NCBI RefSeq assembly: GCF_014196305.1
Contig: NZ_JACIDJ010000001.1
Location: forward strand, 523,683 to 587,682
Reading direction: 5' to 3'
DNA length: 64,000 bases
Origin: Roseococcus suduntuyensis
GTDB taxonomy: Bacteria; Pseudomonadota; Alphaproteobacteria; Acetobacterales; Acetobacteraceae
The notes beneath the pieces are model-generated. The model was given only the letters and a program-made list of their open reading frames with translations, did not search any database and was not told the DNA's origin. Shown here piece by piece: positions 1-64,000 of this stretch (position 1 is its first letter; every line of letters starts with the position of its first letter). The translations under genes were made by a program, and so were the position numbers.

Positions 1-3000
1 CGGGGCGGTCGGTGCGGACCCAGCGCGGCGCGTCATAGGGAAGGCGCGCCGGGATATCCTGCGCGCTGACCAAGGCGAGTTCGCCCGTCAGCGCCTCGCG
101 GCCCGCGCCCAGCGCCGTGGCGGCGGCCACCATCTCGATGCCCGTGCGCCCCGCCACCACCAGCAGCAGCCCGAGCGGATCATTGGGGTTGTCCACCACC
201 GCCAGCGTCGGGCCATCCAGGCGCGGAATGGCCAGCCCCGGCACGCTGTCCAGCCCCGCCAGGAAGACCACCGCATTGCCCTGCATCGGGATCTCGGAGG
301 CCACGGGGAAGGTGGCGCCACGATAATCCGCCTGGATGGCGAACCAGGATGAGACGATGGCCCCGGCGCGGATCATGTCGTCGGACGGCGCGCCGGGCAT
401 GATGATGGGCAGGACCAGCGGCTCGCGCAGCAGGCGCGGGTCGAAGAAGGGCTCGGGCAGGCGCGCCAGGTCGCGCACGGTGGGCAGCCGCTCCAGCGTC
501 AGCGTCAGCGTGGAGTTATTGGAGATGGAGGCCCAGAGCAGGCCGGAGACCGGGTCGTTGCACTCGATGGCGTAGCGGCCGGAGAAGCGGAAATTCAGCC
601 GGTTCGCGTCCGAGAAGAAGGCCGGGTTGATCGGGAATTCCAGCGGGCCGAAGGCCGGGCGGCCGCGGTCGGGCTGCACCGCGCCCACGAACTGCTCGTT
701 CATGGTGATGGCGATCTGGCTGAGCTCGGGGATCAGCGCGGGCGAGGTGGCGCCTTCCAGCAGCAGCACCGCCTGCGTCACCACCTCGTCGCCGCGCACG
801 CCGAAGAGCACGCCCTGCAGGTCCGACACGCCGCGCAGCTGCATGGGCCCGGCGAGGCCGAGCTGGCTCAGCGTGCGCGTCTCCTGCCGGATGCCCGTGG
901 CGGGCGCCGCGCCGAACAGGCCGGGCAGGCCGAAGGGCTGGGCGGCGGGCGGCGGTTCGGACGGGGCGGCGAAGGGCTGGGCCGCGGGCGGCGGCGCGGC
1001 CAAGGGGCCGCCGAGGGGTATGGCCGGCGCGGAGGGGCGCGGCACCAGCGTCAGCGGTGCGGCCGGGGGCGGGACGGGCGCCAGGCTCGGCGCCGGCGGG
1101 GGCGCGAGGCTGGGCGCCGCGGGCGGCGCCGCCTGCGGGCGGGTGGCGCCCGGCGGGGGCGGCAGGGGCGCCAGCGGCGGCGGCGCGCCCTGGGCCAGCG
1201 CGAAGCCCGGCACCAGCAGCCCCAGCACCAGCGTGGCAGTGGCGGCGGTGCGGTGCCAGAAGCGGCGGCGGCGCGGCGGCGGGGCCTCCTCCTCGTCCTC
1301 CTCCTCCTCCTGGAAGGTGGCGACGGGCGGCGCGGCCTGGACGGGCTTGGCCGCAACGGTGCGCGGGCGGGAGAACTGGGATTCACCGGCGAAGAGCCCG
1401 CCGATGGTGAAGACCACGTCGCGCAGCGAGCGCAGGGGGCGGTCGGCCGGCACGTCGTCCCAGTCCACCCAGGCATCGGCCCGGCCCAGCACGACGCGCA
1501 CGATGGCGCCCTCGTCCCGCATGTCCTGGGGGGCGAAACGCACCTGCAGCCGGCCTTCCTGCCAGCGCAACACCTCGGCCGGCACGCGGGTGCGGTCCAT
1601 GCCGGTATCCACTTCGATGGTCACGAGCGCGTCATCCTCCACGCCCTCCGGGCGGTCCAGGCGCAGGGCGGCACCGCCCAGGGAAAGGTCTTCGGTCACG
1701 CCCTCGACGCGGCGGCCATCGGGCAGGATGGCGGTGGCCAGAACGGTGGCGCGCACCCGCGCGCGTTCGCGCAATTGCCGCCGCTCACGCCCCACCGCGA
1801 TGCCGGCCAGCACCGAGATGAGGCACAGCAGCGCCCAGAACACGTTCAGCGCGTAGGCCTGGAATTCCAGGCTGGCCGGCGGGTTGGTGGAGAGGCCATA
1901 GACCCCCAGCATCAGCCCCGTGATCAGCGCCAGCGCCAGGATCATGCTGGGGCCGACGGCGCGGATGTCGAAATAGCCTTCCTCCAGCGTGCCGCCCTTG
2001 TCGGTCACGTTGAACTTGCCGCGCTTCGGGTCGAGCAGCGTCGCGAGCATCACGGGCAGGAGATAGACGGTCAGCACCGTCTCGTAGATCTCGGACCAGA
2101 AGGAATGGCGCGTCGTGGTCTGCATGCGCGAGGCGGTCACGATGGAGTGGATGATGTGCGGCCCCGCATAGGCCACGATCGCGAGCGGCGAGGCCGCGAT
2201 GACGTTCTCCTGGAAGATGAGGAAGGCGAGCGGCGCCGTGAGGAACACGAAGCGCGGCAGAGGAAAAAGGTAATGAATGGTTGACAAAAAATAGCAGATT
2301 CTCTGCGGAAGGTTGAGACCCCGGGCAAATAGCGGGTTCTCGATCCGCAGGATCTGAATCATGCCGCGCGCCCAGCGCATGCGCTGGCCTATGTGCAGCA
2401 CCAGGCGCTCCGTCGCGAGGCCCGCCGCCAGCGGCACGCGGAGATAGGCCGTGCGCCAGCCCGCCATCTGCATCTTGAGCGAGGCGTGGCAATCCTCGGT
2501 GACCGTCTCGGTCGGCACGCCGCCAATCGCTTCCAGCGCCGTGCGCCGGATCACGGCGCAGGAGCCGCAGAAGAAGGCGGCACCCCAGAAGTCGTTGCCC
2601 TGCTGGATCAGCCCGTAGAAGAGCAGGCCCTCATTGGGCACCTTGCGGCCGACCACGAGATTCCGCTCGAAGGGGTCGGGGCTGTAGAAGTGGTGCGGCG
2701 TCTGCACCATGGCCAGGCCCTTGTCGCGCAGCATCCAGCCCATGGTGAGCTGCAGGAAGCCGCGCGTCGCCACGTGGTCGCAGTCGAACACCACGATGTA
2801 TTCGCCATCGGTCTGCGCCATGGCGTGGTTGATGTTGCCGGCCTTCGCGCCCTTGTTGTCGGGGCGGATGATGTAGTTGCAGCCAGCCTCGGCGGCGAAG
2901 CGCCGGAACTCCTCGCGTCGTCCGTCATCCAGCAGGTGGACGCGCAGCTTGTCGGCCGGCCAGTCCATGGCCAGGGCGGCGAAGACGGTGGGGCGCACCA

Positions 3001-3478
3001 CCTCCAGCGCCTCGTTGTAGGTGGGGATGAACACGTCCACGACCGGCCACTCGTCCGGGTCGTCCGGCATGGCGGCGGGCTTGCGCTCCAGCGGCCAGAC
3101 CAGCTGGACGTAGGACAGCACCAGCACCACCAGCGCATAGAGTTCCGCCAGCACCAGCCCGGTGCCGAGGAAGGTCTGCCAGAAGCCCGTGAAGTCCAGC
3201 GTCTCGGTGATGCGCCAGTAGATGTAGCGCAGCGACACCAGCGCCGAGAGCACCGCCAGCATGATGGTGACGGTGCGGCCCGGCAGGCGGTTGAAGATGA
3301 GGAAGACCAGGAAGCCCAGCAGGCCGAACACCGCCTGCTGCTCGGCCTCCATCGGCACGACGATGACCAGCAGCGCGAAGACGCCGCCAAACAGGGCCAT
3401 CAGCGTGCCGAACAGCTTCGTGCGCGCCAGCGGCAGCCGGGCGAGCCATTCGGACCTGCGGGAAGGAGCCGCGCTCAA
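1..3478 (-). CDS. bcsAB: Fused cellulose synthase BcsA-BcsB (3' end outside window)
   Basis: This protein makes beta-1,4-glucan from UDP-glucose at the inner membrane and passes it into the periplasm. The frame is open from about 3478 to the left edge. Family-2 glycosyltransferase motifs are visible: FDCDH near residue 230, TED near 327 and QRMRW near 367. A c-di-GMP PilZ region (RERRQ, DLSLGG) begins near 563. Around residue 745 an Arg-run, a hydrophobic segment and an Ala-Gln site look like an internal signal peptide. Proline-rich sequence and BcsB follow, reaching its PYDAPRW motif at the edge. The likely start is TTG at 3478, overlapping the bcsQ stop as TTGA; the first ATG in this frame comes only about 26 codons later. 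A BcsA-BcsB fusion is known from acetic acid bacteria. The end is not in the window. Confidence 0.9.
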   Translation of the reverse strand, partial: MSAAPSRRSEWLARLPLARTKLFGTLMALFGGVFALLVIVVPMEAEQQAVFGLLGFLVFLIFNRLPGRTVTIMLAVLSALVSLRYIYWRITETLDFTGFWQTFLGTGLVLAELYALVVLVLSYVQLVWPLERKPAAMPDDPDEWPVVDVFIPTYNEALEVVRPTVFAALAMDWPADKLRVHLLDDGRREEFRRFAAEAGCNYIIRPDNKGAKAGNINHAMAQTDGEYIVVFDCDHVATRGFLQLTMGWMLRDKGLAMVQTPHHFYSPDPFERNLVVGRKVPNEGLLFYGLIQQGNDFWGAAFFCGSCAVIRRTALEAIGGVPTETVTEDCHASLKMQMAGWRTAYLRVPLAAGLATERLVLHIGQRMRWARGMIQILRIENPLFARGLNLPQRICYFLSTIHYLFPLPRFVFLTAPLAFLIFQENVIAASPLAIVAYAGPHIIHSIVTASRMQTTTRHSFWSEIYETVLTVYLLPVMLATLLDPKRGKFNVTDKGGTLEEGYFDIRAVGPSMILALALITGLMLGVYGLSTNPPASLEFQAYALNVFWALLCLISVLAGIAVGRERRQLRERARVRATVLATAILPDGRRVEGVTEDLSLGGAALRLDRPEGVEDDALVTIEVDTGMDRTRVPAEVLRWQEGRLQVRFAPQDMRDEGAIVRVVLGRADAWVDWDDVPADRPLRSLRDVVFTIGGLFAGESQFSRPRTVAAKPVQAAPPVATFQEEEEDEEEAPPPRRRRFWHRTAATATLVLGLLVPGFALAQGAPPPLAPLPPPPGATRPQAAPPAAPSLAPPPAPSLAPVPPPAAPLTLVPRPSAPAIPLGGPLAAPPPAAQPFAAPSEPPPAAQPFGLPGLFGAAPATGIRQETRTLSQLGLAGPMQLRGVSDLQGVLFGVRGDEVVTQAVLLLEGATSPALIPELSQIAITMNEQFVGAVQPDRGRPAFGPLEFPINPAFFSDANRLNFRFSGRYAIECNDPVSGLLWASISNNSTLTLTLERLPTVRDLARLPEPFFDPRLLREPLVLPIIMPGAPSDDMIRAGAIVSSWFAIQADYRGATFPVASEIPMQGNAVVFLAGLDSVPGLAIPRLDGPTLAVVDNPNDPLGLLLVVAGRTGIEMVAAATALGAGREALTGELALVSAQDIPARLPYDAPRWVRTDRP

Positions 3479-4275
3479 CGCGCGCCCCAGCCGGCGCTGA
3501 ATGGGTCGGGCCCGCTGGGCAGCGCGGCCTCGATCCCGCGCGCGATCTCGCGCAGGTCCTCGGCGGCCTGACTGGTGGGCGCGAGGTCGAGCACCAGGCG
3601 CTGCGCGGCCAGCGCCTCCGCCACCAGCTCGTCGCGCGCCACGGCGCCTAGCAGGCGGGGGCCGATATGCCGCGCCACCGTCTCGGCCGCCGCGCGCGAG
3701 AGGCGGGCATTGGGGTCCACCGCGTTCAGCACCACGCGCAGCCTTCCGGCGAACAGCGTCGCCATGGTGCCCGCGCCGAGGAAACGACCGCTCTCGATGT
3801 CCGGGATCAGCGCCGCACTGGTGGCATCGGGCAGCAGCACGGTGCAGACCAGGCTCGCCATGGGCGCGATGATGTTGAGCGCGTGCGAGGCGCCCGGCGG
3901 CGTGTCCGCCACCACCAGCAGGTTGGGGTCGCCCAGGATGGAGCGCATGGGTGCCGCCAGCAGCTCCGGGTCGCGCTCCAGCGCATGGGCGAGGCCGAGC
4001 GTGCCGCGGATGTCGCCCGAGCCGTGCGGCAGCAGCATCACGCCCGAGGCGGTCTGCCGCACCAGGTCGCGCCAGTCCGGCCGCTTAGGCAATTCCACCA
4101 TGAAGCCGCCCGTATCGGTCAGCGGCACGCCGAAATGCAGGCGCAGCGTGTTCTGCGGGTCGAAATCCATGACGAGCACACGGCGCCCCTGGCGGCGCAG
4201 CGCATCGGCGATATTCGCCGCGAGCGTCGTCTTGCCGACACCACCTTTGGGCGAGGCGAAACAGAGAAGGGGCAT
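3475..4275 (-). CDS. bcsQ: BcsQ/YhjQ cellulose biosynthesis ParA-like ATPase
   Basis: A 266-residue MinD/ParA-type ATPase. In cellulose operons this family helps place the synthase complex at the pole or membrane. The deviant Walker A sits at residues 10-17 (KGGVGKTT), DFDPQ near 42 and a Walker B-like VADTPPG near 128. The ATG at 4275 is preferred over an upstream in-frame ATG at 4323 because it follows a GGAG ribosome site, gives the standard N-terminus and leaves 13 bases to bcsP. The stop overlaps the proposed TTG start of bcsAB, so the two are probably translationally coupled. Confidence 0.88.
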   Translation of the reverse strand: MPLLCFASPKGGVGKTTLAANIADALRRQGRRVLVMDFDPQNTLRLHFGVPLTDTGGFMVELPKRPDWRDLVRQTASGVMLLPHGSGDIRGTLGLAHALERDPELLAAPMRSILGDPNLLVVADTPPGASHALNIIAPMASLVCTVLLPDATSAALIPDIESGRFLGAGTMATLFAGRLRVVLNAVDPNARLSRAAAETVARHIGPRLLGAVARDELVAEALAAQRLVLDLAPTSQAAEDLREIARGIEAALPSGPDPFSAGWGAR

Positions 4276-4288
4276 GGAGGCTCCAGGA

Positions 4289-5131
4289 CTAGCGTGCGGG
4301 GGGTGCCATGGCGGCACGCGCATCCTGCCTTGCGGCGAGCCCCTCGGCTATCATTCGCATCACCTCCGCGAGCGGCGTCGTGACCTCGGCCGCGGGCAAG
4401 GGTTCGGGCGGCGGCGGGGGCGGGGGCGCGTCCTCGGCCGCCACGGCGCCACGCAACAGGGCCAGCGTGCTGCGCGGGGCGGGAGGAGGCGCGGGCGCGC
4501 CCATGTCCTGGCTCGACAGCGCATCCAGCAGGGAGAAGCCGCTGCTGGTGGGCGTGGGCGCCGGGACCGGCGTGGGACGAGGCGGCGGCGTGGCCATGAC
4601 CTGGACCGGAGGGGATGGCTGGGGCGGCGGCGGGGCGGGCGCGAGGTCCAGCAGCGGCGGCGGGGGCGCGGGCGGCACGGCGTTGGCGACCGGGTTGGCG
4701 ACTGGGGCGTTGGCGACTGGGGCGATGGAGACCGGGGCGATGGGGGGCGGCGACGGCGCGGGTTCAGGCTCGGCCGCCGCCGCGGCGAGTGCGGCCCAAT
4801 CGATCATGGGTTCGACCATGGGCTCCGGCGCGACGGGAGGGGCGGCCAGTTCGACCACGGCGGCAGGCGCGGTCTCGGACGGCGGCGGGGCGGGCTCGGC
4901 ATGGGCGAGCGGTCCGAACGGCCCCATCCCCGCGCCCACCGGACCAAAGGGGCCCATGGCGGGACGCGGCTCGGGCATGGTTTCGGAAGGCCCTTCCGCA
5001 TTCGGGGCGGGCACGGTCTCGGCGGGAGGCGGGGCCTCGGGCTCACCGCGCACGGGTTGATTGCCGAAGCTGCGATACTTCAGCCCAGGGGTATTCAGGG
5101 CCGCGCGAATACGGGCGACGTCATTCTCCAT
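4289..5131 (-). CDS. bcsP: Proline-rich BcsP/BcsR-like cellulose accessory protein
   Basis: A 280-residue protein with a short ordered N-terminus (DVARIRAAL then PGLKYRSF, residues 4-24) followed by more than 200 residues rich in Pro, Ala and Glu. That layout fits the BcsP proteins found next to bcsQ, whose N-terminal segment resembles BcsR. Their job is thought to be in assembling or regulating the synthase. Short PVAN-type repeats lie in the middle, and the last 40 residues regain helical character (EVMRMIAEGLAARQDARA). It lies between bcsZ and bcsQ on one strand. The assignment rests on context and composition, not on a catalytic motif. Confidence 0.65.
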   Translation of the reverse strand: MENDVARIRAALNTPGLKYRSFGNQPVRGEPEAPPPAETVPAPNAEGPSETMPEPRPAMGPFGPVGAGMGPFGPLAHAEPAPPPSETAPAAVVELAAPPVAPEPMVEPMIDWAALAAAAAEPEPAPSPPPIAPVSIAPVANAPVANPVANAVPPAPPPPLLDLAPAPPPPQPSPPVQVMATPPPRPTPVPAPTPTSSGFSLLDALSSQDMGAPAPPPAPRSTLALLRGAVAAEDAPPPPPPPEPLPAAEVTTPLAEVMRMIAEGLAARQDARAAMAPPAR

Positions 5132-5237
5132 GGCGATGCTGGCTTTCGAACCCTCGGTGCCCGTCTAACATGGACGGGAAACCCCCATCGGGAAACAGCA
5201 ATTTTCGTCATCTTTGCACAAAAATGTTGACGTTTGA

Positions 5238-6299
5238 TCAGCATAGGCCCGAATCCCTTGCAGTCAATGCAACCAACAAGGACAGCGAGGCGGAGTAATA
5301 ATCGGAAACAGCGCCGCCTTCTTGTACAGGGCACGCCTGGATTGTGGCTGGTGATCGCAACACGCGGATCAGTTGCGCGACCGCCGCGATGCCGGGCGAG
5401 GCCGCATAGGGCGATACAACATCATTGGTGAGATCGGCCCAGGCAGGAAGATGCCGGTGCGTCCGGTCGGACCAGAAGCGCGCCGCCGCGGTCAGCGCCG
5501 GCTCTTCGGTCAGCCCCACCCAGGCGAAATAGAGCGGCACCCGCACCGCGTCGTAGGAAAAGCGGGGCGGCCAGCCGGAAGCGGGGCGGAGCCGCCCATT
5601 CTCCCGCTCCAGCTTCAGCCAGTCGGGCGGCAGGCCCCAGCGGCCGAAGCGCGCCCGGCGCAGCAGCCCGAGCCCGTCCGCCGCCAGCCGCAGCCAGGCG
5701 GGGTCCGGCACGGCGGCGGCCAGGGCGCGGATGGCGGGGAAGGCATAATAGGATGGGTTCAGCACCACATGCGCCTGGTGCTCGAAGCCGCGCAGGCCGG
5801 GCATCAGCACCAGGTGCGCCCCTACCATGCGCACCAGCCGCCGGAGGATGTCGCGCGCCAGCGCCGCGCCCTGCGCCGCATGCCCCGCATCGCCCCAGCG
5901 CGCGCCGGCCTCCAGCAGCGCCCAGGCGATGAACAGGTCGCCGTCGGTCGCGTTATTCGCGTCACTCACCGGCGTGGCGAGGGCGGGGGCATAGCGCCAG
6001 GAAAACAGCTCATCCTGCGGGCGCTTCAGCACACGCATGGTCCAGCCGTGCAGGCGGTGGAAGCTGATGGGGTCATCGGCCCGGACGGCGCAGAGCATGG
6101 CCCAACCCTGCCCCTCGGAGTGGGAGACGCCGCCATTGCCCGTGTCCACCACCCGGCCCTCCGGCGCCATGAACTGGTCGCGGAAGCGGGACCATTGGCT
6201 GCGCAGGGCGTCCTCCGGGTTGGCCACGGCCTGGCGGGCGAGCAGCAGCGGGCCCGCTTTCAGCACGGCACGCCGCGGGGCCAGGAAGCGCGAGGTCAT
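5238..6299 (-). CDS. bcsZ: BcsZ/CMCax family 8 endoglucanase
   Basis: A 353-residue exported endo-1,4-glucanase that trims or edits nascent cellulose in the periplasm. Residues 1-26 look like a signal peptide with an Arg-Arg pair, possibly Tat. The GH8 signature SHSEGQGWAM carries the general acid Glu62, and NNATDGDLFIAW carries conserved Asp119/121. The ATG at 6299 has AAGGAG about nine bases upstream; an in-frame ATG at 6377 would add 26 residues ahead of the signal peptide. It is the first gene of the bcs cluster, with about 106 AT-richer bases before bcsP that could hold a second promoter. Confidence 0.9.
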   Translation of the reverse strand: MTSRFLAPRRAVLKAGPLLLARQAVANPEDALRSQWSRFRDQFMAPEGRVVDTGNGGVSHSEGQGWAMLCAVRADDPISFHRLHGWTMRVLKRPQDELFSWRYAPALATPVSDANNATDGDLFIAWALLEAGARWGDAGHAAQGAALARDILRRLVRMVGAHLVLMPGLRGFEHQAHVVLNPSYYAFPAIRALAAAVPDPAWLRLAADGLGLLRRARFGRWGLPPDWLKLERENGRLRPASGWPPRFSYDAVRVPLYFAWVGLTEEPALTAAARFWSDRTHRHLPAWADLTNDVVSPYAASPGIAAVAQLIRVLRSPATIQACPVQEGGAVSDYYSASLSLLVALTARDSGLC

Positions 6300-6444
6300 G
6301 GGCTGGCAGCTCCTTGGGGGCGGGAAGATGTCGGCCACGCCCTTCCTGCGCGCCCCGCCTTGCCAATCCATGAACACCCCCCCGGCTTGCCAAGCCGCGC
6401 CGGGCGCGTCCCTATTCGGGAAACCCTTCCGGAAGGATCACGAC

Positions 6445-7353
6445 ATGGCGCTTCGTCTCGTCACCTTTGCCCCGCATGGCGCCCCTTTGGGGGGCGGCCC
6501 GGCCCGCGCCGGCGCCCTGCTCAATGACGGCGAGGTGCTGGATTTCGCCGCCGCCGGCCTGCCCTATGCCGAGATGACGCAGGTGATCGAGGGGGGCGCC
6601 GAGGCGCTTTCCGCCATCCGCGCCGCCATGGCCGCCCCCGCCGCCACCGCCCGGCTGCCGCTGTCGGAGGTCACGCTCTGCGCGCCCATCCCGCGCCCGG
6701 CGCGCAACGTCTTCTGCGTGGGCCGCAACTACATGGACCATGTGGCCGAGGGCGACCGGACCCGCGGCATCACGAACAGCGAGCTGCCGAAATTCCCGCA
6801 ATTCTTCACCAAGGCGCCGGACACGGTCATCGCCCATGGCGCCACCATCCCGGACCACGGCGCCACCGGCATCACGAAGTGGCTGGACTATGAGGCGGAG
6901 CTGACCATCGTCGTCGGCACCGCCGGCACCAACATCGCACCCGAGGACGCGCTGAAGCACATCTTCGGCTGGACCATCGCGAATGACGTGACGGGGCGCG
7001 ACCTGCAGCGCCGCTACGGGCAGTGGTTCAAGGGCAAGTCGCTGGACGGCTCCTGCCCCATGGGCCCCTGGATCATCCCGGCCGATGAGCTGGACGCCTC
7101 CGACATCGCCATCCAGCTCTGGGTGAATGACGAGATGCGGCAGTCCTCGCGCACCAGCAAGATGATCTTCGACGTGGGGCAGATCATGCACCACCTCTCG
7201 CTCGGCTTCACCCTGCGCCCCGGCGACTTGATCATGACCGGCACGCCCGAGGGCGTGGGCTATGCCATGGACCCGCCCCAGGTGCTCAAGACCGGCGACG
7301 TGGTGAAGATCGCGGTGGAAGGCATCGGGGAGCTGGTGAACCCGGTGGGCTGA
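6445..7353 (+). CDS. Fumarylacetoacetate hydrolase (FAH) family protein
   Basis: A 302-residue member of the FAH superfamily, Mg-dependent enzymes that hydrolyse C-C bonds, decarboxylate or isomerise acylpyruvates and related products of aromatic breakdown. Visible family features are GRNYMDHVAEG near residue 90, the metal-binding Glu pair in DYEAEL, Asp in NDVTGRDLQ and TGTPEGVG near the C-terminus. The ATG at 6445 follows GGAAGGA. The substrate cannot be read from sequence. Its last 68 bases are overlapped antisense by the TetR gene. Confidence 0.85.
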   Translation: MALRLVTFAPHGAPLGGGPARAGALLNDGEVLDFAAAGLPYAEMTQVIEGGAEALSAIRAAMAAPAATARLPLSEVTLCAPIPRPARNVFCVGRNYMDHVAEGDRTRGITNSELPKFPQFFTKAPDTVIAHGATIPDHGATGITKWLDYEAELTIVVGTAGTNIAPEDALKHIFGWTIANDVTGRDLQRRYGQWFKGKSLDGSCPMGPWIIPADELDASDIAIQLWVNDEMRQSSRTSKMIFDVGQIMHHLSLGFTLRPGDLIMTGTPEGVGYAMDPPQVLKTGDVVKIAVEGIGELVNPVG

Positions 7354-8026
7354 GGTCTTGTTCCTTCGCGGCTGATCCGTCGGGGCCAGCAGGTGGCCTC
7401 GGCGCATCGGACGCCAGCGCGCCGAACACCATCTCGAGGTGCCCCTCCAGCAGGGCCTGGCGGGGCACGGGGTCGAGCCGCTCGAAGTTCAGCCGCCACA
7501 TCGCGGCCATCAGCGCGGGCGCCATGATCAGCATGGGCGCCCGCAGCAGGGCGCTGTCCCGGAACTCGCCCGCCGCGACCCCGCGGGCGAGCACCCGCTG
7601 GATCACCTCCTGGCCGCGCGCCATGGACAGGCGGTGATAGGCCTCCAGGAGTTGCGGGAAGCGCGGCCCCTCGGTCAGGACCATGCGCATGATCAGCGGC
7701 ATGTCGCTGTCCATCACGCCGCGATGCGCCTCGATGATGAGGGCGCGCAGCATCTCCGTGGCCGTGCCGGGGGGGTCGGCCAGGGCCGCCTCGGCGCCGG
7801 CCAGCACGGGGGCCAGGCGCGACTGCACGGCGGCCTCGAACAGCGCCTCCTTCGTCGGGAAATAGCGGAACACGGTGCCCTTCGCGACGCCGGCGCGGCG
7901 CGCGATGTCCTCCATGCGCGCCGGGCCGAAGCCACGCTCGGTGAATTCGGCGAGGCCCGCCTCCAGGATTTCACCCGGCCGCGCCTCCTTCCGCCGGCGA
8001 CGCGGCTTTGCTGACCCGTCGGTCAT
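7286..8026 (-). CDS. TetR/AcrR family transcriptional regulator
   Basis: A 246-residue repressor. The N-terminal helix-turn-helix reads ARMEDIARRAGVAKGTVFRYF (residues 36-56), a typical TetR recognition unit after a basic start (KPRRRRKEARPG). The rest is an all-helical ligand domain. It is divergent from the exporter genes at 8095-11050 with 68 bases between and probably represses them. The last 40 residues are Pro/Ser/Arg-rich and read antisense through the 3' end of the FAH gene, so the tail may be non-functional drift. Confidence 0.87.
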   Translation of the reverse strand: MTDGSAKPRRRRKEARPGEILEAGLAEFTERGFGPARMEDIARRAGVAKGTVFRYFPTKEALFEAAVQSRLAPVLAGAEAALADPPGTATEMLRALIIEAHRGVMDSDMPLIMRMVLTEGPRFPQLLEAYHRLSMARGQEVIQRVLARGVAAGEFRDSALLRAPMLIMAPALMAAMWRLNFERLDPVPRQALLEGHLEMVFGALASDAPRPPAGPDGSAAKEQDLSPPGSPAPRCLPPRSSPRRRS

Positions 8027-8058
8027 TAATGCTTCCCCTCACGCCCGCACCATGATAA

Positions 8059-8072
8059 TGACCAGAGGGTCA
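8059..8072. promoter_or_regulatory. Candidate TetR operator
   Basis: A perfect inverted repeat, TGACC-AGAG-GGTCA, lies in the 68-base gap between the divergent TetR gene and the exporter operon. Position and symmetry fit an operator controlling both. No binding data are available. Confidence 0.5.
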
Positions 8073-8094
8073 ATATCGCAAAGGAACATGGTGC

Positions 8095-9213
8095 GTGGCC
8101 CTCGATACCACCCGTGACGGCGACTTGCCGATGGAGGTGGCGCGTCCCCTCGCGCGCCGCCGCCTCGGCTGGCTCGGCGGGCTGCTCGCGGCGCTGGCCG
8201 TGGGCGCCGTGGCCGTCATGGCCTGGCCACGCCCCGCCCCCCCGCCCGCAGCCCCCGCTGCGGACAGCGGCCCAGCCCGGTCCGTGGAGGGCGGGCCCTC
8301 CCCCGTGCTCGCCATCGGCAGGCTGGTGCCGCGCAGCCGCGTCATCACCATCGCTCCCCCCTTCGGCGGTGGTGATGCGCGGCTGGCGGAGCTTCGGGTG
8401 CGCGAAGGCGACACGGTGGAGGAGGGCGCCATCCTCGCCACGCTCGACAGCGCGCCTTCCCTCGCCGCCGCCCTGGCCGCCGCCGAGGCGCAGCGCGCCC
8501 AGCGCGAGGCGGCGCTGGCGCAGACCCTGCTCGCCGTCGCCACCAGCCTGGCCGAGGCGGAGGCCGCCCTGGCCCGCGCCGAGGCCTCGCTCCCCGTGCT
8601 GCGCCGCGACCTGGAGCGCGCCGAGGCCCTGGCCGCGCGCGGCGCCACCCCCGCCCAGACGCTGGACCAGCGGCGCCTGGCCCACGCCCAGGCCGAGCAG
8701 GACGCCGCCCGCGCCCGCGCCGCACTGGCCCGCCACGCCGGCCCGCCCGAGGCGCAGCCGGATATCCTGCTGGCGCGCCGCAACCTCGACACCGCCGCCG
8801 CCGAGCGCGACCGCGCCGCCGCCGACCTGGCCCGCGCCACCATCCGCGCCCCCAGCGCGGGCACGGTGCTGACCCTGCACGCCCGCCCCGGCGAGCGGCC
8901 GGGCAATGCCGGGCTGATGACCTTCGCCCGGCTCGACGACATGATCGCGGAGATCGAGGTGCATGAGGACCGCGTGGCCCGCCTGCGCCCGGGCGCGCCG
9001 GTCACGCTGGTCTCGCCCGCGCTGGAGGCGCCTCTGCACGGCACGCTGGACCATCTGGGCCGCGAGGTGCAGCGCCAGACCGTGACGGACCCCAGCCCCG
9101 CCGCCGCCACCGATGCGCGCGTGGTGCGCGCCGTGGTGGCGCTGGAGGGCGAGGCGGCCCGGCGCGCCGCAACGCTGGTCAACCTCCAGGTCACGGCGCG
9201 GATCGGGCCGTGA
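8095..9213 (+). CDS. devB: DevB/HlyD-type membrane fusion protein of an ABC exporter
   Basis: A 372-residue periplasmic adaptor. One membrane anchor (residues 23-42) is followed by a lipoyl-like half (RLVPRSRVITIAPP), a long Ala/Glu/Arg coiled coil (about 120-240) and a beta-barrel end (IRAPSAGTVLTLHARPGERPG). It bridges the DevC permease to an outer membrane channel, which is not encoded nearby. GTG at 8095 is chosen because AAGGA lies eight bases upstream; an ATG at 8131 would start just before the anchor. The next gene overlaps its stop by one base. Confidence 0.82.
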   Translation: MALDTTRDGDLPMEVARPLARRRLGWLGGLLAALAVGAVAVMAWPRPAPPPAAPAADSGPARSVEGGPSPVLAIGRLVPRSRVITIAPPFGGGDARLAELRVREGDTVEEGAILATLDSAPSLAAALAAAEAQRAQREAALAQTLLAVATSLAEAEAALARAEASLPVLRRDLERAEALAARGATPAQTLDQRRLAHAQAEQDAARARAALARHAGPPEAQPDILLARRNLDTAAAERDRAAADLARATIRAPSAGTVLTLHARPGERPGNAGLMTFARLDDMIAEIEVHEDRVARLRPGAPVTLVSPALEAPLHGTLDHLGREVQRQTVTDPSPAAATDARVVRAVVALEGEAARRAATLVNLQVTARIGP

Positions 9214-10379
9214 TGGCGCTCGCCACGCGGCTGCTGGGGCGGCTGCCCATCGGCTGGCTGCAGCTCGCGCACCGGCGCGGGCGTTTCCTCGCCGCCATCC
9301 TGGGCGTGGGCTTCGCCAACCTGCTGGTCTTCATGCAGCTGGGCTTCATGGGCGCGCTGACCAGCACCGTCGGCCTTCCCTATGCTGCGCTGGACGCCGA
9401 CATCCTGATCCAGGCCCCCGACGCAAACACGCTGACCGATGGCAGCCCCCTGCCGCGCCAGCGCATGCTGGACGCGCTGGCCGTGCCCGGCGTCGCCGCC
9501 GCCGCGCCCGTCTTCATGGGCAAGCTGGAATGGCGCTCGGCCGATGGGTCGGCCCGCTCGCTCGACGTGATGGGGGTGGACCCGCGCCTGCCCTCGCTGC
9601 GCGCGCTGGAGGGGCGGCGCGACGTGCTGACGCTGCCCGGCGCGGCCTTCATCGACCGCGCCACGCGCAACGTCCCGCCCGAGGTCTTCGCCGGCCTCGA
9701 TGCCGGCACGCCGCAGCGCTTCGAATTCCAGGGCCGCGGCCTGACGCTGCACGGCAGCTTCACCATCGGCGGCAGCTTCAGCGGCGATGGCTGGCTGGTG
9801 ATGTCGGACCAGAGCTTCGTGACCCTGTTCCGCAATCGCTCGCTCCCTGCGCCGAACCTGATCCTGGTGCGCGCCGCGCCGGGGCAGGACGTGCCGGCGC
9901 TGGCCGCGCGGATCAACGCGGCCCTGCCCGGCCCCGACGCGGTGGCCCGGCCCATCGCCACGGCGCTGGCGCGCGACCAGGCCTTCCAGACCACGCAGCG
10001 CCCGGTCGGCATCATCTTCGGCATGGGCGTGCTGATGGGCGCGCTGGTGGGCATCATCATCGTCTACCAGGTGCTGTCCTCGGACGTGGCGGACCATCTG
10101 CGCGAATACGCGACGATGAAGGCGATGGGCTACCGGCAGGGCTTCTTCCTCGGCATCATCATGGAGCAGGCGGTGGTGCTGGCGAGTCTGGGCTTCATCC
10201 CCGGCAGCCTCATGGCCTACGGCCTCTACGCGCTGCTGACGGCGGTGACGGGCATTGACGTGCTGATGCCGCCCGAACGGCTGCTGGGCGTCTTCGCGGG
10301 CACGGTGGTGATGTGCGTGGCCTCCGGCGCCCTCGCCACGCGGCGCCTGGCCCGCGCCGATCCGGCGGAACTGTTCTGA
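9213..10379 (+). CDS. devC: DevC-type FtsX-like ABC permease
   Basis: A 388-residue permease with an N-terminal membrane segment (FLAAILGVGFANLLVFMQLGF, written here from about residue 22), a large periplasmic domain (about 60-260) and three C-terminal membrane segments, the MacB/FtsX/DevC topology. The ATG at 9213 shares one base with the devB stop; an in-frame GTG lies one codon earlier. The ATPase follows with the same TGATG overlap, so the three subunits form one translationally coupled unit. DevBCA systems export lipids or small hydrophobic compounds; the cargo is unknown here. Confidence 0.82.
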   Translation: MALATRLLGRLPIGWLQLAHRRGRFLAAILGVGFANLLVFMQLGFMGALTSTVGLPYAALDADILIQAPDANTLTDGSPLPRQRMLDALAVPGVAAAAPVFMGKLEWRSADGSARSLDVMGVDPRLPSLRALEGRRDVLTLPGAAFIDRATRNVPPEVFAGLDAGTPQRFEFQGRGLTLHGSFTIGGSFSGDGWLVMSDQSFVTLFRNRSLPAPNLILVRAAPGQDVPALAARINAALPGPDAVARPIATALARDQAFQTTQRPVGIIFGMGVLMGALVGIIIVYQVLSSDVADHLREYATMKAMGYRQGFFLGIIMEQAVVLASLGFIPGSLMAYGLYALLTAVTGIDVLMPPERLLGVFAGTVVMCVASGALATRRLARADPAELF

Positions 10380-11050
10380 TGGAACCGGCCATCATGGTGC
10401 GCGGCCTCGACCACCATTTCGGCGCGGGCGAGGCGCGGCGGCAGGTGCTGTTCGGCCTCGACCTGGACATCGCGCGCGGGGCGCTGGTGGTGCTGATGGG
10501 TGCCTCCGGCTCCGGCAAGACCACGTTGCTGACGCTGCTGGGCGGGCTGCGGTCCGTGCAGGCCGGCTCGGTGCGGGTGCTGGGGCGCGAGATGGCCGGC
10601 GCCTCCGCCACCGCGCTGGCCGGGGCGCGGCGCCGCATGGGCTTCATCTTCCAGGCGCACAACCTGCATGAGAGCCTGACGGCGGTGCAGAATGTCCGCC
10701 TCGCCCTCGACGTGCACGGCGCGGTGCCGCAAGCCGAGGCCGCCGCGGCCCGCGCCCTGTCGCTGGTGGGGTTGGAAGACCGCCTGCATTACCACCCGGC
10801 CCGGCTTTCCGGCGGGCAGAAGCAGCGCGTGGCGGTGGCGCGCGCGCTGGCCGGCAGCCCCGAGATCATCTTCGCCGACGAACCCACCGCCGCGCTGGAC
10901 GCGGAGAACGGCCTGGCCGTGGTGGCGCTGCTGAAGCGGCTGGGCGCGGCGCGCGGCACCACCACGCTGATGGTGACGCATGACAACCGCGTGCTGGACC
11001 TGGCCGACCGCATCGTGACGATGCGCGACGGGCGGCTCATGCCAGCCTGA
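10379..11050 (+). CDS. devA: DevA/MacB-type ABC exporter ATPase
   Basis: A 223-residue ATPase with Walker A GASGSGKTT (about residues 40-48), Q-loop FIFQAHNLHESL, signature LSGGQKQRVAVARAL and Walker B IIFADEPTAALDAE. It powers the DevC permease. The ATG at 10379 overlaps the devC stop by one base. Its 3' end overlaps the convergent metallo-hydrolase gene by 14 bases. Confidence 0.88.
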   Translation: MEPAIMVRGLDHHFGAGEARRQVLFGLDLDIARGALVVLMGASGSGKTTLLTLLGGLRSVQAGSVRVLGREMAGASATALAGARRRMGFIFQAHNLHESLTAVQNVRLALDVHGAVPQAEAAAARALSLVGLEDRLHYHPARLSGGQKQRVAVARALAGSPEIIFADEPTAALDAENGLAVVALLKRLGAARGTTTLMVTHDNRVLDLADRIVTMRDGRLMPA

Positions 11051-11798
11051 CGATGCCCGGCGCCACCTCCTCGTGCCGCGCCATCACCTCCGGGTCATGC
11101 CCCGGGATGACGTGTTCGCCCAGCCTGGGCAGCAGGGCCAGCGCGTCGAGGTAGTCCTTCACGTTCACCACCACCGGGAAGGGGTTCCCGGTGCGCGCAT
11201 TGGCCGCGAAGTGCATGGCGTCCGAGGCCAGCACCACCCAGCCCTTCCGCGTGTGCACCCGCACCACCTGCAGCCCCGGCGCATGCCCGCCCACCTGGCG
11301 GACGGTGATGCCGGGCGCGACCTCGCCCTCCTGCTCGTGGAAGCACACGCGGTCGGCGTAGAGCAGGCGGACGAAGCCCACCACATGCTCCACGTCATAG
11401 GCGCGGCGCAGGAAGGGTTGGCACATGCAGGGGCCGGTGGCGTGCGCGATTTCGCAGGGCTGGGCGTGGAAGCGCGCACGGGGAAATTTGCCGAAGTTGC
11501 CGGCGTGGTCCCAGTGCAGGTGGGTGGAGACCACATCCTCCACTTGCGTCGCGTCCACGCCGATGGCGGCCAGGCTTTCCGCCGGGCAGCGCAGGAAGTC
11601 ATTGCCGCGCGCGGCGCAGGTGGCGGCGTCGGCGCCGCTGTCCACCACCACCGCGCGCCCATCCTTCACCGCGCACCAGATGAAGAAGTCCATCGGCATG
11701 GCGGCGTCATGCGGATCACCGCTGGCGGTGATGAAATTGTCCCGCGCAAGCCGGCGCGGGTTTGTGGCGTAGCGGATGGCGTAGAGGTCCCAGGTCAT
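11037..11798 (-). CDS. MBL-fold metallo-hydrolase, lactonase-like
   Basis: A 253-residue metallo-beta-lactamase fold protein. The zinc motif HLHWDH is near residue 107 and further ligands are likely in GGHAPGLQ, SDAMH and IPGHDP. Overall it resembles N-acyl homoserine lactone lactonases and related hydrolases, but the substrate is not certain. The ATG at 11798 (MTWDLYAIRYA) is preferred over 11981, whose 61 extra residues run into the divergent dehydrogenase gene. The two genes share a short promoter region. Confidence 0.78.
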   Translation of the reverse strand: MTWDLYAIRYATNPRRLARDNFITASGDPHDAAMPMDFFIWCAVKDGRAVVVDSGADAATCAARGNDFLRCPAESLAAIGVDATQVEDVVSTHLHWDHAGNFGKFPRARFHAQPCEIAHATGPCMCQPFLRRAYDVEHVVGFVRLLYADRVCFHEQEGEVAPGITVRQVGGHAPGLQVVRVHTRKGWVVLASDAMHFAANARTGNPFPVVVNVKDYLDALALLPRLGEHVIPGHDPEVMARHEEVAPGIVRLA

Positions 11799-11887
11799 TG
11801 GCGCGTTCTCCCCACATGTCTCCCTGGGCGTGATGCTGGACAGCCGGGCACTCGACGTCCAGCCTTGTGGGCAGGAAGGAAACGAAC

Positions 11888-13018
11888 ATGCGAATGAAGG
11901 CCGCCGTGCTCTATGCCCAGGGGCTGCCACGCCCCTATGCCGAGACCCATCCGCTTTCCGTCGAGGAGGTGGAACTCGCACCCCCCGGCCCCGGCGAGGT
12001 GCTGATCGAGATCGCGGCCGCCGGCCTCTGCCATTCGGACCTTTCCACCATCGAGAACCAGCGCCCGCGCCCGCTGCCCATCATCATCGGGCATGAGGGC
12101 GCGGGCATCGTGCGCGAATGCGGGCCTGGCGTGACGGGCCTCCAACCCGGCGACCATGTGGTGGCGCTGTTCGTCACCAGCTGCGGCGAATGCCGGGACT
12201 GCGCGCGCGGCAAGCCCAATATCTGCGGCGCCTCCTTCGACGCGCGGGCGCGTGGCACGCTGATGTCCGGCGCGCGGCGCCTGGCGCGGCTGAACGGCGG
12301 GGCCGTGAACCACAATTCCGGCCTGTCGCTCTTCGCGCAATATGCGGTGGTGATGCGCGACAGCCTGGTGAAGATCGACCAGGACATCCCGCTGGAGGAC
12401 GCCGCCATCTTCGGCTGCGCGGTGATGACCGGCGCGGGGGCGGTTTTCAACACCGCGCGCCTGCGCCCGGGCGGCGAGGTCGCCATCGTCGGCCTGGGCG
12501 GCGTGGGGATGAGCGCGCTGCTGGGTGCCGTGGCCGCCGGGGCCGCGCGCATCGTGGCGGTAGACCGCAGCCCAGCGAAGCTGGCGCTCGCACGGCAATG
12601 GGGCGCCACCGACGCCTTCCTGGCGGATGACGACTGCGTGGCCACGGTGCGCGAGGCGACGCGCGGCGGGTTGGACACCGTGATCGAGACGGCCGGCGTG
12701 ATCCCCGCGCTGGAACTCGCCATGGCCATCACCGCGCGCGGCGGCGAGACCATCACGGCCGGGCTGCCCAATGTGAATGCGCGCCTCTCCGTCGCACCCG
12801 CCGCCATGGTGAGCGAGGAACGCAGCCTGCGCACCAGCTACATGGGAAGCTGCGTGCCCAAGCGCGACCTGCCGCTGATGCTGGACCTCTACCGGAGGGG
12901 GAAGCTGCCGGTGGACCGGTTGCGGTCGGGCTTCGTCACGCTGGAAGGAATGAACGAGGGCTTCGATCGGCTGGCGGAGGGGAGTGTGCTGCGGCAGATC
13001 CTGCGGCCGAACGGGTAG
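11888..13018 (+). CDS. Zinc-dependent alcohol dehydrogenase (MDR family)
   Basis: A 376-residue medium-chain dehydrogenase. Catalytic zinc ligands are in GLCHSD and GHEGAG; the structural zinc lobe has four Cys in CGECRDCARGKPNIC; the Rossmann motif is GLGGVG near residue 205. It probably oxidises an alcohol or reduces an aldehyde with NAD, class III-like by layout. The ATG at 11888 follows GGAAGGA. The gene is divergent from the metallo-hydrolase and ends before a tandem repeat and hairpin units. Confidence 0.87.
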   Translation: MRMKAAVLYAQGLPRPYAETHPLSVEEVELAPPGPGEVLIEIAAAGLCHSDLSTIENQRPRPLPIIIGHEGAGIVRECGPGVTGLQPGDHVVALFVTSCGECRDCARGKPNICGASFDARARGTLMSGARRLARLNGGAVNHNSGLSLFAQYAVVMRDSLVKIDQDIPLEDAAIFGCAVMTGAGAVFNTARLRPGGEVAIVGLGGVGMSALLGAVAAGAARIVAVDRSPAKLALARQWGATDAFLADDDCVATVREATRGGLDTVIETAGVIPALELAMAITARGGETITAGLPNVNARLSVAPAAMVSEERSLRTSYMGSCVPKRDLPLMLDLYRRGKLPVDRLRSGFVTLEGMNEGFDRLAEGSVLRQILRPNG

Positions 13019-13099
13019 TTGTTCTGGACTTTCCCGCGCGCGCGGGGGCATGGTGACGGCCGCGAATGGGCGCGCTGCGCCCGCCGCGACCATCACGGG

Positions 13100-13155
13100 T
13101 AAGATGGTAAGATGGTAAGATGGTAAGATGGTAAGATAGTAAGATAGTAAGATGG
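13100..13155. repeat. Seven tandem 8-bp TAAGATRG units
   Basis: Seven head-to-tail copies of TAAGATGG or TAAGATAG, in the order four G forms, two A forms, one G form. They lie in the non-coding gap 82 bases after the alcohol dehydrogenase stop. This is a simple sequence repeat whose copy number probably varies. It is AT-rich against its surroundings. Confidence 0.95.
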
Positions 13156-13180
13156 TAAGGCGCGGCCGGCGCTATCGCAG

Positions 13181-13276
13181 CGGCCGATTCACGCCGCCGG
13201 CTGCGCCAGCGACGATCGGACGCTACCGCAGCGGCCGATTCACGCCCCGGCTGCGCCGGCACGATCGGACGCTACC
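13181..13276. repeat. Two 3' hairpin units (family I, locus A)
   Basis: Two units (13181-13226, 13232-13276) of a dispersed hairpin whose arms read GGCCGATTCACG and ATCGGACGCTA. Inner stems differ: the second has CCGGC-TGC-GCCGG. The right edge contains the stop codon of the minus-strand VWA gene. It sits between convergent 3' ends and may act in termination or transcript protection. Confidence 0.85.
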
Positions 13277-14459
13277 GCAGCGCCCGCGCCACCCCATCCA
13301 ACCCCTCCAGCGTCATCGGGAACATACGCCCCTCCACCGCGTCGTGGATGAGGTTGATGGAGGTGGTGTAGCCCCAATGCTTCTGGGGCGTCGGGTTGAT
13401 CCAGGCGACGCGGCGGAAGTGCGACGTGATGCGATGCAGCCAGACCTTTCCCGCCTCCTCGTTCCAATGCTCCACGCTGCCGCCCGGCTCCACAATCTCA
13501 TAGGGCGCCATCGAGGCATCGCCGACGAAGACCACGCGCCAGTCGGGGCCATAGGTGCGGAGCACGTCCCAGGTCGTCACCGTCTGCTCGGCGCGGCGGC
13601 GGTTGGACTTCCAGAACCGCTCATAGGGGCAGTTGTGGAAGTAGAGGTGGACCAGGTGCTTGAACTCGGACTTGGCCGCGCTGAACAGCTCCTCGGACGC
13701 CATCACGTGGTCGTCCATGGACCCGCCGATGTCCAGCAGCAGCAGCACCTTCACGGCGTTGCGCCGCTCGGGCCGCATCTTGAGGTCGAGCGTGCCGGCA
13801 TTGCGCGCGGTGGCGCCGATGGTGCCGTCCACGTCCAGCTCATTCGCCTCCCCCTGGCGGGCGAAACGGCGCAGCTTGCGGAGCGCCAGCTTCATCGCGC
13901 GCGAACCGAGCGCGGCCTCGTCGTCCAGGTCGCGGAACTCGCGCTTGTCCCAGACCTTCACGGCGCGGCGCTGGCGCCCGCCCTCCTGGCCGATGCGCAC
14001 GCCCTCGGGGTTGTAGCCCTCGGCACCGAAGGGCGAGGTGCCGTTCGTGCCGATCATGCGGTTGCCGCCCTGGTGGCGCTTCTTCTGCTCGGCCAGGCGT
14101 TCGCGCAGAGTCTCCATCAGCTTCTCGAAGCCGCCCATGGCCTTGATCTTGGCCATCTCCTCGGCGGTGAACATGCGCTCGGCCAGCTTCTTCAGCCATT
14201 CCTCGGGCAGTTCGCGCTGGATGACTTCGCCGGTCAGGGTGGTGGGCGGTTCGAGGCCCTTGAACACCTCACCGAAGACGCGGTCGAAGCGGTCCAAATG
14301 CCGCTCATCCTTCACCAGCGTGGTGCGCGCCAGATAGTAGAAATCATCAATGTCGTAGTCGGCGACACCCGCCTTCATCGCGCCCATCAGCGCCAGCCAT
14401 TCCGTGATGGAAGCGGGCAGGCCGGCCTTTCGCAATTCCAGGATGAAGGGCGCGAACAT
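13272..14459 (-). CDS. CoxE-like VWA domain protein
   Basis: A 395-residue CoxE-type protein. The N-terminal half is helical and the C-terminal half is a von Willebrand A domain with a MIDAS-like DIGGSMD near residue 247. Such proteins act with a MoxR ATPase as a chaperone pair that inserts cofactors or matures enzyme complexes. The MoxR gene lies three bases upstream on the same strand, so they form an operon. No obvious client enzyme is adjacent. The stop codon lies inside a hairpin element. Confidence 0.85.
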   Translation of the reverse strand: MFAPFILELRKAGLPASITEWLALMGAMKAGVADYDIDDFYYLARTTLVKDERHLDRFDRVFGEVFKGLEPPTTLTGEVIQRELPEEWLKKLAERMFTAEEMAKIKAMGGFEKLMETLRERLAEQKKRHQGGNRMIGTNGTSPFGAEGYNPEGVRIGQEGGRQRRAVKVWDKREFRDLDDEAALGSRAMKLALRKLRRFARQGEANELDVDGTIGATARNAGTLDLKMRPERRNAVKVLLLLDIGGSMDDHVMASEELFSAAKSEFKHLVHLYFHNCPYERFWKSNRRRAEQTVTTWDVLRTYGPDWRVVFVGDASMAPYEIVEPGGSVEHWNEEAGKVWLHRITSHFRRVAWINPTPQKHWGYTTSINLIHDAVEGRMFPMTLEGLDGVARALR

Positions 14460-14462
14460 GGC

Positions 14463-15338
<876 letters not shown>

Positions 15339-15381
15339 GTTCGCGCGTTGCGCGGCGGCCGCAAGTGCCGGCCTTATCCAA

Positions 15382-15492
15382 GCGACGGATTCACCGCTCC
15401 GGCGTGGCCGCCTCCGCGGATCCGGCGCTACGCTGTTTGAGCGACGGATTCACCGCTCCGGCGTGGCCGCCTCCGCGGATCCGGCGCTACGC
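15382..15492. repeat. Two identical 52-bp 3' hairpin units (family I variant, locus B)
   Basis: Units 15382-15433 and 15441-15492 are identical over 52 bases, separated by seven. The arms are GACGGATTCACCGC and GCGGATCCGGCGCTACGC. Compared with locus A the paired bases are changed on both sides, so the stem is preserved. The second unit contains the stop codon of the RppH gene. Confidence 0.88.
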
Positions 15493-15966
15493 GGCAAACC
15501 GCGCGAAATCCACCGCCAGCCGCTCATAGATCGCACGCTTGAAGGGCACCGCCATGGACGGCAGCTCGGCCAGGGGCGCCCAGCGCCAGGCGTCGAATTC
15601 CGGGTGCGGGTCCAGGTCGAGGCGGATGTCCGCATCCACCCCCAGGAAGCGCAGCGCGAACCATTTCTGCTTCTGCCCGCGCCATTTGCCGCCCAGCGCC
15701 TTGCCCAGCAGCTCGGGCGGCAGGTCATAGGTCAGCCATTCGGGGTGCTCGGCCAGGATTTCGGCATGGGCGGTGCCCACCTCCTCCTCCAGCTCGCGCA
15801 GGACGGCCACGGCGGGGTCCTCGCCCTCGTCCATGCCGCCCTGGGGCAATTGCCAGCCGCCGGCCGCGCCCTCGGCATTGGGCATGTCGGCGCGGCGGGC
15901 CACCAGGATCAGGCCCTGCGGGTTGAACAGCACGGCGCCCACATTGGGGCGGTAGGGCAGGCTCAC
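15487..15966 (-). CDS. rppH: RNA pyrophosphohydrolase RppH (Nudix)
   Basis: A 159-residue Nudix hydrolase that removes pyrophosphate from mRNA 5' ends and so starts decay. The Nudix box reads GGMDEGEDPAVAVLRELEEE, continuing VG, near residues 40-61, and the YRPNVGAVLFN start is typical of RppH. GTG at 15966 is chosen because GGAG lies eight bases upstream and the resulting length fits the family. It follows the deacetylase gene by two bases on the same strand. Confidence 0.88.
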   Translation of the reverse strand: MSLPYRPNVGAVLFNPQGLILVARRADMPNAEGAAGGWQLPQGGMDEGEDPAVAVLRELEEEVGTAHAEILAEHPEWLTYDLPPELLGKALGGKWRGQKQKWFALRFLGVDADIRLDLDPHPEFDAWRWAPLAELPSMAVPFKRAIYERLAVDFARFAA

Positions 15967-15968
15967 GG

Positions 15969-16934
15969 TCAATTCTCCGGACGGGGCGGCAACATCAGCG
16001 CCGAGGGCGGCACCAGCACAAGCCCCCGCGCGGCCACGGCCGCCGCCCAGGCCGAGACACGCTCCACCGCCACCGGCGTCGCCTCGCCCAGATAGCCCAT
16101 GGCCGAGCCCCGCTCGCGTGCCGCGCGTTCCAGCTGGGACAGGCGCAGCTCGATCTCGGCGCGGGTGGAGGGCGCGTCCAGCACCACATCCACGCTGCGC
16201 CCCCAGACGAGGGGCGGGGCCGGCTGGCCCGGGCGCGGGTCTATGTAGAGAAAACCCGCCGCCTCCACCCCGCGCTGCATGGCCTCGAACTGGTCGGGCA
16301 GGGCGGCGAAGCGCTCGCCGCGCAGGGGGCCCAGCGCGCCCACCACCCCCACATGCCCGCCATGGCGCCGCAGCAGCCATTCGAGGCGCTGGGCATTTTC
16401 GGCGCGCGGGAGGCCCGTCAGCAGGGCGCGGGGGCCGGGGTCGTTCAGGGGGAAGCCGGTGGGCTCAAGCGGCAGGGCCAGCAGCGTCTCGAAGCCGCGC
16501 AGCCGGGCCTGCTGCAGCAGGGGCCCTGGCTCGGTCGCATAGGGGCTGAAGGCGAGGCCCACCGCCACGGGCAGGGACTGGATGGCCTGGGCCGTGACCT
16601 CCGTGCTCATCCCCAGGCCGCCGGCGATGATGGCGACCGGAATGCGCCCCTGGGCGGCGGGGGCGGGGCGCGCGAAGGCAAGGCGCGGCGGCGTGGCGGG
16701 CGGGGCCGCGACGGGGGGTGGGGGTGGCGGCTCGGGCGCGGCCTCCGGCGGCGGCTCCGGGGTCATGGTGTCCGGCGGCGACTCGGTGACCACCTCCTCC
16801 CCGGCCGGCGGGGGGCCGAGCGCGACCAGCACCACCCCGCCGCCCAGCAACGCCACCAGAAGGGCGGCCCAGAACAGGCCCAGCAGGCGCCAGCCCGATG
16901 TGCGGCGCGCCACGGGTTCCGGCCCTTCAGCCAC
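15969..16934 (-). CDS. Divergent polysaccharide deacetylase family protein
   Basis: A 321-residue protein with one membrane segment (residues 15-40), a Pro/Glu-rich linker (45-85) and a C-terminal domain matching the divergent polysaccharide deacetylase group (YibQ-like). Family-type segments are VAIIAGGLGMS, LALPLEPTGFPLNDPG, GVVGALG and GFLYIDPRPGQ. The usual opening Asp is replaced: the text reads AIIAGGLGMS where many relatives have an acidic residue, so activity is doubtful. It probably acts at the periplasmic face of the membrane. Confidence 0.8.
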   Translation of the reverse strand: MAEGPEPVARRTSGWRLLGLFWAALLVALLGGGVVLVALGPPPAGEEVVTESPPDTMTPEPPPEAAPEPPPPPPVAAPPATPPRLAFARPAPAAQGRIPVAIIAGGLGMSTEVTAQAIQSLPVAVGLAFSPYATEPGPLLQQARLRGFETLLALPLEPTGFPLNDPGPRALLTGLPRAENAQRLEWLLRRHGGHVGVVGALGPLRGERFAALPDQFEAMQRGVEAAGFLYIDPRPGQPAPPLVWGRSVDVVLDAPSTRAEIELRLSQLERAARERGSAMGYLGEATPVAVERVSAWAAAVAARGLVLVPPSALMLPPRPEN

Positions 16935-17106
16935 GGCGCGGGTCGGGCGGGGTCAGGAGTGGGCGCATGGGGCTGGATTCACCGGATTGCGTGAAGATTT
17001 TCGCAACGGCGGCGCTGAAACACCAGCCCGGCGGCCCGCCCATGATATCGTTCCATGACACGGAGCCACGGCGCCGGGCCACCACCGGCGCCTGATCGGA
17101 ACGCCC

Positions 17107-17619
17107 ATGGACCCGCAGATTTTCGCAGACGCCCTGCTCTCGCCCGCGCCCCATGCCGGGATTCCGCGGGACCAATGGATCTTCGAGCCCTTCATCGGCA
17201 GCTGGGCGCTGGAGGTGCGGTGGTACGGACCCGACAAGGCCCTGATCCGCGAGGAGGAGGGCGAGTGGCATTTCGCGCGGGTGCTGGAAGGCCGCGGCAT
17301 ACAGGATGTCTGGGTCGTCCCGCCGCGCGGCCAGCGTGAGGTCAGCGCCTATGAATACGGCACCAGCCTGCGCTTCCATGACCCGGCCCTCGGCGCCTGG
17401 CGCTCCACCTGGATCGGCCCCATGCACGGCGCCGTCCTGACCTTCACGGCCCGGCGAAACGGCGATGCCGTGGTGCTGGAGACGACGCCGGACGTGGCAC
17501 CCGCCCGCCGCTGGAGCTTCCGCGACATCACACCCTCCGCCTTCACCTGGGTGCATGAGGCGCTGGAGGGTGGGGAATGGCGCCTGGTCCAGAGCTTCGC
17601 GGCGCGACGCACGGCTTAG
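17107..17619 (+). CDS. Conserved protein of unknown function, lipocalin-like
   Basis: A 170-residue soluble protein without signal peptide. FIGSWALEVRWYGPD, regular alternating strands and WRSTWIGPMHG suggest a small beta-barrel of the kind found in heme- or lipid-binding lipocalin-like families, but no defining motif is seen. The ATG at 17107 follows a weak GATCGGA site. It is monocistronic and convergent with ctpA. Function unknown. Confidence 0.7.
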   Translation: MDPQIFADALLSPAPHAGIPRDQWIFEPFIGSWALEVRWYGPDKALIREEEGEWHFARVLEGRGIQDVWVVPPRGQREVSAYEYGTSLRFHDPALGAWRSTWIGPMHGAVLTFTARRNGDAVVLETTPDVAPARRWSFRDITPSAFTWVHEALEGGEWRLVQSFAARRTA

Positions 17620-17620
17620 G

Positions 17621-17773
17621 GCGCCCGCTTCACGCCCCCGGCGAATGCCGAAGGCAATCGGACGCTTGCCCTGCGGCCGATTCACGCCTCCGGTGATTCC
17701 ACCGAAGGCGATCGGATGCTGGCCTCGCGGCCGATTCACGCCTCCGGTGTTCCACCGAAGGCGATCGGACGCT
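17621..17773. repeat. Three 3' hairpin units (family I, locus C)
   Basis: Units at 17621-17666, 17673-17720 and 17727-17773. The first is degenerate. The second and third have near-perfect inner stems CGGTG/CACCG with loops ATTC and TTC. The last ends three bases before the ctpA stop codon. Confidence 0.88.
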
Positions 17774-17775
17774 GG

Positions 17776-19170
17776 CTAGCGCTGCGCCCGGCGCGGCGGG
17801 TTGGCCACCAGGCCGCGCACCAGAACCAGCCCCTGCTGGAGCTGGAAATCCGTCTCCGGCCGGGTCAGGTCCAGCGTCGGGAAGCCCTCGGGCGGCTCGC
17901 GCTGGATGCGGTCGGCCAAGCCAGCCGGCAGGTTCAGCGGTGCCGGCTGCACGGTGGGCGGGGTGGCGGGCGTGGTCGTCTCGGCCCGCAGCGCGCGGCG
18001 CAGGTTGGATTCCCGGTCGCGCTCGCGCTGGGGGTTGGCCTCGGCCGTCGTGGTGGCGGCGCGGCTGGCCAGCACCTCCACATCCGGCTCGATCCCCGTC
18101 GCCTGGATGGAACGGCCCGAAGGCGTGTAGTAGCGCGCGGTGGTGATGCGGATAGCGCCGTTGTTGCCGCCCAGCGGCATAACGGTCTGCACCGAGCCCT
18201 TGCCGAAGCTGCGCACGCCCAGGATGACGGCGCGGCGGTGGTCCTGCAGCGCGCCGGCCACGATCTCGCTGGCCGAGGCGCTGCCGCCATTCACCAGCAC
18301 CACCATGGGCAGGCCGTTCGCGATGTCGCCGCTGCGCGCGTTCCAGCGCTGCGCGTCCTCGCTGCGGCGGGCGCGGGTGGAGACGATCTCGCCCTGGTCG
18401 AGGAAGCTGTCCGTCACCTGCACCGCCTGGTCCAGCAGCCCGCCCGGATTGTTCCGCAGGTCCAGGATCAGGCCGCGTAGGTTGTTGCCGGCCTGCTGGC
18501 GCAGGGTGGACAGGGCGCGGCGGACATTGGCCTCGGTCTGCTCGTTGAAGGAGGTGACGCGGATGTAGCCGATGTCGTTCCCCTCCATCCGGAAGCGGAC
18601 GATCTGCGGCCGGATCACGTCGCGGACGATGGTGAGCTCGATGGCGGTGGGCGTGTTCTCGCGCCGGATGGTCAGGCGCAGCGAGGTCCCGCGCTCACCG
18701 CGCATGGTGTCCACGGCCTCCTGCAGGGTCATGCCCTGGGTGGAATTGCCGTTGAGGTGGGTGATGTTGTCGCCGGGACGGATGCCCGCGCGCGCCGCCG
18801 GCGTCTCGTCGATCGGCGAGATGACGCGGATGTAGCCGCCCTCCTGCGTCACCTCGATGCCCAGGCCGCCGAACTCGCCGCGCGTCTGCACCTGCATGTC
18901 GCGGAAATTGCGGGGGTTGAGATAGGCGCTGTGCGGGTCGAGCCCAGTCAGCATCCCGTTGATGGCGTTCTCCACCAGGTCCCGGTCCTGCACGGGCTCG
19001 ACATATTCGGCGCGGACGCGGGCGAAGACGTCGCCGAAGAGCTGCAACAGCCGGTAGGTCTCGGCCCGGCCGCCATCCGGCTGCGCGATGGCGCCCACGA
19101 ACGGCCCGGCCAGGATGCCGGCCGCGAAGGCACCCGCGAGGGCGGTGGCAGTGCGCAGCTTCAACTTCAT
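17776..19170 (-). CDS. ctpA: CtpA-type S41 carboxyl-terminal protease
   Basis: A 464-residue exported protease. A signal anchor (residues 8-28) is followed by a helical cap, a PDZ domain (about 90-175, GLGIEVTQEGG and GIRPGDNI) and the S41 catalytic domain with Ser in GGSASASEI and Lys in FGKGSVQ. It degrades or trims periplasmic proteins, often cell-wall enzymes. The C-terminus is Pro/Thr-rich. The ATG at 19170 begins a clean signal peptide; a much longer upstream open frame is antisense to the next gene and was not used. Confidence 0.9.
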   Translation of the reverse strand: MKLKLRTATALAGAFAAGILAGPFVGAIAQPDGGRAETYRLLQLFGDVFARVRAEYVEPVQDRDLVENAINGMLTGLDPHSAYLNPRNFRDMQVQTRGEFGGLGIEVTQEGGYIRVISPIDETPAARAGIRPGDNITHLNGNSTQGMTLQEAVDTMRGERGTSLRLTIRRENTPTAIELTIVRDVIRPQIVRFRMEGNDIGYIRVTSFNEQTEANVRRALSTLRQQAGNNLRGLILDLRNNPGGLLDQAVQVTDSFLDQGEIVSTRARRSEDAQRWNARSGDIANGLPMVVLVNGGSASASEIVAGALQDHRRAVILGVRSFGKGSVQTVMPLGGNNGAIRITTARYYTPSGRSIQATGIEPDVEVLASRAATTTAEANPQRERDRESNLRRALRAETTTPATPPTVQPAPLNLPAGLADRIQREPPEGFPTLDLTRPETDFQLQQGLVLVRGLVANPPRRAQR

Positions 19171-19374
19171 CGGGCAGGCCCCATTTCTTCCGTGAACACG
19201 ACGGTCGGTGGGCAGGATATACCTCCGGGCCGGTGGCGGGAACGGCGCAGTTGCAGGCAACCCTCCGCCGCAGCATGTGGCCCGGCGGTCCGGGCGCACA
19301 ACCCCGCCGTGTTTCCGCCATGGCGCGTGTGGCGGGAAACATTGTAAGGATTTGTTGCCTGGGAGTTTACATGA

Positions 19375-20922
19375 ATGCGTGATCTCGACCTGCTGCGGCT
19401 GGAGCGGCGCGTCGGTCAAATGCTGGTGCCGCTGGTGGAGACGCCGGGCGCCACGGTGGGCGTCTCGCGCGACGGCATGCTGCTGCTGCGGCGGTCCGCG
19501 GGCCTGGCTTCGCTGGAGCTGCATGCGCCCATCGGCATCCCCACCACCTTCCGCATCGCCTCCGTTTCCAAGCAGTTCACCTGCGCCGCCATCCTGATGC
19601 TGGCGCGCGATGGGCTGCTGCGGCTGGACGACACGCTGGGCAGCCACCTGCCCTGGCTGCCCGCCGCACTCGGCGCCGTGACGCTGGACCAGGCCATGCG
19701 CAATGCCGGCGGGCTGCGCGACGTGCTGGAACTGGCGCGGCTGGGCGGCGCGGACCTGGCCACGCCGGTGACCGAGGTGGAGCTGGACGCCCTCATCGCC
19801 CGGCAGGAGGGGCTGAACTTCGCCCCCAACACCCGCTTCCTCTATTCCAACACGGGCTTCCGCCTGCTGGGCCAGGTGGTGGAGCGCGTGGCGCGGCAGT
19901 CGTTGGCGGTGTTCCTGGAACGGCGCATCTTCGGCCCGCTGGGCATGACGCGCACCCGCCACACGCCGGACCTCGCGGTGCCCGTGCCGGGGCTGGCCAC
20001 CGGTTACCTGCCCGATGGCGCCGGGGGCTGGCGCCGCGCGCCGCATGGCTTCCCGCTGGGGGGCGAGGGCGGCCTGGTCTCCGGCGTGGAGGATCTGGCG
20101 CTCTGGGCGCGCTGTCTCTCCCTCGGTTCGCTCCAGTCGGAGCTGGAGGGGATGATCGAGGAGACGGCGCCCTTCGCCAATGGCGCCATGAACCGCTACG
20201 CGCGCGGGCTGGAGGTGGAGAACTGGCGCGGCATCCAGACCGTCAGCCATGGCGGGCTCTGGCCCGGCTACAAGACCGCCTTCCTGCGCGTGCCGGAACG
20301 GCGGCTGACCGTCATCGTCATCACGAACAATGCCTCGCTCGATCCGCACCACATGGCCCTGCAGGTGCTGGAGGCCGCCCTCCAGGGCGACCCCGCCCTG
20401 CGCCCGCCGCCGCCGCACATTCCCAGCGACGGCATGGCCGGGACCTGGCTCTGCGAGGAGGCGGGGCTGTCGCTGGACATCGCGGCGGACCTCCAGGCGC
20501 GCATGCATGGCGTGTCCTTCACGCTGATTCCGGGCGAGGATGGCCGCTTCGTCGCGCGGCGCGGCGCCTTCCCCTTCCACGTGGCACCCCCGCGCGACGG
20601 CGTGCTGGAAGTCGAGATGGATGCCGGCCAGGTGCTGCGCTTCCGCCGCGCCGAAGCCGCGCCCCTGCCCGCGCTGGACGGCGACTGGCATTGCGCCGAA
20701 CTCGGCGCGCGCTGGTGCATCGAGGGCGAGGCGCTGCACGCCCATGGCCCGCTGCGCAATGCCGGGCCGTGGCGCCTCTCGGCGCTGTCGCCGCGGCATC
20801 TGCGGGTGCACATGCCCTCGGTGCTGTTCGAGGGCTGGGCGGATGCGGTGCTGGCCGCGGATGGCCGTTCGCTGGTGGTGAACACCGCCCGGACGCGCGG
20901 CCTGGTGTTCGAACGCCGCTGA
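19375..20922 (+). CDS. Beta-lactamase class C family serine hydrolase
   Basis: A 515-residue serine hydrolase with SVSK at 64-67, YSN at 157-159 and SHGG as the third motif, the class C/esterase catalytic set. No signal peptide is evident, so it may be cytoplasmic. After the roughly 340-residue hydrolase domain comes a C-terminal beta-rich region of about 150 residues. Such proteins are esterases or D-amino acid peptidases. The ATG at 19375 has GGGAG nine bases upstream; an ATG at 19371 meets a stop after three codons. Confidence 0.83.
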   Translation: MRDLDLLRLERRVGQMLVPLVETPGATVGVSRDGMLLLRRSAGLASLELHAPIGIPTTFRIASVSKQFTCAAILMLARDGLLRLDDTLGSHLPWLPAALGAVTLDQAMRNAGGLRDVLELARLGGADLATPVTEVELDALIARQEGLNFAPNTRFLYSNTGFRLLGQVVERVARQSLAVFLERRIFGPLGMTRTRHTPDLAVPVPGLATGYLPDGAGGWRRAPHGFPLGGEGGLVSGVEDLALWARCLSLGSLQSELEGMIEETAPFANGAMNRYARGLEVENWRGIQTVSHGGLWPGYKTAFLRVPERRLTVIVITNNASLDPHHMALQVLEAALQGDPALRPPPPHIPSDGMAGTWLCEEAGLSLDIAADLQARMHGVSFTLIPGEDGRFVARRGAFPFHVAPPRDGVLEVEMDAGQVLRFRRAEAAPLPALDGDWHCAELGARWCIEGEALHAHGPLRNAGPWRLSALSPRHLRVHMPSVLFEGWADAVLAADGRSLVVNTARTRGLVFERR

Positions 20923-20923
20923 G

Positions 20924-20940
20924 CGCCCGCGGGGGCGTTT
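20924..20940 (+). terminator. Candidate hairpin terminator after serine hydrolase
   Basis: CGCCC and GGGCG pair around a GCGG loop two bases after the stop codon, followed by TTT. The stem is short, so strength is uncertain. Confidence 0.45.
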
Positions 20941-20972
20941 CCCCGGACGCGAAGCTTCGCTAGGTTGTCCGT

Positions 20973-21641
20973 GTGGCCGACCTAGACGCCTTCAAGTTGA
21001 TGTCTCGCCCGCCCCTTGTTCGGCCGCGCGCCCGCGCGTGGCTGCCCTGGCACCCGGCGGTGCTGCCGCTGCGCGGCAACCGGGTGCGCGGGCCGGGCCT
21101 GGGCCCCTTCCTGCTGCGCGCCGCCACCCTCTTCGACCATGGCGCCACGAACAACCGCATCACCGTGGGGCCCGGCTTCCACAACCGCGGCCTGGTGGTG
21201 ATGGTGGTGGGGCATGGCAACGAGTTGCGCATCGGCGCGGACGTGGCCTGGGGCGGCCTCATCAGCCTCTATGGCGACGGGCTGGTGGTCGAGATCGGCG
21301 ACCGCTGCGACGCCAAGGGCGTGCGGCTGATCGCGCACCATGCCGATGTGCGGATCGGCGCGGATTGCCTGTTCGCGAAGGGCATCGAAATCCGCTCCTC
21401 CGACATCCACAAGCTGCGCGACCGCGCCAGCGGTGAGCGGCTGAACCCGCCCGCGCCGGTGGCCATCGGCCGGCAGGTGTGGGTGGCCGGCGGCGCCTTC
21501 ATCGGCAAGGGCGTCACGGTGCCCGATGGCTGCGTGGTGGGCGCCCACGCCGTACTGACCCGCCCCTTCACCGAGCGGGATTGCGTGCTGGCCGGACAGC
21601 CGGCGCGCGTCGTGCGGCAGGGGGTGGTCTGGGAGCGGTGA
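20973..21641 (+). CDS. Left-handed beta-helix (hexapeptide) acyltransferase
   Basis: A 222-residue protein with hexapeptide-repeat character from about residue 55 (VEIGDRCDAKGV, VRIGADCLFAKGI, VAIGRQVWVAGGAFIGKG, VPDGCVVGAHAVL), ending AGQPARVV as in LbetaH O-acetyltransferases. It probably acetylates a sugar or surface glycan. GTG at 20973 gives the full frame; ATG at 21000 would drop nine residues. It is a single gene, convergent with the aminotransferase. Confidence 0.8.
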   Translation: MADLDAFKLMSRPPLVRPRARAWLPWHPAVLPLRGNRVRGPGLGPFLLRAATLFDHGATNNRITVGPGFHNRGLVVMVVGHGNELRIGADVAWGGLISLYGDGLVVEIGDRCDAKGVRLIAHHADVRIGADCLFAKGIEIRSSDIHKLRDRASGERLNPPAPVAIGRQVWVAGGAFIGKGVTVPDGCVVGAHAVLTRPFTERDCVLAGQPARVVRQGVVWER

Positions 21642-21645
21642 GGCC

Positions 21646-22857
21646 TCAGGCCGACTTCGCGTAGACCTCCAGCGCCACCTGCACGCCGCCCTTGGCGTGC
21701 GGCACGCCGGCGATCTCCATGGCCATCTCGACCGCGCCCAGCGCGCCGATCACCATGGGTTCGTTCAAATCGCCCAGGTGGCCGATGCGGAAGACGCGGC
21801 CGCCCAGCTTGCCCAGGCCGCCGCCCAGCGAGACGTTGAAGCGTTCGAGCGCCACGCGCCGCAGGTCGTCGGCGTTGTGGCCCTCGGGCATCAGGATGGC
21901 GGTGACGCTGTCCGACCAGCGCTCGGGGTTCTGGCAGAAGAGCTGCGGGCCATTGTTGCCCGACCAGTGCTGCACCGCCGCGCGCACGCCGGCCGCCAGG
22001 CGCGCATGGCGGGCGAAGACGTTCTCCAGCCCTTCCTCCTCCAGCATCAGGCGCAGCGATTCCTGCAGGCCGTAGAAGAGCGTGATGGGAACGGTGCCGA
22101 CGAAGCTCTTGTGGCGGCGGCCGAGCATCTCAGTCCAGTCGAAATAGTGGCGCGGATGGGTGCTGGCGCGGTGCGCGGCCAGGGCCTTTTCCGAGGCGCC
22201 GTTGAAGCTGAAGCCGGTGGGCAGCATCAGCCCCTTCTGGCTGCCGCCCACGCAGACATCCACGCCCCATTCGTCCATCCGGAAATCATAGGAGCCGAGG
22301 GAGGAGATGGTGTCCGCCATCAGCAGCGCCGGGTGGTTCACGCGGTCCATGGCGGCGCGGATCTGCTCGATGGGCAGGCGCGTGCCGGCGGCGGTCTCAT
22401 TGTGGACGGCGCAGACGGCCTTGATGCGGTGCTGCGTGTCGGCGGCCAGCGCGGCCTCGATCGCCGCGATGTCGCAGCCGCGGCGCCAGTCGGCGGCCAC
22501 CATCTGCACCTCGAAGCCCAGCGTGCCGCACATCTTGGCCCAACTGTCGGAGAAATACCCCGTCTCCGGGATCAGCACGAGGTCGCCGGGCGACAGCGTG
22601 TTGACCAGGGATGCCTCCCAGGCGCCATGGCCCGAGGCGGTGTAGAAGAAGATGTGCTGCTCGGTCTTGAGCACCTTCTTGAGGCCCGCCACGCAGGCGT
22701 CATAGACGGCGAGGAAGTTCGGGTCGTTGAAGTCCATGCTGGCCCGCGCGGTGGCGAGCAGGACGGAATCGGGGATGTTGGTCGGCCCCGGATTGGCGAA
22801 GAACAGGCGCCCGCGGGCCGTGGGGCGCGCGGGCTTGTGGGGGGTGCTTCCGTCCAT
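21646..22857 (-). CDS. Class V aminotransferase, serine-glyoxylate type
   Basis: A 403-residue PLP enzyme. The start FFANPGPTNIPDSVL, the middle MADTISSLGSYDFRMDEWGVD and the lysine motif GGSQKGLM match serine-glyoxylate/alanine-glyoxylate aminotransferases. It would convert glyoxylate plus serine to glycine plus hydroxypyruvate. This is relevant to the isocitrate lyase 11 kb away, though not linked in an operon. Length is normal for the family. Confidence 0.86.
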   Translation of the reverse strand: MDGSTPHKPARPTARGRLFFANPGPTNIPDSVLLATARASMDFNDPNFLAVYDACVAGLKKVLKTEQHIFFYTASGHGAWEASLVNTLSPGDLVLIPETGYFSDSWAKMCGTLGFEVQMVAADWRRGCDIAAIEAALAADTQHRIKAVCAVHNETAAGTRLPIEQIRAAMDRVNHPALLMADTISSLGSYDFRMDEWGVDVCVGGSQKGLMLPTGFSFNGASEKALAAHRASTHPRHYFDWTEMLGRRHKSFVGTVPITLFYGLQESLRLMLEEEGLENVFARHARLAAGVRAAVQHWSGNNGPQLFCQNPERWSDSVTAILMPEGHNADDLRRVALERFNVSLGGGLGKLGGRVFRIGHLGDLNEPMVIGALGAVEMAMEIAGVPHAKGGVQVALEVYAKSA

Positions 22858-22993
22858 GGGGGCTGTTCTTTCTGCGTGCGGCGTTCCGCCCAGTTAAGGA
22901 CGGAACGCGGGCCGGTTCAACGGCCGCCTACCTGCTTCCCGTCGGGTGCGAAATACTTGGCGCGGGCCGGCCGCTCGCCTGTAGGCTCAACTT

Positions 22994-23926
22994 ATGGTCA
23001 CAGATTCGCTTGCCCATCCTCGCCTCTATGTCTCCCCGGAAGACGATGCCCGCCAGGACATCGAGGTGGGCGATTTCCGGGGCCGTTCGCTGCTGCTGGC
23101 GCAGCCTGGCGCGAAGGTGCTGGAAATCGGCGCGGGCTACGCGCCGCTGTTCCGGAAGGCGGACGGGTATGACGTCCGCATCATCGACCACCTTCCCACC
23201 GCCGCGCTGATCGAGAAGTATCGCGGGCTGGGCGTGGATACCTCGCGCATCGAGCAGGTGGACCATGTGTGGCATGGGGAGCCCATTCCCGAACTGGTGG
23301 GCGGCCGCCGCTTCGACATCGTCTACGCATCGCATGTGGTCGAGCATTCGACCGACCTCGTGGCCTTCCTGACCGGGGCGATGGAGGTGCTGGAGGAAAC
23401 CGGCGCCATCGTGCTGCTGGTGCCCGACAAGCGCTATTGCTTCGACTATTTCCAGCCGATGACCGACACCGCCAAGGTGCTGGCCGACGCGCACCGCAAG
23501 GCCACGCGGCACAGCTTCGAAAGCCTCTACCGCGAGGAGATGCAGGTCGTCGCGCAACAGAGTGGCGCGCAGCACATCGCCTGGTGGCCGGGCCCGGTGA
23601 GCGATTTTCAGCTGATGCGGTCGGACCCGCGCGCGCGGCTGGCTTCCACGCGCGCGCATGTGGCGGGCACGGACTACGTCGACGCGCACGAGTATTTCTT
23701 CATCCCGTCCACCTTCAACCTGATCGTGGACGAGCTGAACTTCCTGGGCGTGCTGCCGCTGCGGCTCTCGCTGCTGACGCGGGCGCGGGGCTGCGAGTTC
23801 ATGGCGGTGCTGACCCGCGCGCCGCTCGGCCGCATGACGGCCGAGGAGTTCCTCGCCGCCAAGCGGATTCTGGCCCTGCGCGCGGTGCGCGAGCAGCTGG
23901 AGGCCTTCCGGGAGGTCTCCGGCTGA
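22994..23926 (+). CDS. Class I SAM-dependent methyltransferase
   Basis: A 310-residue protein. Motif I VLEIGAGYAPLF is at about residues 42-53, an acidic IIDHLP follows near 65 and FDIVYASHVVEH is motif II/III near 112. The C-terminal half (FFIPSTFNLIVDELNFLG) resembles methyltransferases found with glycan or cell-envelope genes. Substrate unknown. The divergent start region is shared with the aminotransferase. It ends three bases before the Bug remnant. Confidence 0.8.
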   Translation: MVTDSLAHPRLYVSPEDDARQDIEVGDFRGRSLLLAQPGAKVLEIGAGYAPLFRKADGYDVRIIDHLPTAALIEKYRGLGVDTSRIEQVDHVWHGEPIPELVGGRRFDIVYASHVVEHSTDLVAFLTGAMEVLEETGAIVLLVPDKRYCFDYFQPMTDTAKVLADAHRKATRHSFESLYREEMQVVAQQSGAQHIAWWPGPVSDFQLMRSDPRARLASTRAHVAGTDYVDAHEYFFIPSTFNLIVDELNFLGVLPLRLSLLTRARGCEFMAVLTRAPLGRMTAEEFLAAKRILALRAVREQLEAFREVSG

Positions 23927-23929
23927 AGC

Positions 23930-24196
23930 TCAGCGCTCCAGCCGGATGCCCGTCTGGGCCACCACGGCGCGGTACTTCTCCAGCTCCGCCTGCAGGAAAT
24001 CCCGCGTGACCTCGGGCGTGTTGGGGCCGGTCCAGGGCGCCACGCCGGCCTGGATGAGGCGCGAGGCGATGTCGGTGGACCCACCTGGCGCGAAGCCCAC
24101 CGAGATGGAGACCGGGCGTTCGGGAAATGCCTGCGCGGCCGCCACGAGGGGCGTGAGCAGCAGGGAACAGGCGAGGGCCGCGCGGCGCAGCAGCAT
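23930..24196 (-). pseudogene. Bug/TctC receptor with a large in-frame internal deletion
   Basis: An 88-codon frame with a good start (GGAGAA before ATG 24196) and signal peptide MLLRRAALACSLLL. It then reads FPERPVSISVGFAPGGSTD, the N-terminus of a Bug/TctC solute receptor. From about residue 58 it jumps to TPEVTRDFLQAELEKYRAVV and TGIRLE, the C-terminus of the same family. The roughly 220 middle residues forming the two lobes and ligand cleft are absent. The frame is intact, so it could be expressed, but it cannot bind as a normal receptor. Compare the intact relative at 53046-53975. Confidence 0.75.
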
Positions 24197-24284
24197 GAAG
24201 GTTTCTCCCTTGGTGATTTCTTCTGTCCGCACCAAAGCGCGGGATGGTGGGCGGGGCAAGCCTGGACGCGCTAGGCTGCCGGCC

Positions 24285-24698
24285 ATGACGCCCTTCCGCT
24301 GCCTGATCCCGCTGCTGCTGCTGGCCGCCTGCGCCACGCCGCAGCCCCCTGCCGCCTGCCCGCCCGGCCTGCAACAGGCCACGGTGGCGGAGGCCTATTT
24401 CGGCCGCACCTCGCCCGCCCGCGCCGAGATCACGGAGGAGGAATGGCGCGGCTTCCTGGCCGACACCGTCACCCCCGCCTTCCCCGACGGGCTGACGGCG
24501 CTGGACGGCGCGGGCCAGTGGCGCGACGCCCGGGGCCGCATCCTGCTGGAGCGCAGCAAGGTGCTGGTCCTGGTGCTGCCGGGCACCGACCCGGCCGCCG
24601 CACGGGCGCGGCTGCTGCCCGTGGAGAATGCGTGGAAGGCGCGCTTCAACCAGCAATCCGTGTTGACGGTGCTGCGCGGGGCCTGCGTGTCGTTCTGA
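24285..24698 (+). CDS. DUF3574 family lipoprotein
   Basis: A 137-residue protein. The start MTPFRCLIPLLLLAAC has a lipobox LAAC with Cys16, so it is probably a lipoprotein. The rest matches the DUF3574 pattern: YFGRT, EITEEEWRGFLADTVTP, FPDGLTALDGAGQWRD and ERSKVLVLVLPG. The function of the family is unknown. The ATG at 24285 is placed directly before the signal sequence. Its 5' region overlaps only non-coding sequence ahead of the divergent Bug remnant. Confidence 0.78.
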   Translation: MTPFRCLIPLLLLAACATPQPPAACPPGLQQATVAEAYFGRTSPARAEITEEEWRGFLADTVTPAFPDGLTALDGAGQWRDARGRILLERSKVLVLVLPGTDPAAARARLLPVENAWKARFNQQSVLTVLRGACVSF

Positions 24699-24702
24699 CG
24701 CG

Positions 24703-24720
24703 CCGCCCCGAACGGGGTGG
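24703..24720. terminator. Candidate convergent terminator
   Basis: CCGCCCCG and CGGGGTGG form an eight-pair stem (one G-T) with an AA loop, between the converging DUF3574 and Ldh genes. A short ATTTA follows on the plus strand. Confidence 0.4.
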
Positions 24721-24722
24721 AT

Positions 24723-25808
24723 TTACGGCCCGTTGATGCCCAGCCCCGCCGCCGTGTCGAGGATGCTCTGCCAGGTCTCACGCGTGATGGGCACGCCGCT
24801 CACCATGCGTTCCGCGCGGCGGGTCTTCTCCGGCTCGCCGGGGGCCAGCACGGGGGCGTCGGCGTCAATGGGCCGGCAGGACTTCACCCAGTCCAGGTAG
24901 TTCTGCGCGGCCTCGTGGAAGGCGGCTTCATCGGCGAAATGGCTGGGCGAGAGGTAGATGGACAGCATCCCGTTCGCGATGCGCCCGCGCTCCGTGATGG
25001 GGCCGGAGCAGCCGCCGCCCGTCAGCGCGCCCGCCAGCAATTCGCACATGAAGGCGAGGCCAGACCCCTTGTGGTCGCCGAAGGCGCGGATGGCGCCGGT
25101 GCCGCCCGAGGGGTTGCGCGGGCCGACCTCGGGGTAGTCGCCATAGAGGGTGTGCGGGTCGCCGGACATCCGCCCATCGGCCGTGACCAGCGCGTTCTCC
25201 GGCAGCGCCTTGCCGCCATTGCTGGCCACCAGCACCTTGCCCTCGGCCACGAAGGAGGTGGCGAAGTCCAGGATCACGGGGCCGGAGGGCAGCTTCACGC
25301 CCACGCTGAAGGGGGCGGTCGAGAAGCGGCGTTCCGCGCCGCCGAAGGGCGCCACCAGCACGCTGCCCGCCACGTTCACGAAATGCACCGAGATCAGGCC
25401 CTGTTCCGCCGCCATCTCGGCATAGTCGCCGGTGCGGCCGATATGGCCGGCGTTGCGCAGCCCCACGATGCAGCAGCCCTGGGCCAGCGCGCGCGCGATG
25501 CCGAATTCCGCCGCCTGCTGCGCCACCGTCTGGCCGAAGCCGAACTTGCCATCCAGCAGGGCGAAGGCGCCGCCATCGGTCACCACCTCGACCTTCTGGC
25601 CCGCGACGACATGGCCCGCCTTCTGCCATTCGACATAGCGCGGCACGCGCACCACGCCGTGGCTGTCATGGCCCGAGAGGTTGGCGCCCACCAGGTGGTT
25701 CGAGATGCGCGCCGCCTCGGTGGCGCTGCAGCCGGAGGCCGCGAAGATGCGCGTGACGAAGCCTTCCAGCTCCTCCACCGGGATGTACATGTAGTCGGGC
25801 TCGGCCAT
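24723..25808 (-). CDS. Ldh/malate-type NAD(P)-dependent 2-oxoacid dehydrogenase
   Basis: A 361-residue member of the Ldh_2 (YiaK/ComC/AllD) family. HDSHGVVRVPRY at about residues 47-58 is the family hallmark; GHIGRTGDYAEMAAEQGL and FATSFVAEGKV follow. These enzymes interconvert a 2-hydroxyacid such as lactate, malate or a keto-gulonate with its 2-oxo form. It lies 47 bases after the ABC ATPase gene on the same strand and probably uses what the transporter brings in. Confidence 0.85.
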   Translation of the reverse strand: MAEPDYMYIPVEELEGFVTRIFAASGCSATEAARISNHLVGANLSGHDSHGVVRVPRYVEWQKAGHVVAGQKVEVVTDGGAFALLDGKFGFGQTVAQQAAEFGIARALAQGCCIVGLRNAGHIGRTGDYAEMAAEQGLISVHFVNVAGSVLVAPFGGAERRFSTAPFSVGVKLPSGPVILDFATSFVAEGKVLVASNGGKALPENALVTADGRMSGDPHTLYGDYPEVGPRNPSGGTGAIRAFGDHKGSGLAFMCELLAGALTGGGCSGPITERGRIANGMLSIYLSPSHFADEAAFHEAAQNYLDWVKSCRPIDADAPVLAPGEPEKTRRAERMVSGVPITRETWQSILDTAAGLGINGP

Positions 25809-25855
25809 GGGTGTTTCCTCCTGCCGCGGAGACTGCGCCGTGCAGGGTTGCGGGT

Positions 25856-26956
<1,101 letters not shown>

Positions 26957-26977
26957 GGAATGTCCCTATTCTTGCGC

Positions 26978-27024
26978 CGGCCGATTCACGCCTCCGCGCC
27001 ATGCGGCGCTATGACGATCGGACG
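26978..27024. repeat. One 3' hairpin unit (family I, locus D)
   Basis: A single unit with the standard arms and an inner stem GCGCC/GGCGC around ATGC. It lies inside the importer operon, eight bases after the stop of the second permease and 21 bases before the ATPase start. Here it would sit between two co-transcribed genes and could adjust relative transcript levels. Confidence 0.82.
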
Positions 27025-27032
27025 GCAGACGC

Positions 27033-27929
27033 TCAACCCTTTGTCGCGCCGGCCGTCAGGCCCGCGATGTAGTAGTCCATCAGGAACGCGTAGATGACGA
27101 CCGGCGGCAGCGCCGCCATCAGCGCGCCCGCCATGATCTGCCCCCAGGCGAAGGTGTCGGCGCGCACCAGCTGGGACACCACGCCGATGGTCAGCGGCAT
27201 CTGGTCCGGCGTGGTGACGAAGGCGGTGGGATAGACGAAGGCCGCCCAGGACACGGTGAAGGCGAAGATGGTGGCCGCGATGATGCCGGGCAGCGCGACG
27301 GGGATGAAGATCTTGATCAGCATCTGCGGCCAGGTGGCGCCATCAATCAACGCGGCCTCGTCCAACTCCTTCGGGATGGAGGCGAAGTAGCCGATCATGA
27401 TCCAGGTGCAGAAGGGCACGGTCAGCGTCGGATAGACCAGCACCAGCCCCCAGATGGAGTTCAGCAGCCCCAGCCCGCCCACGATCTGATAGAGCGGGAT
27501 GAACAGCAGCGTGTCCGGCACCAGGTAGGTGAGGAAGACGCCCGTCGCCAGCGCCTGGCTGCCCCAGAAGCGCATCCGCGCCAGCGCGAAGGCCGCCAGC
27601 ACCGAGACCACCATCGTGATCGCCACCACGCAGCCCGTGATGATGAGGCTGTTCAGCATGAAGCGCTGGAACATCGGGCTGGTGAGGATGGCGACGAAAT
27701 TGTCCAGCGTCGGGTTCCGCACCAGCCATGGGCTGCCCGTCATCCCCGCGATCTCGGCGCTGCCCTTCAGGCTCGTGATCAGCATGTAGAAGGGCGGCGC
27801 CAGGAAGATGATCGCGGCCACCGTCAGGCTGGCATAGGCCACCCACAACGCCCAGCGCCGCTCCGCCCGCAGGCTGCCGGCCTTGTGGTAGATGCCGGGT
27901 AGTTCCCGGTTGGCGGCGGTGGCCGACAT
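27033..27929 (-). CDS. MalG-type ABC sugar permease
   Basis: A 298-residue inner membrane permease with six apparent membrane segments and the EAA-loop EAALIDGATWPQMLIKIFIP near residue 200 that docks with the ATPase. N-terminal AERRWALWVAYASLTVAAII starts the first helix. The ATG at 27929 shares one base with the stop of the first permease gene, showing coupling. It is part of a CUT1-type importer. Confidence 0.88.
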   Translation of the reverse strand: MSATAANRELPGIYHKAGSLRAERRWALWVAYASLTVAAIIFLAPPFYMLITSLKGSAEIAGMTGSPWLVRNPTLDNFVAILTSPMFQRFMLNSLIITGCVVAITMVVSVLAAFALARMRFWGSQALATGVFLTYLVPDTLLFIPLYQIVGGLGLLNSIWGLVLVYPTLTVPFCTWIMIGYFASIPKELDEAALIDGATWPQMLIKIFIPVALPGIIAATIFAFTVSWAAFVYPTAFVTTPDQMPLTIGVVSQLVRADTFAWGQIMAGALMAALPPVVIYAFLMDYYIAGLTAGATKG

Positions 27930-28861
27930 CACATCTGCTCCTTGTTGCGGCGGACCACGCCGCGCAGGACGAAGAAGGCGCACAGCGCCAACAGCGGCAG
28001 CATGAAGAGCGACACCGCCGCCCCACGCGGGATGTTCCCCGACAGGATGCCCACCTGGAAGGCGTAGGACGCAAACACGTGTGTCAGGTCGCGCGGGCCT
28101 CCATTGGTCAGCACGCGCACGATGTCGTAGTTCGCGAAGGTGACGATGAGGCTGAACAGCACCGTGATGGAGATGATGTTCGCCATCATCGGCAGCGTGA
28201 CGTAGCGCAGCCGCTGGAAGCCCGTGGCGCCATCTATGGCCGCCGCTTCATAGAGCTGCTCCGGCACCGATTTCAGCGCGGCCAGGTACATGATCATGAA
28301 GAAGGGCGCGCCGATCCAGACGTTCACCATGATGATGGCGATGCGCGCCCACCAATGGTGGCCCAGCCACGGCACCTCCGGCACCGAGATCACGGCCAGC
28401 AGCCAGTTGATCGAGGAGTAGGAGGGGTCGAACATCCACCACCAGCCCAGCGTGGACAGCGCGGGCGGAATCACCCAGGGCACCAGCAGCATGCCGCGCC
28501 ACTTGCGCTGCCCCTTGTCGGGGATGTCGTGCAGCATGTGCGCCAGCCAGAAGCCGATCAGCGCCTTCAGCAGCACCGCCGTGATGGCGAAGAAGCAGGA
28601 CTGGAAGGCGACCATCCAGAAGGTCTCGCTTTCCAGCAGGATCTCGTAGTTCAGCGTGCCGACGAACTCGGTCATGCGCCGGTTCAGCATGGACAGGTAG
28701 ATGGCGTAGAAGGCCGGATAGGCGACCAGGCCGATGATGATGACCAGCAGCGGCGTGGTCATCAGCAAAGCGATCGAGGAGCGTCGCCGCGCGAAGCGCT
28801 GCAGGCTGTTGGGCGCGCCGCGCCGAAGGGCCACGCCGGCCAGGCTGCCATCGGCTGCCAT
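27929..28861 (-). CDS. MalF/UgpA-type ABC sugar permease
   Basis: A 310-residue permease with six likely membrane helices and the EAA loop YEAAAIDGATGFQRLRYVTL near residue 215. It pairs with the MalG-type protein to form the channel. The ATG at 28861 follows AAGGGGAA; an upstream in-frame ATG at 28924 would run through the intergenic spacer. The receptor gene lies 63 bases upstream. Confidence 0.87.
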   Translation of the reverse strand: MAADGSLAGVALRRGAPNSLQRFARRRSSIALLMTTPLLVIIIGLVAYPAFYAIYLSMLNRRMTEFVGTLNYEILLESETFWMVAFQSCFFAITAVLLKALIGFWLAHMLHDIPDKGQRKWRGMLLVPWVIPPALSTLGWWWMFDPSYSSINWLLAVISVPEVPWLGHHWWARIAIIMVNVWIGAPFFMIMYLAALKSVPEQLYEAAAIDGATGFQRLRYVTLPMMANIISITVLFSLIVTFANYDIVRVLTNGGPRDLTHVFASYAFQVGILSGNIPRGAAVSLFMLPLLALCAFFVLRGVVRRNKEQM

Positions 28862-28924
28862 GCTCAATTCCCCTTGCTGCTGCGGGGGCGCGGGCGGGCC
28901 TGTCCCGCCCGCGCCATGGGGCAC

Positions 28925-30283
28925 TCAGCCGCCGCGGCGGATGGTGTTCAGCTCGCGCTCCAGCCAGGCCAGCGCCTGGTCCACCGTCTCGCCGCCCTGG
29001 TTCACGCGGGCCACGACCTTGGTGTTCAGCGCCTGCTGGTAGGCCTGCACCGCGAATTCGGCGGGTGCCGGCGCCTGGGCCACGCTCGCGCGCGCGTTGT
29101 GGTGCTCGCGCAGCGGGTAGTTGTAGACAGTGCCGACGGGCGGGCCCTCATTCGCCCACACCGCGAAGTCGCTCATGCTGCTGAAGGGCGGGATGTCATA
29201 CCCGTTCGAGGTGTTGGTCTGCTTCTCGGCCGAGGACCGCTCGCTCAGGAATTCCAGCAGTTGCTTCGCCGGCCCCTTGTTGCGGCTGAAGGCCCAGATG
29301 CCCCAGAAATACGGCAGGTAGGGCACGAAGCGGCCCTCCGGCCCGGCCGGCATCGGCACCGTCCAGCACTTCTCGGCCACCTGCGGCGCGTCGCGCTTCG
29401 CCACCGCCCAGGCCGAGGGCGGGTTGAAGATCAGCGCCGAGCGGCCGGAGATCAGCGCGCGGTTGTTCGCCCCGTCATCCCAGGCCCAGACATCGTTGGG
29501 CAGGAAGCGCGACAGGCGCACCAGGTATTCCACCGCCGTCTTGAGCTTGGCGTTGCCCCGCACGGTCACGTTGCCGCGCGCATCCATCATGGACGCCCCA
29601 AACGAGGCGAGGATGGCGCCCACCGTGTCCACCGCATCGGTGAAGCTGCCCATGGGCATGCCGAAGGGCACGCCGGCCGCGTGGCATTTCTCGGCGGCCG
29701 CCAGGAAGGTGTCCCAGTTCCAGCTGTCGGCGCCGGGGCCGCGGCGGTTCTCGGCCGGCCACATGGCGCGGATGTCGATGCCCGCATGCTGCTCCAGCAG
29801 GTCGAAGCGGACGCAGGCGGGCTTCATCTGCGTGCCCGAGACGGCGGGGATGGCGCGCCAGGTGCCGCGGATCTTGCCCAGGTATTCCGCCGCGTCGTTC
29901 ACCGGGCCGTATTTGCCGATGAGGCGGCCCATCACATCGTCCACCGGCTCCAGCAGGTCCGCCTTCGCGGCCGGCTCCCAGGTCGGGAAGGAGAGCAGGT
30001 CATGCCCCGAGCGGCTCTGCGCCTGGGCCGCGATGGTCAGCAGGTTCTGGTTGCCGACCGAGGTGATGAAGTCCACCTGCACGTTCACGCGGTTCTGCTG
30101 GCCCCATTCGGCGCAGAGCTCACGGATGGCGCCATTGCCGGCGGGCACCCAATGGTCCCAGAAGCCGCAGCGCAGCGTGGTGGTGGGCTGGGCGAAGACG
30201 GCGGGCGCAGAGAGCGTGCCCGCGGCAAAAGCAGTCGCACCCGCGCCCAACAGGGCACGGCGCGACAGATCCTTGTCTGCCAT
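28925..30283 (-). CDS. Sugar-type ABC substrate-binding protein
   Basis: A 452-residue periplasmic receptor. The N-terminus SRRALLGAGATAFAAG is a twin-arginine signal, cleaved near AQPTT (residue 32). The body is an extracellular solute-binding family 1 protein (FWDHWVPAGNGAIRELC, FPTWEPAAKADLLEP, LPYFWGIWAFSRN). It is the first gene of the operon receptor-permease-permease-ATPase-dehydrogenase. GGAGGAGA precedes the ATG. The ligand is unknown; the downstream Ldh suggests a sugar acid or polyol. Confidence 0.86.
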   Translation of the reverse strand: MADKDLSRRALLGAGATAFAAGTLSAPAVFAQPTTTLRCGFWDHWVPAGNGAIRELCAEWGQQNRVNVQVDFITSVGNQNLLTIAAQAQSRSGHDLLSFPTWEPAAKADLLEPVDDVMGRLIGKYGPVNDAAEYLGKIRGTWRAIPAVSGTQMKPACVRFDLLEQHAGIDIRAMWPAENRRGPGADSWNWDTFLAAAEKCHAAGVPFGMPMGSFTDAVDTVGAILASFGASMMDARGNVTVRGNAKLKTAVEYLVRLSRFLPNDVWAWDDGANNRALISGRSALIFNPPSAWAVAKRDAPQVAEKCWTVPMPAGPEGRFVPYLPYFWGIWAFSRNKGPAKQLLEFLSERSSAEKQTNTSNGYDIPPFSSMSDFAVWANEGPPVGTVYNYPLREHHNARASVAQAPAPAEFAVQAYQQALNTKVVARVNQGGETVDQALAWLERELNTIRRGG

Positions 30284-30406
30284 CTTGAACTCTCCTCCAG
30301 TGCTTTTTCTTCCGCGGTCTTCGCCGCTGGAACGAAGCCTAGTCATGCCGTGATCCCCATTGCAACGGCTTGCTGCAATTTCATGGTCCGACCAGGATGC
30401 GCGCCC

Positions 30407-31516
30407 ATGAGCACCCTGTTTTCCGACGCGCTGGTCATCGGCGCGGGCATCGCCGGCGCGACCGCCGGCGCGCATCTCGTCGCCACGCACCGCGTGGCCC
30501 TTCTGGAGGCGGAGGAGGTGGCGGGCTACCACACCACCGGCCGCTCCGCCGCCATCTGGATCCTGAACTATGGCACCGCGGATGCGCGCATCCTGACCGG
30601 CGCGTCCCGCGCCTTCTTCGAGGCGCCGCCGGAGGGCTTCGCGGACGCGCCCCTGGCCCATCCCCGCGCCATCCTGAACCTGGCCGACGCCGCGCAGCTT
30701 CCCCACCTGGAGGGGACGCTGGCCGAGGGCATCGGCCTGGAACGCCTCAGCGTGGATCAGGCCCGCGCCCTGGTCCCCGCCATCCGCGCCGACTACGCGG
30801 TCGCCGCCACCATCGAGCGCGATGCCTTCGACATTGACGTGGCCGCGCTGCACCAGGGCTTCCTCAAGCAGATCAAGGCGGCGGGCGGGGTGCTGGCGTT
30901 GCGGCACCGCGCGGGCCGCATCTGGCGCGCGAACGGCCTCTGGCATGCCGAGGCCACCACCGGCGAAATCCACGCCGCCCCCGTTCTGGTGAACGCCGCC
31001 GGCGCCTGGGGCGATGTGGTGGCGGGCCTCGCCGAGGTCGCGCCCATCGGCCTGCAGCCCAAGCGCCGCACCGCGCTGATCGTGGACCCGGGCCAATACG
31101 ACAGCACGCAGTGGCCGCTGGTGGGTGATGTGGGTCACAGCTGGTATGTGCGGCCCGAGGCACGGCGCAAGCTGATGGTCAGCCCTGCCGACGAGACCGA
31201 CACCGAGCCCTGCGACGCCCAGCCCGACGAACTCGACGTCGCCATCGCCGTGGACCGGATGCAGCAGGCGCTGGACATTCCCGTGCACCGCGTGGAGCAC
31301 CGCTGGGCCGGGCTGCGCACCTTCACGCCCGACCGGGGGCTGGCCATCGGGGCGGGCGCTGCGCCCGGCTTCTTCTGGCTGTGCGGGCAGGGGGGCTATG
31401 GCATCCAGACCGCGCCCGCCGCGGGCCGCCTGCTGGCCCACCTGGTGCGCGGCACGGAGCCCGAGCCCGACATCAAGGGCGCCATCCGCCCCACCGACCC
31501 GAGGCGCTTCGCATGA
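30407..31516 (+). CDS. DadA/glycine oxidase-like FAD-dependent oxidoreductase
   Basis: A 369-residue flavoprotein. The FAD-binding GAGIAGATAGAHL is at about residues 12-24, ALLEAEEVAGYHTTGRSAA follows and the C-terminus has GLRTFTPDRGLAIG and GQGGYGIQTAPA, typical of the D-amino acid oxidase family. It would oxidise an amino acid or amine to the imine and keto form. The next gene, a PLP dehydratase, overlaps its stop by four bases (ATGA). Confidence 0.84.
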   Translation: MSTLFSDALVIGAGIAGATAGAHLVATHRVALLEAEEVAGYHTTGRSAAIWILNYGTADARILTGASRAFFEAPPEGFADAPLAHPRAILNLADAAQLPHLEGTLAEGIGLERLSVDQARALVPAIRADYAVAATIERDAFDIDVAALHQGFLKQIKAAGGVLALRHRAGRIWRANGLWHAEATTGEIHAAPVLVNAAGAWGDVVAGLAEVAPIGLQPKRRTALIVDPGQYDSTQWPLVGDVGHSWYVRPEARRKLMVSPADETDTEPCDAQPDELDVAIAVDRMQQALDIPVHRVEHRWAGLRTFTPDRGLAIGAGAAPGFFWLCGQGGYGIQTAPAAGRLLAHLVRGTEPEPDIKGAIRPTDPRRFA

Positions 31517-32481
31517 GCCTGCCCGAATTCTCCGACGTCCAGGCCGCCGCCACGCGCCTCGCTGGCCGCATCCGCCGCACCCCCATGCTGCGCCACCGCG
31601 CGCTGGACGAAGCGGCGGGCGGCGTGATGCTGGTGAAGCCCGAACCGCTCCAGATCACGGCCAGCTTCAAGCTGCGCGGCGCCACCAATGCCGCGCTGCA
31701 ACTGCCGGAGGGCGCGCGCGGCGTGGTGACGCATTCCTCCGGCAATCACGGCCAGGCGACGGCGGCGGCGGCGCATGCGCTGGGCCTGCGGGCGCTGATC
31801 GCCATGCCCGCGGACGCCGCGCAGGTGAAGGTGGACGCGACCCGCGCCTGGGGTGCGGAGATCCATCGCTTCGACCGCCACGGCACGGACCGCGAGGCGA
31901 TGGTGGAGGAACTGGCGCAACGTCACGGCCTGCACATCATCCCGCCCTATGACCACCCGCATGTCATCGCCGGCCAGGGCACGGCCATGCTGGAACTCAT
32001 CGAGGATGCTCGGGCGGCGGGCCTCACGCCCGAGCAATTCGCCATCTGCACGGGCGGCGGGGGCTTGCTGGCGGGTAGCGCGCTGTCCATTGCCGCGCTG
32101 TGCCCCGAGGCGCGCATCTTCGCGGTGGAGCCGGAGGGGTGGGATGACACCACGCGCTCGCTCCGCGCCGGCCAGCGCCTGCCCAATGACCTGCGCGGCA
32201 CCAACTACTGCGACGCGCTGCTGGCGAAGGAGCCGGGCGTGCTGACCTTCGCCATCAACCAGCGCCTGGTCAGCGGCGGGCTGGTGGTCAGCGAGGCCGA
32301 GGTCCGCGCCGCCATGCGCTTCGCGTTCACGCACCTCAAGCTGGTGGTGGAGCCGGGCGGGGCGGTGGCGCTGGCGGCGGTGCTGGCCGGGAAGCTGCCG
32401 ACGCAGGGGAAGACCACCGCCATCATCCTCAGCGGCGGCAATGTGGACCCCGCCGTGTTCAGCGAAGCGCTGGCGGCGTGA
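31513..32481 (+). CDS. Threonine/serine dehydratase-like PLP enzyme
   Basis: A 322-residue fold-type II PLP enzyme. The lysine motif is SFKLRGATN (about residues 51-59), SSGNHGQA binds the substrate carboxylate and the phosphate loop is TGGGGLLAG. It is close to catabolic threonine dehydratase, serine racemase and hydroxyaspartate dehydratase, so the natural substrate could be any of these. The adjacent DadA-like oxidase and the enolase-family enzyme suggest an amino acid or hydroxy-amino acid route. Confidence 0.83.
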   Translation: MSLPEFSDVQAAATRLAGRIRRTPMLRHRALDEAAGGVMLVKPEPLQITASFKLRGATNAALQLPEGARGVVTHSSGNHGQATAAAAHALGLRALIAMPADAAQVKVDATRAWGAEIHRFDRHGTDREAMVEELAQRHGLHIIPPYDHPHVIAGQGTAMLELIEDARAAGLTPEQFAICTGGGGLLAGSALSIAALCPEARIFAVEPEGWDDTTRSLRAGQRLPNDLRGTNYCDALLAKEPGVLTFAINQRLVSGGLVVSEAEVRAAMRFAFTHLKLVVEPGGAVALAAVLAGKLPTQGKTTAIILSGGNVDPAVFSEALAA

Positions 32482-32483
32482 AC

Positions 32484-33629
32484 ATGCGCATCGCCGCGCT
32501 GGACTTCCTGGGCGTGGCGGTCACGCCCAAGACCAACTGGTGCTTCATTCTGCTGCGGACGGAGGGCGGGCTGACGGGCCTCGGCGAATGCACGCTGTCC
32601 GGCCAGGAAGCCCTGCTGGCGGCGGAGGCGGCGCGTCTCGCCGCCGAGGTGGTCGGCCAGGACGCGCTGGCGCGCAACCGCCTCGCGCGGCTGTTGCCGC
32701 ACGCGCCGGGTGGGCTTGTCACGCATACGGTATTGTCCGGTTTCGAGCAGGGGCTGTGGGATGTGGCGGCGCAAGCGGCGGGCGCGCCCCTCCATGCGCT
32801 GCTGGGCGGCGCGCTGCGGGGGCGCATTCCGCTCTACGCCAACATCAACCGCGGTGTGGCACCTCGCACACCGGAAGGCTTCGCCGCCGCCGCGCGGCGG
32901 GCCGTGGCGGCGGGCTTCGGCGCGGTGAAGCTGGCGCCCTTCGACCCGATCATCTGGGAAGACCATGAAGGCTGGCGCGCGGGCTACGCGCAGGGCCTGG
33001 CGCGCGTCGCGGCCGTGCGCGACGCCATCGGACCCAAGGTCGCTCTGATGGTGGACGCGCATTGGCGCTTCTCGCCCGGGGCCGCGGCGGCGCTGATCCG
33101 CGACGTGGCAGGGCTCGACCTGTTCTGGCTGGAATGCCCGGTGGCCGAGGCCAACCATGCCGAAATCCGCCGCCTGCGCTCCATGGCCAATGAGCGCGGG
33201 ATGCGGCTGGCCGGCGCGGAAACGCTGTCGGGCCTGGCCGCCTATCGGCCGCTGGTGGAGGGCGGCCTCTATGACGTGCTGATGCCCGACATGAAGCATT
33301 GCGGCGGACATGAGGAGATGCGGCGCATCGCCGCCCTCGCGCTCACGGCGGGTGTGGAAATTGCGCCGCACAACCCCACCGGCCCTGTCTGCCACGCCCA
33401 TTCCCTACACGCCTGCGCGACGCTGCCGAACCTGCTGCCGCTGGAGGTGCAGTTCGGCGAAACGGAGCGGTTCTTCAGCCTCTGCGAGGGGGCCTCGCTG
33501 CACTTCGACGCGGGCGCGGCCGATGTGCCGGTCTTGCCCGGCCTCGGCGTGGTGCTGGACGAAGAAGGGGCGCGCGCCACGCCCTGGCAGGCGCAGCGCG
33601 TGCCCTGGCTTGACCCCCGGCTGGGGTAG
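32484..33629 (+). CDS. Mandelate racemase/muconate lactonizing enzyme family protein
   Basis: A 381-residue enolase-superfamily enzyme with a capping domain (1-125) and a barrel containing metal ligands in LMVDAHWRF, WLECPV and GAETLSG, with a catalytic-like Lys in FGAVKLAPFD. It abstracts a proton next to a carboxylate, as in acid-sugar dehydration or racemisation. The ATG at 32484 lies three bases after the dehydratase stop; an in-frame GTG at 32478 would overlap that stop. Substrate unknown. Confidence 0.84.
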   Translation: MRIAALDFLGVAVTPKTNWCFILLRTEGGLTGLGECTLSGQEALLAAEAARLAAEVVGQDALARNRLARLLPHAPGGLVTHTVLSGFEQGLWDVAAQAAGAPLHALLGGALRGRIPLYANINRGVAPRTPEGFAAAARRAVAAGFGAVKLAPFDPIIWEDHEGWRAGYAQGLARVAAVRDAIGPKVALMVDAHWRFSPGAAAALIRDVAGLDLFWLECPVAEANHAEIRRLRSMANERGMRLAGAETLSGLAAYRPLVEGGLYDVLMPDMKHCGGHEEMRRIAALALTAGVEIAPHNPTGPVCHAHSLHACATLPNLLPLEVQFGETERFFSLCEGASLHFDAGAADVPVLPGLGVVLDEEGARATPWQAQRVPWLDPRLG

Positions 33630-33654
33630 CCCGCCGGGGAAACCCCCGGCGGGC
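33629..33654. terminator. Strong hairpin between convergent genes
   Basis: An 11-pair perfect stem (GCCCGCCGGGG with CCCCGGCGGGC, loop AAAC). It begins on the last base of the enolase-family stop codon and lies between two convergent transcripts. There is no U-tract, so it would be a weak intrinsic terminator or an mRNA 3' stabiliser. Confidence 0.55.
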
Positions 33655-33726
33655 GGTGCGGCCCGGGCCGGTGGGAGGGGCATCCTCCACGCCCACCCCC
33701 GGCGATGTCATGGGCCGCCTGGCGTA

Positions 33727-33885
33727 TCAGTGCGCGGGGCGCCCGCGCTCGCCACAGGCGTAGTTGTGCGCGTGGACCAGCCCGTCGTCGAAATCCTCGG
33801 GGTGGTGGACCATCGGGCGCTCGGCCTGGCCACGCATCTCCTGGCGTTGATGGATGGGGGTGTCGTTGCGGGTGTCGGGGTTCAT
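33727..33885 (-). CDS. 52-residue protein downstream of isocitrate lyase
   Basis: A small gene with an ideal ribosome site: AAGGAGG ends eight bases before ATG 33885. The product is 52 residues, acidic and histidine-rich, with segments PMVHHPEDFDDGLVHAH and NYACGERGRPAH and a single Cys. No signal peptide or membrane segment is seen. It starts 24 bases after the aceA stop on the same strand, so it is probably co-transcribed. Function unknown. A separate uncharacterised glyoxylate-shunt accessory is one possibility, by context only. Confidence 0.65.
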   Translation of the reverse strand: MNPDTRNDTPIHQRQEMRGQAERPMVHHPEDFDDGLVHAHNYACGERGRPAH

Positions 33886-33909
33886 GGTTCGGTCCTCCTT
33901 GTGTGGGTT

Positions 33910-35226
<1,317 letters not shown>

Positions 35227-35377
35227 GGGCGTGTCTCCGTGGGTGCTGTTCGCTGTGTGAATAATTGACATTGCGCCCGCCGAAATCACGCGCAGAATGG
35301 CGCTTTACACGGCAAGACTGTGAAGGCCGCGACGTGACATCCCGCAAACCCGTGAAGCTTGTGAAGGACCGCGCCCC

Positions 35378-36781
35378 ATGTCCCGCCCGCTGATCGGCCG
35401 CACGGCCCGCCGCCTCCGCCTGGAGATGGGCCTCACCCAGCAGGCGCTGGCCGCGCGGCTGGGCATCTCGGCCAGCTACCTGAACCTGATCGAGCACGAC
35501 CAGCGCGCCGTCACCGCCACCGTCCTCATCAAGCTGACCGAGGCGCTGGGCGTGGACCTGGCGGCCCTTTCCGGCCACGCCGAACGGCAGCTGGAAGCGG
35601 GGCTGCGCGAGGTGCTGTCCGACCCCATGCTGGGCCTGGAGGTGATGCCCGAGAACGAGGTCCAGGCCATCGCCGCCAGCGCGCCCAATGCCGCGCGCGG
35701 CGTGCTGGCGCTGTATCGCGCCTGGCGCGTGGCGCGCGAGGATGCGTCCGGCATCGCGCTGCCCTCCGGCCGCCGCCTGCTGCTGCCGAACGAGGAGGTG
35801 CGCGACTTCTTCCACGAGCGCGGCAACCACTTCGCCCGCATCGAGACCTTCACCGAATCCCTCGGCGCCGAGTTGCAGGCGAGCCCGGCCGAGATGAACC
35901 ACGCCATCGCCCAGCGCCTGCGGCAGAAGCACAACGTGACCGTCACCGTCACCGCCATGCCCGAGGCCGACCGCCGCTATGACCCCCGCACGCGCGAGCT
36001 CTGGCTGGCGGAATCCCTCCCGCGTGAATCCCGCGGGTTCCGCATGGCCTTCCAGCTGATGCTGCTGGAGGCGCGCGAGGCGGTGGACGCCACGCTGGCC
36101 GACACCAAGCCCAGCACCAGCGAGGCCGAGCAGCTCATCCGCATCGGCCTGCTGAACTACGCCGCCGCGGCGCTGCTCATGCCCTATGCGCCCTTCCTGC
36201 GCGCGGCGCGGGAGTTGCGGCACGATGTGGAACGCCTCGCCGCGCGCTTCGGCACCAGCTACGAACAGGTGGCGCAACGCCTCTCCACCCTGCAGCGCGA
36301 GGGGGCGCGCGGCCTGCCCTTCTTCTTCCTGCGCGCCGATACGGCGGGCAACGTCACCAAGCGCTTTTCGGCCGCCGGCTTCCCCTTCGCCCGCTTCGGC
36401 GGAAGCTGCCCGAAATGGATCGTGCACCACGCCTTCGCCACGCCAGGTGTCACGCGCGTGCAGGCGGCGGAGCTGCCGGATGGCGCGGCCTTCCTCTGCA
36501 TCGCGCGCGCCATGCACGGCACCTCGCCGCGCTGGGGCGAGCCTCCGCCCACCCATGTCGTCGCCATCGGCTGCGACATCACGCGTGCGGAGGAGGTGGT
36601 CTATGCGGACGGGCTGGACCTGATGGCCGCACGGGTGGGTATCGGCCTCTCCTGTCGTCTCTGTGACCGGGCCGATTGTCGCAGCCGTGCCTTTCCGCCA
36701 TTGGAGCACCGCCTGCGCCTCGACGCGAACGAGGACAGCGCATCCCCCTGGCGCTTCGACCGCAAGGACCCCCCGCGTTGA
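35378..36781 (+). CDS. RamB/ScfR-like XRE regulator of acetate and glyoxylate metabolism
   Basis: A 467-residue regulator. The N-terminal XRE helix-turn-helix reads LTQQALAARLGISASYLNLI (about residues 19-38); an ImmA/IrrE-like region lies in the middle, and a C-terminal short-chain fatty acyl regulator domain has GGSCPKWIVHHAF and Cys-rich CRLCDRADC. In this family the domain senses acyl-CoA state and controls aceA. The gene faces aceA across 151 bases holding a direct repeat TGTGAAGG, once at 35319 and once at 35360, the latter in the ribosome site. Confidence 0.87.
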   Translation: MSRPLIGRTARRLRLEMGLTQQALAARLGISASYLNLIEHDQRAVTATVLIKLTEALGVDLAALSGHAERQLEAGLREVLSDPMLGLEVMPENEVQAIAASAPNAARGVLALYRAWRVAREDASGIALPSGRRLLLPNEEVRDFFHERGNHFARIETFTESLGAELQASPAEMNHAIAQRLRQKHNVTVTVTAMPEADRRYDPRTRELWLAESLPRESRGFRMAFQLMLLEAREAVDATLADTKPSTSEAEQLIRIGLLNYAAAALLMPYAPFLRAARELRHDVERLAARFGTSYEQVAQRLSTLQREGARGLPFFFLRADTAGNVTKRFSAAGFPFARFGGSCPKWIVHHAFATPGVTRVQAAELPDGAAFLCIARAMHGTSPRWGEPPPTHVVAIGCDITRAEEVVYADGLDLMAARVGIGLSCRLCDRADCRSRAFPPLEHRLRLDANEDSASPWRFDRKDPPR

Positions 36782-37491
36782 AACTGCTGCTGCTGAATGG
36801 CAACACGGACGAGGCCATCACCGCGCGCCTCGCCACCGCCGCGCGCGGGATGTGCGCGCATGAGATCACGCCCGTCACCGCACCCTTCGGCGCGCGCTAC
36901 ATCGCCAGCCGCGCCGCCGTGGCGGTGGCCGGGCATGCGGTGCTGGAGGCCCTGGCGCAGCACATCGGCCCCGACAACGCGGCGGGCTATGACGCCGCCA
37001 TCATCGGCTGCTTCGGCGAACCCGGGCTGGACGCGGCGCGCGAGACCTTCCCGCTGCCCGTGCTGGGCATGGCCGATGCCTCCATCCGCGTGGCGCTGCG
37101 CGCGGCACCATGCGTCGCCGTGCTGACCGGCGGCGCCGCGTGGGTGCCGATGCTGGAGGAATTTTTCCTGGTGCGCGGGCTGACGCGCGACCAGGTGCGG
37201 GTGGCCGCCATCACACCCACGGGCGATGCCATCGCGCGCGACCCCGACGCCGCCGCCCTGCTGCTGGCCGAGACGGCGCGCGCCGAGATCGCGCAGGGCG
37301 CCGGCGCCGTGCTGCTGGGCGGCGCCGGGCTGGTGGGCCTGGACGCGCGGCTGCAACCACTGCTGCCCGTGCCCGTGATCTGCGGGCTGCGCGCCACGCT
37401 CGACACACTGCCCGGTGCGCGGGTGCCGCGCGGGGGTGTGGCGCCGAGTGTGGGCCTTTCCGCCGCGCTCAGTCGCTGTCTGGCGGGATGA
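36778..37491 (+). CDS. Asp/Glu/hydantoin racemase family protein
   Basis: A 237-residue racemase-like protein: LLLLNGNT at the N-terminus, the first catalytic Cys in IIGCFGEPG (about residue 78) and a second-site region LLGGAGL near 180 in which the usual Cys is not obvious. The closest groups are hydantoin racemase and allantoin/Asp racemase. The only suitable start is TTG at 36778, overlapping the regulator stop as TTGA. An ATG at 36676 would overlap the regulator by over 100 bases. Its 3' end overlaps the convergent dehydrogenase by 23 bases. Confidence 0.75.
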   Translation: MKLLLLNGNTDEAITARLATAARGMCAHEITPVTAPFGARYIASRAAVAVAGHAVLEALAQHIGPDNAAGYDAAIIGCFGEPGLDAARETFPLPVLGMADASIRVALRAAPCVAVLTGGAAWVPMLEEFFLVRGLTRDQVRVAAITPTGDAIARDPDAAALLLAETARAEIAQGAGAVLLGGAGLVGLDARLQPLLPVPVICGLRATLDTLPGARVPRGGVAPSVGLSAALSRCLAG

Positions 37492-38473
37492 CGTTGGTGT
37501 CGAGGCCGCGCAGCAGCACGTCGCGCATGGTCTCGATGCCCTTGAGGCGGATGTCGTCCCAGGCCTCGGGGCTGTGGAAGGCGGCGTGCGGCATGATGAC
37601 CAGGCGGCCGCGCAGCCACTCCTCCCGCGCGCGATAGGCGGCGAGCAGCGGCGGTTCCGGCACGGGCGGTTCCACCGGCAGCACGTCGAGGCCCGCGCCC
37701 GCGATGCGGCCCGAACGCAGCCCGGCCTCCAGCGCGTCCAGATCGAGGATCGGCCCGCGCGCGGTGTTGATCACCACCGCGTTCTCCGGCAGCGCGGCCA
37801 GCGCCGCCGCATCCACCAGGCCGCGCGTGTGGCGCGTCAGCGGGCAATGGATGGAGAGCACGTCGGATTGCGCCATCAGCGCGTGCAGGCTGTCCGCGCG
37901 GGCGATGCCCAGCGCGCGGTCGGCGCCCTTGGGCAGATACGGGTCGAAGAACGTCACGCGGAAGCCCAGCGCCTTGGCGCGGAGTGCGGCCGCCGTGCCG
38001 ATGCGCCCCAGCCCCAGCACGCCGAAGCCCTGCACATCGAAGCGGCGCACGATCTTGTTTTGCAGCACACCCCAGGGGCAGGGCGGGTTGTCGCGCATGG
38101 CGTCGTGGTAGAGCACCATGCCGCGCCGCAGCGCGAGGGCCATGGTGATGGCGGTGTCCGCGACCTCGGCCGTGCCGTAGTCGGGGACGTTGCAGACCTT
38201 GATGCCGCGGCGCGCGCATTCGGCGCGGTCCACGCGGTCATAGCCCACGCCCATGCGCACCACGACCTTGAGCTTCGGAAACTTCGCCAGCGCCTCGGCG
38301 GGGACGGCGAGGCGGAGCGTCATGAGGCCGTCCACCTCGGCGCAGAGTTCGTCCGGCAGTTCCAGCAGCGATTTTTTCGCATTGCCTTGCAGGAGGCGCA
38401 CGCCCTCGCCGACGATGCGGCGTTCGAGGGCGGTGTCGGGGTAGAGGGATTCGGGTTCGAGGATGGTGGGCAT
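37469..38473 (-). CDS. D-2-hydroxyacid dehydrogenase (CtBP-like)
   Basis: A 334-residue NAD(P)-dependent enzyme. Rossmann motif GLGRIG is near residue 153, NAD-site Asp in FFDPYL, catalytic Arg in NTARGPILD, Glu in GLDVLPVEPP and His in PHAAFHS. It reduces 2-oxoacids such as glyoxylate, hydroxypyruvate or a phosphoglycerate analogue; the CtBP-like branch is suggested by PHAAFHSPEAW. It is a single gene, convergent with the racemase. Confidence 0.87.
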   Translation of the reverse strand: MPTILEPESLYPDTALERRIVGEGVRLLQGNAKKSLLELPDELCAEVDGLMTLRLAVPAEALAKFPKLKVVVRMGVGYDRVDRAECARRGIKVCNVPDYGTAEVADTAITMALALRRGMVLYHDAMRDNPPCPWGVLQNKIVRRFDVQGFGVLGLGRIGTAAALRAKALGFRVTFFDPYLPKGADRALGIARADSLHALMAQSDVLSIHCPLTRHTRGLVDAAALAALPENAVVINTARGPILDLDALEAGLRSGRIAGAGLDVLPVEPPVPEPPLLAAYRAREEWLRGRLVIMPHAAFHSPEAWDDIRLKGIETMRDVLLRGLDTNVIPPDSD

Positions 38474-38598
38474 GTTGGGGCGCTTCCTCCGGTTGTTGCC
38501 GCCATCCTGCCCGAGGCGGGGGCGAGGGCAAGCCGCACCCCCTGACAGGCCGCGCCACCGGGCCTAGGCTTTTCCCCGCAAGGCATCGGGACGGCACC

Positions 38599-39105
38599 AT
38601 GGACGCGCTGCACATCCGGCAAGGCGAAGCCCGCGACCTTCCGGCGCTGGTCGAGATCTTCAACCACTACGTCGCGCACGGGCATGTCACCTTCACGACC
38701 GTGCCGCACACGCTGGAATCCCGGACCACCTGGTTCGCGACCTATGGCACGGGCCGGCACCAGTTGCTGGTGGCGGAGCATGAGGGCGCGGTGGTGGGCT
38801 GCGCCTATAGCAGCCCCTATCGCCCCGGCCCCGCCTTCGACACGACGGTGGAAACCAGCATCTACCTGGACCCGGAGCGGCGCGGGCTGGGCGCGGGGAA
38901 GCGCCTCTACGCGGCGCTGCTGGAACGGTTGGCGGCGCAGCCCGTGCACCTGGCGGTGGCGGGGGTGGCGCTGCCCAATGAGGCCTCGCTCGCGCTGCAC
39001 CGGAAGATGGGGTTCGAGGAGGTGGGCACCTTCCGCGAGTATGCGCGGAAGAATGGGGTGTGGATCAGTTCGACCTGGTTTCAGCGGAGGGTGGGGACGG
39101 CGTAG
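38599..39105 (+). CDS. GNAT N-acetyltransferase, phosphinothricin acetyltransferase-like
   Basis: A 168-residue acetyltransferase. IRQGEARDLPALVEIFNHYV at the start, VGCAYSSPYRPGPAFDTTVE in the middle, the acetyl-CoA loop PERRGLGAGKRLY and GFEEVGTFREYARKNG at the end match the Pat/Bar-like group that acetylates small amino compounds. Its stop codon sits in the left edge of a broken hairpin element, just before the AT-rich insertion. Confidence 0.87.
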   Translation: MDALHIRQGEARDLPALVEIFNHYVAHGHVTFTTVPHTLESRTTWFATYGTGRHQLLVAEHEGAVVGCAYSSPYRPGPAFDTTVETSIYLDPERRGLGAGKRLYAALLERLAAQPVHLAVAGVALPNEASLALHRKMGFEEVGTFREYARKNGVWISSTWFQRRVGTA

Positions 39106-39125
39106 AGTGCGATCCGCGGAGGCGG
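39101..39125. repeat. Broken family I hairpin unit at the insertion edge (locus F)
   Basis: CGTAG at the acetyltransferase stop, then GATCCGCGGAGGCGG (39111-39125), matches the reverse complement of the locus B unit exactly over 15 bases plus the stop-codon edge. The match ends abruptly at 39125, where AT-rich sequence begins; the other half-hairpin is missing. This marks the left boundary of inserted DNA. Confidence 0.75.
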
Positions 39126-40989
39126 AATTGTCATGTTAGCCGCGAAAATTACGGTGCGGCAGACCATTAATATTTAGCGAACGCGACCGAAGGAAATAAA
39201 GATATGATACTACATCTAAGAATAACCAATTTCAAAAGATTTGACCGATATCATGTGAAACTGACAAATGGAAATATTTTGGTTGGACCCAATAATTCAG
39301 GTAAATCTTCTGTTTTAGATTGTTTCAAGATTTTGGATTCTGCCCTGAGATATGCTAAGGGAGCTTCTCCAAAATTAAAGTCTATTGAGGGTAAAGGCGT
39401 GGTTTCTTATTTTGAGCTTCCAATGAGAATTGTTGACTTTCTAAATGATAATTTAAGTAATAATTATAGTGAAGATGATTCTATATTAGAATTTACGCAC
39501 GCCAATAAGAATAAAATTGTGATTACTTTTTCAGAAACAAGAGCGCCTATAATGCATATGGAAACTAGTGCGCGTCTCCCGCGGAAGAGTTCCGAATTTC
39601 GGTCGCTTTTTCCAGTTGATCTTGTTATTATCCCTCCTATTTCACCTCTCGAAGAAAACGAAATTTATCTGAAAGATGAAACAGTAAAAGCAAATGCTCG
39701 AACTCGCCTCGCAAGTCGATCTTTTCGTAATTTCTGGCTTAGGCAGTCGGAAGAAGATTTTCAAAAATTTAGAGCTGATGTTGAGAGGGTGTGGCCAAAC
39801 ATAGTGGTGCAGTTTCCCAATCAACCTACTATTACAAGCAAAGTTGTAACTATGTATTTTGAAGAAAGAAGGATTCCACGAGAAATTTATTGTTCTGGAT
39901 TTGGTTTTCAAATTTGGCTTCAGCTAATGACGCATCTTCAAAATTGTACATTAAATAGTATTCTCGTTCTTGATGAACCAGATGTATACCTTCATCCTGA
40001 TCTTCAGCGCGCTCTATATCGACTCATAAAGGAACGTTGTGGTCAATTTGTTATTGCCACCCATGCAATTGAAATAATAAATGAGGCCGATACCGAGGAA
40101 GTTGTTACAATAAATTCCTCATATAGGGCAGCTCGGCGCATCAGTTCGGAAGACGAATTTTTAGCCCTTCACCGCTATCTTGGCTCACATGAGAACGCTG
40201 AATTTGCTCGCATCGCAAAATCTCGGCGAATAATTTTTGTTGAAGGCAAGGATGGTAGGCTGTTACGGAAATTTGCGCAAATACTTGGCTTAGTTATGCT
40301 TCACGAAACTAATAATGTTCCAATTATGAAGCTGGGCGGCTTTTCTGAATGGCGCAAAGCCCAAGCGGCGGTCTGGGCATTTCAGGAAATTATCAAAATA
40401 GAAATGGATGCGTTCTGTGTTTTTGATCGTGACTTCAAATCTGACGCAGAAGTAGCCGATTTTTTGGCTGAGTTTGATGCACCACGTTTAAAAGTTCGAA
40501 TTCTAGAAAGGAAAGAAATAGAAAATTATTTATTAATTCCTGAAGCTATTGCTGCCGCCGCGAATTTACGCCTGCGCGAGCGAACCTTACCTGCCTCAGT
40601 TTCTGCCACTATGATCAGGGATATGTTAAGAAAGATCGCGTCTGAACTTGAGACAGAGGTTGGTAGCCAACTGTCGTCGCAAGAAATTAGATATAGATCC
40701 AGGCGTAAGAATAAATACGATGAGTCGACAGTAATTAAAATTTCTATGAATTTGGCTAGAAAAATGACGATTGATGACGATTTATTGCTCCGTCTTCTCC
40801 CGGGAAAAGAGGCTCTATCTAGACTCTTTGAGCGCCTCAAGTCAGATACGGGCGTGTCCCTCACCGAGGCTATGATTTTGTCTCAAGTTCGTATCGGGCA
40901 GGTCGCTCCTGATCTCGTAGAGATTTTATCTGCGATTGACGCGTTTTGTAACTTGGCCGTTTGTAACTTGGCCGATGGAAAAGAATAAT
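39126..40989. mobile_element. AT-rich single-gene genomic insertion at tRNA-Leu
   Basis: Base composition drops sharply from GC-rich flanks to AT-rich and returns at the tRNA. The left edge is the point where a hairpin element is cut; the right edge coincides with the 3' end of tRNA-Leu(UAA), one base after the ORF stop. The segment holds only the OLD-like gene and its roughly 80-base leader with AT-rich ATTAATATTTA at 39166-39176. No integrase, transposase or direct repeat of the tRNA end is visible on the left, so it looks like a remnant or a passively exchanged cassette. Confidence 0.7.
39204..40988 (+). CDS. OLD-like ATPase with TOPRIM-like C-terminal domain
   Basis: A 594-residue protein. 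The N-terminal SMC-like ATPase has Walker A GPNNSGKSS (about residues 29-37), Walker B SILVLDEPDVYLHPD near 255 and switch His in IATHAIEI. From about 345 a TOPRIM-like domain follows: IIFVEGKDGRLLRKFA (Glu), FCVFDRDFKSD (DxD) and ERKEIENYLL. That order is the OLD-family layout of ATP-gated nucleases, many of which defend against phage. The ATG at 39204 has GAAGGA nine bases upstream. Codons are AT-rich, with TTA leucines (four in the first 100 codons). There is no partner gene such as a GajB helicase, so it would act alone. Its stop abuts the tRNA-Leu 3' end. Confidence 0.82.
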   Translation: MILHLRITNFKRFDRYHVKLTNGNILVGPNNSGKSSVLDCFKILDSALRYAKGASPKLKSIEGKGVVSYFELPMRIVDFLNDNLSNNYSEDDSILEFTHANKNKIVITFSETRAPIMHMETSARLPRKSSEFRSLFPVDLVIIPPISPLEENEIYLKDETVKANARTRLASRSFRNFWLRQSEEDFQKFRADVERVWPNIVVQFPNQPTITSKVVTMYFEERRIPREIYCSGFGFQIWLQLMTHLQNCTLNSILVLDEPDVYLHPDLQRALYRLIKERCGQFVIATHAIEIINEADTEEVVTINSSYRAARRISSEDEFLALHRYLGSHENAEFARIAKSRRIIFVEGKDGRLLRKFAQILGLVMLHETNNVPIMKLGGFSEWRKAQAAVWAFQEIIKIEMDAFCVFDRDFKSDAEVADFLAEFDAPRLKVRILERKEIENYLLIPEAIAAAANLRLRERTLPASVSATMIRDMLRKIASELETEVGSQLSSQEIRYRSRRKNKYDESTVIKISMNLARKMTIDDDLLLRLLPGKEALSRLFERLKSDTGVSLTEAMILSQVRIGQVAPDLVEILSAIDAFCNLAVCNLADGKE

Positions 40990-41072
40990 ACGGGCGGCGG
41001 GACTCGAACCCGCACGGTCCCAAGGACCGAGGGCTTTTAAGGCCCTTCCGTCTACCATTCCGGCACGCCCGC
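40989..41072 (-). tRNA. tRNA-Leu (anticodon UAA)
   Basis: An 84-nt cloverleaf on the minus strand. Acceptor GCGGGCG pairs with CGCCCGT, leaving a G-U pair at position 1-72. D stem CCG/CGG, anticodon stem AGGGC/GCCCT with loop CTTAAAA (anticodon TAA), a long variable arm CGGTCC-TTG-GGACCG typical of Leu and T arm GCGGG-TTCGAGT-CCCGC are all present. A73 is present; CCA is not encoded. Its 3' end touches the stop codon of the AT-rich gene, so the last bases may derive from the insertion. Confidence 0.93.
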
Positions 41073-41091
41073 GCACGCCCGCGCACGCCCA
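41063..41091. repeat. 10-bp tandem repeat duplicating the tRNA 5' end
   Basis: GCACGCCCGC is repeated 2.7 times, and the first copy is the 5' end of the tRNA-Leu. Read on the tRNA strand, GCGGGCGTGC occurs once in the leader and once as the mature start, so two identical acceptor strands are available for pairing. Confidence 0.85.
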
Positions 41092-41096
41092 ACCGC

Positions 41097-41126
41097 AGAT
41101 TACGCGGGCGCAACCCACCCCGTAAA
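41097..41126 (-). promoter_or_regulatory. Candidate promoter of tRNA-Leu
   Basis: On the minus strand TTTACG (41126-41121) and TAATCT (41102-41097) are 18 bases apart, with the mature tRNA start 25 bases downstream. This fits a sigma-70-type promoter with a short leader. Confidence 0.45.
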
Positions 41127-41203
41127 GCAGGCTGCCGCAGCTATTGCACCGGCGCGCCCATCCGCGAACATGGCGACAACACCCCGTCCAGGAAACACCC
41201 GCC

Positions 41204-41908
41204 ATGTCCCAAGCCACCAAGACCGCCGGCCTGCTGCTCTTCCCCGGCCTGACGCAGCTCGACCTCACCGGGCCCTATGAGGTGCTGGCCAATCTCCCCG
41301 GCTGGAAGGTCGAGATCGTGGCGAAGCAGGCCGGCCCAGTCCGCACCGCCAAGGGCATGGTCATCCACGCCGACCAGGGCTTCGACACCGCGCCCCAATA
41401 CGACCTCTTCGCCATCCCCGGCGGCCCCGGCACCGATGACGCGCTGACCGATGAGGCGACGGTGGAATTCGTCCGCCGCCAATGCGAGGGCGCCGAGAAC
41501 GTCTTCGGCATCTGCACCGGCTCGCTGCTGATCGGCGCCACCGGGCTGCTGCGCGGCCGCCGCGCCGGCTCGCATTGGGCGGCGCGGCACCTGCTGGCCC
41601 GCTTCGGCGCCGAGGTGCGGGATGAGCGCATGACGAAGGACGGCAAGTTCTACACCGCCGGCGGCGTCACCTCCGGCATCGACATGGCGTTGCGGGTGGT
41701 GGCCGACATCGCGGGCGAGGAGGCGGCGCAGCAAATCCAGCTCCAGATCGAATACGACCCGGAGCCGCCCTTCCGCAGCGGCACGCCCTTCACGGCAGCC
41801 CCGCACATCCTGGCCCGCGCCCGCGCGGCGGGCGAGGCGCGCCGCCCCATCCGCGAGGCGGCGGTGGAGGCGGCTGCGGCACGGCTGGCTTCTGGCACTC
41901 CTGGTTGA
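41204..41908 (+). CDS. DJ-1/PfpI family protein, isonitrile hydratase-like
   Basis: A 234-residue DJ-1/PfpI-type protein. LLLFPGLTQLDLTGPYEVL at the N-terminus carries the conserved Asp/Glu region, and the nucleophile elbow GICTGSLLIGATGLL holds the Cys near residue 104. AGGVTSGIDMALRVV is the region shared with isonitrile hydratase and GlxA-type regulators. No DNA-binding domain is attached. The ATG at 41204 begins the conserved fold; an ATG at 41144 adds 20 non-conserved residues. Confidence 0.83.
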   Translation: MSQATKTAGLLLFPGLTQLDLTGPYEVLANLPGWKVEIVAKQAGPVRTAKGMVIHADQGFDTAPQYDLFAIPGGPGTDDALTDEATVEFVRRQCEGAENVFGICTGSLLIGATGLLRGRRAGSHWAARHLLARFGAEVRDERMTKDGKFYTAGGVTSGIDMALRVVADIAGEEAAQQIQLQIEYDPEPPFRSGTPFTAAPHILARARAAGEARRPIREAAVEAAAARLASGTPG

Positions 41909-41941
41909 GCGAGGCTTGCCCCCTATAACTATTGCACTATC

Positions 41942-42943
41942 ATGCAACCCATGGCGGAACGGCATGCGAAGCTTGCGGACGGCCTGCGCCTCATTCTGCT
42001 GCTGACGGGCACCCGCACCGGCCGCACGCTGAATGAGCTGGCCGAGGAAATGGGCGTCGGGCGCCGGACGGTCGAGCGCATGCTCGCCGCCATCAAGGAG
42101 GTCTGCGGCGGCCTGGAGCAGGTGCCGACGGATGAGGCGCAGAAGCGCTGGCGCCTGCCGGCCTCCACCCTCTCGCGCGTGAAGCCGCTGACGGCGGCGG
42201 AGGCGGCGGAGATGGACCTCGCCGCCCGTCGCCTGGCCGCCGAGGGGCTGGAGGAACGCGCCGCCCTGCTGCGCAACGCGGCCGAGAAGCTGCGCGCCGC
42301 CATGGACGCCCGCGCCCTGCAACGCGCCGAACCCGATGTGGAGGCCATGCTGGCGGCGGAGGGCCTGGCCATGCGCCCCGGCCCGCGCGTGCATGTGCCC
42401 GAACGCCTGATCGCGACGCTGCGCGAGGCCATCCTCGCCAACCGCCGCATCCGCCTGGCCTACCGGCCCAGCCGGGGCGCGCTGCGCGAGCATGTGGTGG
42501 AACCCTACGGGCTGCTCTACGGCACGCGGCCCTACCTGCTGGCCGCACGGGTGGACAAGCCCGATGCGGCGGTGTGGCGGCTGGACCGCGTGCTCTCGGC
42601 CGAGCCGATGAACGAGGCCTTCTCCCCCCGCCCCGGCTTCACCCTGCCCGCGCTCGCGGCGCAGAGCTTCGGCGTGTGGCGCGAGGCGCCGCACCAGGTG
42701 GTGCTGCGCTTCACCGGCAGTGCCGCGGTGGAGGCGCGCCACTGGGCCTTCCACCCCACCCAGCGCTTCGAGACGCAGCCCGATGGCGCCCTGGTGCTGC
42801 GCTTCGAAGCGGGGGGCCTGGACGAGATGGCCTATCACTTCGCCACCTGGGGCGAGGCGGTGGAGGTGCTGGAACCCCCCGCCCTGCGCGAACGCCTGGC
42901 GGCGCTGGGCGCGGCGCTGGTGAGGCGCCACGGCGCGCCGTGA
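41942..42943 (+). CDS. WYL domain transcriptional regulator (YafY type)
   Basis: A 333-residue regulator. The N-terminal HTH reads TLNELAEEMGVGRRTVERML (about residues 29-48), followed by a WYL ligand domain (IRLAYRPSRGALREHVVEPYGLLYGTRPYLLAARVD) and a WCX-type C-terminus. WYL proteins bind nucleic acid or cyclic ligands and often control defence or stress genes. It follows the DJ-1 gene by 33 bases and could be co-transcribed. A link to the nearby OLD-like gene cannot be shown. Confidence 0.85.
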   Translation: MQPMAERHAKLADGLRLILLLTGTRTGRTLNELAEEMGVGRRTVERMLAAIKEVCGGLEQVPTDEAQKRWRLPASTLSRVKPLTAAEAAEMDLAARRLAAEGLEERAALLRNAAEKLRAAMDARALQRAEPDVEAMLAAEGLAMRPGPRVHVPERLIATLREAILANRRIRLAYRPSRGALREHVVEPYGLLYGTRPYLLAARVDKPDAAVWRLDRVLSAEPMNEAFSPRPGFTLPALAAQSFGVWREAPHQVVLRFTGSAAVEARHWAFHPTQRFETQPDGALVLRFEAGGLDEMAYHFATWGEAVEVLEPPALRERLAALGAALVRRHGAP

Positions 42944-43105
42944 GGCGGCCATGGTGGCGGCCGATCGCCGGCACCATGCGGGAGACATCAGGGATTCCTC
43001 CGCGGCGGCGCGAAGTGCCGCAGGAAAGCGCGCCGCGCCGCGCTTTGCACGATGCAGCGCCGCGGGAGGCTTGACCCGCACGCCCCCGGCTTGGCATCGA
43101 AGGGC

Positions 43106-44071
43106 ATGCGCGTTGCCCTCCGCCTTGTCGCCCTGGCCGCCCTCCTGACCGGGGCGGCCGAGGGGCGCGCCGAAACCGCCCCGACCGGGGGGCGGAACTT
43201 CATGCTGGCGCAATCCTCGCTGGGGGGTGCGGGATCGCTGCCGCCCCCCACGCCGCCGCGCGCCGCCACGCCGGCCCAGCGCCCCACCAGCCAGGGCCAG
43301 GCGCGCCCTACCCCCGCGCAGCGGCCCGCCACGCCGCAGGCCCAGCGCCCGGCGCAACGGCCGGCCGGCCAGGCCCAGCGCCCGCCCGCACAACGCCCGC
43401 CCGCCCAGCGCCAGCCGCCCACCGTGCAGCGCCCCGACGCCAACCGGCCCAATGCGGTGCGCCCGCCGCAGCGCCCCGCCCCGGCGGCAGCGACCGCCGC
43501 CGCTGCGGCCGCGGCGGCTGCGGCGGCCGCTGCCGCAGCCGCCGCGAATGCCGCGCCCCCCACCCCGCCGCCGCCCGAATGGCCCGCCCCCGGCACCGGC
43601 ACCAGCACCGGCCTGCCCCTGCCGCGCTTCACCGCGCTCGCCTCCAACCAGGTGAATTTGCGGGTGGGGCCGGGCCTGCGCTTCCCGGTGGAATGGCGCT
43701 ACCAGCGCGCCGACCTGCCGGTGATGATCGTCCGCGAGCATGAGGAATGGCGCCGCGTCCGCGACCCGGACGGCACCGAGGGCTGGCTCGCCGCCTCCAC
43801 CCTGCGGCCTGGGCGCCGCACCTTCATCGTGCGCCAGCCGCAACCGGGCGTGACCCAGGCCAATACCTCCGCAGTGGCGGGAGAGGTGCTGCTGCGCCGC
43901 CGCCCGGAGGAGGGCGGGGCCGCCGTGGCGCGCCTGCAGCCCGGCGTCATCGGCCGGCTGCGGCTCTGCGAGGCCGGCAGCGAATGGTGCGAGGTGCAGG
44001 TGCAGAACCGCCGCGGCTATGTCCGCCGCGCCGAGATCTTCGGCGTGCTGCCCGATGAGGAGTTCCGCTGA
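43106..44071 (+). CDS. SH3-domain protein with Gln-Arg-Pro repeats and poly-Ala tract
   Basis: A 321-residue exported protein: signal peptide 1-25 (RVALRLVALAALLTGAAEG), a linker of Ala-Gln-Arg-Pro repeats (about 55-125), then an almost unbroken run of about 17 Ala (130-150). Two SH3-like modules follow: NQVNLRVGPGLRFPVEWRY and, from about 250, GEVLLRRRPEEGG with WCEVQVQNRRGYVRRAEIFG. The Ala run uses mixed GCN codons, so it is a maintained protein feature rather than slippage. Such proteins bind peptidoglycan or sit in the envelope. GAAGGG precedes the ATG. Confidence 0.8.
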   Translation: MRVALRLVALAALLTGAAEGRAETAPTGGRNFMLAQSSLGGAGSLPPPTPPRAATPAQRPTSQGQARPTPAQRPATPQAQRPAQRPAGQAQRPPAQRPPAQRQPPTVQRPDANRPNAVRPPQRPAPAAATAAAAAAAAAAAAAAAAANAAPPTPPPPEWPAPGTGTSTGLPLPRFTALASNQVNLRVGPGLRFPVEWRYQRADLPVMIVREHEEWRRVRDPDGTEGWLAASTLRPGRRTFIVRQPQPGVTQANTSAVAGEVLLRRRPEEGGAAVARLQPGVIGRLRLCEAGSEWCEVQVQNRRGYVRRAEIFGVLPDEEFR

Positions 44072-44131
44072 CCCGTTGACGCCGCGCCCCGGCCGTGCGG
44101 AGCATTCGCGCGTCCAGGAGAACACCGCTTC

Positions 44132-44788
44132 ATGCTGACCATCTATGGCTGCTTCCGCTCCCGCGCCTCGCGCAACATCTGGCTGGCCTATGAGCTGGGG
44201 GTGGATTTCAAGCACATCCCCGTGATCCAGGCCGGGCGCCTCGCGGACCCGCTGGCGACGACCGCGCCGATCAACACCAAGTCGCCGGAATTCCTGAAAG
44301 TGAACCCGAACGGGCTCATCCCGGCCATGGAGATGGATGGGCTGGTGCTGGCCGAATCGCTCGCCATCAACCTGTTCATGGCGAAGAAGTTCGGCGGCGA
44401 CCTCGCCCCGCGCGACCTGAACGAGGACGCGCTGATGACCCAATGGGCCATCTGGGCCATGACCGAGGCCGAGATCCACACGATCCAGATCCTCTACCAC
44501 AAGGTGATGTTCCCCGAGGCGGCGCGCGACCCCGCGCGGCTCGCCGAGGCTGTGGCGGCGCTCGCGCGGCCCTTCCGCGTGCTGGACGAGGCGCTGGCCG
44601 CGACGGGCTATCTCGTGGGTAGCCGCTTCACCGTGGCCGACCTGAACATGGCGGAGGTGATCCGCTACGCGCAGCCCGTGCCCGAGCTGTTCGAAGCGGC
44701 ACCCCGCGTGAAGGCCTGGCTGGCCGCCTGCCAGGCGCGCCCCGCCTTCCAGAAGATGGTGGCGGGCCGCAACGCCGAGCCGGCGTGA
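44132..44788 (+). CDS. Glutathione S-transferase family protein
   Basis: A 218-residue GST. The thioredoxin-like N-terminus (LTIYGCFRSRASRNIWLAYE, then VNPNGLIPAMEMDGLVLAES) binds glutathione with Pro and Glu-Ser in place, and the helical C-terminus has FTVADLNMAEV, the N-capping box. It conjugates or detoxifies small molecules; substrate unknown. It ends four bases before the pbpC start. Confidence 0.87.
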   Translation: MLTIYGCFRSRASRNIWLAYELGVDFKHIPVIQAGRLADPLATTAPINTKSPEFLKVNPNGLIPAMEMDGLVLAESLAINLFMAKKFGGDLAPRDLNEDALMTQWAIWAMTEAEIHTIQILYHKVMFPEAARDPARLAEAVAALARPFRVLDEALAATGYLVGSRFTVADLNMAEVIRYAQPVPELFEAAPRVKAWLAACQARPAFQKMVAGRNAEPA

Positions 44789-44792
44789 TGTG

Positions 44793-46676
44793 ATGCGTGG
44801 GCCCGCCCGCCTGCTGGCCGTCCTGGCCCTGCTGGCGGGCGGCGCCTGGGCGCTGGACCGCGCCTTACCGCCCAATTTGCTGCGCTACGAACTGCGCGCG
44901 CGCGAGGTGCCGGCGCGCGATGGGCGGCTGCTGGCCGTCTGGCCCGCGCCGGGTGGCGTGTGGCGCATGCACACGCGCGCGGCCGACGCGCCGCCGCACC
45001 TGATCGAGATGCTGATCGCCGCCGAGGATGGCCGCTTCCACCACCACCCGGGCGTGGACCCGCTGGCCATCACCCGCGCGGCGGCGCAATGGGCGCGGGC
45101 GGGCAGGGTGGTCTCGGGCGGCTCGACGCTCGCCATGCAGGCGGCGCGGCTGCTGGAGCCACGGCCGCGCACCCTCCGCAGCAAGATGATCGAGGCGGCG
45201 CGCGCCTTGCAGCTGCAATGGCGGTATGGCCGTGCGGGCGTGCTGGACATCTGGCTGACGCTGGCGCCGCAGGGTGGGAATATCGAGGGGCTGCGCGCGG
45301 GGGCGCTGGCCTGGTTCGGGCGGCCGCTCTCCACGCTGGACCCGGCGGAATCCGCGCTGCTGGTGGCGCTGGCCCGGCGCCCCGAGGCGACGCGCCCCGA
45401 CCGTTTCCCCGACGCCGCGCGGGCCGCGCGCGATGCGGTGCTGCTGGCCCGCGCGCGCGGCGTGGCAACACAGGCCGAAATCGCGCTGGCGGGCGAGGTG
45501 CCCAGCCAACGCCACGCCCTGCCACGCCACGGGCCGCATTTCACCCGGGATGAGGCGGCGCCGCCCACGCTCGACCTGGACCTGCAGCGTTCCATCGAAG
45601 CACTCGCCGCGCGCGCGCTGCACGGGCTGCCGCCGCGCGTCTCGCTGGCCATCATGGTGACGGACATCGCCACGGGCGAAACCCGCGCCGCGTTCGGCGG
45701 CGACTGGATGGCGGAGGGAAGGGCGGGCGCGCTGGATCTGACGCGCGCCGTGCGCTCGCCGGGCTCGGCGCTGAAGCCCTTGGTCTATGCGCTGGCCTTC
45801 GAGGCCGGCGTGGTGCGCCCCGACACGCTGCTGGAGGACCTGCCGCGCCGCTTCGGCACCTACGCCCCCGAAAACTTCGACCGCGAATTCCAGGGCCGCC
45901 TGCGCGTGGCCGACGCGCTGCGGCAAAGCCTGAACCAGCCCGCGGTGGCCCTGCTGCAGGAGGTGGGGCCCATGCGCCTCGTCACCGCCATGAAGGCGGG
46001 CGGCGCCCTGCCGCGCCTGCCACCGGGCGCGGAACCCGCGCTGCCGCTGGCGCTGGGCGGGGTGGGGGTGACGCTGCGGGAGATGGTGGGGCTCTACACC
46101 CTTCTGGGGCGCGAGGGCGGTGGCGCCATCGAGGCGCGGGCCGCCCGCACCACCGCACGCCTGCTGGTGCAGCCCCTGCCGGGTGGCGGCCCCTCCGGCA
46201 TCGCCTGGAAGACGGGCACGAGCTGGGGCGGGCGCGATGCCTGGGCCATGGGGCTGGACGCGCGCCATGTGGTCGGCGTCTGGGTCGGGCGGCCCGATGG
46301 CACGCCCATGCCGGGGGCCACGGGCGCGCGGCTCGCCTTGCCGCTGCTGGCGCAGGTCTTCGCCCGGCTGCCCCCGGCGCCGTTGGAGCCCTGGCCGCTG
46401 CGCCCCGGCCCGACCGTCGCGGCGGCCGCCCCCCGCGCCGACCCCGTCCGGCTGCTGTTTCCACCGCCCGGCGCCACCCTGCCCGAGGCTGGGCGCGTGG
46501 TGCTGCGCGCCGCCGGCGGCCAGCGCCCGCTGACCTTCCTGGTGGATGGCGCGCCGCTGGCGCTGGACCGCGCGCGGCGCGAGGTGGGCTGGGTGCCGCC
46601 GGGGCCTGGCTTCTACCGCATCACCGTGCTGGACGCCGAAGGCACCAGCGCGGGGGTGGAGCTGCGGGTGCGATGA
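44793..46676 (+). CDS. pbpC: Penicillin-binding protein 1C
   Basis: A 627-residue bifunctional peptidoglycan synthase with a membrane anchor (residues 5-22), a glycosyltransferase domain (EDGRFHHHPGVDP, GGSTLAMQAARLL, about 60-220), a transpeptidase domain with SPGSALK (SxxK), RQSLNQ (SxN) and WKTGTS (KTG) and a C-terminal BiPBP_C domain (about 545-627). It is shorter than the roughly 770-residue enterobacterial form, and the usual alpha-2-macroglobulin partner is not adjacent. ATG 44793 is used; a GTG lies one codon earlier. Confidence 0.9.
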   Translation: MRGPARLLAVLALLAGGAWALDRALPPNLLRYELRAREVPARDGRLLAVWPAPGGVWRMHTRAADAPPHLIEMLIAAEDGRFHHHPGVDPLAITRAAAQWARAGRVVSGGSTLAMQAARLLEPRPRTLRSKMIEAARALQLQWRYGRAGVLDIWLTLAPQGGNIEGLRAGALAWFGRPLSTLDPAESALLVALARRPEATRPDRFPDAARAARDAVLLARARGVATQAEIALAGEVPSQRHALPRHGPHFTRDEAAPPTLDLDLQRSIEALAARALHGLPPRVSLAIMVTDIATGETRAAFGGDWMAEGRAGALDLTRAVRSPGSALKPLVYALAFEAGVVRPDTLLEDLPRRFGTYAPENFDREFQGRLRVADALRQSLNQPAVALLQEVGPMRLVTAMKAGGALPRLPPGAEPALPLALGGVGVTLREMVGLYTLLGREGGGAIEARAARTTARLLVQPLPGGGPSGIAWKTGTSWGGRDAWAMGLDARHVVGVWVGRPDGTPMPGATGARLALPLLAQVFARLPPAPLEPWPLRPGPTVAAAAPRADPVRLLFPPPGATLPEAGRVVLRAAGGQRPLTFLVDGAPLALDRARREVGWVPPGPGFYRITVLDAEGTSAGVELRVR

Positions 46677-46727
46677 GCGTCATGCGGGAGGCGTGCGGGC
46701 GATGAGTCGTGGGGGAGCCGCGCGGGC

Positions 46728-47120
46728 ATGAGTCGCGAACTGCGTGCCGCCCTGGTCTATGTGCTGCTGGCCTTCGCGCTCGGCTTCGTGCTGGGCCCGG
46801 TGCGGGAGTTGCTGCTGGCCCCGGCGCTGGGCCGCGTGGGCGCACTGCTGGTGGAGTTGCCCCTGCTGCTGGCGGCCTGCTGGTGGCTGGCCCCGCGCGT
46901 GATGCGCCGCGTGCCGCCGGGCGTGGGGCGGCTGCGCGCGGGCTTCGCGGCGCTGGCACTGCTGCTGTTCCTGGAATTCACGCTGGGGATGGTGCTGCGC
47001 GGCTGGGATTTTCCCACCTGGCTGGAGAGCTTCTGGACCGCCCATGGCGCGGTGACGCTGGCGGGCTACTGGCTCTTCGCGCTGATCCCCTATTGGCGGG
47101 GGGTGGGCGCGCGCGGCTGA
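46728..47120 (+). CDS. Small four-helix inner membrane protein, unknown
   Basis: A 130-residue protein with four predicted membrane segments (about 8-28, 34-54, 68-88, 104-122) and short loops. No conserved catalytic motif is visible. It starts 51 bases after pbpC on the same strand and overlaps the convergent gene by 31 bases at its end. Function unknown. Confidence 0.68.
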   Translation: MSRELRAALVYVLLAFALGFVLGPVRELLLAPALGRVGALLVELPLLLAACWWLAPRVMRRVPPGVGRLRAGFAALALLLFLEFTLGMVLRGWDFPTWLESFWTAHGAVTLAGYWLFALIPYWRGVGARG

Positions 47121-47650
47121 GACAGCGCCGCCAGCACCGCCGCGCGCAGGGCGGCATCGCGCGTCGCCAGTTCGGCGAAGTCGCCATCGGTGCCGGGGCG
47201 CAACAGGCCGGTGCAGGCGGCGGGCAGCGCTGCCGGCGGGTCCTCTTCCATGGTGGCGAGGATCTCCGCATCGGCGCAGGGCGGCGCATCGGGCGGGAAG
47301 AGCCACACCATCTGCCCGCGCTGCGTCCAGTCGAAGCCCGGCTGGTCGAAGAGGGTGGCGATCAGGGCCGGGTCACGCGTCCGCACCAGGCCGATGACGG
47401 CGGGCGCGCCCTGGCGGCGCAAGGACCAGGGCGCGGGCAGGCGGCGCGGCGCGGCGGCGGCCTCGGCCAGGAAGAGGGTGTCGGCCACCGCGCCCAGCGC
47501 CGCGGCCAGCGCCGCCACCGTGGCCGCCGGCGGCCCCGCCTCGCCATCCGCGCGGCGCGGCCAGAGCAGGTGGTCGCATCGCCAACCCGGCAGTTTCAGG
47601 GGCCGCCAGGCGGGGTCGGGCGGGTTGTCGGCGAGGGTGATGGCTTCCAT
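47090..47650 (-). CDS. Uncharacterised protein, possible immunity partner
   Basis: A 186-residue soluble acidic protein starting EAITLADNPPDPAWRPLKLP, with DPALIATLFDQPGFDWTQRG and MVWLFPPD in the middle. No recognised domain. It begins three bases after the stop of the glycine-zipper protein, so the two are co-translated. A small acidic protein directly behind a membrane-active-looking product is the pattern of effector/immunity pairs, but this is inference only. Confidence 0.6.
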   Translation of the reverse strand: MEAITLADNPPDPAWRPLKLPGWRCDHLLWPRRADGEAGPPAATVAALAAALGAVADTLFLAEAAAAPRRLPAPWSLRRQGAPAVIGLVRTRDPALIATLFDQPGFDWTQRGQMVWLFPPDAPPCADAEILATMEEDPPAALPAACTGLLRPGTDGDFAELATRDAALRAAVLAALSQPRAPTPRQ

Positions 47651-47653
47651 GGC

Positions 47654-48421
47654 CTATTGCGCCCGCCCCGCGCTGGGCACGGCCGAGCCGCTGCTGGGCC
47701 GGGGTCCGCCCAGGGGGGAATTGTCGCGGTATTCGCGCGCGGAGATTTCCTCGACGATGCGGCGGACCACCTCCTCGCCCAGCTCGATGGCCTCGGTGGT
47801 GAGGACCTTGCCGGCCCAGTAGCCGCTGGCGCCGCCGACCAGGCAGCCCAGCAACCCGCCCACCGCGGTGCCGCCGCCGGGCTTCACCAGCGTGCCGCCC
47901 GCGGCACCCGCCGCGCCCACCAGCTTGCACCCCGCCCAGGCCCCGGCCCAGCCGCCGGTGACGATGGCGAGCTGGCGGAAGGGCCGGTCCGACACCACCA
48001 CGGAATAGGTGTCGGCCGCCACGCCCACCACCATCAGCAGCCGGCCCGCATGGCGGAAATAGCGCGCGCCGTGGTAGAGCGCCCCACCCCCCGGCCCGGC
48101 CGGCGCGTGGTTGCCCAGGCCGAATTGCTGCGCCACGCCCTTCTGGTTCCAGTGGAAATCCACCCGCCCGGTCGCGACGTTGTGCCCGTAGTCCAGCCGC
48201 AGGTGCCGCCGCCCCGTCGCATCCTGGATGAAGAGAGTGGAGGTGGTTCCGCCCCTTGGGCGCCAGCCGCGCGGCGTCAGCTCGACGGCCAACCCATTGG
48301 TGCCGGGCACCGGGATACGAACCGTCGCCGCCATGCCCGCCCCCACCGGGACCGAACCCGTGATCTCGCCACCGGCGTCAATGATCGCGCCCGCGGCCTC
48401 CCATTCCACCAAGGTGTCCAT
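47654..48421 (-). CDS. Glycine-zipper protein with Rhs-toxin-like segment, unknown
   Basis: A 255-residue protein. The middle RHLRLDYGHN with VDFHWNQKG (about 70-95) resembles segments near the ends of Rhs and polymorphic toxins. From about 150 to 205 it is a Gly/Ala-zipper (GGWAGAWAGCKLVGAAGAAG, then GGGTAVGGLLGCLVGGASG) able to insert in membranes. The C-terminus is charged. No signal peptide. It is the upstream gene of a tight pair. Candidate membrane-targeting effector; alternatively an ordinary envelope protein. Confidence 0.6.
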   Translation of the reverse strand: MDTLVEWEAAGAIIDAGGEITGSVPVGAGMAATVRIPVPGTNGLAVELTPRGWRPRGGTTSTLFIQDATGRRHLRLDYGHNVATGRVDFHWNQKGVAQQFGLGNHAPAGPGGGALYHGARYFRHAGRLLMVVGVAADTYSVVVSDRPFRQLAIVTGGWAGAWAGCKLVGAAGAAGGTLVKPGGGTAVGGLLGCLVGGASGYWAGKVLTTEAIELGEEVVRRIVEEISAREYRDNSPLGGPRPSSGSAVPSAGRAQ

Positions 48422-48461
48422 CTGGCCCTCCCGGAAGGGGGAAGGATAGCGAATAGCGCGC

Positions 48462-48836
48462 TCAGCGGCAGCCCTGGCGGTCCATGTGTCCCTGCGCCAT
48501 GGAAATCCGGAACCGCGCCTGTTCCTGCATGGGCGCGATCTGCGCGGCGCTGGTGGCGCCCGTCATGTTGGCGGCCAGCCCCGCGGCCTCGGCGGTGTGG
48601 GCGGCCAGGGTGGCGCAGCCGCAGCCGATGAAGACGGGCACGGCGGCGCGCAGGCGGGTGGACATCTCCTCGCCCCGGGCGCGGCCGTCCAGCAGGCCGG
48701 GCGGAGGCAGGGCGGCGAGGCGTGCGGCATCGCGCAGCGCCTCGACGCCCGCGCCGAAATCGCAACGCGGGCGGGGCAGGCCGGATTGCGCCATGAGCAG
48801 TGGCGAGAGCGCCAGCAGGATTAGACCACGCCGCAT
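48462..48836 (-). CDS. Small secreted cysteine-containing protein, unknown
   Basis: A 124-residue protein with signal peptide MRRGLILLALSPLLMAQSG and four Cys after it (PRCDF, IGCGC, RQGC), which could form disulfides in the periplasm. Helical sequence lies between. No family recognised. Its start overlaps the 3' end of the pseudouridine synthase gene by 16 bases, so it is likely co-transcribed. Confidence 0.68.
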   Translation of the reverse strand: MRRGLILLALSPLLMAQSGLPRPRCDFGAGVEALRDAARLAALPPPGLLDGRARGEEMSTRLRAAVPVFIGCGCATLAAHTAEAAGLAANMTGATSAAQIAPMQEQARFRISMAQGHMDRQGCR

Positions 48837-49480
48837 CGCGCCAGGGTCTCCGTCATGTGGGGTGGGATGGCGGCTGTCGCGGCACGCGGCGGGTCGAGCG
48901 GCAGGGTCAGCGCGCGCGCCAGCAGGTGCAAGGCGCCCGCGCCGCCGCCATAGCGCGCATCGCCCAGGATGGGGCAGCCCAGATGCGCCATGTGGACGCG
49001 CAGCTGGTGGGTGCGGCCGGTGCGGGGTTGCAGTTCCACCGCCGTCAGGTCGCCGTCGCGGCCCAGCACGCGATACTGCGTGCGCGCGGGCTGGCCGGCC
49101 GGGTCCACCACCATGCGCCAGCCCTCGGCCTTGGTGCTGCGCTTGAGCAGGGGGGCGTTCACTTCGCCGGCCAGCGCGGGCGGGGCGCCGCGCAGCACGG
49201 CCCAATAGGTCTTTCGCGCACGGCCTTCCGCGAAAAGCGCGCCCAGTGCAGCCAGCGCGGGCTTGGTGCGGCCGAGCGCCAGGCAGCCCGCCGTGTCCTG
49301 GTCCAGCCGGTGCGCCGGCTGGGGCAGATGCCGCTTGCCCTGTTGCAGCAGGGGGAGCCAGCCTTCCAGCGAGGCACCACCGCGCGGGCCGGCATGCACC
49401 GCCAGGCCCGCGGGCTTGTCGAGGATGATCACCTCGGCATCCTGGTGCAGGATGCGGGCCAGCGGGTCCGTTCTATTCAG
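48821..49480 (-). CDS. RluA family pseudouridine synthase
   Basis: A roughly 219-residue pseudouridine synthase. It opens ILHQDAEVIILDKPAGLAVH, has the catalytic Asp in HRLDQDTAG, RKTYWAVLRG in the middle and RTGRTHQLRVHMAHLG near the end. It isomerises uridine in rRNA or tRNA. No ATG or GTG lies at the expected N-terminus: a CTG at 49480, overlapping the aminotransferase stop, is the best position, so the start is uncertain. The domain is complete without an S4 region. Confidence 0.82.
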   Translation of the reverse strand: MNRTDPLARILHQDAEVIILDKPAGLAVHAGPRGGASLEGWLPLLQQGKRHLPQPAHRLDQDTAGCLALGRTKPALAALGALFAEGRARKTYWAVLRGAPPALAGEVNAPLLKRSTKAEGWRMVVDPAGQPARTQYRVLGRDGDLTAVELQPRTGRTHQLRVHMAHLGCPILGDARYGGGAGALHLLARALTLPLDPPRAATAAIPPHMTETLARCGVV

Positions 49481-50366
49481 CCGCCGCCGCCGGAATTTTG
49501 GCCGGTTGGGGCTCCACCACGCGCGGCTGGCTGCGCATCCAGGCGAAGTAGAGGTCGCGCGCCTTGGTAGTGACCGGCCCGATGGGCAGGTCGCGGCCAT
49601 TGTAGCGCGTGCAGGGCTGCACCTTGCCGTAGTTGCCGGTGGAGAAGATCTCGTCGGCCGCCTCCAGCTCCTCCGGGCGCACGGCGCGTTCCTCGACGGG
49701 GATGCCCGCCTCGGCCAGCAGCCTGATGACGCGCTGACGGGTGATGCCGTTGAGGAAGGTGTGGTTCACCGCCGGCGTGATGGCCACGCCATCCTTCACG
49801 AACCAGAGGTTCGAGCTGGCGAATTCGGCGATGTTCCCCGCCACGTCGCTCATCACCGCCATGTTCGCGCCCCGCTCCACCGCCCAGGCCGTGGCGCGGG
49901 AGCCGTTGGGGTAGAGGCAGGCGGCCTTGGCATCCGTCGGCGCCATGTCGGTGGCCGGGCGGCGGAAGGGCGTCAGCATGGCCGAGAAGCCGGCCCATTC
50001 GGGCATGGGCGCGTCGTAGAGGGAGAGGATGAAGTCCGTGCTGTCCGGATCGGGCCGCGCCGCCCCCAGGCCGCGGCGGATGAAGAACATCGGCCGGACG
50101 TAGAGGGTGGCGCCCGCGCCCATGCGGCGGATGCCTTCCTCGCAGAGTTCCTGGATGCGCTCGGCCGTCACGCTCGGCTTCATGCCCATGACGTGCGCGG
50201 AGCGGATGGCACGGGCGCAGTGGCGGTCGAGGTCCGGCGCCCAGCCCTCGATGGCGCGGGCGCCGTCGAAGATCACGGAACCCAGCCAGAAGGCGTGGTC
50301 CATGGGGCCCAGGATCTTGGGCTCCTCGGTGAACCATTGCCCGTCATACCAGAACACGCCCGCCAT
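49473..50366 (-). CDS. ilvE: Branched-chain amino acid aminotransferase
   Basis: A 297-residue fold-type IV PLP enzyme. GVIFDGARAIEG-like sequence is near residue 30, PLP Lys in TDAKAACLYPN near 150 and the family signatures SDVAGNIAEFASSNLWFV and TFLNGITRQRVI follow. It transfers amino groups to branched-chain keto acids. The ATG at 50366 follows AAGGAGG. The pseudouridine synthase gene overlaps its end. Confidence 0.87.
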   Translation of the reverse strand: MAGVFWYDGQWFTEEPKILGPMDHAFWLGSVIFDGARAIEGWAPDLDRHCARAIRSAHVMGMKPSVTAERIQELCEEGIRRMGAGATLYVRPMFFIRRGLGAARPDPDSTDFILSLYDAPMPEWAGFSAMLTPFRRPATDMAPTDAKAACLYPNGSRATAWAVERGANMAVMSDVAGNIAEFASSNLWFVKDGVAITPAVNHTFLNGITRQRVIRLLAEAGIPVEERAVRPEELEAADEIFSTGNYGKVQPCTRYNGRDLPIGPVTTKARDLYFAWMRSQPRVVEPQPAKIPAAAAE

Positions 50367-50531
50367 GGTGGCCTCCTTCGCAAGGCATGAGATTGCCACG
50401 GCGACGGGCCGGCTTGAACCCCCGTGCTTGAACCCGCGTGCTTGACCCCCCTCATGGGCAACCCCTGTTGTAGGGGAATGGGGCGCGGTCTAGCCTTCCT
50501 GCCATTGCGAATTGAGGGAGGTACCCAACAG

Positions 50532-50816
50532 ATGACGATCCATTTCGTCGTGCATGACGAGGGGGATTCCGTGGGGGTCGTGGTGGTGGAGGGGCTCAAG
50601 GCCTCCAACCGCATCAGCGGCTGGATCATGGACCAGGACAAGATGATCGACTTCGACGCGAAGTCCGATATTCCCATCGGCCACAAGCTTGCCGTGAAGC
50701 CCATCAAGGCCGGCGACGCCATCATCAAGTATGGCGTGGACATCGGGAAGGCCATCGCGGACATCGCCCCGGGCGAGCATCTGCACGTCCATAACGTCAA
50801 GACGAAGCGTTGGTGA
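50532..50816 (+). CDS. UxaA-type dehydratase small subunit (SAF domain)
   Basis: A 94-residue SAF-domain protein ([48 protein letters not shown]). It is the stand-alone N-terminal subunit of altronate/galactarate dehydratase-like enzymes; the two-subunit form with this length is also that of sulfolactate sulfo-lyase (SuyA). The large subunit follows ten bases later. The ATG lies after GGGAGG at a normal distance. Confidence 0.85.
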
Positions 50817-50826
50817 GGGCAGCCAC

Positions 50827-52002
50827 ATGGGCATCAATCTGAAGGACGCCAGCTTCGAAGGCTGGCGCCGCGAGAACGGCCGGATGGGCGTGCGCAATTA
50901 CGTGCTGATCCTGCCGGTGGACGACATCTCCAACGCCGCCGCCGAGGGCGTGGCCCGCAACATCCAGGGCTGCCTCGCCATCCCGCACGCCTATGGGCGC
51001 TTGCAGTTCGGCGCGGACCTCGACCTGCACTTCCGCACCATCATCGGCACGGGCTGCAACCCGAACGTGGCGGCCGTGGTCGTCATCGGGATCGAGCCGG
51101 GTTGGACGGGCAAGGTGGCCGAGGGCATCGCCGCCACCGGCAAGCCCGTGGAAGCCTTCTCCATCGAGCAGAATGGCGACATCAACACCATCGCCGCCGC
51201 CTCCCGCGCCGCCTACCGCATGGTGCGGCACGCGACGGGGCTGAAGCGCACGCGCGCGCCGCTGCAGGACCTCTGGGTCTCGACCAAGTGCGGCGAGAGC
51301 GACACGACGAGCGGCCTCGCCTCCTGCCCCACGGTCGGCAACAGCTTCGACAAGCTGTGGGAGAACGGGAACACGCTGGTGTTCGGCGAAACCTCCGAAA
51401 TCACGGGCGGTGAGCACCTGGTGGCCGCGCGCTGCAAGACGCCCGAAATCCGCGCCGAGTTCATGCGGATGTTCGACCGCTACCAGGCGGTGATCGAGGC
51501 CAACAAGACCAGCGACCTGTCCGAAAGCCAGCCCACCAAGGGCAACATCGAGGGTGGGCTGACCACCATCGAGGAAAAGGCCCTCGGCAACATCCAGAAG
51601 ATCGGCAAGAAGTGCACGGTGGATGGCGTGCTGGACAAGGCCGAGATGCCGACGCACCCCGGGCTGTGGTTCATGGATTCGTCGTCCGCGGCCGCCGAGA
51701 TGGTGACGCTCTGCGCGGCCTCGGGCTTCGCGGTGCACACCTTCCCGACGGGCCAGGGCAACGTGATCGGCAACCCCATCGTGCCGGTCATCAAGCTGAC
51801 GGCCAACCCACGCACCATGCGCACCATGTCCGAGCATGTGGACGTGGACGTGACGGGCCTGCTGCAGAAGACCATGAACATGGACGATGCGGGCGAGGCG
51901 CTGCTGGACTGCATCCTCCGCACGGCCGATGGGCAGGCGACGGCGGCGGAAATCCTGGGCCACCGGGAATTCAGCCTGACGCGGCTCTACGAGAGCGCGT
52001 GA
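50827..52002 (+). CDS. UxaA-type dehydratase large subunit
   Basis: A 391-residue subunit. [19 protein letters not shown] opens the domain; conserved Cys lie in [18 protein letters not shown] and GKKCTVD, probably iron-binding, and [19 protein letters not shown] follows. With the small subunit it would eliminate water or sulfite from a hydroxy acid (altronate, galactarate or sulfolactate type). SuyB has the same length, so the substrate cannot be settled. A strong hairpin follows the stop. Confidence 0.85.
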
Positions 52003-52009
52003 ACGAAAA

Positions 52010-52035
52010 GGGGCGGCGCCTTCCAGCGCCGCCCC
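52010..52035 (+). terminator. Hairpin terminator after the dehydratase operon
   Basis: A ten-pair stem GGGGCGGCGC/GCGCCGCCCC with loop CTTCCA, preceded by AAAA and followed by ACCTT. It begins seven bases after the stop codon. Confidence 0.6.
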
Positions 52036-52044
52036 ACCTTCTAC

Positions 52045-52138
52045 GCGGCCGATTCACGCCCGGGCTGACGCCGGGGACGATCGGACGCGGGCTGCGGCCG
52101 ATTCACGCCCCCGGCTGACGCCAGGGGCGATGCGCGGT
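52045..52138. repeat. Two 3' hairpin units (family I, locus E)
   Basis: Units 52045-52088 and 52094-52138. The first has inner stem CCCGG/CCGGG; the second has CGCCCC/GGGGCG and GGC-TGAC-GCC with one mismatch and a degenerate right arm. The right edge abuts the stop codon of the aldolase gene. Confidence 0.85.
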
Positions 52139-52903
52139 TCAGCCCCGCGCCACCTTCACCGCATTCTTCGACGCCGCCACCATCAGCCCGACTTCGTTGG
52201 CGATGGTCACCAGCTTGAAGCCCATCTTGATCATCCGGTTCGCGTATTCCGGCGTGCCGTTGTGCAGCCCCGCCGCGATGCCGCGCTTGGACGTCTCCTT
52301 CAGCAGCTTTTCGTAGATGTCGAGGATGAAGGGGTCCTCCACATCCAGCTTCGGCGTCAGCCCATAGCTGAAGGAGAGGTCCGAAGGTCCGATGTAGATG
52401 CCATCAATGCCCGGCACGTCCAGGATGGCCTCGATGTTCTCGATGGCCTGCTTCGTCTCGATCATGGGAATGACCAGGATCTCGTCATTCGCCGTCGCCT
52501 GGTAGCCGCCAGCGCTGCCATAGGCGCCGGCGCGGATGGGGCCGTTGCTGCGCGTGCCGGCCGGCGGGTACTTGGCATACTGAACCAGGTTCGCCGCCTC
52601 CTGCGGCGTGTTCACCATGGGGCAGATCACGCCGTAGGCGCCGGCGTCCAGCACCTTGCCCACGATGCCCGGCTCGTTCCACGGCACGCGCACCATGGGC
52701 GTGGCGCCGGAGCCCGAGGCCGCGATGCCCTGGAAACACGCCACGCAAGACAGGTAGTCCTGCACGCCATGCTGCATGTCCACCGTGACGCTGTCCCAGC
52801 CGCACTGGCTGTACATCTCGGCGGAGAAGGCGTTGGGAATGGCCAGCCAGCCATTCACCACCGCCTTGCCGGCCTTCCACGCTTCCTTGACCTTGTTGGG
52901 CAT
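52139..52903 (-). CDS. HpcH/HpaI-type aldolase
   Basis: A 254-residue class II aldolase. TVDMQHGVQDY and MIETKQAIENIEAI carry the metal Glu, GIDGIYIGPSDLSFSYG follows and GFKLVTIANEVGLM closes the barrel. It splits or forms 2-keto-3-deoxy or hydroxy-keto acids, giving pyruvate plus an aldehyde. With the dehydratase converging from the other side it fits a sugar-acid breakdown route. Confidence 0.87.
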   Translation of the reverse strand: MPNKVKEAWKAGKAVVNGWLAIPNAFSAEMYSQCGWDSVTVDMQHGVQDYLSCVACFQGIAASGSGATPMVRVPWNEPGIVGKVLDAGAYGVICPMVNTPQEAANLVQYAKYPPAGTRSNGPIRAGAYGSAGGYQATANDEILVIPMIETKQAIENIEAILDVPGIDGIYIGPSDLSFSYGLTPKLDVEDPFILDIYEKLLKETSKRGIAAGLHNGTPEYANRMIKMGFKLVTIANEVGLMVAASKNAVKVARG

Positions 52904-52940
52904 CGTGCGCTTCCTCTCCCGCGTTTCGAAGGCGAGGCTA

Positions 52941-53025
52941 GAGCGGTTTCCACGGGCGTGGAACCCGCTCCAGCTTCTCTCGCCGGAGCATCTTCACGCG
53001 CCCGCAAGCGGGCGCGATCTGCTCC
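52941..53025. repeat. Two adjacent hairpins (family II)
   Basis: GAGCGG...CCGCTC (52941-52970) encloses TTCCACG/CGTGGAA. A second hairpin (52985-53025) has outer stem GGAGCA/TGCTCC, internal loop TCTTCA against ATC and inner stem CGCGCCCGC/GCGGGCGCG. They lie between the Bug gene and the aldolase start. Confidence 0.82.
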
Positions 53026-53045
53026 GAGCGCGCCGCCCTTCGCCA

Positions 53046-53975
53046 TCAATCCCCGGGGCGGATGCCCGCATCGCGCATCACCACGCGGAACTTCTCCAGC
53101 TCCGTGTCGCGGAAGGCGCGGAAGGCGGCGGCGTCGCGATAGACGATGGGCGTCGCCAGCCGCCGGAAGCCCTCGATCACGGAGGGCTGCTGCAGGGCGC
53201 GCTGGCACGCCGCATCCATGCGCGCGATCACCTCGGGCGCCGTGCCCGGCGGCGCGAAGAGGCCGGACCAGATGCTGTAGACCAGGTCCGTCCCCAGCTC
53301 GCGCAGCGTGGGCGTGTCGGGGAATTCCGACGAGCGCTGCTCGGCGAAGATCGCGATGGGGTGCAGGTTGTTGGCGCGCAGCGTGCCCGGCTGGTCGGCG
53401 AAGATGCCCACATCCTGGCGCAGCAGGCTCACCACCGCCTCGGCATTGCCGCGATAGGGGATGTGCGTCATCTCCGCACCCATCGCGCGCGCCATCGCGA
53501 CGGTGGCGATGTGCGGCATGGAGCCTGGCCCGGTCGAGGCGAAGTTGAACCGCCCCTGCGCCTCGCGCGCGCGGGACGCCACCTCGGCCAGCGTGCGCGG
53601 GCCACCCGGCGCCGACATCAGCACCACCGGCGTGTCCGCCACCTGGCAGACCGGCACCAGGTCATGCGGGCGATAGGGCAGGTCGTTGCGGAAATTGGGC
53701 TGGATGGCCATGGCGCCGATGGGCGAGAGCAGGAAGGTCTGCCCATCAGGCCGGGCGCGCGCCACCTCCGCCGCGCCGATCACACCCGCGGCGCCGGCGG
53801 AATTCTTCACCACGATGGGTGCGCCCAGGATTTGCGAGAGCTCGGGCGCGAGGAAGCGCGCCATCAGGTCCGACGGGCCGCCCGCCACGAAGTTCACGAC
53901 GAGGGTGATGGGGGCCTGCGCCCGCGCCGGCAGCGCGAGCAGCACGAACAGGCCGAATAAGGCCAGCACACGCAT
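53046..53975 (-). CDS. Bug/TctC tripartite tricarboxylate receptor
   Basis: A 309-residue periplasmic receptor with signal peptide 1-19 (LALFGLFVLLALPARAQA), VNFVAGGPSDLMARFLAP, ADTPVVLMSAPGGPRTL, FNFASTGPGSMPH and an intact C-terminus WSGLFAPPGTAPEVI. It binds a carboxylate for a transporter not encoded here. It runs toward the aldolase gene and may be its operon partner. Confidence 0.87.
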   Translation of the reverse strand: MRVLALFGLFVLLALPARAQAPITLVVNFVAGGPSDLMARFLAPELSQILGAPIVVKNSAGAAGVIGAAEVARARPDGQTFLLSPIGAMAIQPNFRNDLPYRPHDLVPVCQVADTPVVLMSAPGGPRTLAEVASRAREAQGRFNFASTGPGSMPHIATVAMARAMGAEMTHIPYRGNAEAVVSLLRQDVGIFADQPGTLRANNLHPIAIFAEQRSSEFPDTPTLRELGTDLVYSIWSGLFAPPGTAPEVIARMDAACQRALQQPSVIEGFRRLATPIVYRDAAAFRAFRDTELEKFRVVMRDAGIRPGD

Positions 53976-54078
53976 GGTGTTTCCTCCGGTTCATTTTTTG
54001 TCCGGACAGGTTAGGCAGCTTCCGCGACCAGGGACAACCATTCCCGCACGCCGCCATCGCGCGCATGATGGGGGGGCC

Positions 54079-55482
54079 ATGAACACCCTCGCCCCCCGCG
54101 CCCACGACCACGTCATCACCGCCGCGCGCGCCTTCCTGGGCGAGCGCATCACGCTGAACGACGCCATCCGCCAGCAGCACAGCCGCGGCGAGGACACCAC
54201 GCCGCCCACCATGCCCGATGCCGTGGTCTTCGCGGAAACCACGGAGGAGGTGAGCCGCCTGCTGGCGCTGTGCCACCAGCACGGCGTGCCGGTGACGCCC
54301 TTCGGCGCCGGCACCAGCCTGGAAGGCCATGTGAACCCGGTGCGCGGCGGCATCTCCCTCGACCTCAGCCGCATGAACGCCATCGAGGAGGTGAACGCCG
54401 CCGACATGGACTGCCTCATCGGCCCCGGCGTCACGCGGCAGCAGCTGAACGAATATCTGCGCGACCAGGGGCTGTTCTTCCCGGTGGACCCGGGCAGCCA
54501 CTGCACCATCGGCGGCATGTGCGCGACGCGCGCCTCCGGCACCAATGCCGTGCGCTACGGCACCATCCGCGAGAATGTGCTGGGCCTGGAAGTGGTGCTG
54601 GCGGATGGCCGCGTGGTGCAGACGGGCGGGCGCACCCGCAAGGCGGCCAATGGCTATGACCTGACGCGGCTGTTCATCGGCAGCGAGGGCACGCTGGGCG
54701 TCATCACGCGCATCCGGTTGCGGCTGCACGGCATTCCCGAAGCCACCAGTGCGGCAGTGTGCCAGTTCCCGGACCTCGCCTCGGCGGTGAACACCGTCAT
54801 CGCCACCATGCAGCTCGGCGTGCCCGTCGCGCGGATCGAGCTGCTGGACGAGGTGCAGATGGCCGCCTGCATCGCCTATTCGAAGCTGGAGGGGTTGGCG
54901 CCGGTGCCCACCCTCTTCCTGGAATTCCACGGCACCGAGGCCGGCGTGGCCGAACAGGCCGAAAGCGTGGAGGCGCTGGCCACCGATCATGGCGGCTCCG
55001 GCTTCGCCTGGGCGCGCGATGCCGAGGCGCGCAACAAGCTGTGGAAGGCCCGGCACGACGCCTACTGGGCCGGCATCGCCTGGCGGCCCGGAAAGCGCGG
55101 CATCACCACCGATGTCTGCGTGCCCATCTCGCGCCTCGCCGAAGCCCTGCTCGGCGCCAAGGCCGACATCGAGGCGAGCGGCTTCGAAGCGCCCATCGTC
55201 GGCCATGTGGGCGACGGCAATTTCCACACCATCATCCTGGTGGAGGAAGGCAATGCCGAGGAGATGGAACGCGCCTGGGCGCTGGACCGGCAGATCGTTC
55301 GCCGCGCACTGGCACTCGGCGGCACCTGCTCGGGCGAGCATGGCGTGGGCCTGGGCAAGCGCGAATTCCTGCGCGAGGAACATGGCGAGGCGGCGCTCTC
55401 CGTCATGCGCGCGCTCAAGGCCAGCATGGACCCCAAGGGCATCCTGAACCCGGGCAAGATGTTCCTCGACACCAATACGTGA
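54079..55482 (+). CDS. GlcD-like FAD-binding oxidase (D-lactate/glycolate type)
   Basis: A 467-residue flavoenzyme. The PCMH FAD domain has PVTPFGAGTSLEGH (about 73-86), DPGSHCTIGGMCATRASGTN and FIGSEGTLGVITRI; the C-terminal oxidase domain has HVGDGNFHTII and GTCSGEHGVGLGKREFL with the catalytic His. It oxidises a D-2-hydroxyacid to the 2-oxoacid. The MFS gene overlaps its stop (GTGA), so they are coupled. Confidence 0.88.
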   Translation: MNTLAPRAHDHVITAARAFLGERITLNDAIRQQHSRGEDTTPPTMPDAVVFAETTEEVSRLLALCHQHGVPVTPFGAGTSLEGHVNPVRGGISLDLSRMNAIEEVNAADMDCLIGPGVTRQQLNEYLRDQGLFFPVDPGSHCTIGGMCATRASGTNAVRYGTIRENVLGLEVVLADGRVVQTGGRTRKAANGYDLTRLFIGSEGTLGVITRIRLRLHGIPEATSAAVCQFPDLASAVNTVIATMQLGVPVARIELLDEVQMAACIAYSKLEGLAPVPTLFLEFHGTEAGVAEQAESVEALATDHGGSGFAWARDAEARNKLWKARHDAYWAGIAWRPGKRGITTDVCVPISRLAEALLGAKADIEASGFEAPIVGHVGDGNFHTIILVEEGNAEEMERAWALDRQIVRRALALGGTCSGEHGVGLGKREFLREEHGEAALSVMRALKASMDPKGILNPGKMFLDTNT

Positions 55483-56654
55483 CCACCGCGCCCTTCGTCC
55501 TGCCCCTGCTGGCGCTGACGCTGGGGCATGTGTTCTCCAACGCCGTCCGCACCCTGCCCGCCGTGGCGGCGGACGTGCTGGCGGCCGACCTCGCCATCAC
55601 GCCCGAGACGCTGGCCGCCATCACCGGCGCCTTCCCGGCCGCCTTCGCGCTCGCCATGGTGCCGGTCGGCGTGGCGCTGGACCGCTACGGGGTGCGCCCG
55701 GTGGCGCTGTGGCTGCTGGCCATCGCGGGCGTGGGGGCTGCGCTTGCCGCGTTGGCGCCCTCGGCGGGCACGATGCTGCTGGCGCAGATCGTCCTGGGCG
55801 CGGGCTGCTCGGGCATGCTGATGGCGCCCATGACCCATGCGGCGCAGGTGCTGGACCAGAAGCGTTTCGGCCTCTGGTCGGGGCTGATCCAGGGCATCGG
55901 CAATTCGGGGATGCTGCTGTCCGCGAGCCCGCTGGCCTGGCTGGTGGAGGTGGCGGGGTGGCGCGCCGGCTTCTGGGCCTGCCTTGGCCTGGGGGCGCTG
56001 GCCTTCGCCGCGGTGGCGCTGACGCTGCGTGCCCGCCCGCCCCTGCCCCAGCCCGGCCGCACCATCCTGGGCGACACGCGCGCGGTGCTGGGCTTCGCGA
56101 GTTCCCCGCGGCTGATGGGCATCTTTGCCCTCGCCTTCGTCTCCTTCGGCGCGGTGCTGGGGTTGCGCGGCCTCTGGGGCGGACCCTGGCTGATGGAGGT
56201 GAAGGGCATGGCCCGCATCCCCGCCGGGCATGTGCTGCTGCTGGGCACCTTCATGCTGGTGTTGGGGCCGGCGTTGGCCGGTTGGGTGTCTTCGCGCATG
56301 GGCCGGCTGCCGGCGTTGCTGGCGGCGGGGCATCTGCTGGCGGCGCTGTGCATCCTGGCGCTGCTGGCGGGCGGGCCGCTGGGCACGCCGGCCTGGGCGG
56401 ATGCGGGGCTGATGGCCCTCTTCGGCCTGGCCATCAGCTTCCAGGTGCTGTGTTTCGCCATGCTGCGCGCGCGCGTGCGAGCGGAGGAGAGCGGACGCGC
56501 CCTCTCCGCCATGAACATCTATTTCTTCGGGGGGGCCGCGGTGCTGCAGGCCTTGAGCGGCCTCGCTTTCGCGGCGGGCGGCGTGGGTGCCGCCCTGCTC
56601 ACCTTCGCGGTGGCCCTGGTGGTGGGCACCGCGTTGTTCTGGCGGTGGCGCTAG
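55479..56654 (+). CDS. MFS transporter
   Basis: A 391-residue permease with twelve likely membrane segments. The loop 2-3 signature is VGVALDRYGVRPVALWLLA, and RILGAGCSG-type sequence follows (IVLGAGCSGMLMAP). It probably carries the hydroxy acid used by the preceding oxidase. GTG 55479 overlaps the oxidase stop and is the only start at the right place. The stop codon TAG lies at the edge of a family II repeat (CTAGAGC). Confidence 0.82.
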   Translation: MTTAPFVLPLLALTLGHVFSNAVRTLPAVAADVLAADLAITPETLAAITGAFPAAFALAMVPVGVALDRYGVRPVALWLLAIAGVGAALAALAPSAGTMLLAQIVLGAGCSGMLMAPMTHAAQVLDQKRFGLWSGLIQGIGNSGMLLSASPLAWLVEVAGWRAGFWACLGLGALAFAAVALTLRARPPLPQPGRTILGDTRAVLGFASSPRLMGIFALAFVSFGAVLGLRGLWGGPWLMEVKGMARIPAGHVLLLGTFMLVLGPALAGWVSSRMGRLPALLAAGHLLAALCILALLAGGPLGTPAWADAGLMALFGLAISFQVLCFAMLRARVRAEESGRALSAMNIYFFGGAAVLQALSGLAFAAGGVGAALLTFAVALVVGTALFWRWR

Positions 56655-56752
56655 AGCATGCTGCGTTCACATGCGTTCACGCCGCCTGCTCCAGCCATCC
56701 TTGAGAGCGGGGTTCAGCGTTTTCGGTGCTTCCACCTCAACGCATCCCGCTC
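56651..56752. repeat. Family II hairpin elements after MFS gene
   Basis: CTAGAGCA...TGCTCC (56651-56692) is followed by a second unit: outer stem GAGCGG/CCGCTC (56705-56710, 56747-56752), internal loop GGTTCA against ATC and inner stem GCGTT/AACGC. The same loop occurs at 52991. It lies between convergent MFS and phasin genes. Confidence 0.75.
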
Positions 56753-56764
56753 CAGGGAAGGGGG

Positions 56765-57193
56765 CTACGCGCCCTTCTTCACCATGGACTGCATTTCCTC
56801 CAGCGCCTCGGCGAAGCGACGGTTCAACACTTCCAGCGCCTCGCCATTGGACTTCTGGATGAGGTCCGCCAGTTCCTTCATCGAGGCCACGGCGCGCTCG
56901 TAATTCGCCTTCATCAGCTCGGCCTGCTGGGCGGCCTTGGTGGCGGGGTTGCCATCCATGGCGGTCAGGCCGCGCATGGCCTCGCTCATCTCCGCCATGG
57001 TCTGCTGCATCAGTTCCATGTTGCGGCGGGCGACGGCCTGGGCGCCTTCCATGGCCACGCGGTTGGCGGCGGCCATGGCTTCGAGGTTCCGGCGCTGGGC
57101 CTCGGCCAGGGCTTGGAAGTCCATCATGTTCGGCATCTTCATGCTGCTGAACATCCGCATCATGTCTTCAGGGTTGAAGCCTTGGCCCGACAT
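56765..57193 (-). CDS. Phasin family protein
   Basis: A 142-residue helical protein. It starts SGQGFNPEDMMRMF, then NMMDFQALAEAQRRNLEAM and long amphipathic helices to the end. This is the phasin pattern: granule-coating protein of polyhydroxyalkanoate bodies. The ATG at 57193 follows GGGAG; an in-frame ATG at 57454 would add a Pro-rich segment overlapping the upstream regulator and was not used, though the open frame is unbroken. Confidence 0.82.
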   Translation of the reverse strand: MSGQGFNPEDMMRMFSSMKMPNMMDFQALAEAQRRNLEAMAAANRVAMEGAQAVARRNMELMQQTMAEMSEAMRGLTAMDGNPATKAAQQAELMKANYERAVASMKELADLIQKSNGEALEVLNRRFAEALEEMQSMVKKGA

Positions 57194-57341
57194 CCGTGAT
57201 CTCCCGGGGGGTGATTCGCTCGACCCTACAGGCGCGGCCGTGGCGGGGTCAAACGCCGTTTCTGTTGCAGTCGCAACAGTTTCCGCGGCCTCGTCCAGCG
57301 CGGCTTGCAGCGCGCGCGGCAAGGGTTCCGCCTGGGGGGGC

Positions 57342-58049
57342 TCAGGTGGGCTGGGTTCCGGCGGGGGCGTCGGTTTCGGGGTCAATTCGCGGGCCACCTT
57401 CAACGCCACTTTCGGAGCCGGCTTCGGGGGCCTCGTGGTCGGTGTGCGTGCCATGTCGCCCTGTCTCCTCGCGCCCAAGGCCCAGGCTGCGCGCCGCCTT
57501 GTCGGCCTGATCCAATGCGCGGTCCAAAGCGGCCATGGTGGCCGAGAGGTCCTCGCTCTCATCCTTCTCCCAGGCCCGCAAAGTGGCCAGCCAGATCACG
57601 CCAAGGCCATGGGCCCGCAGCGCGCCCTTGGGCCCCGTCGCCTCCAGCCCGGCCGCCTCCAGCATCCAGCGCATGGTGCGCGGCTGCTCGGTGGCGAGCC
57701 AGAGCGCCAGGAACGGGTCCCGCGGAAGGTCGTGCATGAGGCGAACCACGCCGGCGCGGTTTGGTTGCAGCATGTCCAGCCGGCGCATCAGCACGTCGAA
57801 CAGCCGGTCGCGCGCGGTGGAGGTGTCGTCCTCCATCGTGCCTTCGATCACGGCCGCATCCACCGCCGCCGCATGCGCGCGCAGCATCTCCAACGGAGAG
57901 GCGAAGCGCGCGCGCAATTCAGCGAGCGTGATGCCCGCCTCCGCCGCCACGGCGCGCATGGTCAGCGCGGACCATCCCCCCCCGGCAAGCACGCGCCAGA
58001 AGGCCTGGAGGGCGGGGTCGTTCATATCGGGGGCGCTGGTGCTGCTCAT
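57342..58049 (-). CDS. TetR-like transcriptional regulator
   Basis: A 235-residue regulator with HTH sequence LTMRAVAAEAGITLAELRAR (about residues 29-48) and a helical C-terminal domain (FDVLMRRLDMLQPNRAGVVR, then LALWLATEQPRTMRWML) similar to COQ9-like TetR proteins. The C-terminal 40 residues are low complexity. It is upstream of the phasin gene on the same strand with 148 bases between. Start ATG 58049 (MSSTSAPDM) is preferred to 58121. Confidence 0.78.
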   Translation of the reverse strand: MSSTSAPDMNDPALQAFWRVLAGGGWSALTMRAVAAEAGITLAELRARFASPLEMLRAHAAAVDAAVIEGTMEDDTSTARDRLFDVLMRRLDMLQPNRAGVVRLMHDLPRDPFLALWLATEQPRTMRWMLEAAGLEATGPKGALRAHGLGVIWLATLRAWEKDESEDLSATMAALDRALDQADKAARSLGLGREETGRHGTHTDHEAPEAGSESGVEGGPRIDPETDAPAGTQPT

Positions 58050-58089
58050 CCTTTCCAGATTGGCGCAACGGCGGCCCGTGGGAAGGGGA

Positions 58090-59214
58090 TCATGCGGCGG
58101 TGACGCGCAGAATCCGCCCATCGCCCCGGTCGGTCAGCAGCCACAACGCGCCATCGGGGGCGAAAATCGTGTGACGGATGCGGTCCTCGTCCCACAACAG
58201 GCGCTCTTCCTCGCCGGGCGTGTCGCCCTGCATGGGCAGGCGCAGCAGGCCCATGGGGTTCAGGCAGCCCAGGAAAAGACTGCCGCGCCAGGGGGCGGGC
58301 GCGTTGCCGGGCGCGAAGGCCATGCCGGAGGGGCTGATGGCCGGGTTCCAGTGGCGCAGGGGTTGTTCGAAGCCCGGGCCCTCGGTGCGGCCGCCGGCAA
58401 TCGCGGGGCCCCAGTATTCGCGGCCATAGGTCACTTCCGGCCAGCCATAGTTCAGCCCGGGGCGGATCAGGTTCAGCTCATCCCCGCCACGTGGGCCGAA
58501 TTCCGCCGAGAACAGCGTCCCCGTCGCCGGGTTGAAGGCGATGCCCTGGGGGTTGCGGTGGCCATAGGACCAGATTTCCCCACGCGCGCCCTGGCGGTTC
58601 ACGAAGGGGTTGTCGGCCGGGATGCGGCCATCCCGCGTCAGGCGGATGATCTTGCCCGCCAAATCGTCCAGCCGCTGGGAGCGCTGGCGGTCCACGTTGC
58701 GGTCGCCCGTGGTCAGGAAGATGTGCGCGCCATCGGGGCCAAAGGCCAGGCGCCCACCGAAATGGTGCCGGCCGCGCGATTGCGCCGGCGTGCAGTCCAG
58801 CACCGGCGTCACGTCGCGCAGCGCGCCGTCCACCAGCCGCGCGCGGGAAAGGCGCGTCAGCGCGCCGCCCTGCACCAGCGTGGCGGTCACGAAGAAGATT
58901 TCCTGGGTGCGGGCGAAATCGGGCGCGGGCTGGATGTCGAGCAGCCCGCCCTGGTTCGCGGCCTCGACCGGCGGCACCCCCTGGAGCGGCGCCGAGACCC
59001 GGCCCTCGGGCGAGACCAGCCGCGCGCGGCCCGGCCTTTCGCTGACCAAAAGGCGGCCATCGGGCAGGAAGCCGCCGCCCCAGGGGTGTTCCAGCCCCTC
59101 GGCGAGGGTGCTGACCCGGAATTGCCCGTCGCGGGCACGAAAGCCCTGGGCCCCGGCCGGCAGGGCCAGCAGCAGGGCAGGGGCGGCGAGGAGGGTGCGG
59201 CGTTCCATCGTCAT
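58090..59214 (-). CDS. PQQ-dependent aldose sugar dehydrogenase
   Basis: A 374-residue soluble-type glucose/sorbosone dehydrogenase with signal peptide 1-23 (RRTLLAAPALLLALPAGAQ). The beta-propeller motifs are LEHPWGGGFLPDGRLLVSER, NQGGLLDIQPAPDF, GGRLAFGPDGAHIFLTTGDR, GHRNPQGIAFNPATG and EFGPRGGDELN. These bind PQQ and calcium. It oxidises aldoses in the periplasm. ATG 59214 or 59208 are both possible; neither has a strong ribosome site. Confidence 0.87.
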   Translation of the reverse strand: MTMERRTLLAAPALLLALPAGAQGFRARDGQFRVSTLAEGLEHPWGGGFLPDGRLLVSERPGRARLVSPEGRVSAPLQGVPPVEAANQGGLLDIQPAPDFARTQEIFFVTATLVQGGALTRLSRARLVDGALRDVTPVLDCTPAQSRGRHHFGGRLAFGPDGAHIFLTTGDRNVDRQRSQRLDDLAGKIIRLTRDGRIPADNPFVNRQGARGEIWSYGHRNPQGIAFNPATGTLFSAEFGPRGGDELNLIRPGLNYGWPEVTYGREYWGPAIAGGRTEGPGFEQPLRHWNPAISPSGMAFAPGNAPAPWRGSLFLGCLNPMGLLRLPMQGDTPGEEERLLWDEDRIRHTIFAPDGALWLLTDRGDGRILRVTAA

Positions 59215-59317
59215 GCCCACGCATGTGGGGGCGGCGGCGCCCCGCTCAACCGTCCACCCCCTTTCGCCCCCGCGGGGAAGTGCGGTAAGGCGCCCCCATG
59301 CCCGGCCGAACGGCGCC

Positions 59318-60526
59318 ATGAGCGTCCCGCACCACCGGCCCGCCTCGGGGCCTCCCGGGCCGCTGCCACGGTTCGGCCGGCGCCGGCAGGGCGCGCGCCG
59401 GACCCCCCTGCCGCCCACACCCCCGCCGCCGCGACCGGCGGGCGCCAGCCATGGCCGCTGGGCGCTGACCCGGCCCTCGGCCCGCACGGTACTGGCCTGG
59501 CTGCTGGGCTCGCTGCTGCTGCACGGGCTGATCCTGGCGGTGCTGCTGGCCTGGCCCGACCCCCGGCCCCGCCCCCCGGCCGAACTGCCCGCGCCGTCCT
59601 TCGACATCGTCTTTGACGGCGCCTCGCCGGAAGCCGCCTCGGGCGAGGCGCCGCCCGGCGAGGAGGTGGCGCCCAGCCAGCCCAGCGAACCCACCCCGCC
59701 ACCACCCCAGGCCGAGGTGCCGCCCACGCCACCCACGCCCACGCCGGCGGCCCCACCCGCCCCGGAACCACCCGCCCCGCCGCCGCCCGCCCCGGCCCCG
59801 GCGCCCAGCCCGGTGGCGCCGCCGGCCGCGCCGCCACCGCCGGTCACGGCCGCGCCACCGCCGCCCTCTCCCCCGCTGCGCGCGGAAATCCCTGCCCTGC
59901 CCGCGCCGCCCCCGGCCCCGCCGCGCCCCGAGACGCCGCCGGCCGAGGCCGCCCCCACGCGCTTGCCCGAGGCCGAGGAATTCCTGGCCCCGCCCACCGA
60001 CCTCCGCCTGACCGAACGCTTCGCCCTGCCCCTGCCGCCGGCACAGACCCCGCCCCAGCCGCCTCAGGCACGTCCACTGCCCGGCATCATGCTGCCCCAG
60101 GGGGCGCAGCTGGGCGGCGGCGCGCCTTCACCCGCGGGCCGGCCGCAGGGCAGGGGGCTCGACCTCTCGGTGGACCCGCGCTTCGCCGAGGGCGATGCCC
60201 GCACCGACCCCTCCGTGCGCGTCCAGGGCGCGCAGGTCGGCGCCAATTGGCGCGCCGCCTTCCGCCGCTGGCTGGAGCAGAACATCCGCTACCCGCAGGA
60301 CGCGGCGATGCGCGGCGAGGACGGGACGGTGCGCGTGCAGATCCTGGCCAACCCGGACGGGACGGTGCGCTCGGTCCGGATGATGCTGCCCTCGACCTCG
60401 CCCTCGCTGAACTACGCCACCACCTTCCCGTTCCAGGGCGCGCAGATCCCGGCCTTCCCGCCGCCCGCCGACCCCAATGGGGTGACGGTGGACCTCACCG
60501 TGAACTATGTGCTGCGCCGGAGATGA
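59318..60526 (+). CDS. TonB-like energy transducer, proline-rich
   Basis: A 402-residue protein: basic N-terminus (1-50), one membrane segment near 60-80 (TVLAWLLGSLLLHGLILAVL), a proline-rich periplasmic spacer (85-240) and a C-terminal TonB-type domain (WRAAFRRWLEQNIRYPQDA, then GTVRVQILANPDGTVRSVRM). It would transmit proton-motive energy to outer membrane receptors. No ExbB/ExbD is adjacent in the window. The next gene overlaps its stop as ATGA. Confidence 0.82.
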   Translation: MSVPHHRPASGPPGPLPRFGRRRQGARRTPLPPTPPPPRPAGASHGRWALTRPSARTVLAWLLGSLLLHGLILAVLLAWPDPRPRPPAELPAPSFDIVFDGASPEAASGEAPPGEEVAPSQPSEPTPPPPQAEVPPTPPTPTPAAPPAPEPPAPPPPAPAPAPSPVAPPAAPPPPVTAAPPPPSPPLRAEIPALPAPPPAPPRPETPPAEAAPTRLPEAEEFLAPPTDLRLTERFALPLPPAQTPPQPPQARPLPGIMLPQGAQLGGGAPSPAGRPQGRGLDLSVDPRFAEGDARTDPSVRVQGAQVGANWRAAFRRWLEQNIRYPQDAAMRGEDGTVRVQILANPDGTVRSVRMMLPSTSPSLNYATTFPFQGAQIPAFPPPADPNGVTVDLTVNYVLRRR

Positions 60527-61029
60527 CCCCCGAGACCCTGCTGCAAGCCCTGGCCGATTTCGGCATCGAAGCCCGAACGATCCACCATCCGGCCGTCTTC
60601 ACGGTCGCGGAATCCCGGGCGCTGCGCGGCGAATTGCCCGGCGCGCACTCCAAGAACCTGTTCCTGCGCGCGGCCAAGGGCGAGGGCTTCTTCCTGGCCG
60701 TGCTGGAGGAACACCGCCAGGCCAGCGTGAACGCGCTGGCCCGCGCCGCCGGCTGGCCGAAGGTGCGGATGGCGAGTGCCGAGGAGCTCCGCGCCACGCT
60801 GGGCGTGGAGCCGGGCAGCGTCACGCCCTTCGGCCTGGTGAACGCCCCGCCCGGCGGCGTGGGCGTGGTGCTGGACGCGGCGCTGGCCGATGCGCCGGGC
60901 CTCGCCTGGTTCCACCCGCTGGTGAACACGGCCAGCACGGGGCTGCGCCCGGCCGACCTGCTGCGCTTCCTGGCCGCGCGCGGCCATGTCGTGCGCGTGC
61001 TCGATCTGGACGCGCCGGCCTTGGCGTGA
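60523..61029 (+). CDS. ProXp-type trans-editing deacylase (YbaK domain)
   Basis: A 168-residue YbaK/ProX-domain protein (TIHHPAVFTVAESRALRGEL, HSKNLFLRAAKGEGFFLAVL, GSVTPFGLVN, FHPLVNTASTGL). Such proteins hydrolyse mischarged aminoacyl-tRNA; this stand-alone length fits ProXp-ala, which clears alanyl-tRNA-Pro. The conserved Lys is in HSKNLF. It is coupled to the TonB-like gene by an ATGA overlap. Confidence 0.85.
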   Translation: MTPETLLQALADFGIEARTIHHPAVFTVAESRALRGELPGAHSKNLFLRAAKGEGFFLAVLEEHRQASVNALARAAGWPKVRMASAEELRATLGVEPGSVTPFGLVNAPPGGVGVVLDAALADAPGLAWFHPLVNTASTGLRPADLLRFLAARGHVVRVLDLDAPALA

Positions 61030-61055
61030 GGCCACGCCATCCCTTATCTGCAGGG

Positions 61056-62393
61056 ATGGCCGCACCCGCCCCCGTCTTCGACACGCCCGACCCCGGCTTC
61101 GCCGACCTCCTCGCGCAGCGCCCCGCCCTCTCGCTGGACCCCATGGCGGGGCTGATGCTGGAGGAGGTGCCGCTGGCGCGCATCGCCGCCGCGCATGGCA
61201 CGCCCGTCTGGGCCTATTCCGCCGCCACGCTGCGCCGGCGCGCGGGCATGCTCAAGGCTGCGCTGTTCAATGCCGGGCTGGACGCCAGCATCCATTTCGC
61301 CACCAAGGCCAACCCCTCCCTGGCGGTCGTGAACCTGCTGGCGGGCGAGGGCCTGGGCGCCGACGTGGTCAGCGAGGGCGAACTCCATGCGGCGCTGGCG
61401 GCCGGCGTGCCTGCCTCCGGCATCGTCTTCTCGGGCGTGGGCAAGACGCGGGGCGAGATGCGCCGCGCGCTGGAAGAGGACATCCTCCAGCTCAACATCG
61501 AAAGCGCCGAGGAGGCCGCCATCCTGAGCGAGGTGGCCGTCTCCATGGGCCGCCGCGCCCGCTGCGCGCTGCGCGTGAACCCCGATGTGGACGCGCGCAC
61601 CCACGCCAAGATCACGACCGGCCTGACCGAGAACAAGTTCGGCGTGCCCATCGCCATGGCGCCCGACCTCTACGCGCGCATGTGCGCCATGCCCGGCCTC
61701 GAACCCGTGGGCATCGCGGTGCATATCGGCAGCCAGATCACGCAGGGCGTGGCCTCCTATGCCGCCGCCTACCAGCGGCTGGGTGACCTGGTGCGGGAAC
61801 TGCGCGCGGCTGGCCACCCGGTGCTGCGGGTGGATTGCGGCGGGGGCCTCGGCATTTCCTATCGCGACGAGACGCCGGCCTCGCCCGAGGCGCTGGCCGG
61901 CGCCATCCGCGCCGGGCTGGGCGGGCTGGATGTGCGGATCATGCTGGAACCGGGCCGCTGGATCTGCGGGCCGGCGGGGGTGCTGCTGGCGGCGGTGGTG
62001 ATCGAGAAGCAGTCCAGCGACCGGCGCTTCGTCATCCTGGACGCGGCCATGAACGAATTGCTGCGCCCGGCCATGTATGATGCCTGGCATGGCATCCTGC
62101 CCGTGGCCGCCGCGGCCTTCCACGCGCCCGTCTCGCCGGCCGACGTGGTGGGGCCGGTCTGCGAAAGCAGCGACACCTTCGCGCGCGACCGCGCGCTGCC
62201 GGCGCTGCCGCCTGAATCCCTCGTCGCATTTCTCGATGCCGGGGCCTATGGTGCCTCCATGAGCAGCACCTACAACGCGCGCCCCCTGGCCGCCGAGGTG
62301 ATGGTGGACGGCGCCCGCTTCGCCCTGATCCGCGAACGGCAGGACCACGCCGCCCTGCTGCGCGGCCAGCGCCTGCCCGACTGGACCGGCTGA
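61056..62393 (+). CDS. lysA: Diaminopimelate decarboxylase
   Basis: A 445-residue fold-type III PLP enzyme making lysine from meso-diaminopimelate. PLP Lys is in ATKANPS (about residue 78), HIGSQIT near 225, DCGGGLGI near 260, EPGRWICG near 298 and the substrate motif CESSDTF near 368. It lies 26 bases after the ProXp gene and two bases before the TIGR02302 gene, so all may be co-transcribed. Confidence 0.92.
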   Translation: MAAPAPVFDTPDPGFADLLAQRPALSLDPMAGLMLEEVPLARIAAAHGTPVWAYSAATLRRRAGMLKAALFNAGLDASIHFATKANPSLAVVNLLAGEGLGADVVSEGELHAALAAGVPASGIVFSGVGKTRGEMRRALEEDILQLNIESAEEAAILSEVAVSMGRRARCALRVNPDVDARTHAKITTGLTENKFGVPIAMAPDLYARMCAMPGLEPVGIAVHIGSQITQGVASYAAAYQRLGDLVRELRAAGHPVLRVDCGGGLGISYRDETPASPEALAGAIRAGLGGLDVRIMLEPGRWICGPAGVLLAAVVIEKQSSDRRFVILDAAMNELLRPAMYDAWHGILPVAAAAFHAPVSPADVVGPVCESSDTFARDRALPALPPESLVAFLDAGAYGASMSSTYNARPLAAEVMVDGARFALIRERQDHAALLRGQRLPDWTG

Positions 62394-62395
62394 GC

Positions 62396-64000
62396 ATGGC
62401 CCCACCCCCCGCCCTGCACCGCAAGCGCCTTCTGGCGCGGATGGCGCTGTGGTGGGAGGGGGCCTGGCCGGCGCTCTGGCCCACCCTGGGCGTCCTGGGG
62501 CTTTTCGGCGTCTTCGCCCTGTTGGGCGTGCCCGCCCTGTTGCCGGGCTGGCTGCACGCGCTGGTTCTGCTGGGCTTCGTGCTGGCCCTGGTGCCGGCGC
62601 TGCGGCATGCGGCGCGCGGGCTGCGCGCGCCAGCCCTTTCGGCGGCGGACCGGCGGCTGGAGGCCGCCTCCGGCCTGAAGCACCGCCCCTTGGCCGCCTT
62701 GCAGGACCGCCCGGCCACCACGGGCGCGGAGGGCGAGGCGCTCTGGGCCGCGCATCAGGCGCGCATGGGCGCGCTGATCACCCGGCTGCGGGTGGGGCTG
62801 CCGCGGCCCGGGCTGGCGGCGCGCGACCGGAAGGCGCTGCGCGGCGGCCTTCTGGTGGCGCTGGGTGCCGCCCTGGGCGTGGCCGGGGCCGATGCGCCCG
62901 CGCTGCTGGCGCGCGGCCTGACGCCGCAGCTGATGGGCAGCGCACCGGCCGCGCCCCTGCGCGTCGAGGCCTGGATCACCCCGCCCGCCTATACCGGCGC
63001 CCCGCCCATCTTCCTCGACACGCGTGGCGGGCAGGTGATGGCGCCGCTGGGCAGCCGCTTCCAGGCGGCGGTCTCGGGCGGGACGGGCGTGCCGGACATC
63101 AGCGGCCTACCGGGCGCGGCCTTCGCCCCGCTGGGCGGCGGCAGCCATGGCGCCCAGGCCGTGCTGGACACGGCCGGCCGCGTCACCCTGCGCCAGGGCG
63201 GCCGCGAGGTGGCCAGCTGGGAGATCGGCGTGCGCGCGGATGCCCCACCCAGGGCCAGCTTCACCGAAACCCCCGCCCGCGCCCCGCGCGGCCTGGCGCT
63301 TCGCCTGCCCTGGGCGGCGGAGGATGACTGGGGGGTGGTGGGCCTCCAGGCGCGGCTGCACCTGGACGTGCGGCCGGACGAGGCGCCCATCACCCTCGAC
63401 ATCCCGCTCCCCTCGGCCGCCCCGCGCGAGGCCACGGGCCTCTCGCAGCCCGACTTCTCGGCCCATCCCTGGGCGGGGCTGGAGGTGCGCGTCAGCCTGG
63501 AGGCGCGCGACGGCGCCGGCCAGACCGGCCAATCCGAGACGGTGCTGCTGACCCTGCCCGAGCGCAGCTTCACCCACCCCGTGGCGCGGGCGCTGATCGA
63601 GCTCCGCCGCGTGCTCTCGCGCGATCCGGGGGCGCGGATGGAGGTCATGCGCGGCCTCGACGCCCTCGCCGCCGACCCCGAGGCCTTCGAGCACGACTTC
63701 GCGACCTATCTGGGCCTGCGGGTGGCGCGGTCCTTCCTGCACCGCGACCGCCGCCCCAGCGCGGTCGCCGAGGCCCAGGCCGTGATGTGGGAAACCGCCC
63801 TGGCACTGGAGGAGGGCCGCGACAGCCGGACCGCCCGTGCGCTGGCCGAGGCCCAGCGGGCGCTGCGCGAGGCCCTGCAGGAGGCCGAGCGCAACCCCGA
63901 GGACGAGGCCGCCCGCCAGGCCGTGCAGGAACGCATCCAGGAGCTGCGCGAGGCCATCCGCCAGCACCTCGAAGCCCTGGCCGAACGCCTGCGCCAGGAA
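62396..64000 (+). CDS. TIGR02302/DUF4175 family membrane protein (3' end outside window)
   Basis: Open to the right edge for 535 codons. Two membrane segments near 20-70 (PTLGVLGLFGVFALLGVPAL, HALVLLGFVLALVPA), a third near 150, a periplasmic region RVEAWITPPAYTGAPPIFLD and a helical C-terminal part (ALRHA-type and AEAQRALREALQEAERNPED) fit the TIGR02302 family of long alphaproteobacterial proteins, usually over 800 residues and commonly next to lysA. Function unknown. The end is not visible. Confidence 0.83.
   Translation, partial: MAPPPALHRKRLLARMALWWEGAWPALWPTLGVLGLFGVFALLGVPALLPGWLHALVLLGFVLALVPALRHAARGLRAPALSAADRRLEAASGLKHRPLAALQDRPATTGAEGEALWAAHQARMGALITRLRVGLPRPGLAARDRKALRGGLLVALGAALGVAGADAPALLARGLTPQLMGSAPAAPLRVEAWITPPAYTGAPPIFLDTRGGQVMAPLGSRFQAAVSGGTGVPDISGLPGAAFAPLGGGSHGAQAVLDTAGRVTLRQGGREVASWEIGVRADAPPRASFTETPARAPRGLALRLPWAAEDDWGVVGLQARLHLDVRPDEAPITLDIPLPSAAPREATGLSQPDFSAHPWAGLEVRVSLEARDGAGQTGQSETVLLTLPERSFTHPVARALIELRRVLSRDPGARMEVMRGLDALAADPEAFEHDFATYLGLRVARSFLHRDRRPSAVAEAQAVMWETALALEEGRDSRTARALAEAQRALREALQEAERNPEDEAARQAVQERIQELREAIRQHLEALAERLRQE

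Follow-up and report, generated by a model that had tools for sequence, protein, structure and literature searches.

The window, the whole 64-kb stretch of DNA analysed here, contains a single block in which 500-bp windows fall below 52% GC (positions 39129-40988), and within it a single open reading frame (ORF; 39204-40988, forward strand) that starts with ATG and ends with TAA. GC along this ORF ranges from 0.36 to 0.44, compared with about 0.70 in the flanks, and rises back at tRNA-Leu(TAA), whose 3' end abuts the stop codon (40986-40988). The preliminary description of a lone ORF of foreign composition encoding 594 residues was accurate; the abrupt break in composition that it reported is also real, although the left boundary lies at about 39128-39130, a few bases past the 39126 first proposed. 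The features of the locus are as follows.

37469-38473, reverse strand: D-2-hydroxyacid dehydrogenase, the hotspot anchor gene in the genus (Pfam 2-Hacid_dh_C in the ortholog L103:2161-3171)
38599-39105, forward strand: GNAT acetyltransferase (Pfam), left flank, host-like GC
39104-39128, forward strand: palindromic intergenic repeat, first half, cut at the insertion
39129-40988, no strand: AT-rich cassette of 1,860 bp (36 bp at the equivalent place in sister genome G004)
39204-40988, forward strand: single gene, 594 aa, predicted SMC/OLD-type ATPase, domain in TOPRIM order and C-terminal helical domain
39285-39311, forward strand: Walker A, residues 28-36, GPNNSGKSS (K34 in 67/67 aligned proteins)
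39963-39983, forward strand: Walker B, residues 254-260, LVLDEPD (D257 and E258 in 67/67)
40227-40535, forward strand: TOPRIM-like core, residues 342-444 (E347, D350, D408, D410, E438, E440)
40800-40808, forward strand: PGK, residues 533-535, in the helical tail, with candidate catalytic lysine K535 (67/67)
40989-41072, reverse strand: tRNA-Leu(TAA), right flank, convergent; not a recurrent landing site

The suspected cut repeat is genuine: the palindrome is roughly 50 bp when full, whole copies occur elsewhere in the genome, and in G004 a whole repeat stands at the same site, followed by only 36 bp to the tRNA where the window has 1,860 bp. We counted 8 promoter-like sites (3.4 in shuffles), with none in the stretch from the cut repeat to the start codon, and 0 terminator-like sites (2.7 in shuffles). 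Another sister genome, G003, has at the same place an unrelated AT-rich gene, oppositely oriented and 271 codons long, for which neither Pfam nor PADLOC gave a family within the limits set. With a near-empty site in one relative and a different gene in another, the window gene comes and goes and does not sit in a larger vertically kept locus; sister genomes, proposed earlier as a check on exactly this point, thus show presence and absence, both in these two strains and in the survey of the genus below. The GNAT gene on the left is restricted to G003, G004 and the window's genome (G000) among the 19 sister stretches searched. In G005, a relative 44% identical to the window protein lies directly upstream of the dehydrogenase, the second gene along from the window gene.

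AT-rich inserts upstream of this dehydrogenase occur in seven of the 15 genus genomes in which the region is assembled, counting G000 and G003, where the GNAT gene separates the insert from the dehydrogenase. The inserts encode the window protein family (G000, G005), a SIR2_2/ThsA-like protein (G012), NsnA/GmrSD_N with a second protein of no recognised kind (G009), another OLD-like ATPase (G008) and, in G002 and G003, proteins that fall in no known family; together they are the only segments below 52% GC in the 246.7 kb examined, the window included. No AT-rich block was present upstream of the dehydrogenase in 20 genomes from other genera of the family (Fisher p = 0.00096, which is only a guide because the genomes are related). 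The genus sample is drawn from 21 genomes, the other six either lacking a dehydrogenase match or breaking off 0-433 bp from it; the control comprises 20 of the 27 genomes outside the genus listed as matching, four of which span just 1.3-5.5 kb upstream, and an AT-rich block was defined as below 52% GC in the genus and as 12 points below the locus mean elsewhere. On the other side of the slot, an altronate-dehydratase-like gene lies on the same strand in 10 of the 15 genomes, its matched end separated from the dehydrogenase by 15 bp in G010 and by 0.8-2.6 kb in the remaining nine; the name is our own reading, Pfam GD_AH_C having matched one of 93 scanned neighbours.

The genus swaps small, often defence-like genes in a slot adjacent to the dehydrogenase. 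It is not a defence-only spot, since genes of host-like GC, read by eye, also occupy it: a transporter-looking gene in G016 (probably the same one in G011, judging from the equal gap) and a nucleotidyltransferase-looking gene in G006, G015 and G020, of which the copy scanned, that of G020, gave no Pfam hit. The arrangement resembles the core defence hotspots cDHS1 and cDHS2 of Pseudomonas aeruginosa, where conserved genes flank swapping immune cargo and where, in the account of PMC10250203, 29% and 47% of sites have no detectable mobile gene; the same source gives cDHS1 a median of 26 kb, whereas the dehydrogenase slot holds one or two genes, about 1-3 kb.

The tRNA as landing site, suggested in the preliminary description, is not supported by the survey. 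Among 18 tRNA-Leu(TAA) loci, 16 came from genus genomes outside the window's close clade, and none of these 16 has an AT-rich gene within the 3' flank, followed for up to 1.5 kb; the dehydrogenase slot, by comparison, is occupied in 7 of 15. Positions 38900-41300 likewise yielded no att-like direct repeat. The tRNA beside the window gene is incidental, and the hotspot tracks the dehydrogenase. As no integrase was apparent by eye among the neighbouring ORFs of the window and no att-like repeat was detected, we infer that the one-gene cassette is exchanged at this spot probably through recombination in the conserved flanks.

The N-terminal half of the protein shows the SMC/ABC-type ATPase expected of the OLD family, as first described: Pfam AAA_21 (3.7e-21) and AAA_15 (9e-18) both exceed their cut-offs, and structural matches cover residues 1-330, the span to which our second structural comparison was limited. 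The five best Foldseek matches of the AlphaFold model (pLDDT 92.4, pTM 0.65 for the whole protein) were, in order, retron PtuA, GajA, retron PtuA, GajA and Thermus scotoductus OLD, with E of about 1e-12 to 1e-11 and query TM of 0.29-0.37. On profile and predicted structure, the ATPase reads as a generic SMC/OLD/PtuA type.

Beyond the ATPase, the model places a strand (342-347), a helix, a strand (374-377), a helix, a strand (402-407), a helix and a strand (429-433), followed by an all-helical tail (446-591). This predicted order fits a TOPRIM domain, in which E347 would end the first strand and D408 and D410 would follow the third. The EGKD (347-350), DRD (408-410) and EIENYLL (438-444) motifs noted at the outset are present and conserved: of 67 aligned proteins, E347 is retained in 67, D350 in 65 (Glu in the other 2), D408 in 67, D410 in 65, E438 and E440 in 66 each and K535 in 67. 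A profile search of the PDB with the C-terminal halves found no relative; the putative TOPRIM assignment draws on these acidic motifs and on the strand and helix order of the model. The alignment comprises the window protein and 66 of its 84 relatives; the 18 left out include broken, flagged or partial copies (such as L122, L134, L146, L162 and L173) and some intact ones (such as L110, L139 and L144), omitted by our choice and by no set rule.

One alternative is that the protein is a class 1 OLD nuclease strictly speaking, an ATPase-TOPRIM protein acting on its own that would degrade DNA, for example upon blockage of the host's RecBCD. Like the window protein, P2 Old, T. scotoductus OLD and YbjD have a solitary SMC-like ATPase joined to a TOPRIM-like domain with its acidic set, the family gene stands isolated without a partner across 83 loci, T. 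scotoductus OLD is the fifth Foldseek match, and whole-protein hhalign comparison gave 99.8% over 333 columns with a set of three OLD proteins, one of them the OLD-like ATPase from G008, hereafter the G008 cousin (99.0% over 187 columns with fused ATPase-DUF4435 proteins). The residue spacing argues otherwise. As set out in PMC7049728, class 1 OLD has Glu, Asp at +4, DxD, SxE and a Lys or Arg soon after; the family departs from that pattern. The second acidic residue falls a median of 3 positions after E347 (range 3-4), the distance from DxD to the last Glu is 30 residues in 67/67 compared with the 47 that PMC7049728 gives for TsOLD, and no invariant Lys or Arg follows soon after the last Glu; the family's invariant lysine (K535) instead lies 92-99 residues beyond it, in the C-terminal helical domain. 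In this last respect the family is closer to class 2 OLD, whose basic residue Lys562 is likewise in the helical tail (PMC7049728). The PADLOC Old model scored the window protein at 61 bits, far below P2 Old at 712, though YbjD, class 1 in print, itself reached only 84 (and 267 with a GajA model), and the Old model matched just 1 of the 67 C-terminal halves. We regard a class 1 OLD nuclease as unlikely. The suspicion that a departing TOPRIM spacing marks a distinct subgroup was well founded: the spacing is AriB-like, as in PARIS, with an EIEN motif.

Profile searches with the C-terminal halves point the same way, although every PADLOC match was weak. At E 0.01, the AriAB model PDLC02981 matched 52/67, AriB 31/67, PDC-M55B 18/67, mad4 6/67, the AriAB model PDLC02982 5/67, and single GajA models 1-3/67; the window protein's own half alone scored 18.9 bits with AriAB and 15.9 bits with AriB. 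Pfam leaned slightly the other way, with OLD-like_TOPRIM in 21/67 halves (best E 9e-5), a point in favour of class 1 OLD, and DUF4435 in 12/67 (best E 1e-5), and hhalign of the halves hardly separated the two: 97.6% over 98 columns with the set of six fused ATPase-DUF4435 proteins, 97.3% with the OLD profile. The earlier label "OLD-like" thus stands for the ATPase half, whereas the TOPRIM half is nearer AriB than Old in PADLOC even as Pfam slightly favours OLD-like_TOPRIM.

A divergent fused PARIS protein (AriAB), with the trigger of PARIS (anti-restriction proteins such as Ocr) and its tRNA target and distant in sequence only, is the stronger competitor, and we consider it possible at less than even odds. 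The likeness is considerable: an ATPase and a TOPRIM-like domain in one chain, the motifs EG..D, DRD and ExEN(Y/L), a late invariant lysine, and a best PADLOC hit for the whole protein to PDLC02981 at 83.2 bits, higher than the two fused DUF4435 proteins scored on that model (74 and 61). The rule of Rousset et al., as it appears in PMC9122126, accepts a single-protein AAA_15+DUF4435 fusion above 80 bits, with published fused-PARIS thresholds of 80 or 20 bits; PDLC02981 would be that AAA_15+DUF4435 profile, and with such a rule annotation tools may label family members PARIS on a bare pass. The fused DUF4435 proteins, however, score 582 and 634 bits on another AriAB model, PDLC02982; it is not among the best 25 families listed for the window protein and, as noted, recovered few of the halves. 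With only 61-74 bits from those two proteins, PDLC02981 has no sure member to calibrate it, and it is also loose, because the G008 cousin, whose TOPRIM domain passes the Pfam OLD-like cut-off, outscores the window protein on it at 111 bits. Even at E 1, Pfam DUF4435 did not match the window protein, which stays below the Pfam cut-off of 27 bits, and at E 0.1 DUF4435 was found in 7 of 68 family members. Family searches for reference sequences gave AriAB 0/190, Old 0/142 and GajA 0/142 at strict limits, and DUF4435 1/142; as the AriAB and GajA searches matched in no control genome, their zeros show no absence. Taken by sequence, the best reading is that the family is a variant between OLD and fused PARIS, to be filed in neither; it could correspond to one of the uncharacterised OLD clades U1-U11 of Yang et al.

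Relatives were sought with an alignment of three relatives in named genome contigs, where 157 of 245 pattern hits were confirmed (the best 80 of the 157 were kept); a single-sequence query of genome contigs recovered 0 relatives among 15 pattern hits. The relatives are for the most part single ORFs, some 580-605 aa long. The family gene is more than 3 GC points below the rest of its locus in 77 of 79 cases (median 14). Within the class it is rare, found at E 1e-30 in 2 of 385 genomes, the window's own included. At 1e-8 there are matches in five plasmid records, of which two, from Cupriavidus, are 30-31% identical over 79-100% of the length, and in Nostoc a distant plasmid relative lies between the BREX genes pglX and pglZ; with the G008 cousin as query, plasmids yielded a single weak match. 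We also considered a phage origin for the window gene and set it aside, as no match appeared in 50,697 phage records and only 3 of 219 pattern hits in viral contigs encode relatives. A tree of the 67 proteins requires 12 changes among nine phylum labels (minimum 8; mean of 200 shuffles 14.9); labels are more clustered than in any of the 200 shuffles, which suggests that transfer between phyla is occasional and is not proven by the tree.

That the gene has no partner helicase, as the preliminary description observed, extends to its relatives. The window gene is flanked by the GNAT gene and the tRNA, and across 83 of the 84 extracted loci (broken copies included; L181 runs off its contig), with 568 neighbouring ORFs predicted by our own simple ORF caller, no cluster of neighbours spans more than 5 loci. 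A UvrD-like helicase GajB is absent beside the window gene, a difference from Gabija, whose GajA is a class 2 OLD protein, and none recurs in the 83 loci; nor was any recurrent neighbour seen there that could be the reverse transcriptase and ncRNA partner of a class 3 OLD protein (retron effector). From the neighbouring ORFs of these loci, a Gabija- or retron-type partner is improbable. We scanned 93 of the 96 nearest neighbours of 150-1300 aa, the three dropped being pieces of broken family genes: those that recur are housekeeping genes, such as LepA (5/93) and carbamoyl-phosphate synthase (3/93), and phage integrase occurred in 2/93. The neighbours matched 56 PADLOC models at 1e-20, one neighbour each among the best 25 of the 56, and by these matches some appear defence-like.

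Housekeeping neighbours raise the further alternative that the gene has no part in defence and is a selfish or housekeeping single gene, a toxin-like moron or DNA-repair ATPase drifting through the hotspot. The transporter-looking and other genes in the slot are consistent with this, and a precedent is offered by the archaeal OLD protein Cran1, which apparently has no role in defence (PMC12796447). The window gene's AT-rich composition and patchy distribution, in so few genomes of the class and under nine phylum labels, and the SIR2 and NsnA genes in the same slot make this improbable. A foreign AT-rich gene at a spot where relatives often carry defence-like genes or nothing is a good candidate for a one-gene antiviral system, and it is quite probable that the window gene serves defence of some kind.

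More specifically, we assign a probability of about 0.6 to the reading that the window protein is a stand-alone fused sensor-nuclease, intermediate between OLD and fused PARIS, that acts by abortive infection, possibly via tRNA cleavage. Because a divergent fused PARIS protein would act much alike, its odds overlap with those of this reading. The gene would be a horizontally moving immune gene that needs no partner, its single polypeptide serving as both sensor and effector. The N-terminal SMC/OLD-like ATPase (up to about residue 330) may assemble into a multimer that keeps the C-terminal TOPRIM nuclease inactive until an infection cue is sensed; a two-metal site formed by E347, D350, D408, D410, E438 and E440, aided by K535, would then cut nucleic acid and halt growth before phage are produced. 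Host tRNA, as for AriB of PARIS, is a likelier substrate than phage DNA, as for Gabija. PMC12409363 describes AriB as a tRNase that the AriA sensor holds; by analogy with PARIS, the ATPase would most likely sense infection and restrain the nuclease, and the TOPRIM domain would then cut tRNA. P2 Old, too, is said in PMC13261556 to cleave a host tRNA. Against this reading, PMC13261556 reports that YbjD, a solitary OLD protein, keeps its antiphage phenotype without its TOPRIM domain, and the Cran1 precedent counts against it as well. A broader proposal, on which we are rather doubtful, is that the family represents an unnamed, widespread class of one-gene immunity, in which one polypeptide would combine an infection sensor with an AriB-like tRNA nuclease, apart from OLD classes 1-5 and fused PARIS, and would spread as bare single-gene cassettes via small hotspots in core chromosomes that lack an integrase.

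Whether an isolated OLD-type protein alone can give broad antiphage defence was asked in a 2023 review (PMC10568477), and the question is moving: a 2026 paper (PMC13261556) reports that YbjD has partial phenotypes and refers to defence conferred by an OLD protein of Vibrio cholerae. The present family is compact, its 83 loci share no recurrent partner and a sister genome has a near-empty site, which makes the question testable. For Roseococcus-type bacteria, the small hotspot provides a short list of candidate genes, including two for proteins of no known family.

Other AT-rich genes occupy the corresponding sites in sister genomes of the genus. In G003, the same site adjoining tRNA-Leu is occupied by an AT-rich gene (L037:1854-2669) whose 271-aa product has an apparent membrane segment at its N-terminus and matched no family in Pfam or PADLOC at the limits used; we consider it a candidate defence gene of unknown kind. 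Upstream of the D-2-hydroxyacid dehydrogenase gene (the dehydrogenase slot), G002 carries an AT-rich gene (L100:2844-3746, 35% GC) encoding a membrane-looking protein of 301 aa, for which no family was found in Pfam or PADLOC.

The insert of G009 contains an NsnA-like gene (L091:8665-10448; PADLOC, 1.9e-79), adjoined by a 229-aa gene of no family. An NsnB-like ATPase was absent among the AT-rich ORFs called in this insert, and the two genes are possibly a reduced Menshen-like pair. In three further loci (L090, L094 and L096), the dehydrogenase slot holds genes of host-like GC that, read by eye, look like nucleotidyltransferases, with the motif VGGAAVE..GDFDV, and that may be toxin-antitoxin-like; a small ORF lies beside the gene in L094 and L096.

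The REP-like palindrome (~50 bp), the first half of which lies at window 39104-39128, has copies on contigs C3, C4 and C9 of the R. suduntuyensis genome, and is found in tandem on C3 and C9 with a spacing of ~54–57 bp. Close to the 3' end of the ATPase-TOPRIM gene, a perfect 15-bp tandem duplication (window 40945-40974) lies in frame.

Among relatives of the ATPase-TOPRIM protein, the Asaia copy (L162:10001-11712) is decayed or frame-broken, with 10 in-frame stops across the match. Family members in a five-locus neighbour cluster (L106, L124, L135, L139 and L142; five LepA matches) adjoin a probable lepA, and their carriers are Hyphomonadaceae, Paracoccaceae and Mesorhizobium. The lepA neighbourhood is a possible second landing spot of the family.
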